From Patescibacteria group bacterium (GTDB lineage: Bacteria > Patescibacteriota > Patescibacteriia > 2-12-FULL-60-25), in NCBI GenBank assembly GCA_028715505.1, contig JAQURS010000001.1, forward strand, positions 124,001 through 188,000: DNA of 64,000 nt. Direction: 5' to 3'. Positions 1 to 64,000 of this stretch are shown in pieces (positions within the stretch are counted from its first letter, which is position 1; each line of letters starts with the position of its first letter). Both the position numbers and the translations under genes were made by a program. Below the pieces are notes generated by a model, which saw nothing but the letters and a program-made list of their open reading frames with translations, was not told the DNA's origin and searched no databases.

Positions 1-2
1 CT

Positions 3-1241
3 GAGCAAGGATTAGCACAGGCTTTCCCTCCGGCAGTTGATGTCTTTGCCCTTTGGGCAATCTTGTATGAGTTGCTGACCAGCCGTCGGCCGTACGTGCA
101 CAAGATGCACCCCATCCCCGAGACGTACGCCGAACACTGCATCAAGGTCTGGCCACAGGTCCAAAGCGGCGAGCTCAAGCTCGAGCCGGCCGCGACCTTC
201 AATGGCAAAGTGACGCCCGAGTTGGACGCCATGATTGCCAGAGGTTTGGCGGGCAAGCCGGCTGATCGGCCCACCATGGAAGAGTCCAGGGATTTCCTGA
301 AGCGCTTCTGGGAGCAATTGGGTCCGGAGCAGGACGAGAAGGACCATCACGTGGTGGTGCCTAGCTCGATTCCGCCTCGCCCCAATCCCTTCGCCGAGAC
401 CATGGCCACTCCGGTCTCCGTCGCGATCAACAAGATCGCGGAAGCCAAGCTGGCGACCAGGACGATGCTTGGGTTGGGCATAGCTCAACCTAGGTTACCG
501 ACTGGTCTGACCAGGGAAGCGCTCAAGACGGCCAGCAAGCACCTCAAGCCCGTTCCGGTCAGGATCAACTACGTTGACCAGCCGCCGACCGTCTCCAAGA
601 CGGCAGCGACCCTCGTAAGGCAGGCACCGGCACAAGCCGAAAAGCCCGCAGATCCTCAACCGGCTTCGAGAAGGGGCAAGATCGCCAAGAAGGCCAAACC
701 GCAATCGGTGGTTGTGCCGCTTCCGTTGCCCGCGCCTCAGGAACCTGTTCGGCCGAGCCAGCCCGAGCTCCAAGCTCCGGTTGTCCCGCCGATCATGGCG
801 CCATTGCCGCAGGCCGCGATACCGAGTCGGATCAATACGGTGACGGTGCCGTCCTTGCGCCGCGAAACGGCCAAGCGGCCTGCTCCGCGTTTCAGCTCGG
901 CCTTGCCGGTCCTGATCGTCTGCCTGTTGATCACGGGAATCGGTTGGGCAACTTCTTCATCTTGGTTGCCGCAAATGAAAGCCCTCTTTAGCTTCCAGGC
1001 GAGCGCGAGCTCGGCACAAGCTCCGACTGAATCGGCCGCGCCCTCGCAGCCCATTCCGGTTACACCGGCCACCAGCCAACCGCCGCGAGCCATTCCCATC
1101 GTTCCGGTCAACCCAACCGCGCACCTTCCAACTACGCCTGCCAGGCCCAGAACCTACGGCAAGCATCCTCGTGGGACGGTCACCGAAGGCAATGTCGAAG
1201 GACTGCCTCCGGGTGCCGCGCCGCCCATCGAAAACCCCTAA
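3..1241 (+). CDS. Ser/Thr protein kinase, C-terminal part, membrane anchored (5' partial)
   Basis: The frame is open from base 3 with no stop, so the start lies outside the window. The first about 30 residues hold DVFALW followed by LYELLTSRRPY, which matches Hanks kinase subdomain IX (invariant Asp of the F helix). PADRPT about 50 residues later matches subdomain XI with its conserved Arg. After the kinase lobe comes a long Pro/Ala-rich linker, one hydrophobic segment near residues 302-320 (VLIVCLLITGIGW) and a Pro/Ser/Thr-rich tail that would lie outside the cell. This is the layout of a receptor-type bacterial kinase, but no PASTA or other known sensor domain is visible in the tail. A terminator follows. 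The ATP-binding and catalytic loops are not in the window, so activity cannot be judged. Confidence 0.8.
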   Translation, partial: EQGLAQAFPPAVDVFALWAILYELLTSRRPYVHKMHPIPETYAEHCIKVWPQVQSGELKLEPAATFNGKVTPELDAMIARGLAGKPADRPTMEESRDFLKRFWEQLGPEQDEKDHHVVVPSSIPPRPNPFAETMATPVSVAINKIAEAKLATRTMLGLGIAQPRLPTGLTREALKTASKHLKPVPVRINYVDQPPTVSKTAATLVRQAPAQAEKPADPQPASRRGKIAKKAKPQSVVVPLPLPAPQEPVRPSQPELQAPVVPPIMAPLPQAAIPSRINTVTVPSLRRETAKRPAPRFSSALPVLIVCLLITGIGWATSSSWLPQMKALFSFQASASSAQAPTESAAPSQPIPVTPATSQPPRAIPIVPVNPTAHLPTTPARPRTYGKHPRGTVTEGNVEGLPPGAAPPIENP

Positions 1242-1267
1242 CGTCTTCGCCGTCCTGGCGAACGACG

Positions 1268-1306
1268 AACTCCCGATCCAACCATCCTCGGATCAGGGAG
1301 TTTTTT
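1268..1306 (+). terminator. Intrinsic terminator of the kinase gene
   Basis: The arms AACTCCC-GATCC and GGATC-GGGAGTT form a stem with one mismatch around a 9-base loop, followed by TTTTT. It begins 27 bases after the kinase stop. Confidence 0.85.
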
Positions 1307-1312
1307 CGTTAT

Positions 1313-1335
1313 AAAAAATGACGCAGGTCGCGTCA
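1313..1335 (-). terminator. Terminator of the zinc-repeat gene
   Basis: On the minus strand TGACGC, loop GACCT, GCGTCA is followed by TTTTTT. The stop codon of the gene (1333-1335) is part of the first arm. Confidence 0.8.
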
Positions 1336-1821
1336 GTATTGGCCTGATCCCCAGAACGTGGACCAGATAGATCTACTCGAATTGCGCGGGGGATCAGGAG
1401 GAGGGTGAAGGTGCGATTCAACGCATTTGCCATTTACGAAAGCGCGGTCAAACCGGCATTCGCGGCACCAGGTGACGACGTGCTTGGTGCATTTGTCATT
1501 GGCCGTACGAGGCGTCATCTCTTTGCACTTGTCGCAGTACTTGACCTCGTGTTCCTGGCATTGGCCGCCCCGATGCTTCGTGTTGCGGTTGCAAACTCGG
1601 CAGAATTCTTGCTTGGGAGCGTTGCGGACCGGCTTGGGCATGCGCGCCCTAATGATGGCCTCGGCCTTCTCGCCGCCCAAGAGGTCGTTGACGACGGCCT
1701 TCCGGAGTTCGCTTCGGGATTTGAAATTGGAGCGCGTCTGTGTAGCCTTCCGAACCCTGCTCAGGATTTGGCGCACGCACCGTCGCTTGTTCTTGCTCAA
1801 TCGGGTGTAATTCTCAGCCAT
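1333..1821 (-). CDS. Small basic protein with three tandem CxxC-C-H zinc-binding repeats
   Basis: 162 residues, family not recognised. The N-terminal 70 residues are Arg/Lys-rich and likely helical. Residues about 73-138 hold three back-to-back units of the form C-x2-C-x(10-11)-C-x(2-3)-H, starting FCRVC, YCDKC and WCREC, each able to bind one zinc ion through three Cys and one His. A Pro-rich tail ends the protein. The start is set by AAGGAGGT placed 3 bases before the ATG. The basic head plus zinc knuckles suggests nucleic-acid binding, which is an inference. It is transcribed away from ruvA and has its own terminator, as do the other Shine-Dalgarno-led orphan genes here. Confidence 0.75.
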   Translation of the reverse strand: MAENYTRLSKNKRRCVRQILSRVRKATQTRSNFKSRSELRKAVVNDLLGGEKAEAIIRARMPKPVRNAPKQEFCRVCNRNTKHRGGQCQEHEVKYCDKCKEMTPRTANDKCTKHVVTWCRECRFDRAFVNGKCVESHLHPPPDPPRNSSRSIWSTFWGSGQY

Positions 1822-1870
1822 GGTACCTCCTTGGAGTTGAACACCGCCGGTAATTTAATGGCAGATGGCT

Positions 1871-1899
1871 TTTACGTCAAGCGGCATCTGCGGTATGCT
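1871..1899 (+). promoter_or_regulatory. Promoter of ruvA
   Basis: TTTACG, 17 bases, TATGCT; the -10 box ends 9 bases before the ruvA ATG and no ribosome-binding site is present, so the mRNA is probably leaderless or nearly so. Confidence 0.6.
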
Positions 1900-1908
1900 G
1901 TAGCCCGT

Positions 1909-2466
1909 ATGTTGGTCACTTTGCAGGGCAGGATTACCGAAGTTTTTTTGGATTTTTTTATTTTGGAAGTCAGTGGCCTTGGCTACCGTTTGAGGGCGCA
2001 TACCGGCACTTTATCTAACCTTTCGGTCGGCGGGGACAAGCGGGTTTATTTGCACGAGCAGATCCGCGAAGACGCTTATGACCTGTACGCTTTTTTGAGC
2101 ATGGATGAATTGGAATTTTTTGAAAAACTTTTAAGCGTTTCGGGTGTCGGGCCCAAAGTCGCCATGGCGGTTTGCGCGGCCGCGCCGCTCGATAATTTAA
2201 AATCCAGGTTGGCGCAGGGCGACGCGGATTGGCTGGCGTCATTGCCAGGGCTTGGCAAAAAAACAGCGCAAAAAATCGTACTTGAGCTCAAAGGTAAATT
2301 GGTGGAGGTTGGCGTCGCGAGCGATGTTGACCGCGAATTAATTGAGGCTTTGACCAATCTCGGTTACACGGCTTTTCAAGCGCGTGAAGCGGCTAAAAAA
2401 GTTCCGGTCGAAACGGGTGATACTTCCGTCCGCCTTCGCGCCACCTTGAAACTCTTGAGCAAATAA
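1909..2466 (+). CDS. ruvA: Holliday junction branch migration protein RuvA
   Basis: 185 residues, close to the usual 190-200. RuvA binds four-way junctions as a tetramer and loads the RuvB motor in recombinational repair. Residues 1-62 form the OB-fold domain (GRITEVFLDFFILEVSGLGY). Two helix-hairpin-helix motifs follow, VSGVGPKVA at 77-85 and LPGLGKKTAQKI at 112-123. The last about 45 residues form the RuvB-contacting domain III. The frame stays open further upstream to 1405, but that stretch is antisense to the zinc-repeat gene; the ATG at 1909 fits family N termini and sits 9 bases after a -10 box. The FemAB gene follows after 29 bases in the same direction. Confidence 0.95.
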   Translation: MLVTLQGRITEVFLDFFILEVSGLGYRLRAHTGTLSNLSVGGDKRVYLHEQIREDAYDLYAFLSMDELEFFEKLLSVSGVGPKVAMAVCAAAPLDNLKSRLAQGDADWLASLPGLGKKTAQKIVLELKGKLVEVGVASDVDRELIEALTNLGYTAFQAREAAKKVPVETGDTSVRLRATLKLLSK

Positions 2467-2495
2467 ACTCTTTCTAGTTTCCACTTTCTAGTGTT

Positions 2496-3527
2496 ATGCA
2501 TTTATTGGAGGTAAATGATCCGGCTAATTGGGAGATTTTCCAACTCAAACAGCCTTGGACCCAATTCACCCAATCTTGGGCTTGGGGCGAGTTCAGGCGG
2601 TCGCTTGGTTATCCTGTGCGCCGTTTCGCTTTGGCGGATGACAGCGGAGATTGGCTTTGCGCCGTGCAGGGCGAATATCGAAAAAAGATTTTAGGTTTGG
2701 GATATTGGTACGCCTCGCGCGGCCCGGTCATCTCGCCCAAAGTCAGCCGGGAAAATTATCGCGCTTTGATTTCCCATTTGATCAGCTTGATGGCGGAAAA
2801 GGGGAGATTGCCCCGCAGTTTGTTTTGGCGTTTTGAGCCGGTCGTCCGGGTTGAATCGCAAACCAGAGACCTCTCTCCAAGGTTCATCCGATCGCTCTCG
2901 CTTGATCCTTCGAGCACGAATTTGCTCGATTTGACGCAATCGGAGGAACAACTGCTTTCGCGCATGCACGAGAAAACCCGTTACAACATCAAAATCGCCA
3001 CACGCCACGGCGTGAAAACCAGGGTTACTTCGCACCCGGCTGACATTGACCAGTTTTTGAAACTTATGCGTGAAACGGAAACGCGGGCGGGCTTTGTCCA
3101 ACATTCGTCGAACTATATTTATAAGACTTTGCAGACTTTAGCCGCCGCTAAAATGGCGCGCCTTCGGGTGGCGGAACTGAACGGCGCTATGCTGGCCGCC
3201 AACTTTGAAATCGTTTACGGCCAAACCCTGACTTACCTTTACGGCGCGTCTTCGCACCTCGTGCGCCAAGCCATGGCGCCGTACGCTTTGCATTGGGACG
3301 CCATTAGGGCCGCCAAACAGGAAGGTAATAAAATCTACGATTTTTGGGGAGTGAACCCCGCCAATATCTCTTCGCCTTTGTATAAAAAATCTTGGGAAGG
3401 CATTACGCGTTTTAAGAACGGTTGGGGAGGCAAACAGGTGGATTTGATCGGCACTTGGGACTTGCCCATGAACATGACTCTATATAATTTGATTTTCATG
3501 CGCCGGATGCTTTCCGGTCGTGGGTAA
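2496..3527 (+). CDS. FemAB/FemX-type peptidoglycan bridge aminoacyltransferase
   Basis: 343 residues, the usual length for the family. Fem enzymes use aminoacyl-tRNA to add residues to the peptide stem of lipid II at the inner face of the membrane. Visible family features are the N-terminal WTQFTQSWAWGEFRRSLGY, the basic EKTRYNIKIATRHG region near residue 160, and the C-terminal YALHWDAIRAAKQEG and YDFWGV of the second GNAT lobe. No long coiled-coil arm is apparent. The gene has no ribosome-binding site and is likely cotranscribed with ruvA. Which residue it adds cannot be read from the sequence. With the Ddl ligase at 46.7 kb it shows that the cell makes a cross-linked wall. Confidence 0.88.
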   Translation: MHLLEVNDPANWEIFQLKQPWTQFTQSWAWGEFRRSLGYPVRRFALADDSGDWLCAVQGEYRKKILGLGYWYASRGPVISPKVSRENYRALISHLISLMAEKGRLPRSLFWRFEPVVRVESQTRDLSPRFIRSLSLDPSSTNLLDLTQSEEQLLSRMHEKTRYNIKIATRHGVKTRVTSHPADIDQFLKLMRETETRAGFVQHSSNYIYKTLQTLAAAKMARLRVAELNGAMLAANFEIVYGQTLTYLYGASSHLVRQAMAPYALHWDAIRAAKQEGNKIYDFWGVNPANISSPLYKKSWEGITRFKNGWGGKQVDLIGTWDLPMNMTLYNLIFMRRMLSGRG

Positions 3528-3528
3528 T

Positions 3529-3555
3529 AAAAAACCGGCGTTAGCAGTTCGCCGG
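3529..3555 (-). terminator. Terminator of the 3541-4170 gene
   Basis: On the minus strand CCGGCG, loop AACTGCTAA, CGCCGG is followed by TTTTTT. The stop codon TAA of the gene lies in the hairpin loop. Confidence 0.8.
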
Positions 3556-4170
3556 GATCGCAAGGGTGTTGATTGGCATGGCCGAGACGGACTCAGCCTT
3601 ATTCGGCTTGAAGTCGGCAGGCAACACTAGAGGTGTTTTGAGCCATCGCGTGTATGCTTCACGCATCTCTTCGTAGGCTTGGGCATCAAAGACCAGAACG
3701 AGTCCGCCGGGCGCGTGGGGAGAGGTAGAGCAGGTAACCTTCGCGCCGCGATGCATTGGGTGAACTTCGCCTTTATTCGTCTTTTTCCAGTAGAAGTAAA
3801 CCCGGAATTCATATCCTTCGCGGATGAGCGTGGCGATTAAGGCGCGTTGCTTGGCCTCGATATCCCACCAGAAGAAATCCCGGATTACGATTTCGTATGT
3901 TGCGGCGAAGAGAATCAATTTGAATACGATTTTCCAAACCGCGACCAGCGAGGGAACGCTCTGGGACGAGGGAAGATCCTCTGTCAGGAAGAGTTCGAAC
4001 TGCCTAGGATAGTCGCTCGGATCCTTCCCGTTCGTCTGCAGGGCAGCTCGCTTGTCCGCGTCGTCCGGTCGGTCCAACACCAGTTTTTGGTAGACGGCCG
4101 CGAAATATTTGGGATCGTTGATGTCGCCGCCCGCGAGGGCCTGAACTATGTCTTCGTGCCTAAAGAGCAT
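3541..4170 (-). CDS. Uncharacterised orphan protein, 209 aa
   Basis: No family recognised. The protein has a mainly helical N half, one moderately hydrophobic stretch (VWKIVFKLILFAATYEIVI, about residues 78-96) and a C half with alternating strands (YEFRVYFYWKK, GGLVLVFDAQAYEEM). It may be soluble or attached to the membrane through the one hydrophobic segment. The start is fixed by GGAGG five bases before the ATG. It is a single-gene unit with its own terminator, converging on femAB. The strong ribosome-binding site sets it apart from the leaderless core genes. Confidence 0.65.
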   Translation of the reverse strand: MLFRHEDIVQALAGGDINDPKYFAAVYQKLVLDRPDDADKRAALQTNGKDPSDYPRQFELFLTEDLPSSQSVPSLVAVWKIVFKLILFAATYEIVIRDFFWWDIEAKQRALIATLIREGYEFRVYFYWKKTNKGEVHPMHRGAKVTCSTSPHAPGGLVLVFDAQAYEEMREAYTRWLKTPLVLPADFKPNKAESVSAMPINTLAIPANC

Positions 4171-4250
4171 GGTTGCCTCCGTGCCAATCCGGCGAATAAC
4201 AGCCGAGGTTTGGTTGAAATCGAAAGCGAGGCGGACATCTTAGCTAATAA

Positions 4251-4280
4251 ATCAAAAACCGCCAAGAGGCGGTTTTTGAT
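4251..4280. terminator. Bidirectional terminator
   Basis: Perfect inverted repeat ATCAAAAACCGCC / GGCGGTTTTTGAT with an AAGA loop, giving a T-run on either strand. It ends the cupin gene on the minus strand. Confidence 0.85.
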
Positions 4281-4292
4281 TTATGCTGACAA

Positions 4293-4673
4293 TTATTTGG
4301 TGGCTTCGGCCGCGTCAGCCTCGGCTTTTGTTTGGTGAACGGTGCCCACCGGATGTTCGGGCGGCGCGTAAACGCTGATGATCTTAAGATCTTCGTTGCC
4401 GGTGTTTATGAAGTTGTGCTTTGTGCCCAACGGTATGGCGTACATGGATCCGATCTCAATTGGCGATTCCGCTTCTTCGATGACGGCTTTACCTGTGCCG
4501 GCCACGAAGATTAGTATTTGGTCCGTGTCGGTATGGGTTTCCAAGCCCACTTCGCCGCCCGGCGGAATGCTCATGAGCGTTACCTGCGAACCGGTCATGG
4601 TGACAATCTCCTTGCGGAAAAAAGCGTTAGCCTTGGCGTCGCTGAAGACGTTGGCATGGAAAGCTTGAGGCAT
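4293..4673 (-). CDS. Single-domain cupin protein
   Basis: 126 residues forming one cupin barrel (Cupin_2 type). Motif 1 is PGGEVGLETHTDTDQ, with H47, D49 and Q52 as likely metal ligands in place of the usual HxH and E. Motif 2 is PLGTKHNFINTG, with H86 as the last ligand. Family members bind a divalent metal and act as small isomerases, dioxygenases or sugar-binding proteins; the substrate cannot be told. The final about 20 residues are Ala/Glu-rich and probably disordered. No ribosome-binding site precedes the ATG. It is followed by the bidirectional terminator. Confidence 0.85.
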   Translation of the reverse strand: MPQAFHANVFSDAKANAFFRKEIVTMTGSQVTLMSIPPGGEVGLETHTDTDQILIFVAGTGKAVIEEAESPIEIGSMYAIPLGTKHNFINTGNEDLKIISVYAPPEHPVGTVHQTKAEADAAEATK

Positions 4674-4855
4674 ATGGTGATAGGTTAGAGTTTAAGCAAA
4701 GGCTAGCATAACACACTGAAAGGGGATAATAGAAAAGTGACGGTATTGATATAAGTGCATATCGCGTCGAGTTGCAGGAAACAGTAATTTGCACGATAAG
4801 AAATCTATGCGTAAAATTCGATTATTGATCAAGCCCAATAAGGAGATGTCTTCAA

Positions 4856-5050
4856 ATGCAAACGTCCGATTCGCCCCCCGCATCCAAGATGCCGCTCAGT
4901 AAGGCTCTGACCTTGCTTAAGGAGGCCCATCGCTCTCAACAACTCGTTCTTTTTAGACCCTCAAGAGCGCGCTATCCAAAACCTGAAAGAAACGATGAAC
5001 CCTGTTCATCAGAAATCTGGTTTCATTTCATCACGGGTCCTCTCCGGTGA
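4856..5050 (+). CDS. Small orphan gene, possibly frameshifted
   Basis: 64 residues, not recognised. AAGGAG lies 10 bases before the ATG and an intrinsic terminator follows 18 bases after the stop, which supports a real transcript. The first 33 residues, ending LSKALTLLKEAHRSQQLVLF, look like ordinary protein, but the rest is Pro/Arg-rich and odd. In the +1 frame from the T-run at about 4950 the reading continues LDPQERAIQNLKETMNP and stops at 5096, which looks more protein-like. Removing one T from the run would join the two. Either the first frame is right, or there is a sequencing error or decay in the T-run. Confidence 0.45.
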   Translation: MQTSDSPPASKMPLSKALTLLKEAHRSQQLVLFRPSRARYPKPERNDEPCSSEIWFHFITGPLR

Positions 5051-5067
5051 TCCGCCTCACGTCTTCC

Positions 5068-5092
5068 ACTCGCTTTTCAAAGCGGGTTTTTT
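5068..5092 (+). terminator. Intrinsic terminator
   Basis: ACTCGCTTT, loop TC, AAAGCGGGT (one G-T pair) followed by TTTTT. It ends the small gene at 4856. If the +1 frame is the true one, the hairpin overlaps its last codons. Confidence 0.7.
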
Positions 5093-5195
5093 ATAATGTA
5101 ATACCTTCAATTCGGCTGGCACGTTTAACTACCATTGCACGATCCATCCGAGCATGACAGACATGGTAACGGTTACGAGCAGCTAAACGCGCGAA

Positions 5196-5226
5196 GCAAA
5201 AACAGCCTTTCGGGGCTGTTTTTTTA
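5196..5226. terminator. Bidirectional terminator
   Basis: AACAGCC, a 6-base loop, GGCTGTT, with T-runs on both sides. It closes the TrmB-type gene on the minus strand. Confidence 0.8.
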
Positions 5227-5230
5227 AGTC

Positions 5231-6784
5231 TCACGCATGGGACCACAATTCTTCAAAATAATCGTTGTAACTTTGCACCAGTTGGGGATTGGTTGACATG
5301 AACATCACAGGTTCATCACCTGCCCAGCTCGTAACTACGACTTTTTTTCCGTACAGCCACACTACATTTGGATTTTTAGCCATGGACAAAGTGTATTTTG
5401 TCTGCGTCCAGGGAAAACGGGTGATGCCGTGGCCACGCACGCCAGGATCAACGATATTTCTCCAGCGCACGCCGGGCGTGACTTTGATTTTTTCCAATAC
5501 GGGTTTGAATAAGTTGGGATATTGATCCATGAAATAACCCCGTGCTCCTATGTATCGCAGCTCTTTAGCTTCCACTGCTTCTAAAAATATTTCTTGCAAG
5601 GCCTTTGGTCCTTTAAGGATGTAAGATTCCTGATCCCAGAGGTAATCAAAATGGGCTTGGAAACTTTCGTGCAGGCCGGGTTGGTCGAAATGGATTATTG
5701 TCGGCACCTCGCCCATAATGGCCATGCAGACTTTATTGCCGTAGATATAGATCTGCGTGGGATTCTTAGGCGAAGTCGTGAGCGGCTTGATTGAGCTTAG
5801 TTTGCCATCAGGATCTCCCGCATCTGCAAAGAGCTTCTTTATTTGATCAATGGATTCGGTATAAGCCAGCATCCTTAATTTGACTCCTTTCTTAACGCGT
5901 TGTTTATGGTACTCGCCGTAGAGATCGACCGCCTCTTTTCCCATCATCCCGAAAGCGGCTCCTAAAACAGAGTAGGATTCGCCTGGTTTGAGTTCGTCTA
6001 GTATCTCAAACATGGATTTGCGTAAAGCCTCGGTTCCATTCTCGACTGTTACGTTCTGATTCCAAAGGTACTCGAAGAAATTTTTTAATGCTTCAGATGC
6101 CTCGGGACTATGCATGCTGAAAACAACAGGCTCATGTGCCGGCACGTTAACTACGAAAGTTTGGCCATAAGCCTCGAACCATGCGGGCATATCCTGCTTA
6201 AACGGCAAATACTTGGCTTGGGTCAAAGGCATGGAATTGCGAGTATCCAAATAATCGGTTGGGACCGTGCGGTCGAATAAAATTTTTGATTTTATTCCTT
6301 GCTTGATGCGTTTTTTATGGTAGGGGAGCCAAAGAGCTTCAAAGGCGGGCGTCGAAGAACTACTTGAGCCACCCAAAACGTAGATCGTCTCGTCTGCTGG
6401 TAAATTTAGGCTGCGCTCCCGAGCTTGCACGATGCCCTCCGCTCCTTCGTATAGGCGGATATCTCGGGGTGCCTGCTCCATGATTTTGGATAAGTTTTCA
6501 GCCACGGTTTCGGCCGTACGCCGTTTTGTTTCCATGAGCTCAATTAGATTCTTCGGATTGGTGGCTTCGAATATGGCCACTCCATTTTGCGTAAGCTTGC
6601 TGGCCAATCCTTTGTTTAAAAGATCATCCAGGCAAGTATAAACGATACTCCTGTGTAGTTTAGTGTTTTTAATAATAAGGTTAGCTCGACATTTTTTGGC
6701 TCTAATTAGTTCTAAATAGACCGTGATTTGATTTTCCGTTAAACCAATTTCTGCCAATTTTTCGATAATTTGAGCTATTGTCAT
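5231..6784 (-). CDS. TrmB-family regulator with three tandem effector domains
   Basis: 517 residues, about twice the size of a normal TrmB protein. Residues 1-70 are the TrmB winged helix (GLTENQITVYLELIRAKKC, then the recognition region LHRSIVYTCLDDLLNKGLA). After a short coiled coil come three copies of the C-terminal ligand-binding fold, beginning EGAEGIVQARERS, GTEALRKSMFEIL and GPKALQEIFLEAV. Each ends with a similar helix: FFEYLWNQ, HFDYLWDQ, YFEELWSHA. TrmB proteins sense sugars or other small molecules and repress or activate transport and metabolic genes. No adjacent target gene is apparent. The start is preceded by an AT-rich region with a -10-like TATCTA 7 bases away and no ribosome-binding site. 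Confidence 0.85.
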   Translation of the reverse strand: MTIAQIIEKLAEIGLTENQITVYLELIRAKKCRANLIIKNTKLHRSIVYTCLDDLLNKGLASKLTQNGVAIFEATNPKNLIELMETKRRTAETVAENLSKIMEQAPRDIRLYEGAEGIVQARERSLNLPADETIYVLGGSSSSSTPAFEALWLPYHKKRIKQGIKSKILFDRTVPTDYLDTRNSMPLTQAKYLPFKQDMPAWFEAYGQTFVVNVPAHEPVVFSMHSPEASEALKNFFEYLWNQNVTVENGTEALRKSMFEILDELKPGESYSVLGAAFGMMGKEAVDLYGEYHKQRVKKGVKLRMLAYTESIDQIKKLFADAGDPDGKLSSIKPLTTSPKNPTQIYIYGNKVCMAIMGEVPTIIHFDQPGLHESFQAHFDYLWDQESYILKGPKALQEIFLEAVEAKELRYIGARGYFMDQYPNLFKPVLEKIKVTPGVRWRNIVDPGVRGHGITRFPWTQTKYTLSMAKNPNVVWLYGKKVVVTSWAGDEPVMFMSTNPQLVQSYNDYFEELWSHA

Positions 6785-6890
6785 ATTTATATAGATAAAA
6801 AAATCTCATATTTTTAGCCAAAAGTCAAGAGAATAGTTCAGTTTAATCTTTCATAAATTGACTATTTTTGCTTAACTTAGCCTAAAATTA

Positions 6891-6919
6891 TTGACAAATC
6901 TAAAAAAATAAGATAGATT
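6891..6919 (+). promoter_or_regulatory. Promoter of the 6957 gene
   Basis: TTGACA, 17 bases, TAGATT, giving a leader of about 30 bases that contains AAAGAGG six bases before the ATG. Confidence 0.7.
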
Positions 6920-6956
6920 TGCCAACGAGAAAAGCAATTCGACAAAGAGGTACGCC

Positions 6957-7472
6957 ATGAAGAAAACCAATCTCGTCATTTCCGCCTTGTCCACTTACCT
7001 ACTGGTCAGTCTGCTGCCCACGACCGCCATTGCACAAACCAAAGTTAAGTACGCTTTGATGCCAAATGAAGGTTTCTTGTACAAAGATGGTCAGACTTAC
7101 CCACTTGCGCCTTCGCTTACGCAAGGGATTGCCATTGCGCATAAGTGGGGCAGTTACGGTTGGATTAGCGAGGCAGATGTGGTCTCGCCGTTCACTCAGG
7201 CCAATCCGAGCCTGCAGCTCGTGGTTGGACCGGTGTATTTTCCGATCGATAAGATCTTTCTCGTGCCCAATGGATCCGTTCGGTACAACCCAGAGCAGAA
7301 AGGCGGTAAGGTGGATTCGCTTTCGCTGGGTGTGGGGTTCGTAATCGGATTCGCAGTCTCGAAGGAGATATCATTCGGAGCGGGTTTAGGGGCCATGAAA
7401 GTCGTTTCCGGCGAACCCGGCCCATGGTGCTTTGCCATAGGACCAAAGATGAGTTATACGCTCCCTTTCTGA
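6957..7472 (+). CDS. Secreted protein with beta-barrel-like C terminus
   Basis: 171 residues. The N terminus is a clear Sec signal peptide: MKK, a hydrophobic core (LVISALSTYLLVSLLP) and a likely cut after AIA. The mature part is rich in Gly and in alternating hydrophobic residues (SLSLGVGFVIGFAVSKEISFG), and the last residues MSYTLPF end in Phe, as many outer-membrane beta-barrels do. No family is recognised. In a Patescibacterium without a classical outer membrane such a barrel would be unexpected, so it may simply be a secreted beta-sandwich. It is a monocistronic unit with its own promoter, ribosome-binding site and terminator. Confidence 0.75.
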   Translation: MKKTNLVISALSTYLLVSLLPTTAIAQTKVKYALMPNEGFLYKDGQTYPLAPSLTQGIAIAHKWGSYGWISEADVVSPFTQANPSLQLVVGPVYFPIDKIFLVPNGSVRYNPEQKGGKVDSLSLGVGFVIGFAVSKEISFGAGLGAMKVVSGEPGPWCFAIGPKMSYTLPF

Positions 7473-7485
7473 GAGCCTCGACCCA

Positions 7486-7513
7486 AGCAAGTCATTAAAC
7501 TGCTTTTTATTTT
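7486..7513 (+). terminator. Terminator of the 6957 gene, shared motif
   Basis: AGC(A)AGT, loop CATTAA, ACTGCT is followed by a long T-rich run. The 19-base core is repeated exactly at 33855-33873 behind another orphan gene. Confidence 0.7.
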
Positions 7514-7520
7514 TTTCATA

Positions 7521-7551
7521 AACAAAAACAACCACGCTGTTATGCGCGTGG
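7521..7551 (-). terminator. Terminator, probably of the tRNA-Arg gene before the island inserted
   Basis: On the minus strand CCACGC, an 8-base loop, GCGTGG is followed by TTGTTTTTG. It lies just outside the left island repeat. Joining the two island ends would put it about 8 bases after the tRNA-Arg 3' end. Confidence 0.7.
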
Positions 7552-7557
7552 CTGTTT

Positions 7558-7567
7558 ATGGTGCACC
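7558..7567. repeat. Left direct repeat (candidate attL core)
   Basis: ATGGTGCACC, identical to 12276-12285 at the tRNA-Arg 3' end. Here it is part of the 12-base palindrome ATGGTGCACCAT. Confidence 0.6.
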
Positions 7568-7599
7568 ATACTACTTCGCCTTCGAACATGACCAGCACT

Positions 7600-8448
7600 T
7601 CACGCTCGCGCATCGAGGCGATGGAGCATGTTGCTCACTGCCAAAAGTCGCCCGAGGGCCTCATGGTGAGGAAGTTGGGGAATGTCTCGATGGCTCAGCT
7701 CATTACGCCACCAACACATCATTCCCATAGCCAAAAATTTGTAGCCCTCTTGTTCGTCCTTTTCCTTTGTAGTAACCAGGTTTCCCAACTGAACACGCGG
7801 AGCCGTGTCACTAAACGCCATTCCCATCAGGTCCTTTCCGATCTTGTCGGGCAGTCCAGCAACGCCCTGTACTATAGCCTCAAACTTTTCAAGGGCCTTG
7901 CGGACGCTTTCGTTGATATGGCCGTCCAGGAACATCTCTCGACACTGCGGCAAGAGTGACGGATGCAGCCCAAGTGACTCAAGAGCCTTCTTCGCCTCGG
8001 GTGGCGGAGGCACTATGGTCGGACGTTCCGTTGGGAGCTTCAAGTCGGTAATTTCCGACCGCATGTCCACGCCCAGGCTGAATAGAACAGTCGCAAGTCT
8101 TGTTGCTTCTGGTGCAAGAACCGGGTCGCCGTGGTCGAATCTTCGTTCGATTGCTCGGGGTAGGATATCTCTGACCAGCGACTTCAAGGTTCTTGGCCTT
8201 TGATAGTGAAGATTACGGACGAAAGCGTAGAAGCACTCTTTCTTGTTCGGGGCCTTTTTCGGAATGAAGCTCAACAGCCCGCGCTGTCTCGCTAAGACGG
8301 TCAGAGAAAATGAGGATCGATAACCCTCGAGTGGAATCAGCCGACCGAGACACTCGGCCAAGTCACGAAGTGTCTGTAGGTTCGCCGCCGTGAATCTCTT
8401 TCTAGATTGAGCATGCTGTATCTTGCGTGGTGAAGTCTTTCGAGTCAT
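7600..8448 (-). CDS. Ymh-family (TIGR02391-like) protein
   Basis: 282 residues. The C-terminal about 120 residues have the pattern I associate with the Ymh family: LHPSLLPQCREMFLDGHINESVRKAL, then GKDLMGMAFSD, EGYKFLAMGMMCWWRNELSH and LLAVSNMLHRLD. Such proteins are common on plasmids and in defence-rich islands, and the RN..SH pattern recalls abortive-infection helical domains, but no biochemical role is established to my knowledge. The N half (residues 1-150) is basic and mostly helical, possibly for nucleic-acid or partner binding. It is the last gene of a tight operon, with a 6-base gap to the preceding gene. Confidence 0.7.
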   Translation of the reverse strand: MTRKTSPRKIQHAQSRKRFTAANLQTLRDLAECLGRLIPLEGYRSSFSLTVLARQRGLLSFIPKKAPNKKECFYAFVRNLHYQRPRTLKSLVRDILPRAIERRFDHGDPVLAPEATRLATVLFSLGVDMRSEITDLKLPTERPTIVPPPPEAKKALESLGLHPSLLPQCREMFLDGHINESVRKALEKFEAIVQGVAGLPDKIGKDLMGMAFSDTAPRVQLGNLVTTKEKDEQEGYKFLAMGMMCWWRNELSHRDIPQLPHHEALGRLLAVSNMLHRLDARA

Positions 8449-8454
8449 ATGACG

Positions 8455-8658
8455 CTATTTGTGATTCGTAGCAAACCCTTTCCCGAAGATCACTGCAGGA
8501 ATGGCTGACACTAGAAGGAGTGCGCTGCGCACATTCCCATTAGTCGCATTAACTGCGACTTGCAATAACAGCCAGACGAAGGCAGATCCCAGAACCGACG
8601 GACGAGAAGCCGTCATAAGCGCGAATCGCCATTCATCTCGCACTCTTGACCATTTCAT
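8455..8658 (-). CDS. Small membrane protein, 67 aa
   Basis: It has a short basic N terminus (MKWSRVRDEWR), then two hydrophobic segments of about 17-18 residues (SVLGSAFVWLLLQVAV and SALLLVSAIPAVIFG) joined by a polar turn, ending in a short basic tail: a two-helix membrane hairpin. Its start overlaps the stop of the upstream gene as ATGA, so translation is coupled. Between a winged-helix protein and a Ymh-family protein it could be the membrane-acting part of a defence or toxin module, but that is only suggested by context and size. No homologue is recognised. Confidence 0.6.
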   Translation of the reverse strand: MKWSRVRDEWRFALMTASRPSVLGSAFVWLLLQVAVNATNGNVRSALLLVSAIPAVIFGKGFATNHK

Positions 8659-9446
8659 AGATCTTCCTCGGGTTGAGTATTACTCTTAGCCCAATCGTCG
8701 AGTTTTTCACGTAACGACCTGACCGGCTCCGCAAACTCTCCCAGCGCGAAGGCTGTCATGAGGTCATCTGGCACCATGAGGTAGACGCCAGCGGCGATTG
8801 GGAAACGCAAAACGACGTTATGAGTTGGAGGAGGAACTGGCTCATGGCGTGGAGCGGAGGGTTGTGCAGTAACTACTGTAACCGGGTCCGGAGGTAGAGT
8901 GGCTCCTAGAACCGACTGATCGCGCAAGACACCATTCTTAAGGATACCAGCGAACTCGCAACTTTCCTTAAAGATTTGTTCAGCCCGACTTGCCGCTGAC
9001 GGCGTAATTCCGTAGGTCCGAGTCAATATGTTCGGCAACATTGTGGGCAAGGACTGCCCGCTATATTTGGAAATGAGCGCCTCGTACAGCCGAGGTTTGA
9101 GAATGGCTTCGATGATAGCGCTGTCATGTTCCTGTTGATCAACTGGCCGTAAAATTCGTTCAACTAAGGGGGATTGTATGTAGGTGTTCGGACCTGAGCG
9201 CTCAAGCAGTCCGAAATGGACCAGAGTTCCGACAACGCTCGCCGCAGTCCCGCTTAGCCCCTTGAACCCCAGGGAGACAGCAATGGATTCGCGATCAAAA
9301 GGTCCTTTACCAAGCTTCTCTGCCAAGGCAGTGGTAGATTCGATTGCGCGGGCAAGTGATATAGATGGGTAACCGGAGCTGCGAGGTCTCCCGCTATTCT
9401 CCCGCTTTTCTTCTGACTCTTGCGTGTTTGCACTAAGATTTGGCAT
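8655..9446 (-). CDS. Winged-helix protein of an island operon
   Basis: 263 residues. After a polar N terminus, residues about 24-110 (SGYPSISLARAIE, then LGFKGLSGTAASVVGTLVHFGLLER) form a helix-turn-helix or winged-helix unit resembling the N-terminal part of DUF5343-like proteins from mobile and defence loci. The middle is helical, residues about 185-210 are a Pro-rich linker, and the C terminus (VVLRFPIAAGVYLMVPDDLM) contains beta strands typical of a small effector or dimer domain. It is the first gene of the operon with the membrane peptide and the Ymh protein. A regulatory or sensing role is plausible but not shown. Confidence 0.6.
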   Translation of the reverse strand: MPNLSANTQESEEKRENSGRPRSSGYPSISLARAIESTTALAEKLGKGPFDRESIAVSLGFKGLSGTAASVVGTLVHFGLLERSGPNTYIQSPLVERILRPVDQQEHDSAIIEAILKPRLYEALISKYSGQSLPTMLPNILTRTYGITPSAASRAEQIFKESCEFAGILKNGVLRDQSVLGATLPPDPVTVVTAQPSAPRHEPVPPPTHNVVLRFPIAAGVYLMVPDDLMTAFALGEFAEPVRSLREKLDDWAKSNTQPEEDL

Positions 9447-9636
9447 AAAATTGCGTTAATAGCTTATGTAAGAAAGTATATAGGGAAAAGCAGGGATTGT
9501 CAAATTGTGAGATATTAGCGAAGAATTCTGTATATTACTGTCTCTATCTGCGTTAGTTCTCTTATCTTACTCTAATACCCCAAGTCAAGAATCGTTGAAG
9601 TGGCACTTTAGTATTTGGGCGTGCCGATTGGGTAAC

Positions 9637-9664
9637 ACCTCAAGGGATTTGAACCCTCAAGGTG
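9637..9664 (-). other. TpsiC-arm-like fragment of a tRNA
   Basis: On the minus strand GAGGG-TTCAAAT-CCCTT followed by GAGGTGTTACC resembles a tRNA T arm with an acceptor end. No matching 5' half is nearby. Confidence 0.35.
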
Positions 9665-9685
9665 CAAGGAACGCGCGATTTAGCC

Positions 9686-9710
9686 AAAAACTGACGCATG
9701 GGGGCGTCAG
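9686..9710 (-). terminator. Minus-strand terminator behind the tRNA-like cluster
   Basis: CTGACGC, loop CCCCAT, GCGTCAG, then TTTTTGG. A perfect 7-base-pair stem with a T-run shows that an RNA is made across the tRNA-like cluster. Confidence 0.75.
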
Positions 9711-9721
9711 GAAACTAGAAC

Positions 9722-9742
9722 GTGAGCGGGAATCGAACCCAC
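9722..9742 (-). other. Second TpsiC-arm-like fragment
   Basis: GTGGG-TTCGATT-CCCGC on the minus strand is a T-arm-like sequence with one mismatched pair, directly downstream of the tRNA-Leu-like remnant. Confidence 0.35.
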
Positions 9743-9749
9743 AAATGGG

Positions 9750-9842
9750 GGATCCGGTAGCGGGAATTGAACCCGCCTCCTGAAAAAAGATTGTTATCCA
9801 CAGGCCGGACGCCTAATGTCCGCTTGCGCCCACTCCTCGAGA
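9750..9842 (-). pseudogene. Degenerate tRNA-Leu(UAG)-like element
   Basis: The minus strand holds an anticodon arm CGGAC-ATTAGGC-GTCCG (9806-9822; perfect 5-base stem, U33, anticodon UAG), a long variable region closed by CCTG/CAGG, and a T arm GCGGG-TTCAATT-CCCGC (9760-9776). These are class II tRNA-Leu traits. The D arm is not canonical and the expected 5' acceptor partner of TACCGGA is missing, so a normal cloverleaf does not form. It may be a decayed tRNA, a fragment left by earlier integrations, or an unusual tRNA-like RNA. Confidence 0.35.
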
Positions 9843-10063
9843 AATTTTCGAGGCATACGATGCATGGGTACGGGTTCGAACTTTCCATAATGTGGGGGCT
9901 CAAGCCCTTATTTAGAGAAGCGGTTCGACGGATGGTTTGAACGCATCCTCGCGTGCTCAAGCATCATTCATCAAACACTAACTTATTTATTGGCGTCATT
10001 GGCCTACGAAAGAGCACCAACCAAGCGAGGGCAAGAGAGGCCAATACGCCGCAATCAAACGCT

Positions 10064-10471
10064 ATGTCAGATAGTGCTAAGACCGAGAAGACGGTACGAG
10101 AAGTAAAGAAGCAACCATTACATCTGTACTGGTGCACGACAGACGACCACGCCGAAGCCTGGTTCGTGGTTGCAAGAACGTCGCGAATTGCCGCGAAGAT
10201 TTTTGCGGACTACGAAGGCTATCTAACGAAAGAGATAGATGCCGAGCTCGTCATGGATGTTCCCGAGAAGTTCCAATCCAGCGAAGAGTGGTATGCGTCA
10301 CATGAACTCATCGAGGGTTGCGGCGGAACCATTACGGAGAGTGGCTCCCGACGTGCGGTCGCGTTGAACGGCCATCTTTTCACCGAGGGCCCCATGCAGT
10401 CGATTATCGATGAAGGCATGAAGAACCTCGGGTGGGATCCGTACGCAAATCACGGCGTGTCCGCAGAATAG
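10064..10471 (+). CDS. Uncharacterised island protein
   Basis: 135 residues from the ATG at 10064. The frame is open upstream to 9953, but the earlier part overlaps the tRNA-like region. The core LHLYWCTTDDHAEAWFVVAR followed by AAKIFADYEGY looks like a compact alpha/beta domain, and similar W-C-T-T-D-D-H-x-E-W-F patterns occur, from memory, in other bacterial accessory genes of unknown role. No ribosome-binding site is seen. It lies upstream of the recombinase in the same direction. Confidence 0.6.
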   Translation: MSDSAKTEKTVREVKKQPLHLYWCTTDDHAEAWFVVARTSRIAAKIFADYEGYLTKEIDAELVMDVPEKFQSSEEWYASHELIEGCGGTITESGSRRAVALNGHLFTEGPMQSIIDEGMKNLGWDPYANHGVSAE

Positions 10472-10492
10472 CGATAGATTCCATCAAACATA

Positions 10493-10699
10493 ATGCGCCT
10501 TCCCGCAGATCTTTTGCGTTCCTTCCAGGAGGCTTGGCGATTCCAGTTCAAAAGGGAGATAGACGACCAGGCAGCGAACGAGCATGGTTTGGCTTTGCTT
10601 GAACTCGTGGCCTTGCTTGCTGCCGCACAGCTTGGACCGCGAAGTGTATCGCGAAGGGAAGTCGCATCGTCTTTATGTCAAAAGAAGCATCCTACGTAA
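10493..10699 (+). CDS. Small protein upstream of the recombinase
   Basis: 68 residues, helical (LLRSFQEAWRFQFKREID, then HGLALLELVALLAAAQLG). It starts 22 bases after the previous gene and overlaps the recombinase start by 25 bases, so the three genes are probably one transcript. Function unknown; it could be a recombination directionality or coupling factor, though nothing in the sequence shows this. Confidence 0.45.
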   Translation: MRLPADLLRSFQEAWRFQFKREIDDQAANEHGLALLELVALLAAAQLGPRSVSRREVASSLCQKKHPT

Positions 10700-12306
10700 T
10701 ATATGCACGAAAATCGACGGACCGAGAGGACAAGCAGATGCTTTCGATACCTGGTCAGCTCCATGAACTCCGCGAGCTCGCGAAACGCAACGGGCTCAAG
10801 ATCCGGAGCGAGCTGACCGAAGCGTGCTCTGCTCGCGACCCTGGCCGTCCTGTCTTTTCTAACCTCTTGCAGGACATCATGGCAGGTCGAGTCGATCGAA
10901 TCCTGTCTTGGAAGTTGGATCGTTTGGCCAGGAATCCGGTTGATGGCGGCGCATTGATCCATGCCCTCGGCAAAGGGGCACTGGCGGAGATTCGCACGCC
11001 CGAAGGCAGCTACACGGGTAACGGCGACTCGAAGTTCATGCTCGCCGTGCACTTCGGCGTGGCGACCAAGATGGTCGATGACCTGTCGGCAGGCGTCCGC
11101 CGCGGTAGTCACGACGTGTGCCGTCAGGGCAGGATCCCGGGCGCGCCTCCGCTCGGGTACGTGAAGACTAGGGAACGCTCGGGGTTTCGCGGCGCTGGAA
11201 AGGCGATGCCTGACCCAGAAAGGTTTCAGCTGGTTCAACGGCTGTGGCTTGATGTGGCATCGGGCGGTCTGACGATCACGGAAGCGTGGCGGCGCGCCGT
11301 GGGTGCAGGACTCACGTCTCGCCCGACGCCCGGACGCACGACGACCCCGATCAAGCTAACCCACGTCTATTGCATCCTGAAGAACCGCTTTTATACTGGG
11401 CTGATCGACTACGACGGGGAGATCTATCAAGGTGAGCACACGCCCATGGTGACAAGCGAGCAGTTCGAGGCCGTTCAGGCGAGGTTCGGGCGAGTCGACG
11501 TGCCCCGTCCGTCGCGTCATGAGTTTCTGTTCCGCGGTCTCATCCGGTGCGGAGCTTGTGGAGGCGAGCGCCTCATGGTGGGGGAGGAGCACACGACGAC
11601 TGCTGGGAACCGCCTGGTTTACTATCGCTGCGGCAGGAGGCGACCTGCTTATCCGGTCTGCCGCTCGAAATCCATCCCTGAGCCGACGCTCGCAATGGCG
11701 GCAGACACGGGCCTCGCGAGCCTAGCCATTGCTCCGGAGCTCGCACGTTGGACGATGTCCGCCATTGACTGGTGGATCGAGAACCACAAGGGCGAAGACG
11801 CCGCACGTACTCAGGCACTTCGGCGACAGATCCACGAGGAGGAAGCAAAGCTTACGCGAATAACTGATTTGCTCGTAACGGGAACTCTTGATGAAGAGCA
11901 GTATCGAACCCGCAAACAAGCCATTCAGGTTGCTCTTCACGATCTCAGACAACGCGAAGAAAGCCCATCGCGGGATCACGACGAATGGCGGGCGAAAGTT
12001 CAAGAACTTCTGGAGACAGGTATCTCTTGTGCGGATATCGCGAACTGCGATCCAGACACCCGCCGCGCTCTCCTCACACGCGTGTACGCGAATTTTCAGG
12101 TTACCAACGGAATCCCGCATTTCACGCTTCGTTTTCCGTATCTTCTGCTCAAGGATGCGCCTGTTGTGCACGCTAGTCTTCCCGGTGCGTACGCGAATTT
12201 GCCAGAACCGAAGTACTGTTGGACGTATAGCAAAAAGGCAGCGCGCCACGAGGGGCTTATCGCTGCCTTTTCACGATGGTGCACCCAAGACGATTCGAAC
12301 GTCTGA
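10675..12306 (+). CDS. Large serine recombinase (site-specific integrase)
   Basis: 543 residues. The N-terminal catalytic domain opens with VIYARKSTD, with S14 as the nucleophile, and continues to the Arg-containing LSWKLDRLARNP. A recombinase domain follows (PLGYVKTR, then ILKNRFYTGLIDYDG). A zinc ribbon is given by RCGACGG and YRCGRRR...YPVC, and then a coiled-coil motif (QALRRQIHEEEAKLTRITDLL). The enzyme cuts and joins attP and attB through 5' phosphoserine links. The last codons and stop lie inside the tRNA-Arg gene on the other strand, so the final residues (about CTQDDSNV) are encoded by tRNA sequence gained on integration. Confidence 0.9.
   Translation: MSKEASYVIYARKSTDREDKQMLSIPGQLHELRELAKRNGLKIRSELTEACSARDPGRPVFSNLLQDIMAGRVDRILSWKLDRLARNPVDGGALIHALGKGALAEIRTPEGSYTGNGDSKFMLAVHFGVATKMVDDLSAGVRRGSHDVCRQGRIPGAPPLGYVKTRERSGFRGAGKAMPDPERFQLVQRLWLDVASGGLTITEAWRRAVGAGLTSRPTPGRTTTPIKLTHVYCILKNRFYTGLIDYDGEIYQGEHTPMVTSEQFEAVQARFGRVDVPRPSRHEFLFRGLIRCGACGGERLMVGEEHTTTAGNRLVYYRCGRRRPAYPVCRSKSIPEPTLAMAADTGLASLAIAPELARWTMSAIDWWIENHKGEDAARTQALRRQIHEEEAKLTRITDLLVTGTLDEEQYRTRKQAIQVALHDLRQREESPSRDHDEWRAKVQELLETGISCADIANCDPDTRRALLTRVYANFQVTNGIPHFTLRFPYLLLKDAPVVHASLPGAYANLPEPKYCWTYSKKAARHEGLIAAFSRWCTQDDSNV
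12276..12285. repeat. Right direct repeat (candidate attR core)
   Basis: ATGGTGCACC, identical to 7558-7567. It spans the last bases and the encoded CCA of tRNA-Arg. Confidence 0.6.
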
Positions 12307-12353
12307 CCTCTTCCTTCGGAGGGAAGCGCTCTATCCAGCTGAGCTATGGGTGC
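12277..12353 (-). tRNA. tRNA-Arg (CCG)
   Basis: Full cloverleaf: acceptor GCACCCA/TGGGTGC, D arm GCTCAGCTGGATAGAGC, anticodon arm CTTCC-CTCCGAA-GGAAG (anticodon CCG), T arm AGACG-TTCGAAT-CGTCT, discriminator A and encoded CCA. It reads Arg CGG codons. It is the integration site of the adjoining island. Upstream TTGTCA, 17 bases, CATCAT (12386 downwards) may be its promoter. Confidence 0.95.
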
Positions 12354-12476
12354 CGGCGGCAACATGATGATGTTTTTATGGATTTTTGACAAGAGGTGGA
12401 TCAAACTCGTGACGATCTACTTACGGCATGGTATAAACTCATCCGCAAATAGAGTCGCTCTTTAAAGGAGGATGAC

Positions 12477-13163
12477 ATGTCGGATGACGAACAATCAGCT
12501 GCCATCCAATGGTCGAAAGAAGCCGTGACCCCGGCCTGCAATCTCGCCAATTTCACGAAAGCCCATTGGGAATCGCTCCAGGGATCGTATTATTTGCTGG
12601 CTAAACGCTTGAATCTGTCTAAGGTTCAAGTCCCGCGATTGATCGTGGACTCTGGATCGACCATCGTCTATGACGAAATCAGGGCCGGCGTCCGACATAT
12701 GGCCTGGTGTCCGTCCGGCATCGATCTGCTTACGAATATTTTCCCGATGTTGATGCGACGTGGCATTGCCATGAACCTGCCGACGAAAATCGATAAGAAT
12801 TTTATGCTCGAGTTGGTTGCCACTCGCGACAAAGCCTGGATGCTCTGGTCCGCGGAAGCGAAAGGCGACGGCCTGGCCCATGGCGAGAGCGGAGTATTCC
12901 GCCGGTTGCCCAGCGCGATCCAGATCGTATACCTAATTGTTTGGTTAATATCGATGATGGAGGACGGCCGGATCCAATCCGATTCGGTTTATCCGTTCAA
13001 GTCGAAATCGATTACGGAACTGCAATACGTCAGGTCATCCACCGTAAACGGGGAGAAGGTAATTGGCGTGGCCTACCTGCCATGGAGAGCCGTCCTTTTC
13101 GAGGCTTTTCCGGTCGACAATCCGCCGCCCAACCTTGTCACTCCGGACATCTTTCTGCTCTAG
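12477..13163 (+). CDS. Uncharacterised orphan protein, 228 aa
   Basis: Not recognised. The protein is mixed alpha/beta with several Trp-rich stretches (MAWCPSGIDLLTNIF, KAWMLWSAEAKGDG) and one hydrophobic segment (SAIQIVYLIVWLISMM, about residues 142-157) that may be buried or membrane-touching. The start is set by AAAGGAGG six bases before the ATG. A -10 box TATAAA lies at 12432-12437, giving a leader of about 38 bases. The stop codon overlaps the first base of a terminator stem. It is a single-gene unit. Confidence 0.7.
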   Translation: MSDDEQSAAIQWSKEAVTPACNLANFTKAHWESLQGSYYLLAKRLNLSKVQVPRLIVDSGSTIVYDEIRAGVRHMAWCPSGIDLLTNIFPMLMRRGIAMNLPTKIDKNFMLELVATRDKAWMLWSAEAKGDGLAHGESGVFRRLPSAIQIVYLIVWLISMMEDGRIQSDSVYPFKSKSITELQYVRSSTVNGEKVIGVAYLPWRAVLFEAFPVDNPPPNLVTPDIFLL

Positions 13164-13187
13164 CCCCCAACCCGGGCTGCTTTTTTA
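13162..13187 (+). terminator. Terminator of the 12477 gene
   Basis: AGCCC, loop CCAACCC, GGGCT, then GCTTTTTT. The stop codon TAG (13161-13163) runs into the first arm. Confidence 0.75.
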
Positions 13188-13189
13188 TC

Positions 13190-13217
13190 TTGACGATTTA
13201 CGAATAATCGTGATAAA
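13190..13217 (+). promoter_or_regulatory. Promoter of the 13255 gene
   Basis: TTGACG, 16 bases, GATAAA, directly after the preceding terminator. Confidence 0.6.
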
Positions 13218-13254
13218 AGCCGGTAGTAACCGGTTGGAAAGGAAGGGATTGAAA

Positions 13255-13593
13255 ATGAATTGGAACATTTTCGCAATAGTCATATTCGTACTGTGCTTGG
13301 CTTTGGTGGCCCTGAGGTACGCGCTGAAAAGCCGTCCCTCCAAGGAGATCCTTGTTCTCCACATTCTCGGAGATAGCGGCATGGGCGGTTTGGACATCGC
13401 CCGCAGGTCGCAGGGCAAGCTCAAGGAGGTCTTGGTCAACAGCACTTTGCGTGACATGGAGCGCCAAGGTCTGCTCAGCACATTTGAAGCTCCTGACACG
13501 CGGTCTGAACGCGGCGGACGTTCCAGAACCATCTATTCAGCGACGTCGAAGGGGAAGGAACTCTTGGCCAGCTCCCCACCCATTGAAGACTAG
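13255..13593 (+). CDS. Membrane-anchored PadR-like winged-helix protein
   Basis: 112 residues from the ATG at 13255, preceded by AAAGGAAGGG. Residues 4-26 are one transmembrane segment (IFAIVIFVLCLALVALRYAL). Residues about 32-106 resemble the PadR winged helix: KEILVLHILGDSG, then the recognition-helix region VNSTLRDMERQGLLS, the wing GGRSRTIYSATSKGKELL and a short acidic tail. PadR regulators are normally soluble dimers, so a version tied to the membrane is unusual and recalls ToxR- or CadC-like one-component regulators with the domain order reversed. Target genes are unknown. It has its own promoter and terminator. Confidence 0.75.
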   Translation: MNWNIFAIVIFVLCLALVALRYALKSRPSKEILVLHILGDSGMGGLDIARRSQGKLKEVLVNSTLRDMERQGLLSTFEAPDTRSERGGRSRTIYSATSKGKELLASSPPIED

Positions 13594-13623
13594 GACTTAG
13601 CCCACGCGGGCGAAGTTTCACTA

Positions 13624-13650
13624 AGCTCCCACGAGGGGGCTACTTTTTTT
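13624..13650 (+). terminator. Terminator of the 13255 gene
   Basis: AGCTCCC, loop ACGA, GGGGGCT, then ACTTTTTTT. Confidence 0.8.
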
Positions 13651-13662
13651 ATCTTGAAAAAC

Positions 13663-13686
13663 AAAAAACCCCGTTCAGGGTTTTTT
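13663..13686. terminator. Terminator behind tRNA-Lys
   Basis: AAAAAACCC, loop CGTTCA, GGGTTTTTT gives a T-run on both strands; it starts 3 bases past the tRNA-Lys 3' end. Confidence 0.85.
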
Positions 13687-13689
13687 GTC

Positions 13690-13765
13690 TGGTGCGACGG
13701 CCGGGGTTTGAACCCGGGACCTTGGGCTTAAGAGGCCCCTGCTCTACCAGCTGAGCTACCGTCGC
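13690..13765 (-). tRNA. tRNA-Lys (CTT)
   Basis: Cloverleaf with acceptor GCGACGG/CCGTCGC, D arm GCTCAGCTGGTAGAGC, anticodon loop CTCTTAA (anticodon CTT), T arm CCGGG-TTCAAAC-CCCGG and encoded CCA. The first pair of the anticodon stem is a G-A mismatch. It reads AAG. Confidence 0.95.
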
Positions 13766-13795
13766 AAATAATCTTCTCTCTCAAATTGCGCGGCT

Positions 13796-13824
13796 ATATT
13801 ACGTTTTTGAAATTGTTTAGTCAA
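13796..13824 (-). promoter_or_regulatory. Promoter of tRNA-Lys
   Basis: On the minus strand TTGACT, 17 bases, TAATAT, about 30 bases before the mature tRNA 5' end. Confidence 0.75.
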
Positions 13825-13872
13825 GAAATCGCAGAGCTGAAGCCCTATGCTGGATAGGAATTCGGCTTTGGA

Positions 13873-13895
13873 GGGAACGTCAGGACGACGTTCCC
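13873..13895. repeat. Perfect inverted repeat downstream of the 513-aa gene
   Basis: GGGAACGTC, AGGAC, GACGTTCCC: nine base pairs, 27 bases after the minus-strand gene end. There is no T-run on either side, so it could be an mRNA 3' stabiliser or a protein site rather than a classical terminator. Confidence 0.5.
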
Positions 13896-13921
13896 AAGGT
13901 GGGAAAACGAACGATTGGGGC

Positions 13922-15463
13922 CTACTCAGAGGTGAGGGGGACGGCTTGCTGAGCCTCGACCTCACGCATCTCCTTTAGGATAATCGGCCACGTCCTGTGG
14001 GTCAGGTGCCACAGGTTTTGAATCGCGCACTCGAGCGTGTCTTCGTAGTTTCGTGCCCGAGCCAGGTAGTCTAGCGAATCGCAGATTTGCCGAATTTCCA
14101 TCTCGACCGTGTACCGGCGGCTCAACAGGAACTTTGCACCAGCCGATCCGCTCTTCTCCGCCTCTTGGAAAGCGGCCGCATACTCCCAGCTCAGTTTGTT
14201 GAGTTCCGATCTGATCGAGCGCGGGAAGGATTCATCTTGGCGCAATTCGAGAAGGGTATTCATCATCAACTTGCCGCTCTCGATGGCTTCCTGGACCTGG
14301 GCCAGTCTGGCTTGGTTCTCCGAACGCATCCCGTCGACTTCCTCGGCATCGTCCGGTCCCTGGATGTAGATTTCCGGATCGGCTACATCTGATTCGTATG
14401 CCGGCTGGAATGCCTGGTACTTCTTGATACGCTCAACGCTAGTCGTCAGGCGTTTTAGGGCTGCGTCGATTTCGCATCGGGGAATGAACAGGTCATCCTT
14501 GGCCGTTTGGAGCAGCTTCAGGGAGACCGCTGCTGACCCGGACCAAGTCGCTTCCGGATTGAGCTCCTCGGCGATCAAGCGCTGTTGGTACCATTCCGGA
14601 GAATGGAGAGTGGTCCGCAGCAAGTCGACGAATTGTTTGCGCTGTTCGCCCTTCAGGATGAGTACGAAATCTCTTAAGATGGATGCGCGCTTGAGTACGC
14701 CGCGTTGCGAATCGAACAGCTCTCCCTCATTCAGGGACTCCTCTTCCAGGACCAGCTTGCCATTGAACAAGGCGACGTCTCCGACCACGTATCCATTCTC
14801 GAGGCGGAGATCCTGGAGCTGGCCACCCCCGGCCAGGGCTTCCGAGAGGCAGGCATCGGCACGGAACGTGCTACCATGACTGTCACGCCAGGTTAGCGTG
14901 CCGCGCCGCAGGCTCTCGCCTTCGACTTTGGCGGGCTCGCCCAAATCCTTGAGGGCTTGTTTCAGGTCGACAATGCGGTAACAGCAGATGCCGTGGTCCC
15001 AGCGAACCGCCGTGGTCATCTCGACCCGGCCATAAGATGAGGAGCCGTCTTCGGCATGGAAGCTCCACTGGGCGTAGATCGGCTCTACGGATACGCAGTC
15101 AGCGCGCTTGAAGCTCATCTCTCCCTTCCAGCCCGGCAGGTCGACGTTGGCGTATCCGGTGTCAAAGACCGGCATCTGAGACTTGGCGATCTCGTCGAGT
15201 TTGGTACGGAGCTCGTCTTGGGACAGAGCTCCCGGAGGAGGCGCATAGATCGGACGTACGATCAGCGCGCCTTTCGACGCCTCTTCGGGTTTGATATCCC
15301 GGCTGATCGAAGCCTCGGTCTCTTCGCCGTCCTTGGGCATGCGCCCGCGGAAGTGGTCATCCACGAAGACGATCTTACGCCTTCCTTTTCCATCTTCCAG
15401 GACGGACCCCTTGGACCGTCCGGCCTCAACACGCCATCGCACGCGAATTCGATTCTCTTGCAT
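13922..15463 (-). CDS. Uncharacterised orphan protein, 513 aa
   Basis: Not recognised. The N-terminal 60 residues are rich in strands and basic turns (RIRVRWRVEAGRSKG, RKIVFVDDHFRGRMP), like a small barrel. The middle contains further strand-rich repeats with Trp and Cys. Residues about 300-500 are helical, with coiled-coil-like stretches (NQARLAQVQEAIESGKLMM). There is no signal peptide or membrane segment. AAAGGGG lies 10 bases before the ATG. It is the largest of the Shine-Dalgarno-led orphan genes and its product is probably a soluble multidomain protein. An inverted repeat follows the gene. Confidence 0.65.
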   Translation of the reverse strand: MQENRIRVRWRVEAGRSKGSVLEDGKGRRKIVFVDDHFRGRMPKDGEETEASISRDIKPEEASKGALIVRPIYAPPPGALSQDELRTKLDEIAKSQMPVFDTGYANVDLPGWKGEMSFKRADCVSVEPIYAQWSFHAEDGSSSYGRVEMTTAVRWDHGICCYRIVDLKQALKDLGEPAKVEGESLRRGTLTWRDSHGSTFRADACLSEALAGGGQLQDLRLENGYVVGDVALFNGKLVLEEESLNEGELFDSQRGVLKRASILRDFVLILKGEQRKQFVDLLRTTLHSPEWYQQRLIAEELNPEATWSGSAAVSLKLLQTAKDDLFIPRCEIDAALKRLTTSVERIKKYQAFQPAYESDVADPEIYIQGPDDAEEVDGMRSENQARLAQVQEAIESGKLMMNTLLELRQDESFPRSIRSELNKLSWEYAAAFQEAEKSGSAGAKFLLSRRYTVEMEIRQICDSLDYLARARNYEDTLECAIQNLWHLTHRTWPIILKEMREVEAQQAVPLTSE

Positions 15464-15684
15464 GAGAGCACCCCTTTCTGAGTTTTCAAGGAATCGCGGA
15501 CCGAAATGGCGCGCGAGTTATTTCATCTAGGAACAGCCAGATAACGGCGTAATATAGCATAAAAATAGGATTTTGTCAATCCTTTCGATTAGTTATTGCT
15601 TTAAAAACTGGATGTAAAATTTGAGCTTAAATTAGCCCAATCTGTGCAAAACTCCCTTGCCCAATCTTTGTTGGGGTGGTTTTC

Positions 15685-15690
15685 TATACT
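15685..15690 (+). promoter_or_regulatory. -10 box, leaderless start
   Basis: TATACT six bases before the ATG at 15697; no ribosome-binding site. Confidence 0.55.
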
Positions 15691-15696
15691 AGTCTT

Positions 15697-16155
15697 ATGA
15701 AAATCAAGTTTGAGCATTTGACTTATTTTTTTCTCACTGCATTTTTATCAAGCACGCTGTTACTGCCCCATGGGGTGGACGCCGCCACCAAAAAAGCCTT
15801 GCCCAGGTGCAAAAATGGATTCTGCGCAGCCAAGGTGTCCGTAACTCCCGGGGCCGATGAGAAGAATTTTAAAAACCCGACCACGCGTTGCTTAACGGCC
15901 GAGATGAATAAACTTCATGGCCAAGTCGTGGCCCAGATGAACAAAGACATTCAAAAGTACGGCCAAGGTCATGACGCGGTCGCGAAGGATTACCAGGAAA
16001 AGATAGATATCCTATGGTCGGCCATGCACGAACCTTACTGCGGTTACGGCAGCCAAGGCATGACGGCCGTCAAACATTCTTGGGATAAAACGGTCAAGAA
16101 CACGCGAACGGCTTTTCTTGAAGCAGTCGGCGCCAGCCAACTGGCTAAGAAATAA
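15697..16155 (+). CDS. Secreted small Cys-containing protein
   Basis: 152 residues. A signal peptide is clear (KIKFEHLTYFFLTAFLSSTLLLP, cut likely after VDA). The mature chain is Lys-rich and helical with four Cys (CKNGFC, TRC, EPYC) that could form two disulfides outside the cell. The family is not recognised. An upstream GTG in frame (15676) is ruled out because it would place the TATACT promoter box inside the gene; the ATG at 15697 fits both the signal peptide and the promoter. Confidence 0.75.
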   Translation: MKIKFEHLTYFFLTAFLSSTLLLPHGVDAATKKALPRCKNGFCAAKVSVTPGADEKNFKNPTTRCLTAEMNKLHGQVVAQMNKDIQKYGQGHDAVAKDYQEKIDILWSAMHEPYCGYGSQGMTAVKHSWDKTVKNTRTAFLEAVGASQLAKK

Positions 16156-16188
16156 AAAATTTGGTTTTCATACTAACCCTAACCGACG

Positions 16189-16650
16189 TTGGATGGTTCC
16201 AACGCTAAGATTGATATGCAGATTACCAGTCCGGCTTTTAGCCACCAACAGCCTCTGCCCGCCAAATATACCTGTGACGGCAATGAGATCAGTCCTCCTT
16301 TGAACATCGAGGGCATCCCGGCCGAAACCAAATCTTTGGCCCTGATTCTGAATGATCCCGACGCGCCTTCGGGCGATTTCGTGCATTGGGTTGTCTTCAA
16401 CATTCCGCCTCTCGTGAAGGAAATCGAAGAAGGTCAGACTCCGCCGGGAGTAGTGGGCAGGAACACACTTGGCACGAACGCTTACGTGAGCCCATGCCCG
16501 CCGAGCGGAGAACATCGCTATACTTTTAAGCTTTACGCTTTGGATTCCATGGTTGATCTTCCGTCTTCCACCACCAAAGACGAGCTGCTCGAAGCCATTC
16601 GCTCTCACGTCATCACGCAAACCGAGCTAATCGGTTTGTACGCGCGCTAA
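16189..16650 (+). CDS. YbhB/YbcL-family (PEBP, Raf-kinase-inhibitor-like) protein
   Basis: 153 residues. Typical family features are ITSPAFSHQQPLPAKYTCDGNEISPPL, the anion-pocket motif LNDPDAPSGDFVHWVVFNIPP (DPDAP and the HW pair), and CPPSGEHRYTFKLYAL near residue 110. The family binds phospholipid-like or phosphorylated small molecules in eukaryotes; in bacteria the role is largely unknown. The ATG at 16216 would give a start closer to most homologues (MQITSPAF), and the first nine residues may not be translated. Its end overlaps the convergent transporter gene by 4 bases. Confidence 0.9.
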   Translation: MDGSNAKIDMQITSPAFSHQQPLPAKYTCDGNEISPPLNIEGIPAETKSLALILNDPDAPSGDFVHWVVFNIPPLVKEIEEGQTPPGVVGRNTLGTNAYVSPCPPSGEHRYTFKLYALDSMVDLPSSTTKDELLEAIRSHVITQTELIGLYAR

Positions 16651-17513
16651 CCCGCCAAGTAAGAAAGCGCCAAGACTCCGATAAAGGCCAAGGCCACGCC
16701 GAACGCCTGGTGTTTTTTGATTTTTTCCTTGTTGATGGCCAGCCCGAGCATGGCGCCTACGGCGATGTAACTTTCGGATATGGTCGCGGCGATGCTAATT
16801 GGAATCAAAGCCGCGGAAAAGGCGTAAAACATCCAGGCCGCGTTGTCCAAAAAACTTTGCCAAAGCACGATGTGCGGGTGTTTCCAAATATTATGGATAA
16901 TATTTTTTGCTTCGGATTGCCGGATCAGGATCGCGAGAGTCACGAACATGGCTGCCGTGTGCGTGAACCAAATCGTGAAAAGGGGAGACATGCTGCGACT
17001 GCAGATGCCGATCAAAAAATTAGTCGCGCCCAAGCCTACGGCGCCGAGCAAAGTGTAAAAAGCGCCTTTTTCAAATTTAAAATTTTTGAGACGGCCGAGT
17101 CCGGTCAGCATGGTCATGAGCAGGCCGATCGCCACCAAGGCCATGAGGGCGTAAAAATACCAGTCCAGTTTTTCGCCTCCAATAAGCCAGCTTAGGATGA
17201 TCGTCACCGGCAGCTCGGCCCCGTTCAAAGGCAACATGACGGATAATTTACCGAGTTTCAATCCTTGAAAGTTCGCGAAAGCTGCCAAAATGACGACCGC
17301 CGCGAGAGCGAACAGCATGAGCCAGTTATTTGGATCCGGCAATATCCTTTTGATGTCTTTAATCACGAACGGCAATATGCCAAAAGCTCCGGCAAAGCCG
17401 ATGAAAAACAGGCTTTTGACAACGCTGATGGCTCTTACCGTCCTTTGGATAAAAAAATCGCCGATGGCCCAGCCAAACAGCGCTCCGAACGCAAAGAGCA
17501 AACCCATGTTCAT
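16647..17513 (-). CDS. EamA/DMT-family transporter
   Basis: 288 residues with ten hydrophobic helices arranged as two five-helix EamA repeats, the normal size for a drug/metabolite transporter. The first repeat opens LLFAFGALFGWAIGDFFIQ and the second begins near GAFYTLLGAVGLGATNFLI. Such proteins export amino acids, nucleobases or other metabolites across the inner membrane; the substrate cannot be told. On the minus strand TAAAAT lies six bases before the ATG, so the mRNA is probably leaderless. PolX ends 12 bases upstream and reads the same way. Confidence 0.85.
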   Translation of the reverse strand: MNMGLLFAFGALFGWAIGDFFIQRTVRAISVVKSLFFIGFAGAFGILPFVIKDIKRILPDPNNWLMLFALAAVVILAAFANFQGLKLGKLSVMLPLNGAELPVTIILSWLIGGEKLDWYFYALMALVAIGLLMTMLTGLGRLKNFKFEKGAFYTLLGAVGLGATNFLIGICSRSMSPLFTIWFTHTAAMFVTLAILIRQSEAKNIIHNIWKHPHIVLWQSFLDNAAWMFYAFSAALIPISIAATISESYIAVGAMLGLAINKEKIKKHQAFGVALAFIGVLALSYLAG

Positions 17514-17525
17514 GTCTTTATTTTA

Positions 17526-19283
17526 TCATTTTTTCCGTTTCTTGGCCTTCCAGGCCAAAAGTTCTTTGACGGATTTGGTATTTAACACGTCGGCCTTGGT
17601 GGCCCAGCCACGGCGGGCAATGGCAATGCCGAGCGGCAAGAAATCAAAGTGTTCCGGCGCGTGCGCGTCCGAGTTAATGGTGATTTTTACGCCGGCGCGG
17701 ATAGCGGCGCGCACCAGCACGTCACGCAAATCAGAGCGCTCGGGGAAGGAGTTTATCTCGAGCGCCACATTGTACTTTTTGGCGGCCGCGATTACCTCGT
17801 CCATATCCAAATCAATAGGTTCGCGCTTGCCGATGATGCGGCAAGTTGGATGGAAAACGCAGTCGACGTATTTATGCGAGATGGCTTTGACCAGCCGTTT
17901 GGTTTGCTCGGCGCGCGGCAGTTTGAAGTGAGAATGGATCGAGATGCCGACCCAATCCAGTTTGGCTAAAGCTTCGTCCGAGAGGTCGAGCGAGCCGTCC
18001 TTATGAACGTCGCATTCCGTGCCCTTGAGTATCGTGAAACCCTTTAAAGTTTTGTTGAGCTTATCAATTTCTTTACCCTGTCTGGCCAGGCGTTTTTCAT
18101 CCAAACCGTTGATGAAGGCCAGGGATTTGGTGTGGTCCGTCACGACCATGTAATCCAAGCCGCGTTTCTTAGCCTCCTTGGCCATGTCCAAAATGCTTAA
18201 AGCGCCGTCCGACCAATCCGTCTGAACTTGAAAATCGCCTTTGATCGAACCGTATGGGATCAGATTGGGAAGCTTGTGTTTTTGCGCCGCCGCAATCTCT
18301 TCACCGCCCACGCGCAGTTCGGGCGGGGGAGTTTCCATCTTCAATTTTTCGTAAATCTCCTCCTCGGTTTTGCAGACGATCAACTTGCCGCTCTCGTGTT
18401 TGCCTTTCTTCCTGATCAAAGTGAATAATCCGTACTCATTCAGGGTATAGCCTTTGGACAAGGCGTATTCGCGCAACATGACGTTGTGTTTTTTGTCTCC
18501 CGTAAAATATTGGAGCGTGGCGCCATAAACGTTGTCGGGCACGACGCGCAGATCGGCATCAATCCCGATTTTAAGCCTGACGGATGATCGGGTTTTGCCT
18601 TTTTCATGAACTGTTTCGACTTGTGGCAGACTGACGAAAGCGTCCATGACCTTGCGCGGGTCTTTGGACGTGGCCAAAAGGTCGATGTCGCCGATCGTTT
18701 CTTGCTTGCGCCTGATGGAACCGGCGTAAGTACAGCGGCTCACGCCCGGGATTTTGGAAAGCTCAGTCACGATTTTGTCTGCCACCGGCAAAACGTAACC
18801 CAAAAGCTGCCGGTCGGACGCTTCGACCATCATCTGTAGTTGTCGCGATAGTCTTTCCTGGCTCTTCTCGCCCCAGCGCGGCAGGGATTTGATTTTACCC
18901 GAGGCCAAGGCGCGTTTCAGTCCGTCTAAATTTTTGACCTTAAGGTGCTGGTAAAGCTCTTTGATGTGTTTTGGCCCCAAACCCTCGATCCGCGAAAGCC
19001 CCCAGATGTCGACCGGAAATTTTTTCTTCATTTGCTCGTACTCCTTAACATGCCCTGTCCTGAAAAACTCGTCAGCTTTTTCGGCCGTCTTTTGCCCAAG
19101 TCCCGGCAGCTTTTTAAGCTCTTTAACCCCGCCTTTGCGCCAGGCAGCCTCCACCTCGTCGCCCAAGCCGGTTACGGCCTCGGAAGCGATTTGGTAAGCC
19201 CGCGGCTTAAAAGCCACGTTGTTCATCTCATGCCAGTATGAAAACTCGAAAAATATTTTGGCGAGTTCCTGGTATTTGGTCAT
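17526..19283 (-). CDS. polX: DNA polymerase X with PHP domain
   Basis: 585 residues, the bacterial PolX layout. Helix-hairpin-helix motifs (LPGLGQKTA, IEGLGPKHI) occupy the first 110 residues. The polymerase-beta palm has GSIRRKQETIGDIDLL at 188-203 (metal Asp 199 and 201) and DADL at 242-245. A PHP domain starts near 349. PolX fills short gaps in base-excision repair. In the PHP part the first motif reads DFQVQT where known PolX proteins have a His at the second Q position; TDHT, HPT and NSDAH are kept. The ATG at 19283 lies six bases after TATGAT; the GTG at 19289 would touch the -10 box. Confidence 0.9.
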   Translation of the reverse strand: MTKYQELAKIFFEFSYWHEMNNVAFKPRAYQIASEAVTGLGDEVEAAWRKGGVKELKKLPGLGQKTAEKADEFFRTGHVKEYEQMKKKFPVDIWGLSRIEGLGPKHIKELYQHLKVKNLDGLKRALASGKIKSLPRWGEKSQERLSRQLQMMVEASDRQLLGYVLPVADKIVTELSKIPGVSRCTYAGSIRRKQETIGDIDLLATSKDPRKVMDAFVSLPQVETVHEKGKTRSSVRLKIGIDADLRVVPDNVYGATLQYFTGDKKHNVMLREYALSKGYTLNEYGLFTLIRKKGKHESGKLIVCKTEEEIYEKLKMETPPPELRVGGEEIAAAQKHKLPNLIPYGSIKGDFQVQTDWSDGALSILDMAKEAKKRGLDYMVVTDHTKSLAFINGLDEKRLARQGKEIDKLNKTLKGFTILKGTECDVHKDGSLDLSDEALAKLDWVGISIHSHFKLPRAEQTKRLVKAISHKYVDCVFHPTCRIIGKREPIDLDMDEVIAAAKKYNVALEINSFPERSDLRDVLVRAAIRAGVKITINSDAHAPEHFDFLPLGIAIARRGWATKADVLNTKSVKELLAWKAKKRKK

Positions 19284-19342
19284 GGGCACATCATACCGTG
19301 ATTATCCTTTTCGTGTCATCAACTATTCCGATTTGCGCGACC

Positions 19343-20407
19343 TTAAGCCGCAGCTCGTTTAGGATTGATTTTGGCCGCGATCGTATCAATCTCCTCCTGA
19401 GAGAGGAGGTTTTGCGTTAATTTTTTAAATATCTCGGCCTTAACGGGATCAATCCAGAGCTTATCCGGCCCGCCAGGGGTCTGATTCTTTTTCCATTCGC
19501 GCATCAAGGCTTGAATTTCGCGCATGGGAATTGAAACCAAGGCGATATCGCGGATCCTTTCTTCGGGTCTGAGTTTTTTCTTGGCCTGCCTAATCTGATT
19601 TTCCTTTTTTTGAATGACTTCGGGAGCGTTGGTCGACGTGAATTGAATGCCAATTCGGTCATCGTCACTAGTCTGCACGTCCACGCCCCTGGCCGCGGCC
19701 TTGCGCCTGATGATGAAGTCAATTTTTAGCTCCATGTCTTGGTAGGCATCGGCTTCGATAATCTCAAAATCCAAATCTTGGTCGATCGCGATTTTTTTAA
19801 GCAGGTTTTTGACCATTCTCTCGGCGTAAACTCCGGATTGCTCTTGGTTTTCCTGGCTAACCATCCTGATGTAGCCCTCTTGTTTAAATTCGTGCACGTA
19901 TTCGCTCTGCGACTCTTGCGTGGCGATTTGGCGGTCTAACAACTCCATGATCTCTCGCTTGGCCTGCTCGATAAAATACTTTTTGCGCACGGCTCGCGGC
20001 ACGCTTTCCGGATCGAGATGGTATGCCAGATCCCAATCCCCGTCAGTCAGTAACTCGCCTAAGGTAACGGCCTTTTCTCCTTGTTCGGTCTGGCAAAGCA
20101 AAGTCCCGTTTTTTTCAAATACCCGTCTGGCGTTTTTAGGAATCGATTCTTGACCGAACGGGTTTGGATTATCCATGCTCGCCAGTTGCTCTCTAAGTCT
20201 GGCCATGATCTTCTGTTTGCGTTTTTGGAGCTTAAAGACGGTTTCTTGGGTTTTTTCCGGCGTCCCGAACCGTTCGGCGGCTTTTTCGATCATATAGTCC
20301 AAAGCCGCGTCCATCTTTTTTCGTTGTTCTTCGCTGTTGTCCGGTTTGGCTTTGTCTTTGGCAATCTCGTTCATCTGCCGCAAATGGGATTCGAAAGAAG
20401 GTCTCAT
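19343..20407 (-). CDS. Uncharacterised protein with possible PD-(D/E)XK core
   Basis: 354 residues from the ATG at 20407, eight bases after TATTAT. The longer frame to 20473 would run over the terminator of tRNA-Leu. The N half is strongly charged and helical (coiled-coil-like KAAERFGTPEKTQETVFKLQ). In the C half KIDFIIRRKAA and, about 20 residues later, RIGIQFTST recall the two active-site strands of PD-(D/E)XK nucleases, preceded by an ERMVKNLLKKI helix. This match is weak and based on pattern only. Function unknown; it sits between tRNA-Leu and polX. Confidence 0.6.
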   Translation of the reverse strand: MRPSFESHLRQMNEIAKDKAKPDNSEEQRKKMDAALDYMIEKAAERFGTPEKTQETVFKLQKRKQKIMARLREQLASMDNPNPFGQESIPKNARRVFEKNGTLLCQTEQGEKAVTLGELLTDGDWDLAYHLDPESVPRAVRKKYFIEQAKREIMELLDRQIATQESQSEYVHEFKQEGYIRMVSQENQEQSGVYAERMVKNLLKKIAIDQDLDFEIIEADAYQDMELKIDFIIRRKAAARGVDVQTSDDDRIGIQFTSTNAPEVIQKKENQIRQAKKKLRPEERIRDIALVSIPMREIQALMREWKKNQTPGGPDKLWIDPVKAEIFKKLTQNLLSQEEIDTIAAKINPKRAAA

Positions 20408-20436
20408 ACCAAAGAATAATAACACGGATGAAAAAG

Positions 20437-20466
20437 AAAAACCGGTCGCCATGGGCGTCCGGTTTT
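20437..20466 (-). terminator. Terminator of tRNA-Leu
   Basis: On the minus strand ACCGG-A-CGC, loop CCATG, GCG-A-CCGGT is followed by TTTTCTTTTTC. Confidence 0.75.
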
Positions 20467-20480
20467 GCGTCATGCTGATT

Positions 20481-20567
20481 TGGTGCCGCGAGAGGGGGTC
20501 GAACCCTCATGGCCTTGCGACCGCAGGATTTTGAGTCCTGTGCGTCTACCAATTCCGCCATCGCGGC
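20481..20567 (-). tRNA. tRNA-Leu (CAA)
   Basis: 87 bases with a class II variable arm. Acceptor GCCGCGA/TCGCGGC, anticodon arm CAGGA-CTCAAAA-TCCTG (anticodon CAA), variable arm around GGTCGCAAGGCC, T loop TTCGACC, discriminator A and encoded CCA. It reads UUG. Confidence 0.95.
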
Positions 20568-20601
20568 CCCAAATATGCACGACTTACGCGTTACGCGCCA
20601 T

Positions 20602-20630
20602 ATGTTAAGGCATCCTGACGGGCTTGGCAA
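20602..20630 (-). promoter_or_regulatory. Promoter of tRNA-Leu
   Basis: On the minus strand TTGCCA, 17 bases, TAACAT. Its -35 box overlaps the TTGGCA (20624-20629) of a plus-strand promoter with GATACA at 20645-20650 in front of proS. Confidence 0.6.
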
Positions 20631-20664
20631 GACACGGCGCAAATGATACAAATTACGCAATTAT

Positions 20665-22113
20665 ATGCCCGTCAAACAAGATAAAAGCGAGCAGAAAGCC
20701 ATCACCCCGCGCTCCAAGGATTATTCCGAGTGGTACCAGGACGTTGTCGATCAGGCCGAGATGGCCGAGCACTCGCCGGTCCGCGGCTGCATGGTCATTA
20801 AGCCGTACGGCTATGCCATTTGGGAGCTCATGCAAAAGGATTTGGATGCCAGGTTTAAAACCAAGGGCGTGCAGAACGCTTATTTTCCTTTGTTTATCCC
20901 CGAAAGTTTTTTGAAACGGGAAGAGCAGCACGTGGAAGGCTTCGCGCCCGAGGTGGCGGTTGTGACTCACGCCGGTGGCGCCAAGCTCGATGAGCCCCTT
21001 GTCGTCCGCCCCACTTCGGAAACGATCATGTACGACGTCTTTTCGCGCTGGATCCATTCGTACCGCGACTTGCCGCTTTTGATTAACCAATGGGCCAACA
21101 TCGTCCGCTGGGAAATGCGTACGCGCCTGTTCCTCCGGACGACCGAGTTCTTGTGGCAGGAAGGCCATACCGTTCATCAGACCGAGGATGAAGCCGAGGA
21201 TTTTACCAAACAGATGCTGGACGTGTACCGCCAGTTCGCGGAAGAAGTCATGGGCATCCCCGTGATCCCTGGGCAAAAGACCGAGTCCGAAAAATTCGCG
21301 GGCGCCGTGCGCACTTATTGCATCGAAGCCATGATGGGCGACGGCAAAGCCTTGCAATCAGGCACCTCGCACATGCTCGGACAGAATTTTGCCAAAGCTT
21401 TTAACGTGAAATTTTTGGACGCGGACGGCAAAGAAAAATTTGCCTGGCAAACGAGCTGGGGAGTTTCGACGCGCCTGATCGGCGGTTTGATCATGGCCCA
21501 TGGCGACGATAAGGGTTTGGTTTTGCCACCCAAGCTCGCGCCCTATCAAGTGGTTATCATCCCGATCGGCGTTTCGCCCGAAGAAATTGAAGCTTCGCAA
21601 TCCAAAGCTCAAGAGATCGCGGATCAGCTGGAAGGGGAAGGCGTGCGGGTCAAAATCGACGGCCGCGACATGCGTCCCGGTCCCAAGTTTTTTGAGTGGG
21701 AAAAGAAGGGCGTGCCGGTTCGAATTGAGATCGGCCCCAAAGACCTGGCCAACAATTCGGTCATGACCGTCAGGCGCGACACTTCGGCCAAACAAGTTTT
21801 GACTGAAGAGGGTTTGATTGACGCTATCAAAGAGATCCTGGATCAGATCCAGACTAACCTTTACCAAAAGGCCTTAAACTTTAGGATTGAGCATACGCTG
21901 GAAGTCGAAGATTATAAGAAGTTCAAAAAGGAGGTCGAAGGCAACTTTGTCCTTTCGCATTGGTGCGGATCGGCCGAATGCGAAGCCAAGGTTAAAGAAG
22001 AGACCAGAGCCACCATCCGTTGCATCCCGTTTGGGCAGGCTAAAACCCCCGGAAAATGCCTTTATTGCGGCCAAAAATCGGATACGGTGGTCATCTTCGC
22101 CAAGGCATACTAG
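20665..22113 (+). CDS. proS: Prolyl-tRNA synthetase, archaeal/eukaryotic type
   Basis: 482 residues, a class II synthetase that joins proline to tRNA-Pro. Motif 2 and 3 regions are RWEMRTRLFLRTTEFLWQEGHT and the GLIMAHGDDKGLVLPP stretch. There is no editing insertion between motifs 2 and 3, so this is the short type 3 enzyme. The anticodon-binding domain follows (YQVVIIPIG onwards), and the C-terminal domain carries a zinc site (HWCGSAECE and KCLYCGQ) and ends in Tyr. This type is usual in archaea and eukaryotes and present in a minority of bacteria, including many Patescibacteria. Confidence 0.95.
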   Translation: MPVKQDKSEQKAITPRSKDYSEWYQDVVDQAEMAEHSPVRGCMVIKPYGYAIWELMQKDLDARFKTKGVQNAYFPLFIPESFLKREEQHVEGFAPEVAVVTHAGGAKLDEPLVVRPTSETIMYDVFSRWIHSYRDLPLLINQWANIVRWEMRTRLFLRTTEFLWQEGHTVHQTEDEAEDFTKQMLDVYRQFAEEVMGIPVIPGQKTESEKFAGAVRTYCIEAMMGDGKALQSGTSHMLGQNFAKAFNVKFLDADGKEKFAWQTSWGVSTRLIGGLIMAHGDDKGLVLPPKLAPYQVVIIPIGVSPEEIEASQSKAQEIADQLEGEGVRVKIDGRDMRPGPKFFEWEKKGVPVRIEIGPKDLANNSVMTVRRDTSAKQVLTEEGLIDAIKEILDQIQTNLYQKALNFRIEHTLEVEDYKKFKKEVEGNFVLSHWCGSAECEAKVKEETRATIRCIPFGQAKTPGKCLYCGQKSDTVVIFAKAY

Positions 22114-22180
22114 AGGGTTGACAAGGGGCCTGTTTTGTGACAAGGTGAACGGTCCCCCGACTTGGGGGTGGAGGCGCGTC

Positions 22181-22414
22181 ATGACAATTCAAGAGCAGCT
22201 CTACCAAGCGTATGAGCAGGCCGATAGCATCGGCATGGGCATCCTCTGGGACTCATTTATCCGTGGACTCAAAGATCTCGGGATCGAGATTCGTCGCGGA
22301 ACTGATCTACTCGCTTTGACAGAGGTCCAGGCTGAAGCTGCTTTCGACGTTTTGGCGCGAAACTCGTCCATTCCCTTGCCGCATGAACTTGTCTTCAAGA
22401 CCATGCCGCGTTGA
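22181..22414 (+). CDS. Small orphan protein, 77 aa
   Basis: Helical throughout (IQEQLYQAYEQADSIGMGIL, then TEVQAEAAFDVLARN) with no membrane segment. GGAGG lies eight bases before the ATG, TTGACA lies at 22118-22123 in a likely promoter region, and an intrinsic terminator starts four bases after the stop. The longer frame from 21887 is antisense-like overlap with proS and is not used. Unknown function. Confidence 0.65.
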   Translation: MTIQEQLYQAYEQADSIGMGILWDSFIRGLKDLGIEIRRGTDLLALTEVQAEAAFDVLARNSSIPLPHELVFKTMPR

Positions 22415-22417
22415 CTC

Positions 22418-22442
22418 TGTCCCAATCGGGACTTATTTTTTT
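22418..22442 (+). terminator. Terminator of the 22181 gene
   Basis: GTCCC, loop AATC, GGGAC, then TTATTTTTTT. Confidence 0.75.
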
Positions 22443-22455
22443 AAGTTTTTACTGG

Positions 22456-22461
22456 TATAAT
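22456..22461 (+). promoter_or_regulatory. -10 box of the GGDEF gene
   Basis: TATAAT ends 10 bases before the ATG at 22472; a leader of only a few bases is expected. Confidence 0.6.
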
Positions 22462-22471
22462 CAGGCTTATT

Positions 22472-24817
22472 ATGGCTAGAGAAAGAGGCTTCACGACCCA
22501 TGAGCAACGAAAGGCATTCTTGCGTCAGCCTTTGGACCAAAAATTGACCGACGCCAGGTATAAATTCGAAAGAACAGTTGGCTCGGCTTCCAAAGAAGAA
22601 GTTGAAACCGCGGAGTTGGAATTCAAAACCGCCAAACTGGACGTTGAGTCGTATGACTTTGAGAGGGACTCAACTGGGGCTTGGAAAGGGGAGAGTCTGG
22701 GCGTGGATTTGAATGGTATCCATGAAGATCTTCAAAAAGAAGATGGGAGTTTGGACATGGAAAAAGCCAAAAATACGCACGTAGTCCAAATCAACATGGG
22801 CGAGTTGGATAGGTTGAACAAAGTGTATGGCCATGAAGTCGGAAATCAAGCCTTGAGCGATACCTGTCAGTTGATCTACCGGCGTTTAGAAGAGGTTTTA
22901 AGTGAAGCTTTGCAAAAAGGAACGGGTCAGGAGTCGACCTGGGAAGATTTGGAATCGCATTTCGACGTCTATCGCAGCTCGGGCAATGATTTCACGGTCA
23001 TCTTGCGGGGAGTAGAGGAGGGCGTAGCCGCTAAATTTCAAGAAACTTTGAATGGCAACTTGCGGATCGAAGCGTCCGGACGCGAGGAAGAGGCTCCGAT
23101 CGTGGCCACGCGGGTGCCTCTCGCGGACGCGGTCGATTATTTTAACGAAAATCAAGCGAGTATCAGTAACTCCAATCCGGGCAGGGCTTTCGTGGACGTG
23201 GTCAAAGAGCAAGGTCAGATTTTAAACGACATCGAAAAAAATAACCGGCGTATCGATCGCATCCTGAAGATCGGGGACGAAGAAAAAGCCAAGGCGCTTT
23301 ACGAGAATTATTTGAAAAAAACTTTAGGCCGGTTATTCGTGGCCGATCCGGCTGGCGAAGCCATGGGGTTCGAGGCTTTTAAGGAGGCGCTTAACAGTTC
23401 GCAAGATGAGGGTTTGGAAAAATCCATCACCTTGGCCATCGGCGATTTTCGGGCGCGGCAAAAAGAAGCCCATCATCTTTCCAAAACCCTTTCCAAATTC
23501 GTTTTCGACAAAAAGAGAGAGGATTTATTGAAGTCAAAAGGCCTGGATCTCAACGAAGAAGAGGTTCTAAGTGAAAGAAGCGCGGTTAAAATGGAAGGTC
23601 AGTTGGAAGAGGTAAAAGATGAGGCGGAATTTTTCGGGCAAATGCCCCCGACTACCGGTGAGAAGGAAATCGAAGGGTTAAAAAACGAAGTTAAACGGCT
23701 GGAGGCTTTGCTTCAGGGCGATCCCGAAAACAAAACGACTAAAGCCAAGCTCGAGTTGGCCAAATCTGAACTCCATAACTCGGAAGTGAAGCGCAATCCG
23801 GCTACCGGCCTTTACGAACGTGGCATGTTTTTCCGCGAGGTTAAATCCAGGTTGGAAGAAGGCAAGCCGATAACGGCCGTGGCCATCGACATGGCCTTCT
23901 TGAAGTATTTTGACAAAGAAGGTGGACGCAAGACCGGCAACTCGGCCATCAAGATGGCGGCCAGAATTTTGGACCAAGCTGTCCGCCAAGCCGATCCCTC
24001 GGTCAAAGCCGAAGCGTACCGCACTGGCGGCGACGAGTTCGCGCTGACTTTGGAGACGGATGATCAGGAAATCGTAAGGAAAGTCCAACACGCGATCCGC
24101 GAAATGGCGAGACAACTGCCCGTGCCGGCTTTGGACGAGGGCAGAACCCAGCAATTCAGGGCCGAGAGGCTAAATTTCAATTTTGGCCTTTATTCGGCGG
24201 CCGACATGGCTTCTTTTAGGCAAGAATTGACGGACGCGCAATTCCACTTGAAAGCTGGCGAAAACGAACGGCCGGCCATGGTCGAAGAGTCGGCGGATTA
24301 CCTCTTTAGGATCGCCGATCGCCAAGTGGAAATAGAAAAAACCATCCAGCGTTTCATGCTCCTGACGCAACGTTATTATTTTGAGAATTTCGGGGGAGAA
24401 GAGCCGAAGGGTAATTACCAAACATTGGAAAATTATTCGGCGAAAGCCATCGGCGACGAAGGCCCGGCTTTGATCCGCGCGTGGGCTGAAGAAAAGGCCG
24501 CTCAGAAAAAAGGACCCAAGGATTTGGATTGGGCGCCTTTGCAACGCAAGGTTTTAGAATACGTCATTCAAAAAGGCATTGAAGAAACTGAAAGGCATGC
24601 CAAAGAAGGGGAGTTCACGGACCGGCTTTTGGAATCGGCCGTGCGCGAAAGGTTTTTGAAACAGCGCCTGGACGAGTTGCAAGACGATATAAAAACGTTA
24701 AAGGCAGATTTGAATAAATCAGACAAAGACAAGGCCGAGTTGGCGAGGAAGATTAACGAATTGGAAGCTGAAGTCAAAACCGTTGGGCAGTTGCGCCAGC
24801 AGATCAACCAAGGTTGA
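22472..24817 (+). CDS. Double GGDEF-domain protein
   Basis: 781 residues, soluble. A first GGDEF-like domain (about 100-260) keeps the fold signature (INMGELDRLNKVYGHEVGNQAL) but has SGNDF at 170-174 instead of GGDEF, so it is likely inactive. A long helical linker follows. The second domain has NPATGLYERGMFF, then VAIDMAFLKYFDKEGG and an intact GGDEF at 519-523 (YRTGGDEFALTL). The C terminus is helical with a coiled coil (LQDDIKTLKADLNKS). Active GGDEF domains make cyclic di-GMP. No EAL, HD-GYP or PilZ domain is visible in the window, so output is unclear. Its end overlaps the convergent elp3 by 14 bases. Confidence 0.85.
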   Translation: MARERGFTTHEQRKAFLRQPLDQKLTDARYKFERTVGSASKEEVETAELEFKTAKLDVESYDFERDSTGAWKGESLGVDLNGIHEDLQKEDGSLDMEKAKNTHVVQINMGELDRLNKVYGHEVGNQALSDTCQLIYRRLEEVLSEALQKGTGQESTWEDLESHFDVYRSSGNDFTVILRGVEEGVAAKFQETLNGNLRIEASGREEEAPIVATRVPLADAVDYFNENQASISNSNPGRAFVDVVKEQGQILNDIEKNNRRIDRILKIGDEEKAKALYENYLKKTLGRLFVADPAGEAMGFEAFKEALNSSQDEGLEKSITLAIGDFRARQKEAHHLSKTLSKFVFDKKREDLLKSKGLDLNEEEVLSERSAVKMEGQLEEVKDEAEFFGQMPPTTGEKEIEGLKNEVKRLEALLQGDPENKTTKAKLELAKSELHNSEVKRNPATGLYERGMFFREVKSRLEEGKPITAVAIDMAFLKYFDKEGGRKTGNSAIKMAARILDQAVRQADPSVKAEAYRTGGDEFALTLETDDQEIVRKVQHAIREMARQLPVPALDEGRTQQFRAERLNFNFGLYSAADMASFRQELTDAQFHLKAGENERPAMVEESADYLFRIADRQVEIEKTIQRFMLLTQRYYFENFGGEEPKGNYQTLENYSAKAIGDEGPALIRAWAEEKAAQKKGPKDLDWAPLQRKVLEYVIQKGIEETERHAKEGEFTDRLLESAVRERFLKQRLDELQDDIKTLKADLNKSDKDKAELARKINELEAEVKTVGQLRQQINQG

Positions 24818-26429
24818 GGCTTTTAACCATGTAAGAATCCTTTTCTTCGTAACCGAGTTGTCGGTAATATTCGCGTACTCCGATCCCGCTGATAACGGCC
24901 ATGTGGTCAAAACCGGCTCCGGCTGCCAGCTCTTCGGATTTTTTCATCAGCATGCGGCCATAACCCTTATGCTGGGCCGCCATCGGGTCCTGCTGGTCGA
25001 TGTTTAGAGCCGTGCCATAAGTGTGCAGCTCGCGAATAATGGCCGCGCCGCGCAGGACCGGAAAGGCTTCGTAGATCTCCGAATCCGGAATGGACTCAGG
25101 CGGTTGTCTCATCCTCAAAAACGCGAAAACCGCCGATCGATCCTCATTCTCGACTGATAAAAATACTTCGGTACCTCCGGCATTCTCATATCTTTCCTCA
25201 AAAACTGTAGTTTTATCCTTTGTATGGTCGCCCGACACGTGGCCGACTTCACGGCAACGCAGGCAAACGCACCGCAAACCGCGTTTTATCATTTCATCAT
25301 CCAAAATTTCCCGCAGGTTTGATTTTTTATTGCCATACGCGATTTGGGTTGTCGGGAAGTCCCGTATGACGCGGGGCACGCGGCAATATCTCGGGACCAT
25401 TGATTGCATTTTTACCAAAAGTTCAAGCAGCTCTTGCCCTTCAATCGGTTTGAATTCCCCGCGGGCCGTCCATTCCGCCAACTCGGAATCGGGCAAGACG
25501 ACGCAAGGATAAATTTTGACCATGTCCGGCCGAAAGCGAGGGTCCGCGAATAAAATCCTGAAAGATTCCAAATCGTCTTCGGTGGTCGCGCCCGGCATTC
25601 CAGGCAACATGTGGACGTCGACTTTGAAACCAGCCGTTTTGAGCAGGTGAATGGCATTCTCCGCGTCAGAGACCGTAGTGCCGCGTTTGACCAGGTCCAA
25701 AACCCGGTCATTGATAATCTGTAATCCAAGTTCCACGCGCGTAACGCCCAGTTTGCGAAGGTGGATGACTTCTTTTGGCTTAACCCAATCTGGCCGCGTC
25801 TCAATCGTCAGCCCGATTATTCGATAGTCCGCCGTCTCATTTATCTTTTGCGCTTTCTCCAACCCTCCTCCTGCATCTACCTCGGGATGAAGAAGCTCGT
25901 TTGCCGCTTCAAAACACCTTGTAATGAACCATTCGCGGTAATCCGCCGTGTAAGCCGACCAGGTACCGCCTTTAACGATCAATTCAATCTTATTGGCCTT
26001 ATGCCCGTTTTTTTCAAGCGTGAGAATTCTTTGTTTTACCTGCTGATACGGGTCGAACTCCAAACTCAAGGCCCGCGCGGCCGCTGGTTCGGTTGAAATG
26101 TAACTCTTTGGCATCCGCGTTTCGGATGGGCAGTAAACGCAACGCCCTGGGCAGGGGAAAGGTTTAGTCAAAACGGTGATCGGCGCCACGCCGCTGTCCG
26201 TCCGGACGTCTTTGACGCGCAGGATCCGTTCTATCACTTCATTGTTTTCGAATCCCTCTTCCAAAAGCGCGCGGTAAGCCTCCCAAAATTTTAAAGATGT
26301 AGGGAAAGCGTATGGGGTGTGTTTAAGATGACGTCTGGCCAGGCGCGCCAAATCAGCTCGCGTTCGGCACTTCGAATCCGCGGCTTCCTTAAGAATTGTC
26401 TTGGTTAAATCGGCGGGAGGGCTTTGCAT
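24804..26429 (-). CDS. elp3: Elp3-family radical SAM / GNAT tRNA U34 modification enzyme
   Basis: 541 residues from the ATG at 26429 (MQSPPADLTK). The radical SAM domain carries the iron-sulfur cluster Cys set C93, C97 and C100 in PCPGRCVYCPSE; the C-terminal GNAT domain ends HKGYGRMLMKKSEELAA, then GIGVREYYRQLGYE. Elp3 uses acetyl-CoA and a SAM radical to make 5-carboxymethyluridine at the wobble position of tRNAs; archaeal and bacterial members work without the other Elongator subunits. The further upstream start (26495) would run into the divergent methyltransferase gene. It lies head to head with a Trm9-like methyltransferase that could act on its product. Confidence 0.92.
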   Translation of the reverse strand: MQSPPADLTKTILKEAADSKCRTRADLARLARRHLKHTPYAFPTSLKFWEAYRALLEEGFENNEVIERILRVKDVRTDSGVAPITVLTKPFPCPGRCVYCPSETRMPKSYISTEPAAARALSLEFDPYQQVKQRILTLEKNGHKANKIELIVKGGTWSAYTADYREWFITRCFEAANELLHPEVDAGGGLEKAQKINETADYRIIGLTIETRPDWVKPKEVIHLRKLGVTRVELGLQIINDRVLDLVKRGTTVSDAENAIHLLKTAGFKVDVHMLPGMPGATTEDDLESFRILFADPRFRPDMVKIYPCVVLPDSELAEWTARGEFKPIEGQELLELLVKMQSMVPRYCRVPRVIRDFPTTQIAYGNKKSNLREILDDEMIKRGLRCVCLRCREVGHVSGDHTKDKTTVFEERYENAGGTEVFLSVENEDRSAVFAFLRMRQPPESIPDSEIYEAFPVLRGAAIIRELHTYGTALNIDQQDPMAAQHKGYGRMLMKKSEELAAGAGFDHMAVISGIGVREYYRQLGYEEKDSYMVKSLNLG

Positions 26430-26472
26430 TTCGTTTCTTGTATCTTGGAATTTTAGAATGTAAGCTAGTTTG

Positions 26473-27183
26473 ATGGAAAACTTGATAAGAAGCAAGCTGT
26501 CTAAGGAAGTGGCTGATTTTTACGAAAAAGAAGGAAAGATGTTCAGCTCCAAGCGCACCTGGGGTTGGCAGGTGATGGACCTCCTCAAGGCACGATTGAA
26601 GCCGGGGGATTTATTAGTGGACGTGGGGGCTGGCAACGGTCGTCTGGCAGATATTTTACCCGAAGGCGTTAATTATATCGGCGTCGAGCCTTCCTCGACT
26701 TTACGTGATGAAGCTCAAAAAAATCACAAGGTGGAAATGCGATCAGGAACATTACCGAAACTCGATTTGCCGGACAATCATGCCGAAGCGGTTGCCTGCA
26801 TTGCCGTTTTGCACCACATTCCGTCGAATGTTTGGCGCGTGGATTCGATCAAGGAACTTCATAGGATCTTAAAGCCGGGCGGCACTTTACTCTGTACCGT
26901 TTGGAATCTACGGGCTTCGAGATTTCGGTCTTGGCAAAGTTTTAAAAGCGCCTGGATGCGTTTGAAAGGCATAAGAGGAGGCGAAGCGGGTGATATGTAT
27001 TACGCGTGGAAAGCCAGCGGAGAACTCGAAAAGAGGTATGTCCACGCTTTTACATTGGGCGAGTTTAAATCGCTTTTTGATCCAGCGCTTTGGTCGATCG
27101 AAAAAATCGGGGCTTATGACCGCCAGGGCTGGTGCAATTGGATTAAAGGCAGAAACTTGGCCGCGTTAGTTACCAAGAAATAA
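26473..27183 (+). CDS. Trm9/ALKBH8-like tRNA methyltransferase
   Basis: 236 residues. SAM-binding motif I is DVGAGNGR at 50-57, and VACIAVLHHIPSNVWRVDSI at about 107-126 is the post-motif-II region that in Trm9 reads IAVVHHWST..RR. A motif LHRILKPGGTLLCTVW and a C-terminal RYVHAF (188-193), with the final NLAALVTKK, also follow Trm9 (RYYHLY, WWVVVQRK). Trm9 methylates 5-carboxymethyluridine made by Elongator/Elp3 to the methyl ester mcm5U. The family call is by eye; the gene could be a generic Methyltransf_11 protein, but its place beside elp3, 43 bases apart and divergent, supports the pairing. No Trm112 partner is seen. Confidence 0.75.
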   Translation: MENLIRSKLSKEVADFYEKEGKMFSSKRTWGWQVMDLLKARLKPGDLLVDVGAGNGRLADILPEGVNYIGVEPSSTLRDEAQKNHKVEMRSGTLPKLDLPDNHAEAVACIAVLHHIPSNVWRVDSIKELHRILKPGGTLLCTVWNLRASRFRSWQSFKSAWMRLKGIRGGEAGDMYYAWKASGELEKRYVHAFTLGEFKSLFDPALWSIEKIGAYDRQGWCNWIKGRNLAALVTKK

Positions 27184-27213
27184 AAAGCCGACCAAAGGTC
27201 GGCTATTTATTTG
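27183..27213. terminator. Bidirectional terminator
   Basis: AAAGCCGACC, loop AAA, GGTCGGCT with T-rich flanks on both strands, shared by the converging methyltransferase and HU genes. Confidence 0.8.
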
Positions 27214-27223
27214 TAATTTAAAA

Positions 27224-27529
27224 TTACACAGTCGGCGCGGCCGGAGCCTGGGAAGCTTTCAAAGCATCCTTCAAGCCCTTGCCAGCCTTGAACTTGGGAA
27301 CCGTGACTGACGGGATCTGAATCTTTTCGGTTGGGTTTTGGGGGTTCACGCCCATGCGTCCAGCGCGCCTCTTGGCCAAGAACTGGCCAAAGCCCGCGAT
27401 TGTGACCTCTTCGCCCTTTTTGAGTTCGCTGGTAACGGTGTCAACCAGGCACTCGACCATGTCTTCGGCCTGCTTTTTGGTTACGCCGACCTTTTCGGCA
27501 ATGACATTGATTAATTCCGCTTTATTCAT
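27224..27529 (-). CDS. hup: HU-family DNA-binding protein
   Basis: 101 residues. HU features are MNKAELINVIAEKVGVTKKQA, the GEEVTIAGFGQFLAKRRAGR saddle, and the DNA-gripping arm GRMGVNPQNPTEKIQIPS with its Pro, ending VPKFKAGKGLKDAL. A short Ala/Pro tail is added. HU bends DNA and compacts the nucleoid as a dimer. On the minus strand TATACT lies about 30 bases before the ATG; there is no clear ribosome-binding site. Confidence 0.95.
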   Translation of the reverse strand: MNKAELINVIAEKVGVTKKQAEDMVECLVDTVTSELKKGEEVTIAGFGQFLAKRRAGRMGVNPQNPTEKIQIPSVTVPKFKAGKGLKDALKASQAPAAPTV

Positions 27530-27577
27530 ACGAGTGAATTAAATGAATTACTTTAGACCAGTATAGCAATATTGCGC

Positions 27578-28390
27578 TTATATATCAACAATTTCCCTGA
27601 TTTTGGTCAGGCTGATAATGGACATCGTGTCAAGGTTGAAAGCGGCAACTAAGCCATTAATTTCGGCCGGTCCGTTATTTTGAAGCTCGTAAGCCGATTG
27701 AGTTTCGCCTAAAAATCGCTTAATAGAGCTATTTTTTTCAAATCCGATTACGGAGTCATGCAATCCGACCATGCCTAAGTCCGTGCAATATCCGGTGCCT
27801 TTGGGCAGGATTTTAGCGTCGGCCGTGGGTACGTGGGTATGCGTGCCAAAAACCAGGTTGGCTCGACCGTCCACATAGTTGGCAAAAGCCATTTTTTCGC
27901 TGGTGGCCTCGGCATGGAGATCTACCACCACCAGGGGTTTTGGGTTTTGGGCGCTAATCTCCTGCCAAAAGCGGTCAAAAGCCAGGAAAGGGGAGGAGGT
28001 TTCTTGGGGCACGAAAAGTTGGCCCTGCAGGTTGATGATTACGATTTCTTGGCCTTTGATTTTGAGCCTCATGATTCCTTGGCCGGCCAGTTTTGGATCC
28101 ACGTTGGCCGGGCGAATTAATTTTTTCGACCAATTTTCGTCATTTAAAATCGGGATGCCTTGCGGGTTCTCCCAAACGTGGTGGCCGGACGTAAACGCGT
28201 CGATGCCGGCCTCGACTATCTCCTTCATGGTCGTTTCCGTTAGGCCCCGGCCATGCGCCAGATTTTCGACATTGGCGACCGTCAGATCGGGCTTGAACTG
28301 TTCTTTTAGAACCGGCAACTGTTTAGCCAAAGCCTTGCGGCCAATTTTGCCGACCACGTCGCCGAAGAACATCAAATTGATTTGCTGCAT
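27578..28390 (-). CDS. ymdB: YmdB-family metallophosphoesterase
   Basis: 270 residues, the standard length. Metal-site motifs are FGDVVGKIGR (Asp ligand), ANVENLAHGRG, TSGHHVWENPQGI, DLHAEATSEK and FGTHTHVPTAD. YmdB is a di-metal phosphodiesterase that cleaves 2',3'- and 3',5'-cyclic nucleotides in vitro and affects RNA processing in Bacillus, where its gene lies next to rny. Here the rny gene also lies nearby, with one orphan gene between. No ribosome-binding site is seen. Confidence 0.9.
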   Translation of the reverse strand: MQQINLMFFGDVVGKIGRKALAKQLPVLKEQFKPDLTVANVENLAHGRGLTETTMKEIVEAGIDAFTSGHHVWENPQGIPILNDENWSKKLIRPANVDPKLAGQGIMRLKIKGQEIVIINLQGQLFVPQETSSPFLAFDRFWQEISAQNPKPLVVVDLHAEATSEKMAFANYVDGRANLVFGTHTHVPTADAKILPKGTGYCTDLGMVGLHDSVIGFEKNSSIKRFLGETQSAYELQNNGPAEINGLVAAFNLDTMSIISLTKIREIVDI

Positions 28391-28429
28391 AATGAAGCAT
28401 TATGGCACACGCCCTGCAAAGTACAACCC

Positions 28430-28458
28430 TTGACCTGGAGCGTAGACTGGCTTTTAAT
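28430..28458 (+). promoter_or_regulatory. Promoter of the 28488 gene
   Basis: TTGACC, 17 bases, TTTAAT, with a leader of about 23 bases carrying GGAGG. Confidence 0.75.
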
Positions 28459-28487
28459 AGGTGTCAGCTGTTTGACCGGAGGTGAAA

Positions 28488-28922
28488 ATGGAAGCTCATC
28501 TCAGGAGAGTCGCCAACTCCAAGGATAACCCAGCTGAGTTCGCTAGTCGTCTCGAGACCCAGGAATGGATCGACGATCTTTCTGGCATGCTGGAAAGCAT
28601 CATATGTCACAGACGCGCCAAGCGCGAAGCCAGCCTTTGGATTGATTATTATCTTGGGCAAATGGAGGCCGGTTTGCGCGACCCTGGAAAATTCATCGAC
28701 GATCCCATGTTTATCGAGCGATTGGTCCACTTTCTTCGGACCGTAGCTAATCTTGTTCCCAAAAGAAGGCATTGGGATAAGCCTAGGGAAGCGTTGCTCC
28801 GCCTGGAGTTCATTGCGGCGGAGACTCAAGTCACACGCGACAGGATCCAACTGGCGCATAAAAAAGAACCGGCCAAAATGTCTGGTAACACCTCGGCCGA
28901 TTCACTCCTCCTCCCTGACTGA
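28488..28922 (+). CDS. Uncharacterised orphan protein, 144 aa
   Basis: Charged and helical (AEFASRLETQEWIDDLSGMLE, then FIERLVHFLRTVANL), no membrane segment, family not recognised. GGAGG lies five bases before the ATG. The stop codon falls in the loop of its terminator. It is inserted on the opposite strand between ymdB and rny, two genes that are adjacent in other bacteria, so it was probably added later. Confidence 0.7.
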   Translation: MEAHLRRVANSKDNPAEFASRLETQEWIDDLSGMLESIICHRRAKREASLWIDYYLGQMEAGLRDPGKFIDDPMFIERLVHFLRTVANLVPKRRHWDKPREALLRLEFIAAETQVTRDRIQLAHKKEPAKMSGNTSADSLLLPD

Positions 28923-28936
28923 TGGGAGATTTTTTT
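28911..28936 (+). terminator. Terminator of the 28488 gene
   Basis: CTCCC, loop TGACTGAT (holding the TGA stop), GGGAG, then ATTTTTTT. The T-run abuts the end of the convergent rny gene. Confidence 0.8.
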
Positions 28937-30467
28937 ATCTGGCGTATTCGACCACTCTGGTTTCGCGGATCAGCGTCACCCTGATTTCGCCCGGGTATTT
29001 GAGTTCCGATTCGATCTTGGCGGCAATCTCGCGCGCCAGGTTGGTAGCGGCAAAATCATCCATGGCTTTGGGATTAACGAAAACGCGGATTTCGCGGCCG
29101 GCTTGGATGGCGTAAACCTTATCAATGCCTTCAAAGCCAGAGGCTAAATTCTCAAGCTCTTCCAAACGTTTGACGTATTGTTCAAGCGAATCCTTGCGCG
29201 CGCCGGGCCTGGCTCCGCTGATGGCGTCGGCCGCTTTCACGATCACGCCTTCCAGCGTCTTAGGTTTGTCTTCGTGGTGGGCGATGCATTGGTACCAGAT
29301 CTCTTCGGCGATGCCGAACTTCTTAAGTATTTGGACGCCCAATTCCGGGTGGCCGCCCTGCAGATCGTGGTCAACGGCCTTGCCGATATCGTGGAATAAG
29401 CCGCCTTTCTTGCAAATGGAAACGTTAGCGCCCAATTCTTCGCCCAAAGTCGTGGCAATCCAAGCCACCTCGATGGAATGTTGCAAAATATTTTGGCCGT
29501 AAGACGTGCGGTACTTGAGGCGGCCGAGAATTTGCACGAGTTTGGGATCAATGCCGGCCATGGAAACGCCAACCTGGAACAAAGCGTCCTCGCCGGACTT
29601 TTTGATGTCCAAAGCCAGTTCCTTTTTAGCCTCTTCCACGGCTTCCTCTATGCGTCCCGGGTGGATGCGGCCGTCGGCGATCAGTTTGTCGAGCGACCGT
29701 TTGGCCACTTGGCGGCGGATGGGGGAGAAGCCCGAGATAGTGAGCATGTTGGGCGTGTCGTCGATGATCAGTTCGCAACCCGTCAAAAGCTCGATGGTCT
29801 TGATGTTGCGTCCCTCGCGGCCGATGACGCGACCTTTCATCTCATCGCTTGGCAATTCGACGTTGGTTGTCGTGGTTTCGACCACGTGCGAGGCGGCCAG
29901 GCGTTGCACGGCCACGCCCAGGATGTTTTTGGCCTTGCGATCAATCTCGTCCGATTCCATCTGTTCCAGCTTGCGCACGCGATTCATCAAAGTATCCTGG
30001 TGTTGCTCTTCGGCCAAAGTCAAAAGACGCGCGACGGCTTGGTCTTCCGTCAGCTGGGCGACTTCCTCCAGTTTTTTGCTCTCTTCGACTTTAAGCGCGT
30101 CGATCTGTTTTTCTTTCTCGACCATTTCGACGGCTTTAACTTCCAACTTATTTTTTATCTCATCAATCTCTAGCATCTTGGCGCCGAAAGCCGTTTCGCG
30201 TTCGACGAGGGAAGCCTGCTGCTTCTTGAGTTCTTCTTGAGTCTGCTTTTCCTCCCGCCTGGCCTCCTCGATGATCTTGATGGCCTTGTCTTTGGCGCGG
30301 ACCATTACTTCCTGTTCTTTGGTCTCCGCCTCCTTGAGTAACTTTTCGGCTTTTACCTCAGCCTCAGAGAGGGTGAGTTTGGCCTTCTTGGCCTTGGCCG
30401 AGTAAACGAACGAGGTCACGATAGCGCCGATAGCCAATCCTAGGATCACGGCGATGAAATAAAACAT
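28935..30467 (-). CDS. rny: Ribonuclease Y
   Basis: 510 residues from the ATG at 30467, which places the membrane anchor (FYFIAVILGLAIGAIVTSFVY) at the very N terminus as in other RNase Y proteins; an ATG 30 bases upstream is possible. A long coiled coil follows to about residue 190, then a KH domain (DEMKGRVIGREGRNIKTIELLTG) and an HD domain (LQHSIEVAWIATTLGEELG, then GGLFHDIGKAVDHD). RNase Y is a membrane-bound endonuclease that starts mRNA decay. With ymdB nearby it forms the expected RNA-turnover pair. Confidence 0.95.
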   Translation of the reverse strand: MFYFIAVILGLAIGAIVTSFVYSAKAKKAKLTLSEAEVKAEKLLKEAETKEQEVMVRAKDKAIKIIEEARREEKQTQEELKKQQASLVERETAFGAKMLEIDEIKNKLEVKAVEMVEKEKQIDALKVEESKKLEEVAQLTEDQAVARLLTLAEEQHQDTLMNRVRKLEQMESDEIDRKAKNILGVAVQRLAASHVVETTTTNVELPSDEMKGRVIGREGRNIKTIELLTGCELIIDDTPNMLTISGFSPIRRQVAKRSLDKLIADGRIHPGRIEEAVEEAKKELALDIKKSGEDALFQVGVSMAGIDPKLVQILGRLKYRTSYGQNILQHSIEVAWIATTLGEELGANVSICKKGGLFHDIGKAVDHDLQGGHPELGVQILKKFGIAEEIWYQCIAHHEDKPKTLEGVIVKAADAISGARPGARKDSLEQYVKRLEELENLASGFEGIDKVYAIQAGREIRVFVNPKAMDDFAATNLAREIAAKIESELKYPGEIRVTLIRETRVVEYAR

Positions 30468-30710
30468 AACGTTCAACCGAACGGCAATAGTCTGCATTTG
30501 TGTTCAACAAACGATCACGGCGCCATTTCGAGAGGGCCTCGTCCGGAAAGATCTGAGACGTTTTTGGCTGAAATAAGCATGAAATTAAGGCGAACCTTTG
30601 CGATGCGAGAACGTGATCAGCTGTGCAGTCTTTTTGCCATCCAGTCCGGTTAACAATATTAAGGCTGATGGCACTAAGGTTAGCAAAGGTTGGCCAGATT
30701 GTCCATCCTA

Positions 30711-30735
30711 AAAGAAAATAAGCCCTTTCAGGCTT
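30711..30735 (-). terminator. Terminator of the 30734 gene
   Basis: On the minus strand AAGCC, loop TGAAAG, GGCTT, then ATTTTCTTTT. The TAA stop overlaps the first arm. Confidence 0.65.
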
Positions 30736-31504
30736 AAGTAGCATTGGCCTTGGAGGCCTCTTCTTGGGTTTGGATCTCAGCCAGGGCCTCGTCGGTCGCG
30801 ATTAGGTCGGCGTGGACTCGGACAAGTCGTTTGACCAAAGGCCGGGTTGCCTCGGTCGCGGGCATGCTATCCAGCATAACTTTTAACTCGTCGTTGCTCG
30901 TTGGTTTTGAAACCGGCAGTTTAAAACGCCTGTATCCTTCCGGGACAGTGCCGTTGAACTCATGTACGCAGGCGTCGTATTCCGCATTCGCTTCGGCTGA
31001 AAGCCTTTTGAAGTAAAGCGGGCGTAGGAGCTGACTCAGAATATGGAGTGCAATCACCAGACTGATAGATCCGATGATGAAAAATACGGAGAAGAAACAG
31101 ATGGCAACGGTTGCACCTGAGCCGGCGCCGGTAAACAAGCCAAAGAGTATTGCTCCGATATACATGGTGCCACAGGCCAAGAGCAGACTTCGACCATCTC
31201 CACGATTCCACAACAAGTGAAGTTGTTCTTGCCGCACCTCTTTATCTCGCAGCATCAGGAACTCCCGGCCGTACGTCCGATAGCGCTTGGGTTTGGAAGA
31301 GCTCATCCTCTTGTGTCGAGAGCGGTCCCATGACTCCACGATTTTTGTTTTGATGGCCGAACCGAAAAACCAAAAAAGTGTGATTAGCAGGACAATGACA
31401 GCGGAGAGGACGGTTGTGAGTCCGGAGGGTATTCCCAGCCACTTGAATAACGTCTCAAGTGCTACATAGAGGAGCACTGCAAATAAACTATAGACTATCG
31501 ACAT
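30734..31504 (-). CDS. Uncharacterised four-helix membrane protein, 256 aa
   Basis: The start at 31504 is chosen for AAGAGGT six bases upstream. Two hydrophobic helices lie near the N terminus (SIVYSLFAVLLYVALETLF, VLSAVIVLLITLFWFFG) and two in the middle (LLLACGTMYIGAILFGLF, VAICFFSVFFIIGSISLVIAL), with a basic cytoplasmic-looking loop between the pairs and a long charged C-terminal tail. Family not recognised. Single-gene unit with its own terminator. Confidence 0.7.
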   Translation of the reverse strand: MSIVYSLFAVLLYVALETLFKWLGIPSGLTTVLSAVIVLLITLFWFFGSAIKTKIVESWDRSRHKRMSSSKPKRYRTYGREFLMLRDKEVRQEQLHLLWNRGDGRSLLLACGTMYIGAILFGLFTGAGSGATVAICFFSVFFIIGSISLVIALHILSQLLRPLYFKRLSAEANAEYDACVHEFNGTVPEGYRRFKLPVSKPTSNDELKVMLDSMPATEATRPLVKRLVRVHADLIATDEALAEIQTQEEASKANAT

Positions 31505-31597
31505 CTTTAGACCTCTTGTGTCCAAGGTGCGTTTTCGTTGAGTTTTGTGTACTACAAAACTACAAAACGGTCAATTCTTTATCTTCCGACTGATCGA

Positions 31598-32266
31598 TCA
31601 AATCTCATCCAACTTCCTCGCATCCTCAATCCGATGCTCTCCAATCCTCGTCCTTCGGAGCGCGGTTAGATACGCGCCGCAACCGAGCTTTTCGCCCAAG
31701 TCGTGGGCTAGCGATCTGATGTAGGTGCCAGAAGAGCACGTGACTTCAAATGTCGCGTCTGGCCATTGATAATCCAAAAGTTTAATTTCGCTGATATCGA
31801 CTTGTTTGACGGGCCGAATAGCTTCGACGTCTTCGCCGCGCCTCGCCATTTCGTATAATTTTTGTCCTTTAACTTTTTTGGCCGAAAACGCCGGCGCCTT
31901 TTGTGCGTAACCGCCTTTGAAGCTCATCAATGCCTCAAGAACCTCATCCTGCGTCCTAGGTCCTGCGTCCCCTGAATCCTGAAGTTGACCCGTCAGATCG
32001 TAAGTATCGCTAGTCGCGCCAAGCCTGGCGGTCGCGATATAGGTTTTATCGAGTCCCACGTATTCTTGAAGCTTTTTGGTCATTTTGCCCACGCCCACTA
32101 TCAAAAGCCCCGTCGCGAACGGATCAAGCGTGCCAGCATGGCCTACGCAACGGGTTTTGTAGATACGACGTATTGCATCAACCACATCGTGCGAGGTTAT
32201 ACCAGCGGGTTTGTCTATCAGTAGGATTTCGGAAAGCTGTTCTTCGGGCATATGCGGGGTGTTCAC
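31598..32266 (-). CDS. truB: tRNA pseudouridine55 synthase TruB
   Basis: 222 residues, a short TruB. The catalytic motif GHAGTLDPFATGLL carries the nucleophilic Asp, preceded by DKPAGITSHDVV; KTYIATARLGATSDTYDLTG and SSGTYIRSLAHDLG are also typical. It makes pseudouridine 55 in the T loop of tRNAs. A separate C-terminal PUA domain is missing. The GTG start overlaps the stop of the upstream TrmB gene (GTGA), so the two are translationally coupled; an in-frame ATG at 32251 is an alternative start. Confidence 0.93.
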   Translation of the reverse strand: MNTPHMPEEQLSEILLIDKPAGITSHDVVDAIRRIYKTRCVGHAGTLDPFATGLLIVGVGKMTKKLQEYVGLDKTYIATARLGATSDTYDLTGQLQDSGDAGPRTQDEVLEALMSFKGGYAQKAPAFSAKKVKGQKLYEMARRGEDVEAIRPVKQVDISEIKLLDYQWPDATFEVTCSSGTYIRSLAHDLGEKLGCGAYLTALRRTRIGEHRIEDARKLDEI

Positions 32267-32991
32267 ATCCTAGCCCAAAGGGCGTTGAAAAGCATCCGGA
32301 ACATGGTCGCGAAAGGTTGGCTCGTGATTACCGTGCCGAAGATCGGCTCATCAAAGGTCACGAAGCCCACACTATCGTCCCAGACTAAGATGTCCATCGA
32401 GGCTTCGCCCTCCCGCACGGAGAACGTTTTGGCTTCGTATAAGGCTTTAGCGATGGCCTTGGCGAGCGGAATGGCTTTATCGGCCGATGGGCCGGAAAGG
32501 ATATCCCGAAACACGATTCCGCGTTTTTTCACTTCCTTCAGGTACCACTCCAAGAAGTCAGGCATGGCCTTGCGGATGCGCTCCGTAGAGCCGATACCCA
32601 AGATGGCTTGGGATTGCAACGAAAGGCGGTAGACGTTCTTCACCTCTTCAGACCCATCGAAGAATTGGATTTGTGGTTTGTTCTTGTGGCTGACATATAG
32701 GCCGCGCAGATCCGGAAGTATGCGTTCGACCGCCTCTTGCCTGGCCCGCAACGTATCGAGCAGAGCCTGGGGATCCCGGGCGAAGAAAGCCTTCCGTTTG
32801 TTTTTGATTCCTTGGGTGCTGATCAGTCCCTTAGCCGCTAGGGAATCCAAGATTCCATAGCAATGAGGTTGCTGGATGCCCGTGCCGCTCGCTATCTGGA
32901 CCGGCGTCGAATGGCCGTTCTTCAGGAGAAAAATGAAGACCGTGATTTCCGACTTGCTAAGCCCCAGGGCATCTAATTCAGAGTAGTTCAT
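32263..32991 (-). CDS. TrmB-family transcriptional regulator
   Basis: 242 residues of normal TrmB layout: winged helix (LGLSKSEITVFIFLLKNGHS, then GIQQPHCYGILDSLAAKGLIS) and one C-terminal effector domain from about residue 100 (KPQIQFFDGSEEVKNVYRLS), ending in a compact strand-rich part. It is cotranscribed with truB, so it may control a tRNA-modification gene or simply share the message. An inverted repeat ATACA-N7-TGTAT at 32997-33013, just before the gene, could be an autoregulatory site. Confidence 0.85.
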   Translation of the reverse strand: MNYSELDALGLSKSEITVFIFLLKNGHSTPVQIASGTGIQQPHCYGILDSLAAKGLISTQGIKNKRKAFFARDPQALLDTLRARQEAVERILPDLRGLYVSHKNKPQIQFFDGSEEVKNVYRLSLQSQAILGIGSTERIRKAMPDFLEWYLKEVKKRGIVFRDILSGPSADKAIPLAKAIAKALYEAKTFSVREGEASMDILVWDDSVGFVTFDEPIFGTVITSQPFATMFRMLFNALWARM

Positions 32992-32996
32992 AAATA

Positions 32997-33013
32997 ATAC
33001 AATAAGACTGTAT
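32997..33013. promoter_or_regulatory. Candidate operator upstream of a TrmB gene
   Basis: ATACA, seven bases, TGTAT, six bases before the start of the TrmB gene; position and symmetry suggest autoregulation. Confidence 0.35.
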
Positions 33014-33074
33014 CAAAATAAGTCAATTCTGTCAATAAAGCAGTAAATCGCTACAGAAAAGCCTACTACTAGCA

Positions 33075-33103
33075 TTTACAAAATCATCAAAATGTGATAT
33101 TGT
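33075..33103 (+). promoter_or_regulatory. Promoter of the 33212 gene
   Basis: TTTACA, 17 bases, TATTGT, giving a leader of about 100 bases. Confidence 0.6.
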
Positions 33104-33211
33104 ATTACGTTCTGAGATGCAATAGGGCATCAACGGACAGGCACACTGAAATACGATCCTTAGGACTCTCGATAGTCGGGGGAACAAGGGGAGCTAAGAA
33201 AGGACAGAACA

Positions 33212-33835
33212 ATGAAGATGCTACTCGTCGAAGACAACGCCAAGCACATCGTCGATGCACAAAAGTTCGTGGAGAGCGTTCGCGAGACATTTGATCTCGA
33301 GGTCCGCTACGCCACGACGCTCGAGGAGGCTCTGGCCTTGCTCGACTGGGCCGAAGTGGTTGCAAGTGACATCTTCTTCCCGCGAGAGCAAGATGGGTCA
33401 CCTGTCCCAGTCATGCCTTACCTGCAAGGGCATGAGGAGATTTTGGCCTTCGCTCCGCAGATCAGCGGCGTGGCTCTGGCCGAAAAAGCCCTCGCAGCAG
33501 GGAAGAAGGTCGTGTTCTGTACGAGCACGTACCATCACGGGGACAAGACGGCGCCAGCTAGCCTCTGGGCCCGTAAGTACGAGATTCAGATGGTTGACGC
33601 CAACCTGGATGCTGACCGTAACGGTGAAGCGGCGACGAAGAGCTGGGAGGCGGCTGTGCTCTATGCGGTCTATCTGCATCGCGGAGGGCACGTTGAGACC
33701 ATCAACGAATATGGTTGTCCCAGCCGCCCGCCACTAGCCTCGAACGTGGCTTACGCCATCAGCCGAAGGGAAATGGTTAAGGATTCAGGATTCGATGAGA
33801 TCTTGAGAATCTACTATGCCCTTTTGGCGGGCTGA
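33212..33835 (+). CDS. Atypical receiver-domain-like protein
   Basis: 207 residues. The start MKMLLVEDNAKH resembles a response-regulator receiver (hydrophobic strand then acidic pair E7 D8), and WAEVVASDIFFP places an Asp where the phospho-acceptor lies; KKVVFCTSTYHH about 60 residues later gives the conserved T/S strand. The region between them holds an extra loop (EQDGSPVPVMPYLQ), and the C-terminal half is not a known output domain. No histidine kinase is nearby. AAAGGA precedes the ATG. A small stand-alone signalling protein is plausible but unproven. Confidence 0.6.
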   Translation: MKMLLVEDNAKHIVDAQKFVESVRETFDLEVRYATTLEEALALLDWAEVVASDIFFPREQDGSPVPVMPYLQGHEEILAFAPQISGVALAEKALAAGKKVVFCTSTYHHGDKTAPASLWARKYEIQMVDANLDADRNGEAATKSWEAAVLYAVYLHRGGHVETINEYGCPSRPPLASNVAYAISRREMVKDSGFDEILRIYYALLAG

Positions 33836-33853
33836 TTGCCACACTTCAGACCT

Positions 33854-33885
33854 GAGCAAGTCATTAAACTGCTCATTTTTGTTTG
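33854..33885 (+). terminator. Terminator of the 33212 gene, shared motif
   Basis: GAGC(A)AGT, loop CATTAA, ACTGCTC, then ATTTTTG. 19 bases are identical to 7486-7504. Confidence 0.7.
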
Positions 33886-33911
33886 GCTGGTCAAAACCCT
33901 TGACTGGGGGT

Positions 33912-33940
33912 TTGACAGTTAAGCGGTTTTCGCCTATATT
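33912..33940 (+). promoter_or_regulatory. Promoter of rpsP
   Basis: TTGACA, 17 bases, TATATT. The transcript would begin near 33947 and carry a leader of about 90 bases. Confidence 0.8.
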
Positions 33941-33948
33941 ACGGCCTG

Positions 33949-33980
33949 TCGTCCCTCCGTCAGAAAGACGGGACGGAGCT
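33949..33980 (+). promoter_or_regulatory. Hairpin in the rpsP leader
   Basis: CCGTC, AGAAA, GACGG, extendable by CGTCCC/GGGACG, near the 5' end of the rpsP mRNA. A site for feedback control by S16 is possible but not shown. Confidence 0.4.
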
Positions 33981-34038
33981 CGTGGCTGGGGTCTGGTAAC
34001 CCTAAAGCCCTCCTAAATTCCAATTTTAAATTCCAATT

Positions 34039-34344
34039 ATGTTAGTTATTCGTTTAACCCGCATCGGAAAGAAGAAGCAGCCAGAATACCGCTTCATCAT
34101 TTCCGAGAAGACCCGCGATCCTTGGGGCAAGGCCCTGGAAATCCTTGGTCACTTCAATCCGAGGTCAAATCCGGCCACCATCGAACTCAAAAAGGATCGC
34201 GTGGAATACTGGATCTCCAAAGGCGCCCAGTGCTCCGATACGGTCTGGAACATCCTGGTTGACCAGGGTCTGGTCAAGGGCGATAAGAGGAAGGTTGTCT
34301 CGATCTCCAAGCGCCGCAAGGAAAAGCAAGAGAAAAAAGCTTAA
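34039..34344 (+). CDS. rpsP: Small-subunit ribosomal protein S16
   Basis: 101 residues. Typical S16: MLVIRLTRIGKKKQPEYRFIISEK, then GKALEILGHFNPR and KKDRVEYWISKGAQCSDTVWNIL, with a Lys-rich tail. S16 is an early 16S rRNA-binding protein needed for 30S assembly. The strong promoter and structured leader are unusual here because most core genes are leaderless. In many bacteria rpsP is followed by khpA, rimM and trmD; here khpA and trmD follow but are spaced by orphan genes, and rimM is not seen. Confidence 0.97.
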   Translation: MLVIRLTRIGKKKQPEYRFIISEKTRDPWGKALEILGHFNPRSNPATIELKKDRVEYWISKGAQCSDTVWNILVDQGLVKGDKRKVVSISKRRKEKQEKKA

Positions 34345-34349
34345 AGATA

Positions 34350-34374
34350 AAAGAGACCCCTGAGGTCTCTTTTG
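34350..34374 (+). terminator. Terminator of rpsP
   Basis: AAAAGAGACC, loop CCTGA, GGTCTCTTTT. Confidence 0.85.
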
Positions 34375-34406
34375 GTTTATACTGAGCCAAAATCTCGACG
34401 GGACGG

Positions 34407-34435
34407 TTGACAAAGTGCCTTTTTTATGCTAAATT
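34407..34435 (+). promoter_or_regulatory. Promoter of the 34611 gene
   Basis: TTGACA, 17 bases, TAAATT. The leader to the ATG at 34611 is about 170 bases. Confidence 0.75.
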
Positions 34436-34455
34436 TAGACGTTCTTTGATAATTT

Positions 34456-34505
34456 CCAGTGAAGCTTTAAGTATCCTATTCGTAGGGTTCTTAAGACTTC
34501 ACTGG
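34456..34505 (+). promoter_or_regulatory. Long leader hairpin with UUCG loop
   Basis: CCAGTGAAG pairs with CTTCACTGG at the base. TTAAG/CTTAA and CCTA/TAGG extend the stem to a TTCG tetraloop. The 50-base hairpin lies in the 5' leader of the 34611 gene, about 100 bases before its start. Confidence 0.6.
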
Positions 34506-34610
34506 ACGTGAGTATGCGAAAGGCTCGAGGCATGTCGCCTTGGTCCAAGGTCCCATCGGACCGCTGCATCAGGCTCACGGCCAACTCACAAAGAAAGGTG
34601 AGGAAGCATC

Positions 34611-35453
34611 ATGGAAAAGAAGACGTTCAGGAGTTTTGTGCTTGCTGTCATAGTATTCATCATCCGTTTACCCTATTTGGCAGTCGTGTGGTTCCCCAGG
34701 GCGATCTACACCGTGCTCGTCGGGTACCCTCGTTACTGGTACATGCCAGAGCAGAGGAAGCACTATGCGGAACGCAGACCGCTTGAGATGACCGACTGCA
34801 GGGAAGATATTGAGCAGGACGCCTCGAAGCCTTGGTACATCTATCTTCCGTACGGCGGTCTGTTCCGACGGGGCCGTATCGTTTGGGGACGGGGAAGGCC
34901 TTGCTGGAAGATCGAGAGATCGTGGCTCGGCTTGCGCGGCTACTATCTGGTGGATGAGCACGGAGCGCGCCTGATGATCGTCGATGTCAATTTCGACCTG
35001 AAAGCCAGCGATCGCTCGAAAGATATCCTGCAGGAAAGGGGAATCGCTGTGACATCGTCCGATACCTCGTCTCCTGGGACTTCCTACGGGAGATGCCGTT
35101 TTCTCATTGAGGTGCTGGAAAATGGCACGCTCCAGAATGTCCTGGAAAGTCAGGACTGTCATCTGGTATACGAGCGGGATATGAATCGCAAACTTCAGGA
35201 CAAGATCACGTTGGCTGGCAAGGCTTTGGAAGAGCAGAAGCTCCAAGAAGACGCGAGTCGTCTGAAGGTTGCCAAGCAGCTCGCCGGCATCGCCGCTCTG
35301 GTGAAGGCCGCGCCCCGCAACAAGAAGCTGGGCTCCGCTCGTCGCCAACTCACTGAGATTGTCACCGGATTGGCCGGCTCGGAAGAGAGAGCCAAAGCGC
35401 TCCTGCTGGACGCGCTGGAAGCCCTTGAGGAATCCGACGGCATGTCCAACTGA
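34611..35453 (+). CDS. Uncharacterised membrane-anchored orphan protein, 280 aa
   Basis: One N-terminal hydrophobic helix (FVLAVIVFIIRLPYLAVVWF) follows a short basic start. The middle is a strand-rich globular part (WYIYLPYGGLFRRGRIVWG, then ARLMIVDVNFDLKASD) and the last about 90 residues form charged helices. Family not recognised. AAAGG precedes the ATG. A 170-base structured leader suggests post-transcriptional control. It splits rpsP from khpA. Confidence 0.7.
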   Translation: MEKKTFRSFVLAVIVFIIRLPYLAVVWFPRAIYTVLVGYPRYWYMPEQRKHYAERRPLEMTDCREDIEQDASKPWYIYLPYGGLFRRGRIVWGRGRPCWKIERSWLGLRGYYLVDEHGARLMIVDVNFDLKASDRSKDILQERGIAVTSSDTSSPGTSYGRCRFLIEVLENGTLQNVLESQDCHLVYERDMNRKLQDKITLAGKALEEQKLQEDASRLKVAKQLAGIAALVKAAPRNKKLGSARRQLTEIVTGLAGSEERAKALLLDALEALEESDGMSN

Positions 35454-35476
35454 CGGTCTCATCTGACCGCATCCCA

Positions 35477-35526
35477 AACTGAAGATCGCATCGCGCTTCA
35501 GCTCCTCGGGGTGCGGTTTTCAGTTT
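35477..35526 (+). terminator. Terminator region of the 34611 gene
   Basis: AAACTGAA and TTCAGTTT enclose an inner CGCAT/TGCG hairpin followed by GTTTT. Confidence 0.5.
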
Positions 35527-35582
35527 GTCGGATGCGAATAGTTGCTTTTAAGCCAATTACAGCTAAATATCTCAAATCCAGA

Positions 35583-35611
35583 TTGACTCTTGCCTCTTTT
35601 TATGCTATATT
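35583..35611 (+). promoter_or_regulatory. Promoter of khpA
   Basis: TTGACT, 17 bases, TATATT. The mRNA would start near 35618, about 155 bases before the khpA ATG. Confidence 0.75.
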
Positions 35612-35617
35612 TGGGAT

Positions 35618-35772
35618 GGATTTGGTTGAAGATGCCAACCGAAGCCCAAGGTAAATTTACAGATAATTAGACGCAGTCCGCATCTTGGGCTAGCACAATT
35701 TTTATCCGGTTTAAGATCCACGATTTGCTTTTGGCAAACGCGCGATTGCGGATCGGATTGTTCAGAGCCGAT
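35618..35772 (+). promoter_or_regulatory. Structured 5' leader of khpA
   Basis: This holds a hairpin closed by AGCCCAAG (35643-35650) and CTTGGGCT (35694-35701), then TTTGC/GCAAA with a TTTTG loop inside GATCC/GGATC. No riboswitch class is recognised. A cis element bound by the encoded KH protein is a reasonable guess. Confidence 0.45.
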
Positions 35773-36138
35773 ATGGCAGAACAGTTTAGGGACCAGCAGT
35801 TCATTGAGTACGTGGTTAAGTCCATCGTCAACCATCCGGATGACGTGAAGACTGAACGCACGGTCGACGAGCGCGGCGTGCTCATTACCCTCCACATCAA
35901 CCAGGAGGACATGGGTTACGTGATTGGCCGCCAAGGTCAGACCGCCCGCGCCTTGCGCATCCTGCTCAAAATCGTGGGTGCCAAGGAAAACGCCCGCGTG
36001 AACCTCAAGGTTTACGAACCTGAGAACGCCCGCATGGCGCATCAGGAATCACGCCGCAAGACGGGCGATGAACGGAGCGATGAGCCTCGTGGTGAAAAGC
36101 TGGTTTCGGATCAGGATATTGCTGATCTGGGAATCTAA
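35773..36138 (+). CDS. khpA: KH-domain RNA-binding protein KhpA
   Basis: 121 residues from the ATG at 35773. The KH core is EYVVKSIVNHPDDVKTERTV, then MGYVIGRQGQTARALRILLKIV with the GRQG nucleic-acid loop. Standard KhpA is about 80 residues; here an acidic/basic tail of about 40 residues is added. KhpA with KhpB binds RNA and influences cell elongation and small-RNA action in Firmicutes. Placement after rpsP and before trmD matches the common bacterial order. An upstream in-frame start at 35725 would lie within the structured leader and is not preferred. Confidence 0.9.
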   Translation: MAEQFRDQQFIEYVVKSIVNHPDDVKTERTVDERGVLITLHINQEDMGYVIGRQGQTARALRILLKIVGAKENARVNLKVYEPENARMAHQESRRKTGDERSDEPRGEKLVSDQDIADLGI

Positions 36139-36152
36139 CAAAATGCAAAAAG

Positions 36153-36181
36153 AAACCGGTCGCCGATGGCGGCCGGTTTTG
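36153..36181 (+). terminator. Terminator of khpA
   Basis: AAACCGG-T-CGCC, loop GAT, GGCG-G-CCGGTTT followed by TG. Confidence 0.75.
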
Positions 36182-36186
36182 TTTAT

Positions 36187-36221
36187 AAAAAAAGAGCCTG
36201 ACGGAATCATATCCGGCAGGC
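36187..36221 (-). terminator. Terminator of the 36223 gene
   Basis: On the minus strand GCCTG-C-CGG, loop, CCG-T-CAGGC, then TCTTTTTTT. Confidence 0.8.
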
Positions 36222-36222
36222 A

Positions 36223-37236
36223 TCAAGCGCTCAGTAGTAGAGCGATGTTTTCTAGAGATCGGTCAAGTCCATCCATGTAGTTTGCGTATCGTTTGTCGTA
36301 AGGCGTGAATATCCGAACGCCATATCCGTGCGAGCAGCCCGCGCTTGAAGTGGTCGGGGCCAGCCGTTTGATCCTAACGTGGTCGGACTCCGGGTGGAAT
36401 CCAATTTTGAGCTGGTGGGAAATCTTGTGTAGAGGATACTCCTCATCGGGCGAATCGCAGAGAACCTTGGGCATTCGGCACTGCCAGGTGGCGATGCTTT
36501 TTTGTTCTTTGCGACTGAACGCGGAAAGAACCGCGGCTTGATCTTGGAGCAGGATATATCCGATCCACAAGCCTTCAATTCGCGGTTTTGAATTGAAGAA
36601 ACTAAGCCTTAAAGCGCAGGATTGGGAGAACCTTTCGGTGGCCATCCACCGATCGCCGACCTCTTGTAGATAGGCAGATACAAGCTCCTTTTCAAGTCCA
36701 ATCCCTGTCGGGTTTCGTTCCAGAGTCTCTCTTAGACTCGGGAAGCAATCCGACAGACAGGTAGCCAACATCGCGACGAACTTGCCGTCATGAATTGCCC
36801 CCAACTCCGACAGTTCTACGGCCCGGAGCCAGCTCAGCAAGGCGAATGTACGTTTAGGATCGAAAACCAGGGCTGTGGCATGGACCGTCTCATGCAGAGG
36901 CAGGACTTCGCCTTCCATCAGGCGGCCTTCCTTGCGTAGTGAGGCTTGGAGTTCATGCTCGGCATCGGTCCAACCATCTCTCCTGAGTTGCGCGATCAAA
37001 TTGCCTATGATGCGGACGTCGGCCGCGCACTGGTCCCATGCGGCGCAGAATGCGGTAGGGGACGCGGTGTCGTGCAACAAGCGCTCAGTGATCTCCAGCA
37101 ATGATTGATGCCAGTGTCCTCGTATCCGTCCGAAGGCTTGATGGCCCGCGAGTTTCTCTCGCAATGCCTTGAGCTGTTCGTCGCGGGAAGGAATGGCGCT
37201 GTCTGTCGCTTTTTGGTTATCAGGCACGTGTTTCAT
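36223..37236 (-). CDS. Uncharacterised orphan protein, 337 aa
   Basis: The start at 37236 is set by GGAGG six bases upstream; the longer frame to 37383 has no such support. The protein is soluble and mostly helical (FGRIRGHWHQSLLEITERLLHD, then LHETVHATALVFDP), with a strand-rich C-terminal third (RIEGLWIGYILLQD, GYGVRIFTPYDKRY). Family not recognised. It is antisense to the khpA-trmD direction and separates those two genes. Confidence 0.7.
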   Translation of the reverse strand: MKHVPDNQKATDSAIPSRDEQLKALREKLAGHQAFGRIRGHWHQSLLEITERLLHDTASPTAFCAAWDQCAADVRIIGNLIAQLRRDGWTDAEHELQASLRKEGRLMEGEVLPLHETVHATALVFDPKRTFALLSWLRAVELSELGAIHDGKFVAMLATCLSDCFPSLRETLERNPTGIGLEKELVSAYLQEVGDRWMATERFSQSCALRLSFFNSKPRIEGLWIGYILLQDQAAVLSAFSRKEQKSIATWQCRMPKVLCDSPDEEYPLHKISHQLKIGFHPESDHVRIKRLAPTTSSAGCSHGYGVRIFTPYDKRYANYMDGLDRSLENIALLLSA

Positions 37237-37424
37237 GGTTTCCTCCAGAAACTCTCTGAGACGCATCTCCTGGGAGATGCGGGTCGACCGAGCGTCCGTA
37301 TGACGTGCGGCTTGCCTCGTTGTGAGGTTTATTGTCGAGATGCGAGTCCCAGTAAAAATGTCACAAAAATTACAAATCGTCAAGCGTAGACGCTGGCGCC
37401 TGGATGTGGCAAGATGAGGTAAAT

Positions 37425-38087
37425 ATGGCGAAAAATAAAGTTTTGCGGATCGATGTGCTCACGCTTTTCCCGGAGATGATTGACGCGTACTGCTCGCAAT
37501 CGATATTGGGGCGCGCGCAGAAAAACAATCTGCTCAAAGTCACGGCGCATAATCTGAGAAAATGGGCTATCGATAAGCATGGCCACGTGGACGACCGGCC
37601 TTTTGGCGGGGGAGCGGGCATGGTCATGCGCGTCGAACCTTTTTATAAAGCGCTAAAGCAGCTTAAGAGTAAAGGGGGAATCAAGACTCGCGTCATCCTG
37701 ACTTCCGCCAAAGGCAAGCAGTTCACGCAAAGCGATGCCAAACGTCTCACGAAGTATGATCGTTTGGTTTTTCTTTGCGGACGTTATGAAGGAGTGGATG
37801 AAAGGGTGGCGCTCAAACTCGCGGACGAGGAATTATGCGTCGGTCCTTACGTCATGACAGGCGGTGAATTGGCGGCTTTAACCATGACTGACGCGGTGGC
37901 CCGCCTGAGGCAGGGCGTTTTGGGTAAGGAAGCGTCTTTGGACGAAGAATCTTGGGGCGACGGCCAGACCAAAGAATATCCGCAATACACGCGGCCCGAA
38001 GTTTTCCAAAAATGGAAGGTCCCGCAGGTTTTGCTTTCGGGCGACCACAAAAAAATCGCCGAATGGCGATCCAAACATCAGAAATAA
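37425..38087 (+). CDS. trmD: tRNA (guanine-37 N1)-methyltransferase TrmD
   Basis: 220 residues, slightly short. The N-terminal SPOUT domain has IDVLTLFPEMI, DDRPFGGGAGMVM and the trefoil-knot SAM site LCGRYEGVDERV, with VGPYVMTGGELAAL completing it. The C-terminal tRNA-binding part ends LSGDHKKIAEWRSKHQK. It methylates G37 of tRNAs with G36, preventing frameshifts. The ATG at 37425 follows GAGGT closely. It is the last member of the rpsP-khpA-trmD series. Confidence 0.95.
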   Translation: MAKNKVLRIDVLTLFPEMIDAYCSQSILGRAQKNNLLKVTAHNLRKWAIDKHGHVDDRPFGGGAGMVMRVEPFYKALKQLKSKGGIKTRVILTSAKGKQFTQSDAKRLTKYDRLVFLCGRYEGVDERVALKLADEELCVGPYVMTGGELAALTMTDAVARLRQGVLGKEASLDEESWGDGQTKEYPQYTRPEVFQKWKVPQVLLSGDHKKIAEWRSKHQK

Positions 38088-38089
38088 AA

Positions 38090-38662
38090 TTATTTTTTCT
38101 TTTTAGAAAACCACATCACCAAGCTCAGCCCCGTTCCGCAAAGGCCGATCAGGATCATCATGTAAACCAGCAAGCCGTAACCGTATTCAAAGGCCACGTA
38201 GCCACCGAGCAGAGCGGCTAAAGCCATGCTCAAGCTCAAGAAAAGGCCGTGGGCTTTTTTGATTTTTGGCCGGTGCGCGGCTTCCGCCGAGTCTTTGGTT
38301 AGGAAGGTCCAAGAAGGATAAAGCACGCCCAGTCCCAGCCCGAGCAGCATCTGCGCCAGATAGATGAAACTCATTTCCCAGGAGAAGAGATAGACGGCCG
38401 GAACCAACGTCACGATGATTGAGCCCGCGACCAGGCCTCCATGGGCGCGAAGTTTGGTCTCTTGATGGTGCAGGTAGCTGGAAAAAATCCATCCAAAAAC
38501 GGCTTGCGAGAGCAGGAAGATGGATTGGGCGATGGCCACGGTCATCAGATTGGCGCCGCTTACCCTTTCGATGATGAACAGCGGCAGGATCGGCAAAATC
38601 AGCCCGTACGAACTGGTGATTAAAAGGTCGATGGCCAAAAGCGATTTCAATTTGCCGTTCAT
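38090..38662 (-). CDS. Half-size MFS-like membrane protein (second of pair)
   Basis: 190 residues with about six transmembrane helices, half of a normal major facilitator protein. It opens LLAIDLLITSSYGLILPILPLF, then SGANLMTVAIAQSIFLLSQA. The latter matches the same region of the upstream gene (PGANILTVAIAEAVYLASI), so the two are paralogues. Its start overlaps the stop of that gene by 4 bases (coupled translation). A working transporter would need two halves, so a heterodimer is likely. Substrate unknown. Confidence 0.75.
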   Translation of the reverse strand: MNGKLKSLLAIDLLITSSYGLILPILPLFIIERVSGANLMTVAIAQSIFLLSQAVFGWIFSSYLHHQETKLRAHGGLVAGSIIVTLVPAVYLFSWEMSFIYLAQMLLGLGLGVLYPSWTFLTKDSAEAAHRPKIKKAHGLFLSLSMALAALLGGYVAFEYGYGLLVYMMILIGLCGTGLSLVMWFSKKKK

Positions 38663-39282
38663 ATCGTTGCGTCAACCGTGTTATCCCGGCTGATGGTTGG
38701 AGCGTGCCTGGTGCGCGAAAGGCCAAAGCGCCCGTACAAAGCCACAAAGGCCAAAGCGGCTATCAAAGTCGTTACGTCGAGATAAATTAAAAGCGCGGCC
38801 GGGCCTTGTTGGTCCGCGATGAAACCGCCGACAAGCGCCAAACCGGCGGCCAGCAAGGTGCTCAAGGTGTTATAGCGGTCAAAAATATCGTCGTGGTCAA
38901 TGGCGCAGGTTTTATCCATGAGCCTGGTCCAAGCCGGTTCGCAAAAAGCGATGCCAATGCCATAGAGCAACTGGATGACGTAAACGTCAACCATGTCGCG
39001 CGACATGAGATATAAAAAAGGCGTGAGGATCACGAAGGCCGAACCGAACCAAAGCAAATGCTGCGTGCGCCAACCCGACGAGTCGTTTCTAGCGTAAAGC
39101 TGCGAGAACGGACGGATCACTCCAATGGAAGCCAAATAAACCGCTTCGGCGATGGCTACGGTTAAAATGTTGGCGCCCGGAATGCGCTCGGTCAGGAAGA
39201 GCGCGAAAATTGGAGTCAACAAACCAAAGGCGGTGAGATAAAAGGAATCGCCTAAAACCAATGCGCGGAGCCAACGGAACAT
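38659..39282 (-). CDS. Half-size MFS-like membrane protein (first of pair)
   Basis: 207 residues from the ATG at 39282, six bases after a perfect TATAAT on the minus strand. About six transmembrane helices: LVLGDSFYLTAFGLLTPIFA, ILTVAIAEAVYLASIGV, LLWFGSAFVILTPFLYLM, VIQLLYGIGIAF, TLLAAGLALVGGF, LLIYLDVTTLIAALAFVALY. The C-terminal tail is polar. Its N-terminal three helices align with those of the next gene, indicating tandem duplication of one half. Confidence 0.75.
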   Translation of the reverse strand: MFRWLRALVLGDSFYLTAFGLLTPIFALFLTERIPGANILTVAIAEAVYLASIGVIRPFSQLYARNDSSGWRTQHLLWFGSAFVILTPFLYLMSRDMVDVYVIQLLYGIGIAFCEPAWTRLMDKTCAIDHDDIFDRYNTLSTLLAAGLALVGGFIADQQGPAALLIYLDVTTLIAALAFVALYGRFGLSRTRHAPTISRDNTVDATI

Positions 39283-39288
39283 GCGGGC

Positions 39289-39294
39289 ATTATA
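39289..39294 (-). promoter_or_regulatory. -10 box, leaderless start
   Basis: TATAAT on the minus strand, six bases before the ATG at 39282. Confidence 0.65.
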
Positions 39295-39325
39295 GCACAT
39301 TTGTGACATGTTCTTGCGGGTGGTG

Positions 39326-39331
39326 TATAAA
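39326..39331 (+). promoter_or_regulatory. -10 box of tdk
   Basis: TATAAA ends 10 bases before the tdk ATG; TTGTGA at 39301-39306 is a weak -35 with a 19-base gap. Confidence 0.45.
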
Positions 39332-39341
39332 ATTGACCGTT

Positions 39342-39932
39342 ATGTCCAAAGGATCTTTAGAGGTCATCGTGGGTTGCATGTCGTCCGGCAAAAGCGAGGA
39401 GCTTATCCGCCGTTTGAAGCGGGCGACCATCGCCAAACAGCTGGTTATTGTTTTCAAACCCGGCTTGGATAACCGGGGCGAAAAGCTGGTCATCGCTTCG
39501 CGCGACGGCCGTCTGTTCGACGCCATCCCGATCGACAATCCGCGCGAGGTTTTTGACCATCTCAAACCCGAACACAAAGTCGTGGCGCTTGATGAGGCGC
39601 AATTCCTGCCTGAAGACGTCATGGCCGTGGTCCAGGAACTGATCGCCAGGGGATTGCGCGTCTTGGCCGCCGGTTTGGACACGGATTTTCGCGGCGAACC
39701 TTTCGGCGTGGTGCCCGAACTCATGGCCGAGGCCGATTCGGTCACCAAACTCACGGCCGTTTGCGTGCGTTGCGGCCAACCCGCAATCAGGACGCAAAGA
39801 TTGATCGCCGGCCAGCCCGCGCCTTACGAATCGCCGCGCATCGTTGTCGGTGGCGATGAGCTATACGAAGCCCGCTGCCGCTCGTGCCACGAAGTGCCGC
39901 AGGCGTGTTTATTGATTAGACCCCAACAGTAG
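39342..39932 (+). CDS. tdk: Thymidine kinase
   Basis: 196 residues, type II thymidine kinase. The P-loop is GCMSSGKSEELI near residue 11; VVALDEAQFLPED is the Walker B region; FRGEPFG and the structural zinc site CVRCG...RCRSCH complete the lasso domain. It salvages thymidine to dTMP, in keeping with a reduced, scavenging lifestyle. The ATG at 39342 rather than the upstream in-frame start is chosen from family length and the -10 box. Its end overlaps the convergent TrmB gene by 17 bases. Confidence 0.95.
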   Translation: MSKGSLEVIVGCMSSGKSEELIRRLKRATIAKQLVIVFKPGLDNRGEKLVIASRDGRLFDAIPIDNPREVFDHLKPEHKVVALDEAQFLPEDVMAVVQELIARGLRVLAAGLDTDFRGEPFGVVPELMAEADSVTKLTAVCVRCGQPAIRTQRLIAGQPAPYESPRIVVGGDELYEARCRSCHEVPQACLLIRPQQ

Positions 39933-40716
39933 GAGATTTTGGCAAGCTTTGCCAAAGTATGTCGAAAGTTAATTTTTGAAGATCAGCCAATTCTTTGGAT
40001 TCGACAATGATAGCCATTTTTTCTTTCCATGAGGCTATAAGCATTTTATTGTTGTAAAGATTGATTTCCGGCGAGAAGTTCATTTCCGCTTTGGGCAAGA
40101 AGCGGATCTCGCGCATTTCTCCTTGATCGTGCTTATGGCGTTCGATGGAAAGCTCATTTTGAGGCACGATGGCTTGAATAAAGATTTTTTTGTCGGCCCT
40201 GCGCTTGTAATATTCGGGGAAGAAATCAGGTAGGCCTTCATGCATGGTTTGCACGTTGGCGTAGGCGCGGATGGGTTCGCGGGAAGTGAGCGTGTCTTCG
40301 TAAGCTTCGCGCATGCCCTTCTCTCCCTCAAAAAACTGGACTTTGGGCCTGGTAGAAGTTATGTCCTGCAGTGAGATGAGCTGCGGCAGAAGGTCTGAAA
40401 GCCTTTTTTTACGTTTTTCGATATTGGCAGCCGCCTCTTCTTTTTCCCGGTCAAGATAGCTAACCAATCGATCCGGATCCAAGGCGCTGAAATAAGTTTG
40501 GCTGCCTTTGCGGTATTTGCTGATCACGCCTTTACGAATCAAACCCTCTAATACGTCATAGACGGTAGTTCGGTTTAACTCGGTTTTTTTAGCTAAAACA
40601 CCCCCTTTGGCCGATCCCAAAGAGAGTAGGGCTAGGTAAACGGATACCTCTTTAGGGCCGAAATTTACCTGCTCCAGAGCCTCTTTTATCATTTGTTGTC
40701 GGTCTAATTTCGACAT
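39916..40716 (-). CDS. TrmB-family transcriptional regulator
   Basis: 266 residues: winged helix (VNFGPKEVSVYLALLSLGSA, then LNRTTVYDVLEGLIRKGVIS), a coiled coil (LDREKEEAAANIEKRKKRL) and one effector domain from RPKVQFFEGEKGMREAYEDTL onwards. It is the third TrmB protein in the window. The upstream region holds TTGGCTAAAATAT (40726-40738), nearly the same as a sequence before the TrmB gene at 5231-6784. Confidence 0.85.
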   Translation of the reverse strand: MSKLDRQQMIKEALEQVNFGPKEVSVYLALLSLGSAKGGVLAKKTELNRTTVYDVLEGLIRKGVISKYRKGSQTYFSALDPDRLVSYLDREKEEAAANIEKRKKRLSDLLPQLISLQDITSTRPKVQFFEGEKGMREAYEDTLTSREPIRAYANVQTMHEGLPDFFPEYYKRRADKKIFIQAIVPQNELSIERHKHDQGEMREIRFLPKAEMNFSPEINLYNNKMLIASWKEKMAIIVESKELADLQKLTFDILWQSLPKSPTVGV

Positions 40717-40846
40717 ATTTTATTGATATTTTAGCCAATAAATAGCCTTAATTACATTAATATCATAGCACCTTCAGACACTTTTGTCAATTTCAGGTAT
40801 GCTGTATTCAACAAAACAATCGGACCTTACAGACCAGGAGGACACC

Positions 40847-41263
40847 ATGTCATTCAAGAGCGAGAACATCAACTCCGCCATCATCGCCACGCAGTATGAC
40901 CTTCGGGGCTTCTATCACCCGCTGGGCTTCCGCATGAAGAGAGGCGAATGTGGCGCCAAGCTCTTCAGCTGCATCCCGGGCAATCTGGTCGTGTTCGCCA
41001 TCGGTTTCGGCAGCGAACCGAGAAACGCCACGGACGACTCCTATGTCCCCCGGGACGCTTCTTATGAGGAGTACCTGAACATGTGTCGGCGGTTCGCTGA
41101 GGACTGCAATCCTGCCCAAAAGGAAGCAGTCCAGATCATCCTCGAGGAGGTCAAGACCCAAGCCGAAGAAGTGAAACGGAGTTCGGGTCGACAAGGATGC
41201 TTCCTCGATGAGGGCAGCGAATTCGAAAAAGTCATGAAGGCACTCACCCAAGTCTTCAGCTGA
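40847..41263 (+). CDS. Uncharacterised orphan protein, 138 aa
   Basis: Start fixed by AGGAGG six bases before the ATG; an earlier in-frame ATG at 40784 has no ribosome-binding site. Small soluble protein with a strand-rich N half (IIATQYDLRGFYHPLGFRM, then GNLVVFAIGFGSEP) and a helical C half (SYEEYLNMCRRFAEDC, QIILEEVKTQAEEVKR). Not recognised. The 3' region begins CCTACCTACT-C-GGCCGCTT, nearly the same as behind the next gene. Confidence 0.7.
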   Translation: MSFKSENINSAIIATQYDLRGFYHPLGFRMKRGECGAKLFSCIPGNLVVFAIGFGSEPRNATDDSYVPRDASYEEYLNMCRRFAEDCNPAQKEAVQIILEEVKTQAEEVKRSSGRQGCFLDEGSEFEKVMKALTQVFS

Positions 41264-41266
41264 CAT

Positions 41267-41342
41267 GTACCTACCTACTCGGCCGCTTAACACTTAGCGG
41301 CCTCCCAATCCGAGATGACGACCAAAGTCGCCGGTTCGGATG
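41267..41342 (+). other. Two hairpins between orphan genes
   Basis: GGCCGCT/AGCGGCC (41280-41303) without a T-run, then ATCCGA/TCGGAT enclosing GACGAC/GTCGCC (41307-41342). They lie after the 40847 gene and in front of the 41380 gene, so they may be a weak terminator plus a leader element. Confidence 0.45.
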
Positions 41343-41379
41343 GGGATACGGACATTACAACAGACAAGGGGAGAAGACC

Positions 41380-42126
41380 ATGGAATACCTACCCGAAACA
41401 AGCAAAGTCGTTTTCTGCGATTATTCCAAGCCTGAAAGGGCGGAAATCGTAAAATGTCTCTGTCTGCCACCGCGCGATGAAGGATACTCCAAGTATCCTG
41501 GAAGCGCTCCTGTCCCGGCTACACGCTATGCGGATCTTCCCAGGGATCCTAGGGAAATCGAGATTGTGCTTATCAAGGCCGACCCGAGCCTCACAATCCA
41601 ACAGATGATCGAGGAAATCGAAAAGGATGGATCTAGGCCGGCGACGTATGAAGAGGCTTGGTCGTATGTCAGAGCTTTTTTCGCCTCGTATCCCGTTTGT
41701 AAAACGGTTAGTTCATATAACGGTGCCACCGTAAGGTACTACGATCGGGAAACGGGTGAGACGGTGGACGCCCCCAAGCCAGAGGAAGAAGAGGCTCTCC
41801 AGAGAGCAAAGCAGGAATGGAAGAAGCTTTCGGAAATGATCGATTTGGTCATCCTTGGTTCCAAGATGCGCCTGGGAAGGGAAGAGCATGCAGTCTCCAT
41901 CGGCAAGCGCCACCATCCTCGGTATGGTGACATGTGGCTCATCGATACCCTCAGTATGACCATCTGGCAGCGGCTGCAGGAGGGATACATCCCTGTGGTT
42001 CGTGAGAATTTCCATTCATGTATTGGGGCTCCTGAATCAAACTCCAAACAGGTGAGTGCACAAGCTGGTTGTCGGCAGCCAGTTATCAAACCGTGGCATA
42101 GATGCTGCCAATGCACAGGTTGGTAA
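41380..42126 (+). CDS. Uncharacterised orphan protein, 248 aa
   Basis: AGGGGAG lies six bases before the ATG. The protein starts strand-rich (SKVVFCDYSKPERAEIVKCL), has a helical middle (EEEEALQRAKQEWKKLSEMID) and an unusual Cys-rich tail (SCIGAPE, AGCRQ, HRCCQCTGW). The last about 35 residues differ in composition from the rest and could reflect a recent frameshift or fusion. Not recognised; a single unit with a strong terminator. Confidence 0.65.
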   Translation: MEYLPETSKVVFCDYSKPERAEIVKCLCLPPRDEGYSKYPGSAPVPATRYADLPRDPREIEIVLIKADPSLTIQQMIEEIEKDGSRPATYEEAWSYVRAFFASYPVCKTVSSYNGATVRYYDRETGETVDAPKPEEEEALQRAKQEWKKLSEMIDLVILGSKMRLGREEHAVSIGKRHHPRYGDMWLIDTLSMTIWQRLQEGYIPVVRENFHSCIGAPESNSKQVSAQAGCRQPVIKPWHRCCQCTGW

Positions 42127-42138
42127 TCCTACCTACTT

Positions 42139-42175
42139 GGCCGCTTCGTTCGAAGCGGCCTTCTTCTATTTTATG
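42139..42175 (+). terminator. Terminator of the 41380 gene
   Basis: GGCCGCTTCG, loop TT, CGAAGCGGCC, then TTCTTCTATTTT. A perfect 10-base-pair stem. Confidence 0.8.
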
Positions 42176-43659
42176 ATTCTTACGATTCCCTTAGTCGCGT
42201 CCACTTCAACTTTGTCGCCGTCTTTTAAAACTTTGGTGGCAATTTTGGTGCCGATGACGCAGGGTTTATTCATCTCGCGGGCCACGATGGCAGCGTGACA
42301 AGTCACTCCTCCTTCATCCGTGACGAAGGCACTGGCTTTACGCATGGCTGGAACGTAATCCGGCCGGGTCATGACCGCCACTAAGATGTCGTTTTCGGTA
42401 ATTTTATGCGTTTCTTCAACGCTTTCGATTATTTTAACGGTGCCCGTCACTTTGCCCCTGGAAGCCGTGAATCCTTTTAATTCTTTGGTTTGGGTCGCCT
42501 TGCCCGTGCCTATGCGGTCAAGTTTTTCTATCAAAGCCAAGTCCGTCGTTACATCGTAATGATCCAATATCCATAAAATCATGCAATATTCTATTCTTTT
42601 ATCCAGCTCGTGGGATGGAATTTCGCCGGCTAAAATGGCGCCCATCTCCGGCGGAAAAGCGTATTTGAGTTGTTCCAGGCTGTATTCGGTGCGCTTTGAG
42701 AACTCCGTGAGTAAAAGGCTGAAGTAATGAGTAGCCCAAAAAGTTCCCTTTTTACGCTCATCCTGCCAGGCATTGAAATCATCGGTTATGGCGAGCAACG
42801 TGCGCAATTCTTTAGGGATATTGATTTTGGTCATCAAAGCTTCCTTGTCGGTTTTATGCTTGACGGCGAAAGATTTGATTTCTTTGATTCTTTTAGCGAT
42901 GTCCAAGGTTTTATATTGTTCGAGCTGATTTTTAAATTCCTCAAGTTCCACGATATGGTCTTTGACGTAATTGTTCCTAATCCAAAACCAATCCTTTTGA
43001 TGCCGTTCGATCAGGATTTTTTCCTGCCTGGGATTGGATTTTATTTTGGCGGCTACTTTTAATAATGCGATTTCTTCCTGTTGGAGAAAGGAAAGGAAGG
43101 TCGGAGCGGTCAAGATGGCGAAATATTCTATGAAGCGGTCCTCCATGCCTTTCGCTTCCAGGGCGGCTTTGATTTTTGAAGCGAGCAACGAGTCCGTGCT
43201 CAAAGCAAACCCGTCAATCAGGGGAGAGCTGTTAAGCTTGTTGGTGTAGATCGCCGCCAGATCGTTATAAGCCTTCAGGAGTTGTTTATTGGTGAGTTTG
43301 GAAAGGTTTAACTTATCCAACTTCCGGCACATGGCATAAAAATTTTTCTGCCAAGGGAGGAAATCCTTAACCATCTTATGGCTGATGCGCGGATTCTTTT
43401 TTGAAGCCTCGATTATCTTGGAAGTGGTATATTCCAGTTCTTGCAGGCTGTGGTACCAATCGGCTCGATTTTTTGAAAAACCAGCGTAAGCGATCCTTTG
43501 TCCAAAGGGATATTTCGTGTGTTGGATATTTGAAATATGGGAGTCTCCCAAAAAGAACATAAAATGAGGGCATGCGTCGAACCTCTGTCTGTACCAAGCG
43601 GCTCGTTCTATGGAATCTAAGCGATCTTGGAAAAGGTGGGCATCTCTTGAAAGGCTCAT
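42166..43659 (-). CDS. PEP-utilising-enzyme swivelling-domain protein
   Basis: 497 residues. The C-terminal about 80 residues are the mobile phosphohistidine domain of PEP synthase and pyruvate phosphate dikinase: DILVAVMTRPDYVPAMRKA, then DEGGVTCHAAIVAREMNKPCV with the active His in TCHA. The N-terminal 400 residues are helical and match neither the ATP-grasp nor the PEP-binding barrel, so this is not a complete PEP synthase. It could carry phosphate between partners or act on another substrate, as rifampicin phosphotransferase relatives do. On the minus strand TATACT lies nine bases before the ATG. Confidence 0.8.
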   Translation of the reverse strand: MSLSRDAHLFQDRLDSIERAAWYRQRFDACPHFMFFLGDSHISNIQHTKYPFGQRIAYAGFSKNRADWYHSLQELEYTTSKIIEASKKNPRISHKMVKDFLPWQKNFYAMCRKLDKLNLSKLTNKQLLKAYNDLAAIYTNKLNSSPLIDGFALSTDSLLASKIKAALEAKGMEDRFIEYFAILTAPTFLSFLQQEEIALLKVAAKIKSNPRQEKILIERHQKDWFWIRNNYVKDHIVELEEFKNQLEQYKTLDIAKRIKEIKSFAVKHKTDKEALMTKINIPKELRTLLAITDDFNAWQDERKKGTFWATHYFSLLLTEFSKRTEYSLEQLKYAFPPEMGAILAGEIPSHELDKRIEYCMILWILDHYDVTTDLALIEKLDRIGTGKATQTKELKGFTASRGKVTGTVKIIESVEETHKITENDILVAVMTRPDYVPAMRKASAFVTDEGGVTCHAAIVAREMNKPCVIGTKIATKVLKDGDKVEVDATKGIVRIIK

Positions 43660-43773
43660 AATGGGCTCAGTATATCTGTTATAGTTGGAACTGTAAATTT
43701 AGTTTGTTAAGCTAAAATTAGGTCAAAATTTGACAGGATTGTTACTTTCGTTCTATTTTTGTTCTATAGAGAT

Positions 43774-44019
43774 ATGTACCAAAAAATCAATGAGCCCATA
43801 GAGGCGGTCGTCATCTTCAACGGTAAAAAAGTTGAGCCGGTGTTTTTTAAATGGGGGAACAGGCAATACCGCGTCAAACGCGTGAATCTGGTGCACTCTG
43901 AGCGTCAGGGGAGGGATAGACAATACATTTTTTCCGTATCCGACGATGCTAACGCCTTCCGCCTGCGCTTTTCGACTGAAACGCTTAAGTGGACGATTGA
44001 GGAGACAGCTAGCCTTTAA
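43774..44019 (+). CDS. Small protein near dinB, DUF6504-like
   Basis: 81 residues from the ATG at 43774. It is strand-rich: INEPIEAVVIFNGKKVEPVFF, then KWGNRQYRVKRVN and ETLKWTIEE. The pattern of a short beta domain with W/R-Y-V recalls DUF6504, a family found beside translesion-polymerase genes in Actinobacteria; that match is from memory. TTGACA at 43730-43735 with TATTTT 18 bases on may be the promoter. Its end overlaps the convergent membrane gene by 11 bases; dinB lies just beyond. Confidence 0.55.
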   Translation: MYQKINEPIEAVVIFNGKKVEPVFFKWGNRQYRVKRVNLVHSERQGRDRQYIFSVSDDANAFRLRFSTETLKWTIEETASL

Positions 44020-44392
44020 CTTTAAGTTCGTTGCGCCAGCTAACGAAGAAAAGGATGGCGATGATAATGGCCGGTCCCGAGATAATGAACGAATAAGAAA
44101 GCATATAAAATTCAAACCGGCCGCTGGCGAGATTGGAAGAGGTAATCATGATCAAATAGGCCAATCCAGCCAAGGCAAAAGCCACCATGCCGACCAATTT
44201 ATATTTCCAAGCTATAAGCAGTACGCCGAGTAGAACAAGAGACGGGATATTGTGCATGAAAAGGGCCAGCGCCGTTCCCCAAAAACCGTAGTTACCTTCG
44301 AAAACGTCTAAAGAGAATAGGGACAGGAAAAGAATGAAAAGTAAGCTCAGGACGCGGGGCGTCCAAAGTAAGAGGTTGCGTTTTTTGCTCAT
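44009..44392 (-). CDS. Small four-helix membrane protein
   Basis: 127 residues from the ATG at 44392, six bases after TATAAT. Four hydrophobic helices: VLSLLFILFLSLFSLDVF, FWGTALALFMHNIPSLVLLGV, GMVAFALAGLAYLIMI and FIISGPAIIIAILFFVSW. Basic ends suggest both termini are inside the cell. No family recognised with certainty. It is divergent from dinB with overlapping promoter elements. Confidence 0.75.
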   Translation of the reverse strand: MSKKRNLLLWTPRVLSLLFILFLSLFSLDVFEGNYGFWGTALALFMHNIPSLVLLGVLLIAWKYKLVGMVAFALAGLAYLIMITSSNLASGRFEFYMLSYSFIISGPAIIIAILFFVSWRNELKVKG

Positions 44393-44398
44393 AATTCG

Positions 44399-44406
44399 AT
44401 TATACA
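44399..44406. promoter_or_regulatory. Overlapping divergent -10 boxes
   Basis: TATAAT on the minus strand (44399-44404) overlaps TATACA on the plus strand (44401-44406). The boxes serve the membrane protein and dinB, so transcription of one should interfere with the other. Confidence 0.5.
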
Positions 44407-44417
44407 GCACATCCAGT

Positions 44418-45710
44418 ATGTTCGCCCATGTAGACATGAACTCGTATTTTGCGAGCGTGGAACAGCAAGCTAATCCGCACTGGCGCGGGCGGCCTTTGGG
44501 TGTTTGTGCTTATTTGCATAAGCATGGTTGTGTTATTGCCGCTTCGATCGAGGCCAAAAAATTGGGTGCCAAAGTCGGCATGTCGGTCGACGAATGCCGT
44601 CAGGTTTGTCCGGACATGGTTTTTGTCCAAAACGATCCGCCTAAATACCGGGCCGTAACCTCCCGGGTTTTCAGTCTGCTGCATCAGATCTCGGACAAAG
44701 TCGAACATTATTCGATCGACGAAGCTTTTTTGGATTTGAAGGGCTGGTACCGCGACGAGGCCGAGGCTGCTTGGTCCTTGGCGCGTATGCGTATAAGGAT
44801 TCAAAATGAGATAGGGGATTGGCTCAAGTGTTCGATTGGCATCGCCCCCTCCAAATTCCTGGCCAAACTCGCGTCTGACCTTAAAAAGCCCAACGGCTTG
44901 GTTATTATCACGTCCGATAATTTGGATGAGACTTTATCAACTCTCGAAATCGAAGACGCGTGCGGCATCGGCCCGCGCATTCGGCGGAGGCTGAATAAAT
45001 TGGGTATTTTTTCGCTTTTGGAACTCAAAAATTATCCGGTCGGCAATCTTATGCGCGTTTTGGGCAAAGCTGGGTGGATGTGGCACGAGCGCCTGCACGG
45101 TCGCGACGTGGATCGTTTGGAAGTGGCCGGTGAACGGCCGCCAAAATCAGTCGGACATTCGTTTTGCGTGCCGCGCCGGGCCAATGAACAAGGCTTGATC
45201 TTTCCGATCATGCTCAGATTAGCCGAACGCGCGGGCCGCCGGTTGAGATCTTTTGGATTGCTGGCCAAAAGCATGAGTGTCCAGGTTGGTTTTAGGGGAC
45301 AGACGCAAAATCCTTCGTTTTTTCATCCCTTTGAAAACGGCAGTGCCTGTTCCATGGCTTTTGGCGAACCGGCCAACGACGTTTTTTCTTTAGCGCATGG
45401 CACGACTGAACTTTTGCGGACCGTTTGGGACGGAAAACGAGCCGTTTCTTTTTTGGCGGTGACTTTCCATGATCTTGTCCCGCCCAGCGGACAGATCCCT
45501 CTATTCGTCCCCTCTGCTAATATCATTGCGGGGACACCTTTCCCCCACTATGCATGGGAAAGGGGCACCAAAGCCTCTTTGGCGGTTGATAACATACGCG
45601 ACCGTTACGGCGAAGAGGCGATAATTTTCGCCAGCATGCTTGGTCTTGAGAATGATTACGCGCCGGACCGCATAGGGTTCAGAAAGACGGAAGGGGTGAA
45701 GGTTAACTAA
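44418..45710 (+). CDS. dinB: Y-family DNA polymerase (Pol IV/DinB type)
   Basis: 430 residues from the ATG at 44418. Palm motifs are FAHVDMNSYFASVEQQANP at the N terminus (first metal Asp) and YSIDEAFLDL near residue 100 (second catalytic Asp-Glu). CSIGIAPSKFLAKLASDLKKP and a helix-hairpin-helix (DACGIGPRIRRRLNKLGI) follow, then the little-finger domain. The third residue of DMN is Asn where many DinB proteins have Asp. It copies past damaged bases with low fidelity. No beta-clamp motif was identified with certainty at the C terminus. Confidence 0.92.
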   Translation: MFAHVDMNSYFASVEQQANPHWRGRPLGVCAYLHKHGCVIAASIEAKKLGAKVGMSVDECRQVCPDMVFVQNDPPKYRAVTSRVFSLLHQISDKVEHYSIDEAFLDLKGWYRDEAEAAWSLARMRIRIQNEIGDWLKCSIGIAPSKFLAKLASDLKKPNGLVIITSDNLDETLSTLEIEDACGIGPRIRRRLNKLGIFSLLELKNYPVGNLMRVLGKAGWMWHERLHGRDVDRLEVAGERPPKSVGHSFCVPRRANEQGLIFPIMLRLAERAGRRLRSFGLLAKSMSVQVGFRGQTQNPSFFHPFENGSACSMAFGEPANDVFSLAHGTTELLRTVWDGKRAVSFLAVTFHDLVPPSGQIPLFVPSANIIAGTPFPHYAWERGTKASLAVDNIRDRYGEEAIIFASMLGLENDYAPDRIGFRKTEGVKVN

Positions 45711-45718
45711 AAATTTGC

Positions 45719-45724
45719 TATACT
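45719..45724 (+). promoter_or_regulatory. -10 box, leaderless start
   Basis: TATACT ends six bases before the ATG at 45731. Confidence 0.6.
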
Positions 45725-45730
45725 AATTTT

Positions 45731-46672
45731 ATGAACGCCTCCTTTAAAATTTCATACGACGGGCCAGCTTTGGCTGACCACGAAATGAATGTAAAAGATT
45801 TCGCACCAGCATTATTAGCCTTAGGGGAGCTTTTAGAAGAAGCGAATGGAATCTTAAATGGGAAAGATGTCAAATTGGCTGTTAATATTCGTGCTACTGA
45901 ACAAGGTTCAATAGAAGCGCTATTAACAGCGGTTCAATCAGTTTCATCTACAGTAGGTCAGATGACGTCTCTTTTTTCAGGTGATCAGGTTTCCGCCGTC
46001 GTGAATGCAAAAGAGCTATTGGAGATCATTGGGATAGGGATAGGTATGGGCGGATCGGGCGGAGTTATTGGAATATTAAAATGGTTAAAAGGAAGGCAGG
46101 TTAAAAATGTAGTTGAATTGGAAGATGATAAATTTAAACTTGAGCTTGAGGGGGGAGAAGTCAGACTGGTTTCAAAGAAAGAAATTAGACTTTTTACCTG
46201 GCTGAACATTAGAAAGAATATAGAGGCTATTATACATGTGCCTTTACAAAAAACGGGAATAGAAAAAGTTTCATTAATCAGTGATTCGGGCATGCAATCA
46301 GTGGAGAAGTCAGAGACGGACTACTTTATCGCACCTATTGTTGAACGAGAGAAAATGGGAGATAGTATAATGAAAATAAATTTACAAATAGTGAATATTT
46401 CTTTTCAAGAAGGAGGTAAATGGAGATTTAGCGACGGTAATTCGATGTTTTTTGCGGATATTACTGATAAAGGGTTCATGGAAAAAATTCAAAAAAACGA
46501 GGAAGTTTTTGCTAGAGATGATATTCTTTTTGTAGATTTAAAAATTAAACAATACTTAGAGAACGGCTTGATAAAAACGGAACATGAGATTGTAAAAATT
46601 TTAGAACACAAGAGTGCAGCTATTCAAATACAGCTGCCTTTTGGTGAAAGTGGTAAGGAAGAGTTAAAATAG
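45731..46672 (+). CDS. AT-rich gene for an uncharacterised accessory protein, 313 aa
   Basis: The gene is visibly more AT-rich than its neighbours and uses many AAA, TTA and ATA codons, which suggests recent transfer. The N-terminal about 80 residues (FKISYDGPALADHEMNVKDFAPALLALGELLEEAN) form a conserved-looking domain that I have seen in proteins of other bacteria without a known role. Gly-rich GIGIGMGGSGGVIGILKWL (about 98-116) could be a membrane-inserting helix. The C half is strand-rich. Such a plan, a sensor-like head plus a hydrophobic hairpin, is seen in some defence proteins, but this is speculative. Its end overlaps ddl by 9 bases. Confidence 0.7.
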   Translation: MNASFKISYDGPALADHEMNVKDFAPALLALGELLEEANGILNGKDVKLAVNIRATEQGSIEALLTAVQSVSSTVGQMTSLFSGDQVSAVVNAKELLEIIGIGIGMGGSGGVIGILKWLKGRQVKNVVELEDDKFKLELEGGEVRLVSKKEIRLFTWLNIRKNIEAIIHVPLQKTGIEKVSLISDSGMQSVEKSETDYFIAPIVEREKMGDSIMKINLQIVNISFQEGGKWRFSDGNSMFFADITDKGFMEKIQKNEEVFARDDILFVDLKIKQYLENGLIKTEHEIVKILEHKSAAIQIQLPFGESGKEELK

Positions 46673-47614
46673 TTTCCGTAAGGCTAATTCCATGATTCGA
46701 TCCAAAAATTCAGGGTAGCCCATGCCGGCGGCCGCGGCTTCCTTGGGGCAAAGGCTTTGGGCGGTCAATCCTGGAATGGTGTTTGTCTCTAGAAAGTAAG
46801 ATTGGCCGTCGGAAAGGATGAAATCAGAACGGCTTAAGCCGTCGCAACCAAGTAGGGAGTGGATTTTGACGGCCAAATCCTGGACTTGTTTGGTTAAATC
46901 GTCATCAATCCGCGCTGGGCAGATTTCTTGCGTTTTAGGTGAGTCGTATTTGGCGTTGTAATCAAAAAATTCGCCATCAGCGATTATCTCAACCGGGGGC
47001 AAGGCCTCGATTTTGCCTTGGTTCGAATTCCCTAAAACGCCGCAAGTGACCTCGGTACCTTTTATCAACTCTTGAATCAACGCCGTTTTGTCTTCATTGA
47101 AAGCCTTATCCAAGGCCGTTGATAACTCGTCCTGATTTTTGACGATCGTGATGCCTACGCTTGAACCCGATTCGTTCGGTTTAACCACGCATGGATAATG
47201 AATTGATTCGTCGATTATCCGCTTTATTTTTTCCGGATCGCGATCGGCTTTCCGGATCTCAAAAAATTTAGGGGAAAGGATGCCGAAGCCTGATAGATAA
47301 TGATGCGTTTTGGCCTTGTCCATGCAAAGCGCGCTGGCCAGCACGCCTGAGCCGGTATAGGGAATGCTGATCAGCTCTAGCAGGGCTTGGACCCGTCCAT
47401 CTTCACCATATCGGCCGTGCAAGGCCAAAAAGGCGACCTCAAAATCGCCTCTGGTGAGGGCATCTATCCAGCGGCTATTATTTGAAACCTCCACCACGGA
47501 CGGTTCGTACTTTTCCTTATTCAAATTAGATAAAACTTGCTGGCCTGATTTGAGGGATATGTCACGTTCGTTTGAAATTCCTCCGCAAAGAATGGCGACT
47601 TTGGTTTTAGGCAT
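46664..47614 (-). CDS. ddl: D-alanine--D-alanine ligase
   Basis: 316 residues with the ATP-grasp layout. N-terminal VAILCGGISNERDISLKSG, then FLALHGRYGEDGRVQALLELISIPYTGSG, the ATP lid region KPNESGSSVGITIVKN, and RSDFILSDGQSYFLETNTIPGLTAQSL with the metal-binding Glu and Asn. It makes the D-Ala-D-Ala dipeptide for peptidoglycan. On the minus strand TATACT lies nine bases before the ATG. Confidence 0.95.
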   Translation of the reverse strand: MPKTKVAILCGGISNERDISLKSGQQVLSNLNKEKYEPSVVEVSNNSRWIDALTRGDFEVAFLALHGRYGEDGRVQALLELISIPYTGSGVLASALCMDKAKTHHYLSGFGILSPKFFEIRKADRDPEKIKRIIDESIHYPCVVKPNESGSSVGITIVKNQDELSTALDKAFNEDKTALIQELIKGTEVTCGVLGNSNQGKIEALPPVEIIADGEFFDYNAKYDSPKTQEICPARIDDDLTKQVQDLAVKIHSLLGCDGLSRSDFILSDGQSYFLETNTIPGLTAQSLCPKEAAAAGMGYPEFLDRIMELALRKLF

Positions 47615-47659
47615 AGCTTTTTGAGTATAGATAACTATTGGAAAATAAAAAAGGCCCTC

Positions 47660-48007
47660 TTAGGCGAGGGGAGAAGCTTGCTCCGGGGAAGGAGCGGATT
47701 GGCTGTTCCGTTCGGCCCACGCGATCCAGCTCGGCAGATCGTTGAACCGGTCAGGCGTTGGCTTGAGACTCAGCCTGTGGCCTATGTCGTTCAAGAGCAT
47801 GCACCAAGCTATCGGAAGGTCGGCGTAGATCCCACCGGAAGGGGAATTTTCCCGGAGATGATTGGCGAGCTTGGCAAGCGTGGTCCGGTCCGCGGTCTTG
47901 GCCAGTTCTTCCGCTGCCTTCGATCGGGAGAGCTTGATCAAAGTGCTATGCGCATCGTATTTGATATCGTCTTCGAACCGTCTGATGAGCCGAACCAGGT
48001 CTGGCAT
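47660..48007 (-). CDS. Uncharacterised orphan protein, 115 aa
   Basis: The start at 48007 is set by GAGGAGG six bases upstream; the longer frame to 48091 is not supported. The protein is helical (LVRLIRRFEDDIKYDAHSTL, then RTTLAKLANHLREN), soluble, with a Ser/Pro/Ala-rich tail. Not recognised. It is a separate unit between ddl and tRNA-Glu. Confidence 0.65.
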   Translation of the reverse strand: MPDLVRLIRRFEDDIKYDAHSTLIKLSRSKAAEELAKTADRTTLAKLANHLRENSPSGGIYADLPIAWCMLLNDIGHRLSLKPTPDRFNDLPSWIAWAERNSQSAPSPEQASPLA

Positions 48008-48092
48008 GGTGTGCCTCCTCAATGTGTGAGATGTCGGTAAATTAACGAAATAATGCCTGTTTGTAAAGAGGGGTACCAGGGCTTGGCTCACC

Positions 48093-48121
48093 TTGACTAA
48101 CCAGCAATTTTAGTCTAAACT
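48093..48121 (+). promoter_or_regulatory. Promoter of tRNA-Glu
   Basis: TTGACT, 17 bases, TAAACT, 12 bases before the mature tRNA 5' end. Confidence 0.75.
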
Positions 48122-48133
48122 GCCGGCACAAAT

Positions 48134-48208
48134 GGCCCCATCGTCTATCGGTTAGGACAGCGGCTTTTCAAGCCGTTAAGAGGGGTTCGATTCCCCTTGG
48201 GGCTACCA
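48134..48208 (+). tRNA. tRNA-Glu (TTC)
   Basis: Cloverleaf with acceptor GGCCCCA/TGGGGCT, anticodon loop TTTTCAA (anticodon TTC), T arm AGGGG-TTCGATT-CCCCT, and encoded CCA. It reads Glu GAA and GAG. Its wobble U34 is a classical substrate for the carboxymethyl-type modification that the Elp3 at 24.8 kb would provide. Confidence 0.95.
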
Positions 48209-48209
48209 G

Positions 48210-48245
48210 AATTAATAACCTCGCGTAAAGCGGGGTATTAATTTT
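48210..48245 (+). terminator. Terminator of tRNA-Glu
   Basis: AATTAATA-A-CCTCGC, loop GTAAA, GCGGGG-TATTAATT, then TTGG. Confidence 0.7.
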
Positions 48246-48262
48246 GGTATTCGATTTTTCGT

Positions 48263-48291
48263 TTGACATTGCATCGCTTTAACAACAAAAT
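48263..48291 (+). promoter_or_regulatory. Promoter of the PIF1-like helicase gene
   Basis: TTGACA, 17 bases, CAAAAT, ending seven bases before the ATG at 48299, so a leaderless mRNA is expected. Confidence 0.65.
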
Positions 48292-48298
48292 AACACTA

Positions 48299-49648
48299 AT
48301 GAAATTGGAACGGACGCCGGAATTCGAAGAAGCTTTGCAAAAGATGGAAAACGGCAAGGCTTTTGTTTTTATAACTGGGCGCGCGGGCACCGGAAAAAGC
48401 ACGCTGCTCCGCCATTTCGTGGATCAGGGGAAGATTAAAGCCCCGGTTCTCGCGCCGACCGGCGTGGCAGCCCTTAACGTGCAGGGCGAAACCATCCATC
48501 GATTCTTTAAAATCCCGCCGTCCGTAGACTTGCAGGTGGCCCGCATGGAAGCCGAAAACCGCAAGAAGCCAGAGATCTATCGCCAGATTGAAGCGTTGAT
48601 CATTGATGAACTTTCGATGGTCAGGGCGGATCTTTTGGACGCCATGGACGTTTTTCTCCAAATCATCCGTAGGGATAAGCGTCCGTTTGGGGGCGTGCGC
48701 GTCATCGGCATCGGCGATCTTTACCAACTGCCGCCCGTGGTCACGACCTACGACCAAAACGATTTTTCCCAAAAGTACAAAACGCCATATTTCTTTTCAT
48801 CCATGGTTTACCGCCGGTTGCAGGCCGCCGGGCAGATTGATTTTACGGAATTGCTTAAGATTTACCGTCAGAAAGATCAGGATTTCATCCAACTTTTAAA
48901 CGCGATCCGTAATCGGGAGACGACTCCGGAACAACTCTTTGAAATCAATCGGCGAATCATCCAGACTCTGCCGCCCGAAGATTCAATCGTCTTAACGCCC
49001 ACCAACGAAGCGGCCAACGTCATCAACCAATCAAAGTTAGGGCGGCTTGATACTCCCGCCGGCGTTTTTGAGGGCGTAGTCGAGGGTAAGTTTAAGGAAA
49101 AGGACATGCCAACCGAACCGTCGTTGGTTTTAAAAGTAGGCGCCCGGATAATGTGCGTGGCTAACGACAGTAAAAACAGGTTCGTGAACGGCAGCCTGGG
49201 GTGGATTGTGGCCATGAGCCAATCCGAAGAAGGGCAGGTCGTGACGGTTCAATTGGACGATGGCCGCGAGCCGACCGTGATTGAGCCTTATACCTGGAAT
49301 GTCCATCGCACGAAATACAACCGCAAGACAGGCAACTTGGAGCAGGAACCGGTAGGCAGCTTTAAACAGATTCCATTGCGTTTGGCGTGGGCGGTCACGA
49401 TCCATAAGAGCCAAGGCAAAACTTTCGATAAAGTGACTCTGGATTTAGGCAGGGGAGCTTTCGCCGCAGGGCAAATATATGTCGCGTTAAGTCGTTGCCG
49501 GACTCTGGAAGGTTTGTCCCTGATTAAACCGATTACTCCTTGGCAATTGAAGCCCAACGACCATTTAGCCGGTTATTTTAACGGCATATTGGACCAGCCT
49601 CCAGAGATCGAATACGTGGACGAAAACAGCCAGATGGCTCTTTATTGA
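48299..49648 (+). CDS. PIF1/RecD-like superfamily 1B DNA helicase
   Basis: 449 residues. Walker A is GRAGTGKSTLLRHF near residue 29; the DELS box is IIDELSMVRADLLDAMD; motif III is GIGDLYQLPPVV; the C-terminal AVTIHKSQGKTFDKVTLDLG and VALSRCRTLEGL are motifs V and VI. PIF1-like helicases unwind G-quadruplexes, RNA-DNA hybrids and stalled forks, moving 5' to 3'. No extra RNaseH or HRDC domain is present. It begins an apparent run with tsaD and tsaE, though a separate promoter precedes tsaD. Confidence 0.9.
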   Translation: MKLERTPEFEEALQKMENGKAFVFITGRAGTGKSTLLRHFVDQGKIKAPVLAPTGVAALNVQGETIHRFFKIPPSVDLQVARMEAENRKKPEIYRQIEALIIDELSMVRADLLDAMDVFLQIIRRDKRPFGGVRVIGIGDLYQLPPVVTTYDQNDFSQKYKTPYFFSSMVYRRLQAAGQIDFTELLKIYRQKDQDFIQLLNAIRNRETTPEQLFEINRRIIQTLPPEDSIVLTPTNEAANVINQSKLGRLDTPAGVFEGVVEGKFKEKDMPTEPSLVLKVGARIMCVANDSKNRFVNGSLGWIVAMSQSEEGQVVTVQLDDGREPTVIEPYTWNVHRTKYNRKTGNLEQEPVGSFKQIPLRLAWAVTIHKSQGKTFDKVTLDLGRGAFAAGQIYVALSRCRTLEGLSLIKPITPWQLKPNDHLAGYFNGILDQPPEIEYVDENSQMALY

Positions 49649-49651
49649 GGC

Positions 49652-49680
49652 TTGATTTATCATGAAAAATCAGATAGCAT
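49652..49680 (+). promoter_or_regulatory. Promoter of tsaD
   Basis: TTGATT, 17 bases, TAGCAT, seven bases before the GTG at 49688. Confidence 0.5.
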
Positions 49681-49687
49681 TCGTTTC

Positions 49688-50716
49688 GTGAAGAAAGCCG
49701 AAAGCATCAGGATTTTAGGCATTGAAACCAGCTGTGACGAGACCAGCGTGGCTTTGCTTGATTTAAATAATGAACACTTAAAAATCCAAAAGCATTACAT
49801 CGCCACCCAGATCCCGATCCACGCGAGGTACGGGGGAGTGGTGCCGGAGATTGCGGCCAGGACGCATGTAGCCGAAGTCATATCACTCATCGAAAAGACG
49901 ACCGGCTGGAAAAGCGATTTTGATGCCGTGGCCGTCACTCAGGGTCCAGGACTCGCGACCGCGCTCAGGGTCGGCCTTGAAGCCGGCAAGACTCTGGCTT
50001 GGTCGTTTCGCAAACCTCTTTTACCCGTCAATCATTTGGAAGGCCACCTGGCTTCGGCTTGGCTGGTTCCGGCTAACAGGAAAAATTGGAAATTCCCGAT
50101 TTTATTTTTATTAGTCTCGGGCGGTCACACTGAATTGGTTTTGATGCAGGATTTTTGTCGTTATAAAGTTCTTGGCCGCACGCGCGACGACGCGGCGGGC
50201 GAGGCCTTCGATAAAACCGCTAAACTTTTGGGCTTGGAATATCCCGGTGGCCCTAAACTTTCCCAACTTGCGTCCAAAGGCAATCCAAAAACTTTTGATT
50301 TGCCTCGTCCGATGATCCATGACCCGTCGCTGGATTTTAGCTTTTCAGGCTTAAAAACAGCCGTCCGATATCTGATTGAAAATGAAGCAAGGAAATCCAA
50401 AATTGAAGACGTTTGTGCCAGCATTCAAGCCGCCATCGTGGATGTTCTGGTCGCGAAAACCGTCAGGGCCGCGCTTAAAGTTAAACCCAAAGCCGTTGCG
50501 GTGGTTGGAGGAGTTTCGGCTAATCCTTTATTGAAGTCGGAATTACGCAAAGCCTTACGTCGCCAGTGTCCGGGCATTAAATTGCTGGCTCCGGCCAAGG
50601 GTTTGTTTACTGATAACGGCGCGATGATAGCCGCGGCTGGCTTGTGGCAAGTCATGAAAAAGCAAAAGATTTCTGATTGGAAAAAACTTGATGCGCAACC
50701 CGATTTAGATTTATGA
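49688..50716 (+). CDS. tsaD: tRNA N6-adenosine threonylcarbamoyltransferase TsaD
   Basis: 342 residues with a GTG start at 49688. The actin-like ATPase core opens ILGIETSCDETSVAL. The metal-binding HxxxH is NHLEGHLASAW, and VSGGHTELVLM, DDAAGEAFDKTAKLL and LAPAKGLFTDNGAMIA are family hallmarks. With TsaB, TsaE and TsaC it makes t6A37 in tRNAs reading ANN codons. TsaE follows with a 4-base overlap; TsaB and TsaC are not in the window. The in-frame TTG at 49652 lies inside the promoter and is rejected as start. Confidence 0.95.
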   Translation: MKKAESIRILGIETSCDETSVALLDLNNEHLKIQKHYIATQIPIHARYGGVVPEIAARTHVAEVISLIEKTTGWKSDFDAVAVTQGPGLATALRVGLEAGKTLAWSFRKPLLPVNHLEGHLASAWLVPANRKNWKFPILFLLVSGGHTELVLMQDFCRYKVLGRTRDDAAGEAFDKTAKLLGLEYPGGPKLSQLASKGNPKTFDLPRPMIHDPSLDFSFSGLKTAVRYLIENEARKSKIEDVCASIQAAIVDVLVAKTVRAALKVKPKAVAVVGGVSANPLLKSELRKALRRQCPGIKLLAPAKGLFTDNGAMIAAAGLWQVMKKQKISDWKKLDAQPDLDL

Positions 50717-51153
50717 AATCACAAGCCCGCCATGTCACGATCAAACATGGACAAAAATCCAAGAAGTTTTTAGTCGATAAGGTCGAAGATTGGGGCAAAG
50801 TAGCGAAAGCGCTCGCCCTGATCATCAAACCCGGATCGATTATTACACTGCAAGGCCCGCTCGGGGCCGGTAAAACGACCCTGGTTCAATATTTGGCCAA
50901 AGTTTTAGGCGCGCCCAAACGGGCCATCTCGCCAACTTTTGCCTTAATGAGAATTTATAAGACCAGGCAAACCGGCTTGCGTCGCCTTCTGCATATCGAT
51001 GCTTACCGAATCGAGGACGCAAAGGACTTAATCGTCTTGGATTTGGACGAAGAACTGGCCGTGCCCGGCACGGTTTTGCTTATCGAATGGCCCGAGAATA
51101 TTAAGCAATGGCTTAAAGGTAGAAAAACAATCAAAGTAAAAATTGATTTTTAA
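50713..51153 (+). CDS. tsaE: tRNA threonylcarbamoyladenosine biosynthesis ATPase TsaE
   Basis: 146 residues. P-loop GPLGAGKTTLVQYLAKVLG near residue 49, followed by ISPTFALMRIY and LHIDAYRIEDAKDLIVLDLDE, and ends LIEWPENIKQWL. TsaE drives the t6A cycle by ATP hydrolysis with TsaB-TsaD. The N-terminal about 20 residues are a basic extension. It overlaps tsaD by the ATGA junction. Confidence 0.95.
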   Translation: MKSQARHVTIKHGQKSKKFLVDKVEDWGKVAKALALIIKPGSIITLQGPLGAGKTTLVQYLAKVLGAPKRAISPTFALMRIYKTRQTGLRRLLHIDAYRIEDAKDLIVLDLDEELAVPGTVLLIEWPENIKQWLKGRKTIKVKIDF

Positions 51154-51176
51154 AAGGCCCTTTCGGGCCTTTTTTC
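51153..51176. terminator. Bidirectional terminator
   Basis: AAAGGCCC, loop TTTC, GGGCCTTT with T-runs on both strands, between converging tsaE and pilB genes. Confidence 0.85.
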
Positions 51177-53090
51177 TTATTCGTTTGTTTTAGGTTTTTC
51201 CGCTTCTTTCTCTGTCGTTTCTATTTGTTTGTCGGCCGCTTCATCTGCCTCTTCGTCAAATTCCGTTTCAATGCCCGCCACCCGCAAGATTTCATCCACC
51301 GAAGTCAGCCCGCGTGAGGCCTTAAGTAATCCGTCCTGGGTCATGGTGATCATCCCGAACTTTTTAGCGATGGCCAGCATGTCGTATTCCGAAACGGATT
51401 GCCCCAAAATCATGTGCTCGATCTCTTTGTTCATGGTGAAAAGCTCGTAAATGCCCAAACGTCCTTTATATCCAAGCCCGTTGCAGGTCTGGCAGGTTTT
51501 TGTCTTTTCCGAAGGTCCGTAAAATTGTATTTTTGCGAAATCAATTTTTAGGTTGGCGGCTGCCGGCAAATCGCTCAATTCTTTTTTAACCTGTTCCATG
51601 ACGGCCTCATCCAATTTGATCGGGGCTTTGCAATCGGGGCAAAGCACGCGCACCAGGCGTTGGCCGATGACGCAGTTCAAGGCTGGCGCCAGGAAAAACG
51701 GTTTGACGCCCATGGAAAGGAAGCGGGGAATGGCGCCGGCCGCGTTATTGGTATGGATAGTCGAAATGACCAGGTGGCCCGTCAAAGCGGCTTGCACGGC
51801 GATTTCGGCCGTTTCGGTGTCGCGGATTTCGCCAACCATTACGATGTCCGGATCTTGGCGCAAAATCGACCTTAATCCCTTGGCAAAGGTGTAATCCTTG
51901 GCGTGGTCGATCTGGCTTTGGTTAATGCCCTGCAGCTTGTATTCGACAGGATCTTCCAAAGTGATGATTTTAACTTCAGGCGTATTCAATCTTTTCAAAA
52001 TAGCGTAAAGGGTGGTCGTCTTACCTGATCCGGTCGGACCAGTGGTCACGATCATGCCGTTTGGACGCGCGATTTCCTGCTTCAGGCGTTCCCAAGCCAA
52101 ACCTTCCATGCCGAGCTGTTCAAAATCCAGCGAAATGGATTTGGGACGGAGTAAGCGCATGACGACAGACTCGCCGTAAGCGGTAGGCAGGGAGCTGACG
52201 CGAATTTCGATCTTCTCGTTCGTGAGGTAAATGGTAATGCGTCCGTCCTGGGGCACGGTGTCGATGTTAATTTTCATGCCCGAGAGCAGCTTGATGCGCG
52301 AAATGATCAGCTTCCATTGGTCTTTGGGGATCGCGGCCGTATCATGCAAAATACCGTCGACGCGCAAACGGACTTTGATGTCTTCTTCTTCGGCCTCGAT
52401 GTGCACGTCGGAAGCGTTTCCTTTGAGGGCCGCGCCGATGATCATGGTCACCGTGTCGGTCGTGGAAGCTTTCTTTAGTTTTTCCTGCAAGTCCTTGAAA
52501 TTGGACATCTCCTTTTCGAAACGCTGCAAATCTTCGGACGAAATTTTGACTCCATAGACTACCTCAATCGGTTTGGGCAAAGCTTCGTAAAGCGAGAGGC
52601 CGAATTGGATGCTGGCTTCCGAACAATAATAAACTTGCACGTCGGCCGCTTGGTCTTCCGAGATTTTTTTCGCCATTTCAAAAACTTCTTGGGCGGGATT
52701 GGAAGTGGCCAGTCTGATTTCATCCGTGACTTTAAGGAAAGCGACGACTTTTTTGGCCTCCGCGTCTTCCTTACTGATTAAAGTCAGCGCCTCGGGTGAG
52801 ATGGGAAAACCCTTTAAGTTAATGTAAGGCAGCGAATGCTGGGCGGATTCGGATTGCGTTTGCCTTTCGATGTCCGAAGTCTGGATTTGCTTCATCTTAT
52901 GCTCCAGCAGTTCGATCTGCGACATCTCGGACGGGCTCTTGGCTTTTTTGGGAGCGGTGCCGGCCAGTTTTTTGGCGCCTTTAAACACGCCCGGTGAAGC
53001 GGCAGAACTTGCCGTGGTTGCCGTGGTTGCCGGTTTCTTGAGCAGGTCCTCGATGGACGGTGCTTTGGGCTTTTGTAAAGGCGTGGCCAT
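51177..53090 (-). CDS. pilB: Type IV pilus assembly ATPase PilB / GspE family
   Basis: 637 residues. The N-terminal about 60 residues are Ala/Pro/Lys-rich, then an N1E-like domain, then the motor core: Walker A GPTGSGKTTTLYAILKRL, Asp box ITLEDPVEYKL, Walker B RQDPDIVMVGEIRDTETAEIA, His box TGHLVISTIHTNNAAG, and a zinc site LCPDCK...CQTCNGLGY. It powers pilus extension or DNA uptake/secretion at the inner membrane. The Glu-rich tail is likely disordered. Other pilus genes are not in the window; the upstream membrane gene ends five bases before its start. Confidence 0.92.
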   Translation of the reverse strand: MATPLQKPKAPSIEDLLKKPATTATTASSAASPGVFKGAKKLAGTAPKKAKSPSEMSQIELLEHKMKQIQTSDIERQTQSESAQHSLPYINLKGFPISPEALTLISKEDAEAKKVVAFLKVTDEIRLATSNPAQEVFEMAKKISEDQAADVQVYYCSEASIQFGLSLYEALPKPIEVVYGVKISSEDLQRFEKEMSNFKDLQEKLKKASTTDTVTMIIGAALKGNASDVHIEAEEEDIKVRLRVDGILHDTAAIPKDQWKLIISRIKLLSGMKINIDTVPQDGRITIYLTNEKIEIRVSSLPTAYGESVVMRLLRPKSISLDFEQLGMEGLAWERLKQEIARPNGMIVTTGPTGSGKTTTLYAILKRLNTPEVKIITLEDPVEYKLQGINQSQIDHAKDYTFAKGLRSILRQDPDIVMVGEIRDTETAEIAVQAALTGHLVISTIHTNNAAGAIPRFLSMGVKPFFLAPALNCVIGQRLVRVLCPDCKAPIKLDEAVMEQVKKELSDLPAAANLKIDFAKIQFYGPSEKTKTCQTCNGLGYKGRLGIYELFTMNKEIEHMILGQSVSEYDMLAIAKKFGMITMTQDGLLKASRGLTSVDEILRVAGIETEFDEEADEAADKQIETTEKEAEKPKTNE

Positions 53091-53095
53091 AAAAG

Positions 53096-54118
53096 CTAGG
53101 ATTGGGGAACGTGGGTCTCGTGGGTGAGCAGGCGGAAAATGCGGTGCAATTTAGGCACTACCCCGCCCTCGCCGAATTTGCGGAACATGAGCGTCCAGAG
53201 GGCATACTGGAAAGTCACCGTAAAACCCGTGAAGAATACCACCAAAAGCAAGCCGATGGCCACGAAGAGGCCCGAGCTGATCTGGAAAAGCGTGAAGTTA
53301 TTCCTGAAGATAGCCAAAATATATAGTAAGGCTGGCGGGAAGCAGAGGATGAGCCCGGCCAAAAGGGCCAAAATAGTCAGTACGAAAACAACCAAAGCTT
53401 GCAGGACGGCCGTTTCAAACGTAACGATCCAGTGTTCTTTTAACACGATCCAGGCCCGTTTGAACCCCTCCGCCAAACTGGCGCCCTGCAGGATCATGGC
53501 GTTTAGCGCGTAAATCTGGATGATGCTTAAGCCTAAGGCGAGCAGGAAGAAGATGACGAATGAGACGATGTAAATAGCAGTATAGAGCGCGTTGATTTTT
53601 CCAAGGGCGATCGCCAGCGGCAAAGAGACCAGAAACCTGGCAACCCAAATTGAGACGATAATCAGCAGGTTTAGGACCGCGATTGGGAGCAAGGCGCGCC
53701 CGCCGACTTTTAATGCCGCCTTAAGTTTGCCTTTTGTCCCATCTTTCCATGTCCCGCCGATGGACTGGATGAGCACGCCTTGGCTAACGCAGGCAAATCC
53801 GGCGACGGCCAACAGGATCACGCAAAGCGCGAAGAGGGCAAGCAGGGCCTGGAAAAAAGGCAGGAAGTGAAAACCCCCGACCGTGCCCACTCTCCAGATC
53901 TGGATGGCCGTGTTGCCGATGAAAAGCTCGCTGCCTTGGTTTTGGATGGCGTTAAAAAATTTCCAAACGGCGTCCAACGATCCGCCGGTACTGAGAACGG
54001 CGGCAAAGATGCCGAATATCCAAAGGACAGGATTGCGCCAAGCGGTTTTTAGGGCTTGGGGGATGACCTCGCGGTAAACCGGACGGTCGTGCGGAATGAT
54101 CGATTTGCTCTTAAGCAT
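53096..54118 (-). CDS. Multi-pass membrane protein, 340 aa
   Basis: Start at 54118, nine bases after TATAAT on the minus strand. About six to eight hydrophobic helices (FQALLALFALCVILLAVAGF, LLPIAVLNLLIIVSIWVARF, AIYIVSFVIFFLLALGLSII, FVLTILALLAGLILCF, LFVAIGLLLVVFFTGF). It resembles glycerophosphoryl-diester-phosphodiesterase-type or DUF-type membrane domains seen widely in Patescibacteria, but I cannot name a family. Tight spacing to pilB implies cotranscription. Confidence 0.75.
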   Translation of the reverse strand: MLKSKSIIPHDRPVYREVIPQALKTAWRNPVLWIFGIFAAVLSTGGSLDAVWKFFNAIQNQGSELFIGNTAIQIWRVGTVGGFHFLPFFQALLALFALCVILLAVAGFACVSQGVLIQSIGGTWKDGTKGKLKAALKVGGRALLPIAVLNLLIIVSIWVARFLVSLPLAIALGKINALYTAIYIVSFVIFFLLALGLSIIQIYALNAMILQGASLAEGFKRAWIVLKEHWIVTFETAVLQALVVFVLTILALLAGLILCFPPALLYILAIFRNNFTLFQISSGLFVAIGLLLVVFFTGFTVTFQYALWTLMFRKFGEGGVVPKLHRIFRLLTHETHVPQS

Positions 54119-54127
54119 ATGGCCGGA

Positions 54128-54133
54128 ATTATA
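54128..54133 (-). promoter_or_regulatory. -10 box inside the ftsH terminator tail
   Basis: TATAAT on the minus strand begins directly after the T-run of the ftsH terminator and lies nine bases before the ATG at 54118. Confidence 0.6.
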
Positions 54134-54171
54134 ACACAAAAACGCCCCGGAGTTCAGGGCGTTTTTGTGTT
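54133..54171 (-). terminator. Terminator of ftsH
   Basis: Perfect 15-base-pair inverted repeat (54133-54147 with 54157-54171) with a GGGCG/CGCCC core and T-run; the ftsH stop codon lies in its first arm. Confidence 0.85.
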
Positions 54172-56077
54172 ATTCAGTTTCTTCGACGTGGCCGGGATTG
54201 ATGCCGCCGGTTTGGGCTTTGTGTCTGGGCGGCTGGGCGGCGACCGTTCGGTTGGCCGGGTTGGCGGCCGGGAGCTGGACGGCGTCTAAAAACGGCTCCC
54301 TTTCCAAGGTCTCTTTTTCAATCAGAATTTTAGCTACGCGTTCCATGGCTTCGCGATTGCTGGCAATAATCTGCTTGGCCTTCTCAAGCGCGTCGGCAAT
54401 CAATTTATCGATTTCTTGGTCGATCTTCTCGGCAATCTTTTCCGAATAGTCCCTATTCTCATGGATGTTGCGGCCGAGGAAAATCAAATCCTCGCGTTCG
54501 CCGTAAGTGCGCGGGCCAAGAGCTTCGCTCATGCCCCATTGCGTCACCATGTCTTTGGCCAGTTGCGTCGCTCCCCGCATGTCGCTCGAAGCGCCGGTCG
54601 TGATGTCGTTAAAGATGATCTGTTCCGCGGCGTACCCGCCCAACATGATCGATAAATCTTCGAGATATTCCTCGCGTCTGCGCATGTGGCGGTCTTCGGT
54701 CGGCGTCTTGATGGTGTAACCGGCGGCGCGTCCGCGGGAAATGATGCTGATTTTTTGCACCGGATCGGCGTGGGGCAGGAGATGGGCGACCAGGGCATGG
54801 CCAACTTCGTGGTAAGCCGTGGTATCGCGTTCCTCTTTATTCATGACGCGTCCGCGGCGTTCCGGGCCTAGCATGACTTTTTCGATTGATTCCAAAAGTT
54901 CATCTTCGCTGATGGCGGTTTTGCTACGTCGTACGGCCAGGATGGCGGCCTCGTTCATCAAGTTCATCAAGTCGGCGCCTGAAAAGCCCGGCGTCCTTTC
55001 GGCTAACTTGCGGAGCGAAACGCCTTTGGCTAAAGGTTTATGTTTGGCATGGATCTTCAGAATGGCTTCGCGGTCGTCGATATCTGGCGGATCGAGCACG
55101 ATGCGCCGGTCAAAGCGTCCGGGGCGGAGCAAAGCCGGATCCAAAACATCCGGACGGTTAGTGGCCGCGATAATGATGACGCCCGCGTTAGGTTCAAAAC
55201 CATCCATCTCGACCAGGATTTGGTTCAGGGTCTGTTCGCGTTCGTCGTGAGAGCCGCCTAAGCCCGAGCCGCGTTGGCGGCCCACGGCGTCGATTTCATC
55301 AATGAAGACGATGCAGGGCGCGTTCTTCTTGGCGCGCATGAAAAGGTCGCGCACGCGCGAGGCACCCACGCCCACGAACATTTCGACGAATTCCGAGCCG
55401 CTCATGAAAAAGAAAGGCACGTCGGCTTCGCCGGCAATGGCGCGGGCCAAAAGGGTTTTGCCGGTTCCGGGTGAGCCCATGAGCAACACGCCTTTGGGAA
55501 TCTTGGCGCCGAACGAGGAAAACTTTTCGGGCGTCTTCAAGAACTCCACGATCTCCATTAATTCATGTTTGGCTTCTTTGACTCCGGCCACGTCTTTGAA
55601 CATGACCTTATCCTTCGCGTCTTTCAGAATTTCATGTCCGGCAAACTGGCCGAAAGAAAGGGCCTTGTTGTTCTGCCCTTGGACTTGGCGGAAGAAGACC
55701 CACATGATGGCCAAAAGCAAAAGCATGGGAATGGCGCTCGGCAAAATGAGCGAAGCCCAATAGCTAAAGCCGCCGGCTTCCTTAATATCGGTCGGAATGG
55801 CCCTCATTTGGGTGGCATCGATGCCATAATCCTTGAAGGTGGTTTGAAGCGATTCGGCCGGATCTTTAGTTGAGATTGTTTTGCTGCCATCTTTGTAAGT
55901 CGCTTCGACTTGGTCTCCGCTTACGGTCAGATTAGTCACTTCATTCTTTTGGACAGCCGTGGCCAGGCTGGCGATATCGGTATGCTTGGTCGTATCCATC
56001 GAGGTCGTCGCCAAAATAACGGCCAGGATCACCATGGCTCCGGCGAAGATGATTATGTTGCGGACTGTTTGGTTCAT
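54170..56077 (-). CDS. ftsH: ATP-dependent zinc metalloprotease FtsH
   Basis: 635 residues. Two transmembrane helices flank a periplasmic/extracellular domain ([19 protein letters not shown] and [18 protein letters not shown]). The AAA+ core has Walker [15 protein letters not shown], Walker [14 protein letters not shown] and the SRH region. The protease active site is [12 protein letters not shown]. FtsH forms a membrane hexamer that degrades short-lived and misassembled proteins. A Pro-rich tail is added. Confidence 0.96.
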
Positions 56078-56147
56078 ATGTTTAAGAGAAACGCAATTAT
56101 GCGCCTTTCCATCAATATTATCAAGTCCTGGTACTTTAGCAAGTCAG

Positions 56148-56175
56148 AAAAAGCCCCATAAAAGGGGCTTTTTCT
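56148..56175. terminator. Bidirectional terminator
   Basis: AAAAAGCCCC, ATAAAA, GGGGCTTTTT. It ends the S1-repeat gene on the minus strand. Confidence 0.85.
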
Positions 56176-56182
56176 TGGATCG

Positions 56183-57289
56183 TTATTTCTTTTCAGGTTC
56201 AGCCTTGGGCTTCTTGAGGGAAAGTCCCAGGCGATGGTTCTGCGGATCGATTGAGACGATGCGGAAGTCGAATTCGTCCCCGACGCGCGCGATCTCGTTG
56301 ACGTCCTTGACCGGCTTCTCAGCCAATTCGCTGATGTGGGCCAAGCCGTGGATGTCCGGATCAAGCTCGACGAACAAACCGAACGGGTTGATCTTGAGCA
56401 CGCGGCCTTTAACCCATTGGCCTTCCTTGTATTTGGCGCCGACGTTCAACCAAGGGTCATCCACTAACTTCTTCATCGAAAGGAAGATCTTGGAGCCTTC
56501 AAGGTTGATGATCTCGGCCCTCACGCGGTCGCCGACTTTGAGCACGTCGCGCGGATGGTCGATGCGCTGCCAGGCGATTTCGCTGATGTGGACCAGGCCT
56601 TCAAGGTTGGCGTCGAACTTCACGAAAGCGCCGAAGTCGGTGACGGCCGTGACGTTGCCTTCTACCGTGTCGCCGATCTTATATTTGGAAATGACGCTTT
56701 CCTGTTTGGTTTCCCAGACGGCTTTTTCCGAGACGATAAACTTACCTTCCTCTTCATTCACGTCGATGACTTTGACTTCGAGGTCGCGGGTCACCAACTC
56801 CTTGAGTTTTTCCAGGATGCGGATTTTTTCGCCGCCTTGCACGCGAGGATAATTCTCGGGCGAGAGCTGCGAGACGGGGAGGAAGCCGGAAATGCCTTCC
56901 AAGCGGACGATGAGGCCGCCTTTGTTAGCTTCGAGCACGCGCGCGGTGATCACGGCGCCGCTCGTGTAAAGTTCCTTGATCTTTTCCCAGGTCTTCTTGC
57001 GGCCCGCTCCCTTTAAGCTGAGTTCAAGCTCGCCGAATTCGTTGTCCAAGTCGACTACCGTGGCGTCGATTTCGTCGCCCACGGCCAAGCTGGCTTGCGG
57101 ATCCATCTCTGGTCCGCGGACCAAGCCGACGGCCAGGCCGCCGATGTCGATTCTGACTTCGTTACGTCCGACTGAAATAACTTTGCCATGCACTACGTCT
57201 CCGATTTTCGGGAAAGAAGTGTAGTTCTTTTCCTGCAGGAGCTTGGCAATTTCTGATTGTGGTTCGTTTGGATTAGGATTGGTTGTCAT
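56183..57289 (-). CDS. rpsA: S1-repeat protein (ribosomal protein S1-like)
   Basis: 368 residues with four S1 OB-fold repeats after a short polar N terminus: GDVVHGKVISVGRNEVRIDIGG, then SGAVITARVLEANKGGLIVRL, KIGDTVEGNVTAVTDFGAFV and EGQWVKGRVLKINPFGLFV. E. coli S1 has six; four is common in small genomes and Gram-positive relatives. It binds mRNA and assists initiation on messages with leaders, though its precise role in a genome with many leaderless mRNAs is open. The last repeat is followed by a Lys-rich tail. Confidence 0.9.
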   Translation of the reverse strand: MTTNPNPNEPQSEIAKLLQEKNYTSFPKIGDVVHGKVISVGRNEVRIDIGGLAVGLVRGPEMDPQASLAVGDEIDATVVDLDNEFGELELSLKGAGRKKTWEKIKELYTSGAVITARVLEANKGGLIVRLEGISGFLPVSQLSPENYPRVQGGEKIRILEKLKELVTRDLEVKVIDVNEEEGKFIVSEKAVWETKQESVISKYKIGDTVEGNVTAVTDFGAFVKFDANLEGLVHISEIAWQRIDHPRDVLKVGDRVRAEIINLEGSKIFLSMKKLVDDPWLNVGAKYKEGQWVKGRVLKINPFGLFVELDPDIHGLAHISELAEKPVKDVNEIARVGDEFDFRIVSIDPQNHRLGLSLKKPKAEPEKK

Positions 57290-57385
57290 AACTGTTACTC
57301 TTAGCCGCCTTGCCGGGCGAAACCAACGCGGGGCAGTCAGCCGCCCCCGGAGCGACGCGTAATCCGCGTCTTAGGCCCACGGGGA
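57290..57385 (-). promoter_or_regulatory. GC-rich structured leader of the S1 gene
   Basis: The minus strand starts after an AT-rich TATATA (about 57388-57393) and contains GACGCG/CGCGTC (57354-57370) and GGGGGC/GCCCC (57330-57348) hairpins before the ATG. No known riboswitch class is recognised; autogenous control by S1 is a known theme in other bacteria. Confidence 0.4.
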
Positions 57386-57429
57386 CATATATAAATTGAG
57401 TAGCAAGATCATACTCCGAACCAGGTGAT

Positions 57430-57456
57430 TTGGCAAGTGTCCGGACGTGTTATAAT
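57430..57456 (+). promoter_or_regulatory. Promoter of the 57465 gene
   Basis: TTGGCA, 15 bases, TATAAT, ending eight bases before the ATG, with no ribosome-binding site. Confidence 0.6.
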
Positions 57457-57464
57457 GGCCGGAT

Positions 57465-58142
57465 ATGGAGGAGCTTTCATTAAGCCTGAAAAACCGCTTA
57501 CCCATGGTGGATTTTTTGGCCGAATGGTCCGGTTTTGCCGGTCCCGAGACAAGACCCAAGGCGGAAGCCTTAATCCAGGCTTACGACGACGGCCAAGAGC
57601 TGGATAAAACCGCTTTGGCCGAATTGGTGATCGAGCTGGCCAAGGAGGTCTGGCCTATCCGGTTCGCGCTCCACAGATTCTTCGGCGAAGAAGGCGCGCT
57701 CATCGAATGGGACATGGTGGAAAAAGCCGTCCGCCGCAGCACGGCCCATCTCATGGAAAGATTCAAACGGTCCACCCGTTGCCGGAGCTTGGACGAGATG
57801 TTTAAGCATGAGGATTTTGACCAAGCTTTTAGGCAAGAGGAAAAGAACGAGATCGAAAGCGTCCGCCACCACCTTTTGGAAAGTTATTGGGCTTCGCATC
57901 CATCCTCGCTGCAGCCTTTGATCGAAGAGGGCCGATCGTTATTATCCGGTTATGAAGAGCGGTTGGAAGAACTAAAAAAAATCGCCGAAGGCTGGCCGTC
58001 GCTCTTGGCTGAAGAGTTGCTTTCCAAAGTCAAAAGCCTGGAAGACAGGATTTACTTCAAAGGCGAGAACGTTTCGCTTGAAATCATGGACGGCGAGCTG
58101 GCTTATTACCGCGAACAAAAAGAATTACCGATTGAGGAGTGA
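57465..58142 (+). CDS. Uncharacterised helical protein, 225 aa
   Basis: Soluble, acidic and helical throughout (LAELVIELAKEVWPIRFALHR, then EKNEIESVRHHLLESYW and GYEERLEELKKIAEGW). There are no membrane segments, no obvious catalytic motif and no recognised family. It is leaderless by promoter position. Its stop abuts the stop of the converging secreted-protein gene, with no intergenic space. Confidence 0.75.
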   Translation: MEELSLSLKNRLPMVDFLAEWSGFAGPETRPKAEALIQAYDDGQELDKTALAELVIELAKEVWPIRFALHRFFGEEGALIEWDMVEKAVRRSTAHLMERFKRSTRCRSLDEMFKHEDFDQAFRQEEKNEIESVRHHLLESYWASHPSSLQPLIEEGRSLLSGYEERLEELKKIAEGWPSLLAEELLSKVKSLEDRIYFKGENVSLEIMDGELAYYREQKELPIEE

Positions 58143-59219
58143 TTACTCCGATGTCATGACCAGCCTCGGCACGAGTTCGCCGCGGTTGTTTTTATTGTAG
58201 CCGACGTGCAGCGCGTAGCCGTTGGTTCCGTAAGCTGAATCGATGAAATAATCGCGGGTATCCGGCAATTTCGAAGCCTGGGACCGGCCGCTGAAGGTCA
58301 TCAGATGGCGACGATAATCCTTCAGAATCCAATTTTTACCGTCCCAGACCAACCCCGCTTCAGGGAAAAACAAAATTTCATTTTTCGTGGCGTCTACAAA
58401 AGATGAAAAATGCGAATCAAGCCGGCGCGAAGCCGATCCGTCAAAATAAGTAGCAACGATGGTTGGCTTCTTGCGATCGGTTAAGGCGGTTAAAGCCAGC
58501 ACGGCCGCCCCGTTCGAGGCGAAAGTCGTGGTCCGATTGATGGCTCCGAATGATCGATCCACTCTCTTGAAGCCTTGCCCGTCGAAAACGTAAAAGCATT
58601 GTCCACCGCTGGTCAGAACGCTCATAAGCCAACCGGTGCGAAGCGGATAAACGTCCATTTTTTTATAGCCGCTCTGAATCAACTCGCTTGGCAACGGGAT
58701 ATTGGCGATCGTCTTGAGCGAGCTTTGCCAAATGATCAGGCTACGGCTCATGGGAATAATCCAAAAACCCCGTTTGCCCACGATTTGACCCACCCATTCC
58801 TGAGGCGGCAGCGAGGTCATGATCGGGCTAACGTTTTTCCAATACATGCCGTCAAACTGAAAAGCCATGTCCGGTTGGGTGAACCAAGGACTCGAGTCGC
58901 CGACCACCAGCCAGCCTTGGCCGTCCGAAGCGATTTGGCGGATTTTTTGGAAACCGTAATTTTTGAGGTCGGGAGTCAAATCAAAAATTTTCCCTTTGGA
59001 GGTGACTTGGAAAAGCTGATTGGGATTGCCGGCCAGCCATTCGGTGCCGCGGCTTGAGGCGAAAGAGATCAGCGGGTAATTAGCCGTCTGATCAAGCGTG
59101 GTCGTGGGAATCTGGGGGGAGAGGTCGGTCCACTTAAAAACCGGCGCCGCCAAAGTCGGGTGGGCAAGGCTTAAACAGGTCGCACATAAACTGGCGATTA
59201 GGATGGCTTTGACGGCCAT
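58143..59219 (-). CDS. Secreted beta-propeller-like protein
   Basis: 358 residues from the ATG at 59219 (six bases after TATGTT). A signal peptide (MAVKAILIASLCATCLSLAHPTLAAP) is followed by FKWTDLS and repeated short strand blocks with W and G (GQGWLVVGD, GKRGFWIIP, RTGWLMSVLTSGGQCF), as in a propeller. The C-terminal TRDYFIDSAYGTNGYALHV matches ETRDYFVQTIGNGNGTFLL in the larger neighbour, so the two are paralogues and this is the version without Ig-like repeats. Likely cell-surface or secreted binding protein. Confidence 0.8.
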   Translation of the reverse strand: MAVKAILIASLCATCLSLAHPTLAAPVFKWTDLSPQIPTTTLDQTANYPLISFASSRGTEWLAGNPNQLFQVTSKGKIFDLTPDLKNYGFQKIRQIASDGQGWLVVGDSSPWFTQPDMAFQFDGMYWKNVSPIMTSLPPQEWVGQIVGKRGFWIIPMSRSLIIWQSSLKTIANIPLPSELIQSGYKKMDVYPLRTGWLMSVLTSGGQCFYVFDGQGFKRVDRSFGAINRTTTFASNGAAVLALTALTDRKKPTIVATYFDGSASRRLDSHFSSFVDATKNEILFFPEAGLVWDGKNWILKDYRRHLMTFSGRSQASKLPDTRDYFIDSAYGTNGYALHVGYNKNNRGELVPRLVMTSE

Positions 59220-59271
59220 AATTGGAACATACCTTGCCTGACCATGGTTTTTTGTCAACCTGGTTCATGCA

Positions 59272-59296
59272 AACAAAACTCCCGCCGAGGCGGGAG
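59272..59296 (-). terminator. Terminator of the 1145-aa gene
   Basis: CTCCCGCC, loop TC, GGCGGGAG then TTTTGTTTG on the minus strand. Confidence 0.75.
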
Positions 59297-59300
59297 CCGT

Positions 59301-59351
59301 ATCACCCCTCGATCCCCTCTTAAAATAAGAGGGGAAGCAAAGGGGTGATAA
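59301..59351. repeat. Nested palindrome behind the 1145-aa gene
   Basis: ATCACCCCT/AGGGGTGAT enclosing CCCCTCTTA/TAAGAGGGG. It starts at the gene stop and may protect the mRNA 3' end or belong to a dispersed palindromic family; no second copy is seen in the window. Confidence 0.55.
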
Positions 59352-62300
59352 TTACTTTTTGTAGATTGTTTTGTAACCGTTCCAAGTTGAATTGCCGAGA
59401 TTGTCTATCAGCTTGGCGCCGTAGGTGAGCGAACTCGCGCTGTACGGGCCGCCGGTGTAGGAGCAGGTACCGGATCCGTTGCAAGTCTGCACCACGTCTC
59501 CGTTGACGTAAAGTTCGATGCGCTGGATTCCGTTGTCGTCGGCGCCATTGGCCGTGAACGTAATGTTCTGGCCGCTGGTATAACCGTTGTCGGCGCTCGA
59601 GTTCACGCTGAGCGTGCCCGGAACGTTGATCTGGTTATTGCCTTGGCTGTTGTTATTGTAATTGTCGGTCAATTGGACGTAAGTCGTGTCTGACCAAACG
59701 ACATTCGAATTATTGTCCGTCACCTTTACCTGGATCGGCAAGGAAGTCACATTGCTATAATTCGAGCCGGTCACGCTGGTGCTGCAGGTAGCCGAGGTGT
59801 TGTAGCTCGAGTTGCAGGTTTGGGCCAACGAATTGTTGACGTAGATCTCCATCTTTTGAATGCCATTGCCATCGTAAGCGTTGGCCGAGACGGTAAAGCT
59901 CTGGTTGCGCTGGAACGAGGTTTGGTTCGGTGAAAGCGAGATCGTGACGGTCGTGTTATAGCTATTGTTATTATTACCGCTCCCGATCTGCACGTTCTTA
60001 ATGTCTGACCAGAACGTGTTGTAACTCGAATCGGTCACCTTGGCCTGCAAAGGCAAGGACATGGAGCCGCTCGTGTAATTGGAACCGATCACGTTGGACG
60101 AGCAGTTGCCGTAAGTCGAATTCGAGAGCGTGCAAGTGTTGACCAAAACGTTATTGGCGTAGAGATCAATGCGGCGGATGCCGTCCGGATCGTTGGCGTA
60201 AGCGTTCAAGGTGAACGTCTCGTTCAAACCGTACGAAGTCCGGTTGTCGGTCGTTGAAAGCGAGACCGAGGCGTTGCCGTTGTTATTGTTGTTATTCGAA
60301 CTGTTATTGGTCACGTAGAGTTGCGGGTTATTGGTCGACCAGACGGTGTAACCATAACGGTCGGTGGCCTTGCTCTTAAGCGTGACGTACGTGCCCTGGG
60401 AATAATTACTGGCGTAAATCGAGCGCGTGCAGGACTGGGTCGAATTGGCCACGTCCGAATAAGTGCACGTGCCAACCAAATTATCGTTGGCGTACAGGTC
60501 CAACTGGCGCAGGCCGTTGACCGAAGTGCCATAGAAGGTGACTGAACGAGTCTCGTTGTAACCCAAATTGCTCGAACCGGTCGTATCGAACCAAGTCGAG
60601 AGCGAGTTCGAGGAATTGTTGTAGTTCGTGTTCAGGTACAGCGTCTGGCTGGTGGCCTGGCGGCTGTTATAATCCGTGGCGCGCACGTAAACCGGGATTT
60701 GCGTGCTATTGGAATAATTGCTGCCGTAAATATCAACTTGGCAATTCTGGGTGCCGTAAGCGCGGCTGAAATTACAGGTCTGCTTGGATTGGCCGTTCAC
60801 GATGATTTCGATCTTTTGCAAACCGTCGCCGGCATTGGCCTGGGCCTTGATGGTCTTCTTGTCGCTGGACGAGAAATCCGAACCGGTAGGCTCGGTCCAA
60901 ACCCAAGCTGACAAATTACCGTTGGTGCCCGTGTAATTGTTGTTATTGCTGTTGGAATTGTAGTTGTAATCCGTGACGGTATAGGTGCCGAGCCACGTCC
61001 AGGCTTCTTGGCCGTTTGAGGCCACCGCGCGGCCGTTGAATGAAACGGCGCTACCCAGGTTGTAATCATTGCCGTTCAAACCCAGGGTGCAGGAACCTGA
61101 ATTGCCCGAAAGCGAGCAGGTCTTTTGGACCGAGCCGTTCACGTAGATGTCGATGCGGTTCAAACCGGTGCCGGCGTAACCCGTGACAGTGGCGTTGTTG
61201 GTCGTACCGCGCACGAGGTAAGGCGTGTTGTTATCAACCGTCATATTGGCGCTCACGTTGGCATCGTAAAAACTGATGATGCTGGCCGGAACGTAAGCCA
61301 CGCGGTTGGCGCCGCTCGTGATTTTGGCGAACGAACCCACATTGGAAACCGTCTGCCAGGCAGCCGGATCAATGGTCATTGAACAGGTGGTGTTCTTTTT
61401 GGTATTGCCCGGCAAACACGTCTTTTGATAGACGTCGTTGATGTAGAGCTCGATTTTTTTAATGCCGTCGTTGGATTGGGCGCCGACCGTGTAAGTCGGT
61501 TTGGTGTTGCTGGCTTGGTAACGGAAATTCGGGTTCAACCAAGCCCAGTAGGTGATGCGGTTCTTCATGCCGTTCACCGTTCCAACTTTCTCGTTGTTTT
61601 GGGTGTAAGTCGGAGCCACGCTCGGCGTAACGTAACCCGTGCCCTCATCCGCGCGCACCAGCTTGGCCGTCAAAGGCGAAGTGGGGGAGCTTGAACCAAG
61701 GGATGAAACGGCGCCTCCCAAAAGAAAGGTGCCATTGCCATTGCCGATGGTCTGCACGAAATAGTCGCGGGTTTCGCCGTAGGACTGGAAGTTAGTGCCG
61801 TCAAAGCGCAATAAATTCTTACCCACGAGGATCATCCAGGATTTGCCGTTGTAGGCAGCGATGGCCTTATTCAATGAATTTTGAAGATTGGAATTCAGAA
61901 CCGGGCTAAGGTAGGTATAATTGCTGCCGTTGATTGACCAAATGTGGGCATTGTTCACCGAATTGCAATCAAGACCCGGGCCGCAGGAAAAGTTATATCC
62001 CGAAAGATAAACCTGGCTGCCGTTGCTCACGATAAACCGCAGATCATACAGGTCGCTGATTGAGAGTTGGTTGAAATTGCCGTTTTGGTAGTTATAGACT
62101 TTTACGCCGTTACCGCCTTGGGGAATGGCGAAAATCCAACCGCCGGAGGTGGGCACGACTTGCGTGGCGTAAAAGACGCTTTGTCCGTCGGCCGGAGAGA
62201 CGTGGCGCACCGAATACGGTTGGTTATAGCCGTTGCTGGCCGTGATGGGCAGGCTAACTTGGGTCAAATAACTAGAACCCATGTTCCAGTTGAATACGCG

Positions 62301-62789
62301 GTTTTGAGAAGTCACAATCATCCAGGTGCCATTATTGCCCGTGATGGACGTGATGCCTTCGTTGGAATTCAAGTATCCGCGCAGTAAACTCGTGCGGTCA
62401 GTGAAGCTGCCGTTATACGACAGGATTTGGAATTGATTGTCACGGCGCGCAATATCCTTCAAGAAAAGCGCAGTCTGGCCGTCGCTCACGATGTCGTCCA
62501 CGCGCGAAAGTCCGGCATTGCGGACATCCACCGTAATATCGTTCATGATCGAACCGTCAGTTTTCCAAACGTGTCCGCCGGACCAAAGTTCCTGACCGTC
62601 GGTCAGGTACCAATACGGCTCGGCGCGGGCGATGGCCCAAACCGGACGATTGTCGCGGGCGGATAATTTATCTGAAATATCGGTCCATTGCCACGGACCA
62701 GTATCGGCCGAAGCGGCCGAAGGAATTAATGAAACGGCACACAAAACCGCAACCAAGGCGGTTAAAGCACGGCTTAAGAGGTTCTTCAT
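59352..62789 (-). CDS. Large secreted protein: propeller-like head plus seven Ig-like repeats
   Basis: 1145 residues. Signal peptide (NLLSRALTALVAVLCAVSLIP, cut likely after ASA). Residues about 30-390 form the same strand-repeat head as the adjacent smaller gene (WQWTDIS, then NGTWMIVTSQNRVF). From about 400 on there are seven repeats of 85-100 residues, each with a DGI-x-KIELYVN-type strand and a Cys pair (for example QKTCSLSGNSGSC, VQTCNGSGTC), spaced by Asn/Ser-rich linkers. The paired Cys fit one disulfide per repeat. No anchor (LPxTG, transmembrane or PEP-CTERM) is seen at the end. Likely an adhesin or surface polymer that binds hosts or neighbours. Confidence 0.85.
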   Translation of the reverse strand: MKNLLSRALTALVAVLCAVSLIPSAASADTGPWQWTDISDKLSARDNRPVWAIARAEPYWYLTDGQELWSGGHVWKTDGSIMNDITVDVRNAGLSRVDDIVSDGQTALFLKDIARRDNQFQILSYNGSFTDRTSLLRGYLNSNEGITSITGNNGTWMIVTSQNRVFNWNMGSSYLTQVSLPITASNGYNQPYSVRHVSPADGQSVFYATQVVPTSGGWIFAIPQGGNGVKVYNYQNGNFNQLSISDLYDLRFIVSNGSQVYLSGYNFSCGPGLDCNSVNNAHIWSINGSNYTYLSPVLNSNLQNSLNKAIAAYNGKSWMILVGKNLLRFDGTNFQSYGETRDYFVQTIGNGNGTFLLGGAVSSLGSSSPTSPLTAKLVRADEGTGYVTPSVAPTYTQNNEKVGTVNGMKNRITYWAWLNPNFRYQASNTKPTYTVGAQSNDGIKKIELYINDVYQKTCLPGNTKKNTTCSMTIDPAAWQTVSNVGSFAKITSGANRVAYVPASIISFYDANVSANMTVDNNTPYLVRGTTNNATVTGYAGTGLNRIDIYVNGSVQKTCSLSGNSGSCTLGLNGNDYNLGSAVSFNGRAVASNGQEAWTWLGTYTVTDYNYNSNSNNNNYTGTNGNLSAWVWTEPTGSDFSSSDKKTIKAQANAGDGLQKIEIIVNGQSKQTCNFSRAYGTQNCQVDIYGSNYSNSTQIPVYVRATDYNSRQATSQTLYLNTNYNNSSNSLSTWFDTTGSSNLGYNETRSVTFYGTSVNGLRQLDLYANDNLVGTCTYSDVANSTQSCTRSIYASNYSQGTYVTLKSKATDRYGYTVWSTNNPQLYVTNNSSNNNNNNGNASVSLSTTDNRTSYGLNETFTLNAYANDPDGIRRIDLYANNVLVNTCTLSNSTYGNCSSNVIGSNYTSGSMSLPLQAKVTDSSYNTFWSDIKNVQIGSGNNNNSYNTTVTISLSPNQTSFQRNQSFTVSANAYDGNGIQKMEIYVNNSLAQTCNSSYNTSATCSTSVTGSNYSNVTSLPIQVKVTDNNSNVVWSDTTYVQLTDNYNNNSQGNNQINVPGTLSVNSSADNGYTSGQNITFTANGADDNGIQRIELYVNGDVVQTCNGSGTCSYTGGPYSASSLTYGAKLIDNLGNSTWNGYKTIYKK

Positions 62790-62932
62790 AATAGATTTAT
62801 TTGGCTTAGTTACGCTAAATTTAAGTATTCTTACGTTCCTCTACACGTAAAGAACATGATAATTTAGCAAAAAATGACACTTTTGTCAATCCTAGAAGCT
62901 ACTTATCCATAAATAGGATATTTAGTCTAGGT

Positions 62933-63937
62933 TTATTGATTCAAGGTAGTTTCAAGCGCGAATAACCACTCATGCGGCTTGGCCGGATGGCAGAAGACGG
63001 TTCCAGGCGGAGCCGTCTCGGGCAGAGCTCCTGCCGTTGAGGCTATGATTGAGGTTTTGAACTGATGCGCCTCGTGCAAGGGCAAACCAAAACCCTCGTA
63101 CCAAGAAGGGTAGAGGATGGCCTTGGCGTTTTGATAAAGATAAGCCAGCTCACTGTCGCCAACTTGATCCGGCGCTTTGACGTAAGAAATGGGGCATTGC
63201 CCGGATGGGCATTTAACTTTGCCGCCCAGCACGATGGGCACGATTGGTTGCGTGGGATAGTTGATGTTGTAGCTTTCGATGGCGCGCAAAGCCGTATGAA
63301 TGTTTTTGCGGGGATCTGAACCGCCCAAAAGCAATACGAAGCGTTGGATTGAATTAGAAAGCCAGCTCGGTCGGGTTGCATGAACATCCGGCAGTCCAAA
63401 ATTCATGGGTGGTATGACGTTGACCCTAGTTTTGTCCAATTTAAATGTCCTTAAGGCATCGCTCTTTGTCTGCTGGGAAACGCAATCAACCTTTTCCGCG
63501 TTTTCGATCAATCGTCTGACGGGCATTAGCCTATGCCACCAACGCCTTCGCAGCGTGAACCAATACGGTTCAATGATAAAAGACAAGTCATGGATGAGAA
63601 TCTGGTAAGGCCGGTGAAGGTTTCCAACGAATCCCAGGTTGGGTAAGAGGATCAAATCGATTTGTCTGATTTTTTTCTCAGCTGATTTTGAGAACGAAGT
63701 CAGTTTCAAGAAGCAAAGCAAGGTCCAAAGCTTATTGGGAACTTTTAAGTGGAGGTATTGATAACCGTTTTGATCGCAAAAAGACTGTACGGCATGGGAG
63801 GGTCGCCACCCGGTTGTGATTAAGGTCACATTTTGCGGGTCACCGATCATTTGTTTGATCCAAAATCTGGCCGCCCGACTCACGCCTCCGCTTTTTTCGT
63901 CCGCCAAAGCCCGCGCGTCAATCAAAATACGAGCCAT
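62933..63937 (-). CDS. GT4-family glycosyltransferase
   Basis: 334 residues with a GT-B fold. The N-terminal half holds GGVSRAARFWIKQM and the acceptor-side LIHDLSFIIEPYWF; the C-terminal donor side has LLLGGSDPRKNIHTALRAI and the nucleotide-sugar motif LYPSWYEGFGLPLHEA, whose Glu pair is typical of GT4. It transfers a sugar in surface glycan synthesis. The start at 63937 overlaps the end of another minus-strand frame. Sugar and acceptor unknown. Confidence 0.88.
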   Translation of the reverse strand: MARILIDARALADEKSGGVSRAARFWIKQMIGDPQNVTLITTGWRPSHAVQSFCDQNGYQYLHLKVPNKLWTLLCFLKLTSFSKSAEKKIRQIDLILLPNLGFVGNLHRPYQILIHDLSFIIEPYWFTLRRRWWHRLMPVRRLIENAEKVDCVSQQTKSDALRTFKLDKTRVNVIPPMNFGLPDVHATRPSWLSNSIQRFVLLLGGSDPRKNIHTALRAIESYNINYPTQPIVPIVLGGKVKCPSGQCPISYVKAPDQVGDSELAYLYQNAKAILYPSWYEGFGLPLHEAHQFKTSIIASTAGALPETAPPGTVFCHPAKPHEWLFALETTLNQ

Positions 63938-64000
63938 AAACGTTTCCCAACATGGCTTCGTCGGTCTCTTGCACGGGAACCAGGTTCAAACGGAAGCCAA
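63918..64000 (-). CDS. C-terminal end of an upstream gene (partial)
   Basis: The minus-strand frame from the window edge reads GFRLNLVPVQETDEAM, then GNVYGSYFD and stops at 63918-63920, overlapping the glycosyltransferase start by 20 bases. The length is too short to assign; overlap suggests an operon with the glycosyltransferase. Confidence 0.4.
   Translation of the reverse strand, partial: GFRLNLVPVQETDEAMLGNVYGSYFD

Follow-up and report, generated by a model that had tools for sequence, protein, structure and literature searches.

A divergent elp3–methyltransferase gene pair in Patescibacteria and its predicted role in wobble uridine modification

We describe a gene pair of a Patescibacteria genome, elp3 and the gene of a Trm9-like methyltransferase, which start back to back on opposite strands and probably take the place of the usual bacterial wobble machinery, which nearly all relatives of this genome lack. 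The pair lies in a stretch of 64,000 nucleotides (contig JAQURS010000001.1, positions 124,001 to 188,000; hereafter the window). In the reading that we prefer, to which we give a probability of about 0.78, Elp3 would form cm5U34, the Trm9-like enzyme would turn it into mcm5U34 and MnmA would add the s2 group in Lys, Gln and Glu tRNAs, and this set of enzymes would replace MnmE–MnmG.

Textbook bacteria carry (c)mnm5(s2)U34, made via MnmEG, and mcm5(s2)U34 is regarded as eukaryotic and, by prediction, archaeal. If the reading is true, mcm5s2U34, a nucleoside held to be typical of eukaryotes, would also be made in bacteria, and a widespread, MnmG-excluding pair of Elp3 and Trm9-like enzyme would explain what replaces MnmEG in many reduced genomes. 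Moreover, a pathway that takes no fewer than 15 proteins in yeast could be studied enzymologically in a two-protein system, and the pair would supply a natural Trm9-like enzyme seemingly working without its activator Trm112, which eukaryotic Trm9 requires.

Arrangement and recurrence of the gene pair

On the minus strand, the open reading frame of elp3 begins with an ATG at 26429 and ends at 24804; that of the methyltransferase, on the plus strand, begins with an ATG at 26473 and ends at 27183. Exactly 43 bases separate the two divergent start codons, in agreement with the spacing given by the initial annotation. The list of open reading frames also held a longer elp3 start, a TTG at 26495, which was rejected as it would overlap the methyltransferase gene. 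All features are collected in Table 1.

Table 1. Features of the window discussed in the text, with positions counted from its first base
Feature	Position	Strand	Basis or remark
elp3: radical SAM and GNAT enzyme, predicted tRNA U34 5-carboxymethylation	24804..26429	minus	541 aa; TIGR01211, MinElp3 match
4Fe-4S cysteine motif CPGRCVYC (Cys93, 97, 100), CX3CX2C	26130..26153	minus	Elp3 alignment
Divergent intergenic region, 43 bases; single weak promoter-like site at 26479-26450 (minus)	26430..26472		sequence
Trm9-like class I SAM methyltransferase, predicted cm5U34 carboxyl methyltransferase	26473..27183	plus	236 aa; PDB profile, AF2, Foldseek
Arg28 of the methyltransferase, corresponding to yeast Trm9 R29	26554..26556	plus	invariant, 44/44
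IAVLHH; His114 corresponding to yeast Trm9 H115	26800..26817	plus	H 36/44; second His 43/44
RYVHAF; Arg188 corresponding to yeast R241, Val190 at the position of yeast Y243	27034..27051	plus	R 41/44
Asn228, head of the last beta-strand (228-235), matched by position to yeast N271	27154..27156	plus	N 41/44
tRNA-Glu(UUC), possible substrate	48134..48208	plus	ARAGORN

At the family level the product of the minus-strand gene is a clear Elp3. It matches TIGR01211 (ELP3) with 547.5 bits at a cut-off of 350, over model positions 4-522 of 522, and the Pfam models Radical_SAM and Radical_SAM_C both score over their cut-offs; the crystallised Elp3 of Methanocaldococcus aligns with it in phmmer over the full radical SAM–linker–GNAT length (E 1e-125). 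Cys93, Cys97 and Cys100 are invariant across 89 aligned Elp3s, with the spacing CX3CX2C kept in 87 of them, and the earlier identification of the gene from its radical SAM cysteines and GNAT domain is thereby borne out.

The Elp3s of relatives vary in length. In a relative of the same genus (L186, G008:C5:34300-36800) a complete DUF559 is inserted in frame between linker and GNAT (Pfam E 5e-32), the Elp3 of L188 (G264:C41:600-2900) has a long insert directly after the zinc-binding cysteines, and in further relatives the Elp3 frames are unusually long, with 600-740 aa. These cases suggest that in-frame insertions in Elp3 are recurrent among the relatives.

Recurrence of the elp3 pairing had been set beforehand as a test of the initial proposal, and the pairing did recur, both in other phyla and in dozens of genomes related to this one. 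The survey of the phylum was an even draw of 240 genomes, in which the methyltransferase family was counted at 100 bits or more. The methyltransferase was present in 67 genomes, Elp3 in 89 and both in 66, a co-occurrence with a Fisher p of 6e-38, uncorrected for kinship. Only 1 of the 67 genomes has the methyltransferase without Elp3, against 23 of the 89 with Elp3 without the methyltransferase; therefore, the pattern is that expected of an enzyme acting downstream of Elp3. Among the 68 copies of the methyltransferase family, 55 are no more than 360 bases away from elp3. They come from 31 families (by the coding of the tool), and all 55 are divergent, none of the adjacent copies being convergent or tandem. 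The divergent gaps are short in relatives too (median 111 bp between matched regions), and the methyltransferase accompanies Elp3 also where the two genes are not adjacent.

Public contigs were moreover scanned with an alignment of 10 closer relatives, which gave a set of named loci, mostly in metagenome bins. The same divergent pair was found in contigs labelled as Chloroflexota (Anaerolineales, Caldilineaceae and Aquidulcis), as Fermentibacteria, as Deltaproteobacteria/Myxococcota, as one Proteobacteria bin and as Dojkabacteria, and also in contigs labelled as Nanoarchaeota and Aenigmatarchaeota, both DPANN archaea. One locus (L077, QZJX01000010.1, labelled 'Ignavibacteriales') was not counted as a find outside the phylum, since its pair is of the Patescibacteria type and falls with Patescibacteria in the tree, and MnmG is present in its bin but in none of the other 17; the contig is probably misbinned in the public genome.

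Relationship of the methyltransferase to Trm9

The plus-strand product matches Pfam Methyltransf_11 with 57 bits, and profiles made from its relatives place it next to Trm9. An alignment of 44 family members from related genomes was compared with 177,635 distinct PDB sequences, and Trm9 of Yarrowia lipolytica came first (5cm2_Z, E 2.4e-29), with the runner-up at 1.6e-24; a second, smaller alignment from which the window protein was left out again had Trm9 as the top PDB match (4.8e-27 vs 1.7e-20 for the next). The match runs through the blocks typical of Trm9, D-V-x-x-P-W, RY-x-H and IAV-x-HH. The protein stays below the cut-off of every curated NCBIfam family, the highest score being 43.9 bits where 155 are required, and UbiE, BioC, ArsM, DVU_1556 and CmoB, considered as its family, were rejected on the same ground. 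Thus, the Trm9-like assignment proposed at the start survived the profile search, with Trm9 as the best PDB match and no other methyltransferase family claiming the protein.

The AlphaFold (AF2) model of the protein has a mean pLDDT of 95.8, and Foldseek ranked 5cm2_Z first with it. VIA-align placed Trm9 fifth, with a Z of 20.4 that is nearly tied with those of several class I methyltransferases, so structure alone is not decisive for the assignment, and it is therefore the profiles, the tree and the residues, rather than Z, that carry the family claim. In a tree of 83 sequences, made by a quick method and with one eukaryotic sequence, Trm9 groups with the bacterial elp3-linked enzymes, and a starred branch (99) separates these from generic methyltransferases; two elp3-linked sequences from DPANN archaea fall on the generic side of this branch. 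When Yarrowia Trm9 was used as query against the 96 close relatives, a member of the family was the best match in about 48 (hand count) of the 53 genomes in which the family occurs. In the window's own genome, the family member was found at E 1.1e-5, practically tied with another methyltransferase at 1.2e-5.

In yeast Trm9, R29, H115, R241, Y243 and N271 are important for tRNA affinity and activity (PMC5372719). Four of these five residues are kept in the window protein, R28, H114 and R188 by alignment and N228 by position; the initial annotation had pointed out the motifs IAVLHH and RYVHAF, in which two of these residues lie, and both were located (Table 1). The printed Trm9 alignment ends before N271, and the correspondence with N228, judged from its place in the strand and from its conservation, is a probable one. 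At the position of Y243 the protein has Val190. Val is found here in 24 of the 44 family members and Tyr in 14, so this site does not split the elp3-linked family from Trm9, because members of one family carry either residue. We file the protein as a member of a Trm9-like, elp3-linked family and not as Trm9 proper, because it lacks Y243 and no Trm112 partner was found in the genome, both being features of characterised Trm9.

Predicted pathway and rival explanations

MnmG, the component of the MnmE–MnmG route that was searched, was found in none of the 96 close relatives, and the same search was positive in 9 of 14 control genomes. The phylum draw gave MnmG in 6 of 240 genomes, none of which has Elp3 or the methyltransferase, and no MnmG was found in 17 of the 18 genomes behind the named loci, several of them larger than 5 million bases. 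The U34 thiolase MnmA is present in 91 of the 96 relatives, the window's genome among them.

According to the proposed mechanism, Elp3 alone would convert U34 into cm5U34 by radical SAM chemistry with acetyl-CoA, without the other Elongator subunits. The Trm9-like enzyme would transfer the methyl group of SAM to the carboxylate of cm5U34 to give mcm5U34, in this lineage without a Trm112 partner, and MnmA, encoded elsewhere in the genome, would place a 2-thio group onto Lys, Gln and Glu tRNAs, leading to mcm5s2U34. These three enzymes would stand in for the missing MnmE–MnmG route. Substrate, product, order of the steps and independence from a Trm112 partner are what we infer here. From the two-gene wobble-uridine pathway first suggested, the pairing and the likeness to Trm9 are upheld, and the number of enzymes is probably three, as MnmA is present to add the 2-thio group.

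The U34 tRNAs that ARAGORN found in the genome include Lys(UUU), Gln(UUG), Glu(UUC), Arg(UCU) and Gly(UCC), the five that bear mcm5(s2)U in yeast (PMC5372719). The tRNA-Glu(UUC) of the window, which the initial annotation had named as a classical substrate, is indeed present, but provides no evidence for the pathway, because most bacteria have it. The same genome also encodes a tRNA-Ile(UAU) outside the window (G000:C1:220630-220701, L146), and among the 44 tRNAs found only two have the anticodon CAT, each of them called as Met. This genome may thus lack the lysidine route by which bacteria usually read AUA; if so, restricting U34 modification on tRNA-Ile(UAU) would matter.

Trm112 (PF03966) was not detected in the window's genome, in support of the earlier suggestion that here the pathway runs without it, and it scored over its cut-off in only 2 of the 96 relatives. 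It did so in 12 of the 18 named-locus genomes, mostly outside Patescibacteria; hence, the claim of independence from Trm112 is limited to this lineage. Another genome (G026:C4:186969-187589) has a Trm112-like stretch adjoining a match of the Trm9 query on the same strand, with the frame open for 359 aa, which suggests a bacterial fusion of Trm112 and a methyltransferase. This genome carries the normal elp3 pair as well.

Some observations speak against the preferred reading. Y243 is replaced by Val, the reciprocal Trm9 search in the own genome is weak, and the Z values are nearly tied among class I methyltransferases. Eukaryotic Trm9 needs Trm112, yet none was found in this genome. Moreover, a strong Elp3 match is absent in 41 of the 96 close relatives, which also lack MnmG (e.g. 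G009-G012, G014, G041 and G044), so life with neither is feasible, and many of these relatives may have no C5 wobble modification whatever, or one of some other kind.

Genetic linkage by itself shows only that the methyltransferase works with Elp3, and it is conceivable, though unlikely, that the enzyme acts on the Elp3 product while the end nucleoside is not mcm5U, either since the ester is converted further, to the amide ncm5U or to some other derivative, or since another group of the Elp3-modified uridine is the one methylated. The pocket may indeed differ in the members with Val for yeast Y243 (24 of 44), and an archaeon is documented to contain ncm5U (PMC5372719); on the other hand, the enzyme retains four of the five functional residues of Trm9, and no solved relative is closer to it than Trm9. 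Less likely still is a target elsewhere, at another tRNA position, in a protein or in a small molecule, with the gene merely co-regulated with elp3 through a shared divergent promoter region. Class I enzymes of the Methyltransf_11 type are hard to assign, and no curated bacterial family claims the protein. However, mere co-regulation would not be likely to give the one-way dependence on Elp3 that the 1 of 67 and 23 of 89 genomes display, the pair is kept also when non-adjacent, and the closeness to Trm9 is specific in both profile and tree. Finally, a generic methyltransferase might lie beside elp3 by chance, as several weakly similar methyltransferases occur in the genome (4 matches), but recurrence refutes this: 31 families contribute 55 adjacent copies, every one divergent, and several phyla add further cases.

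The preferred reading, that Elp3, the Trm9-like enzyme and MnmA act in turn on U34, can be stated more widely: in a large part of Patescibacteria and in some Chloroflexota and other bacteria, MnmEG would be replaced by Elp3 and a Trm9-like enzyme, which together with MnmA would make mcm5s2U34, Trm112-free in this lineage. We hold this wider statement with less confidence, at somewhat better than even odds.

Comparison with known systems

MnmE–MnmG, which makes cmnm5U34, serves the same nucleotide and the same decoding task with unrelated enzymes, and MnmG is absent here and in close relatives. CmoM forms the methyl ester of cmo5U34 in proteobacteria, on a 5-oxyacetic acid uridine made through CmoB. 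The predicted reaction would be of the same type, a methyl ester on a side-chain carboxylate of U34; no CmoM model was among the NCBIfam matches of the methyltransferase at E <= 0.1.

The eukaryotic Trm9–Trm112 and the methyltransferase domain of ALKBH8 are alike in being the best match by profile and by Foldseek, in sharing TR, IAVxHH, DVxxPW, RYxH and the terminal Asn, and in the predicted carboxyl methylation of cm5U34. They differ in that the enzyme described here is bacterial, has Val for Y243, is paired with elp3 and comes from a genome in which no Trm112 was found. A 2017 review of Trm112 states that bacterial genes significantly similar to eukaryotic Trm112-dependent methyltransferases were not detected (PMC5372719).

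Stand-alone bacterial Elp3 is known from Dehalococcoides mccartyi (PMC6367351, PMC7663514), and the parts of these two sources cited here mention no partner methyltransferase for it. The latter, a 2020 review, names the Dehalococcoides clade as bacterial holder of Elp3, describes direct evidence for xcm5U34 derivatives there as lacking, and gives mcm5U34 as documented in Haloferax (PMC7663514). More recently, a 2026 paper reports Elp3 in numerous bacteria and the formation of cm5U34 from acetyl-CoA by archaeal Elp3 in vitro through radical SAM chemistry (PMC13315578). No description of a bacterial Elp3–Trm9 pair was found in the open-licence literature, most subscription papers lying outside the search.

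The archaeal systems are similar in combining Elp3 without other Elongator subunits with a Trm9 homologue (PMC2584109, PMC5372719). For Haloferax, the Trm9 and Elp3 homologues led Grosjean and co-workers to predict mcm5s2U, and for Sulfolobus they noted a clustering of the two genes (PMC2584109); the set of Haloferax consists of HVO_2888 with HVO_0574 or HVO_1032 (PMC5372719). The archaeal systems differ in thiolating by Tuc1/Ncs6 and not by MnmA, in having Trm112 in many archaea, and in being described from few archaeal orders. Thus, of the novelty claimed at the start, the use of Elp3 and Trm9 without other Elongator subunits had already been proposed for archaea (PMC2584109), and it is the bacterial setting that is new.
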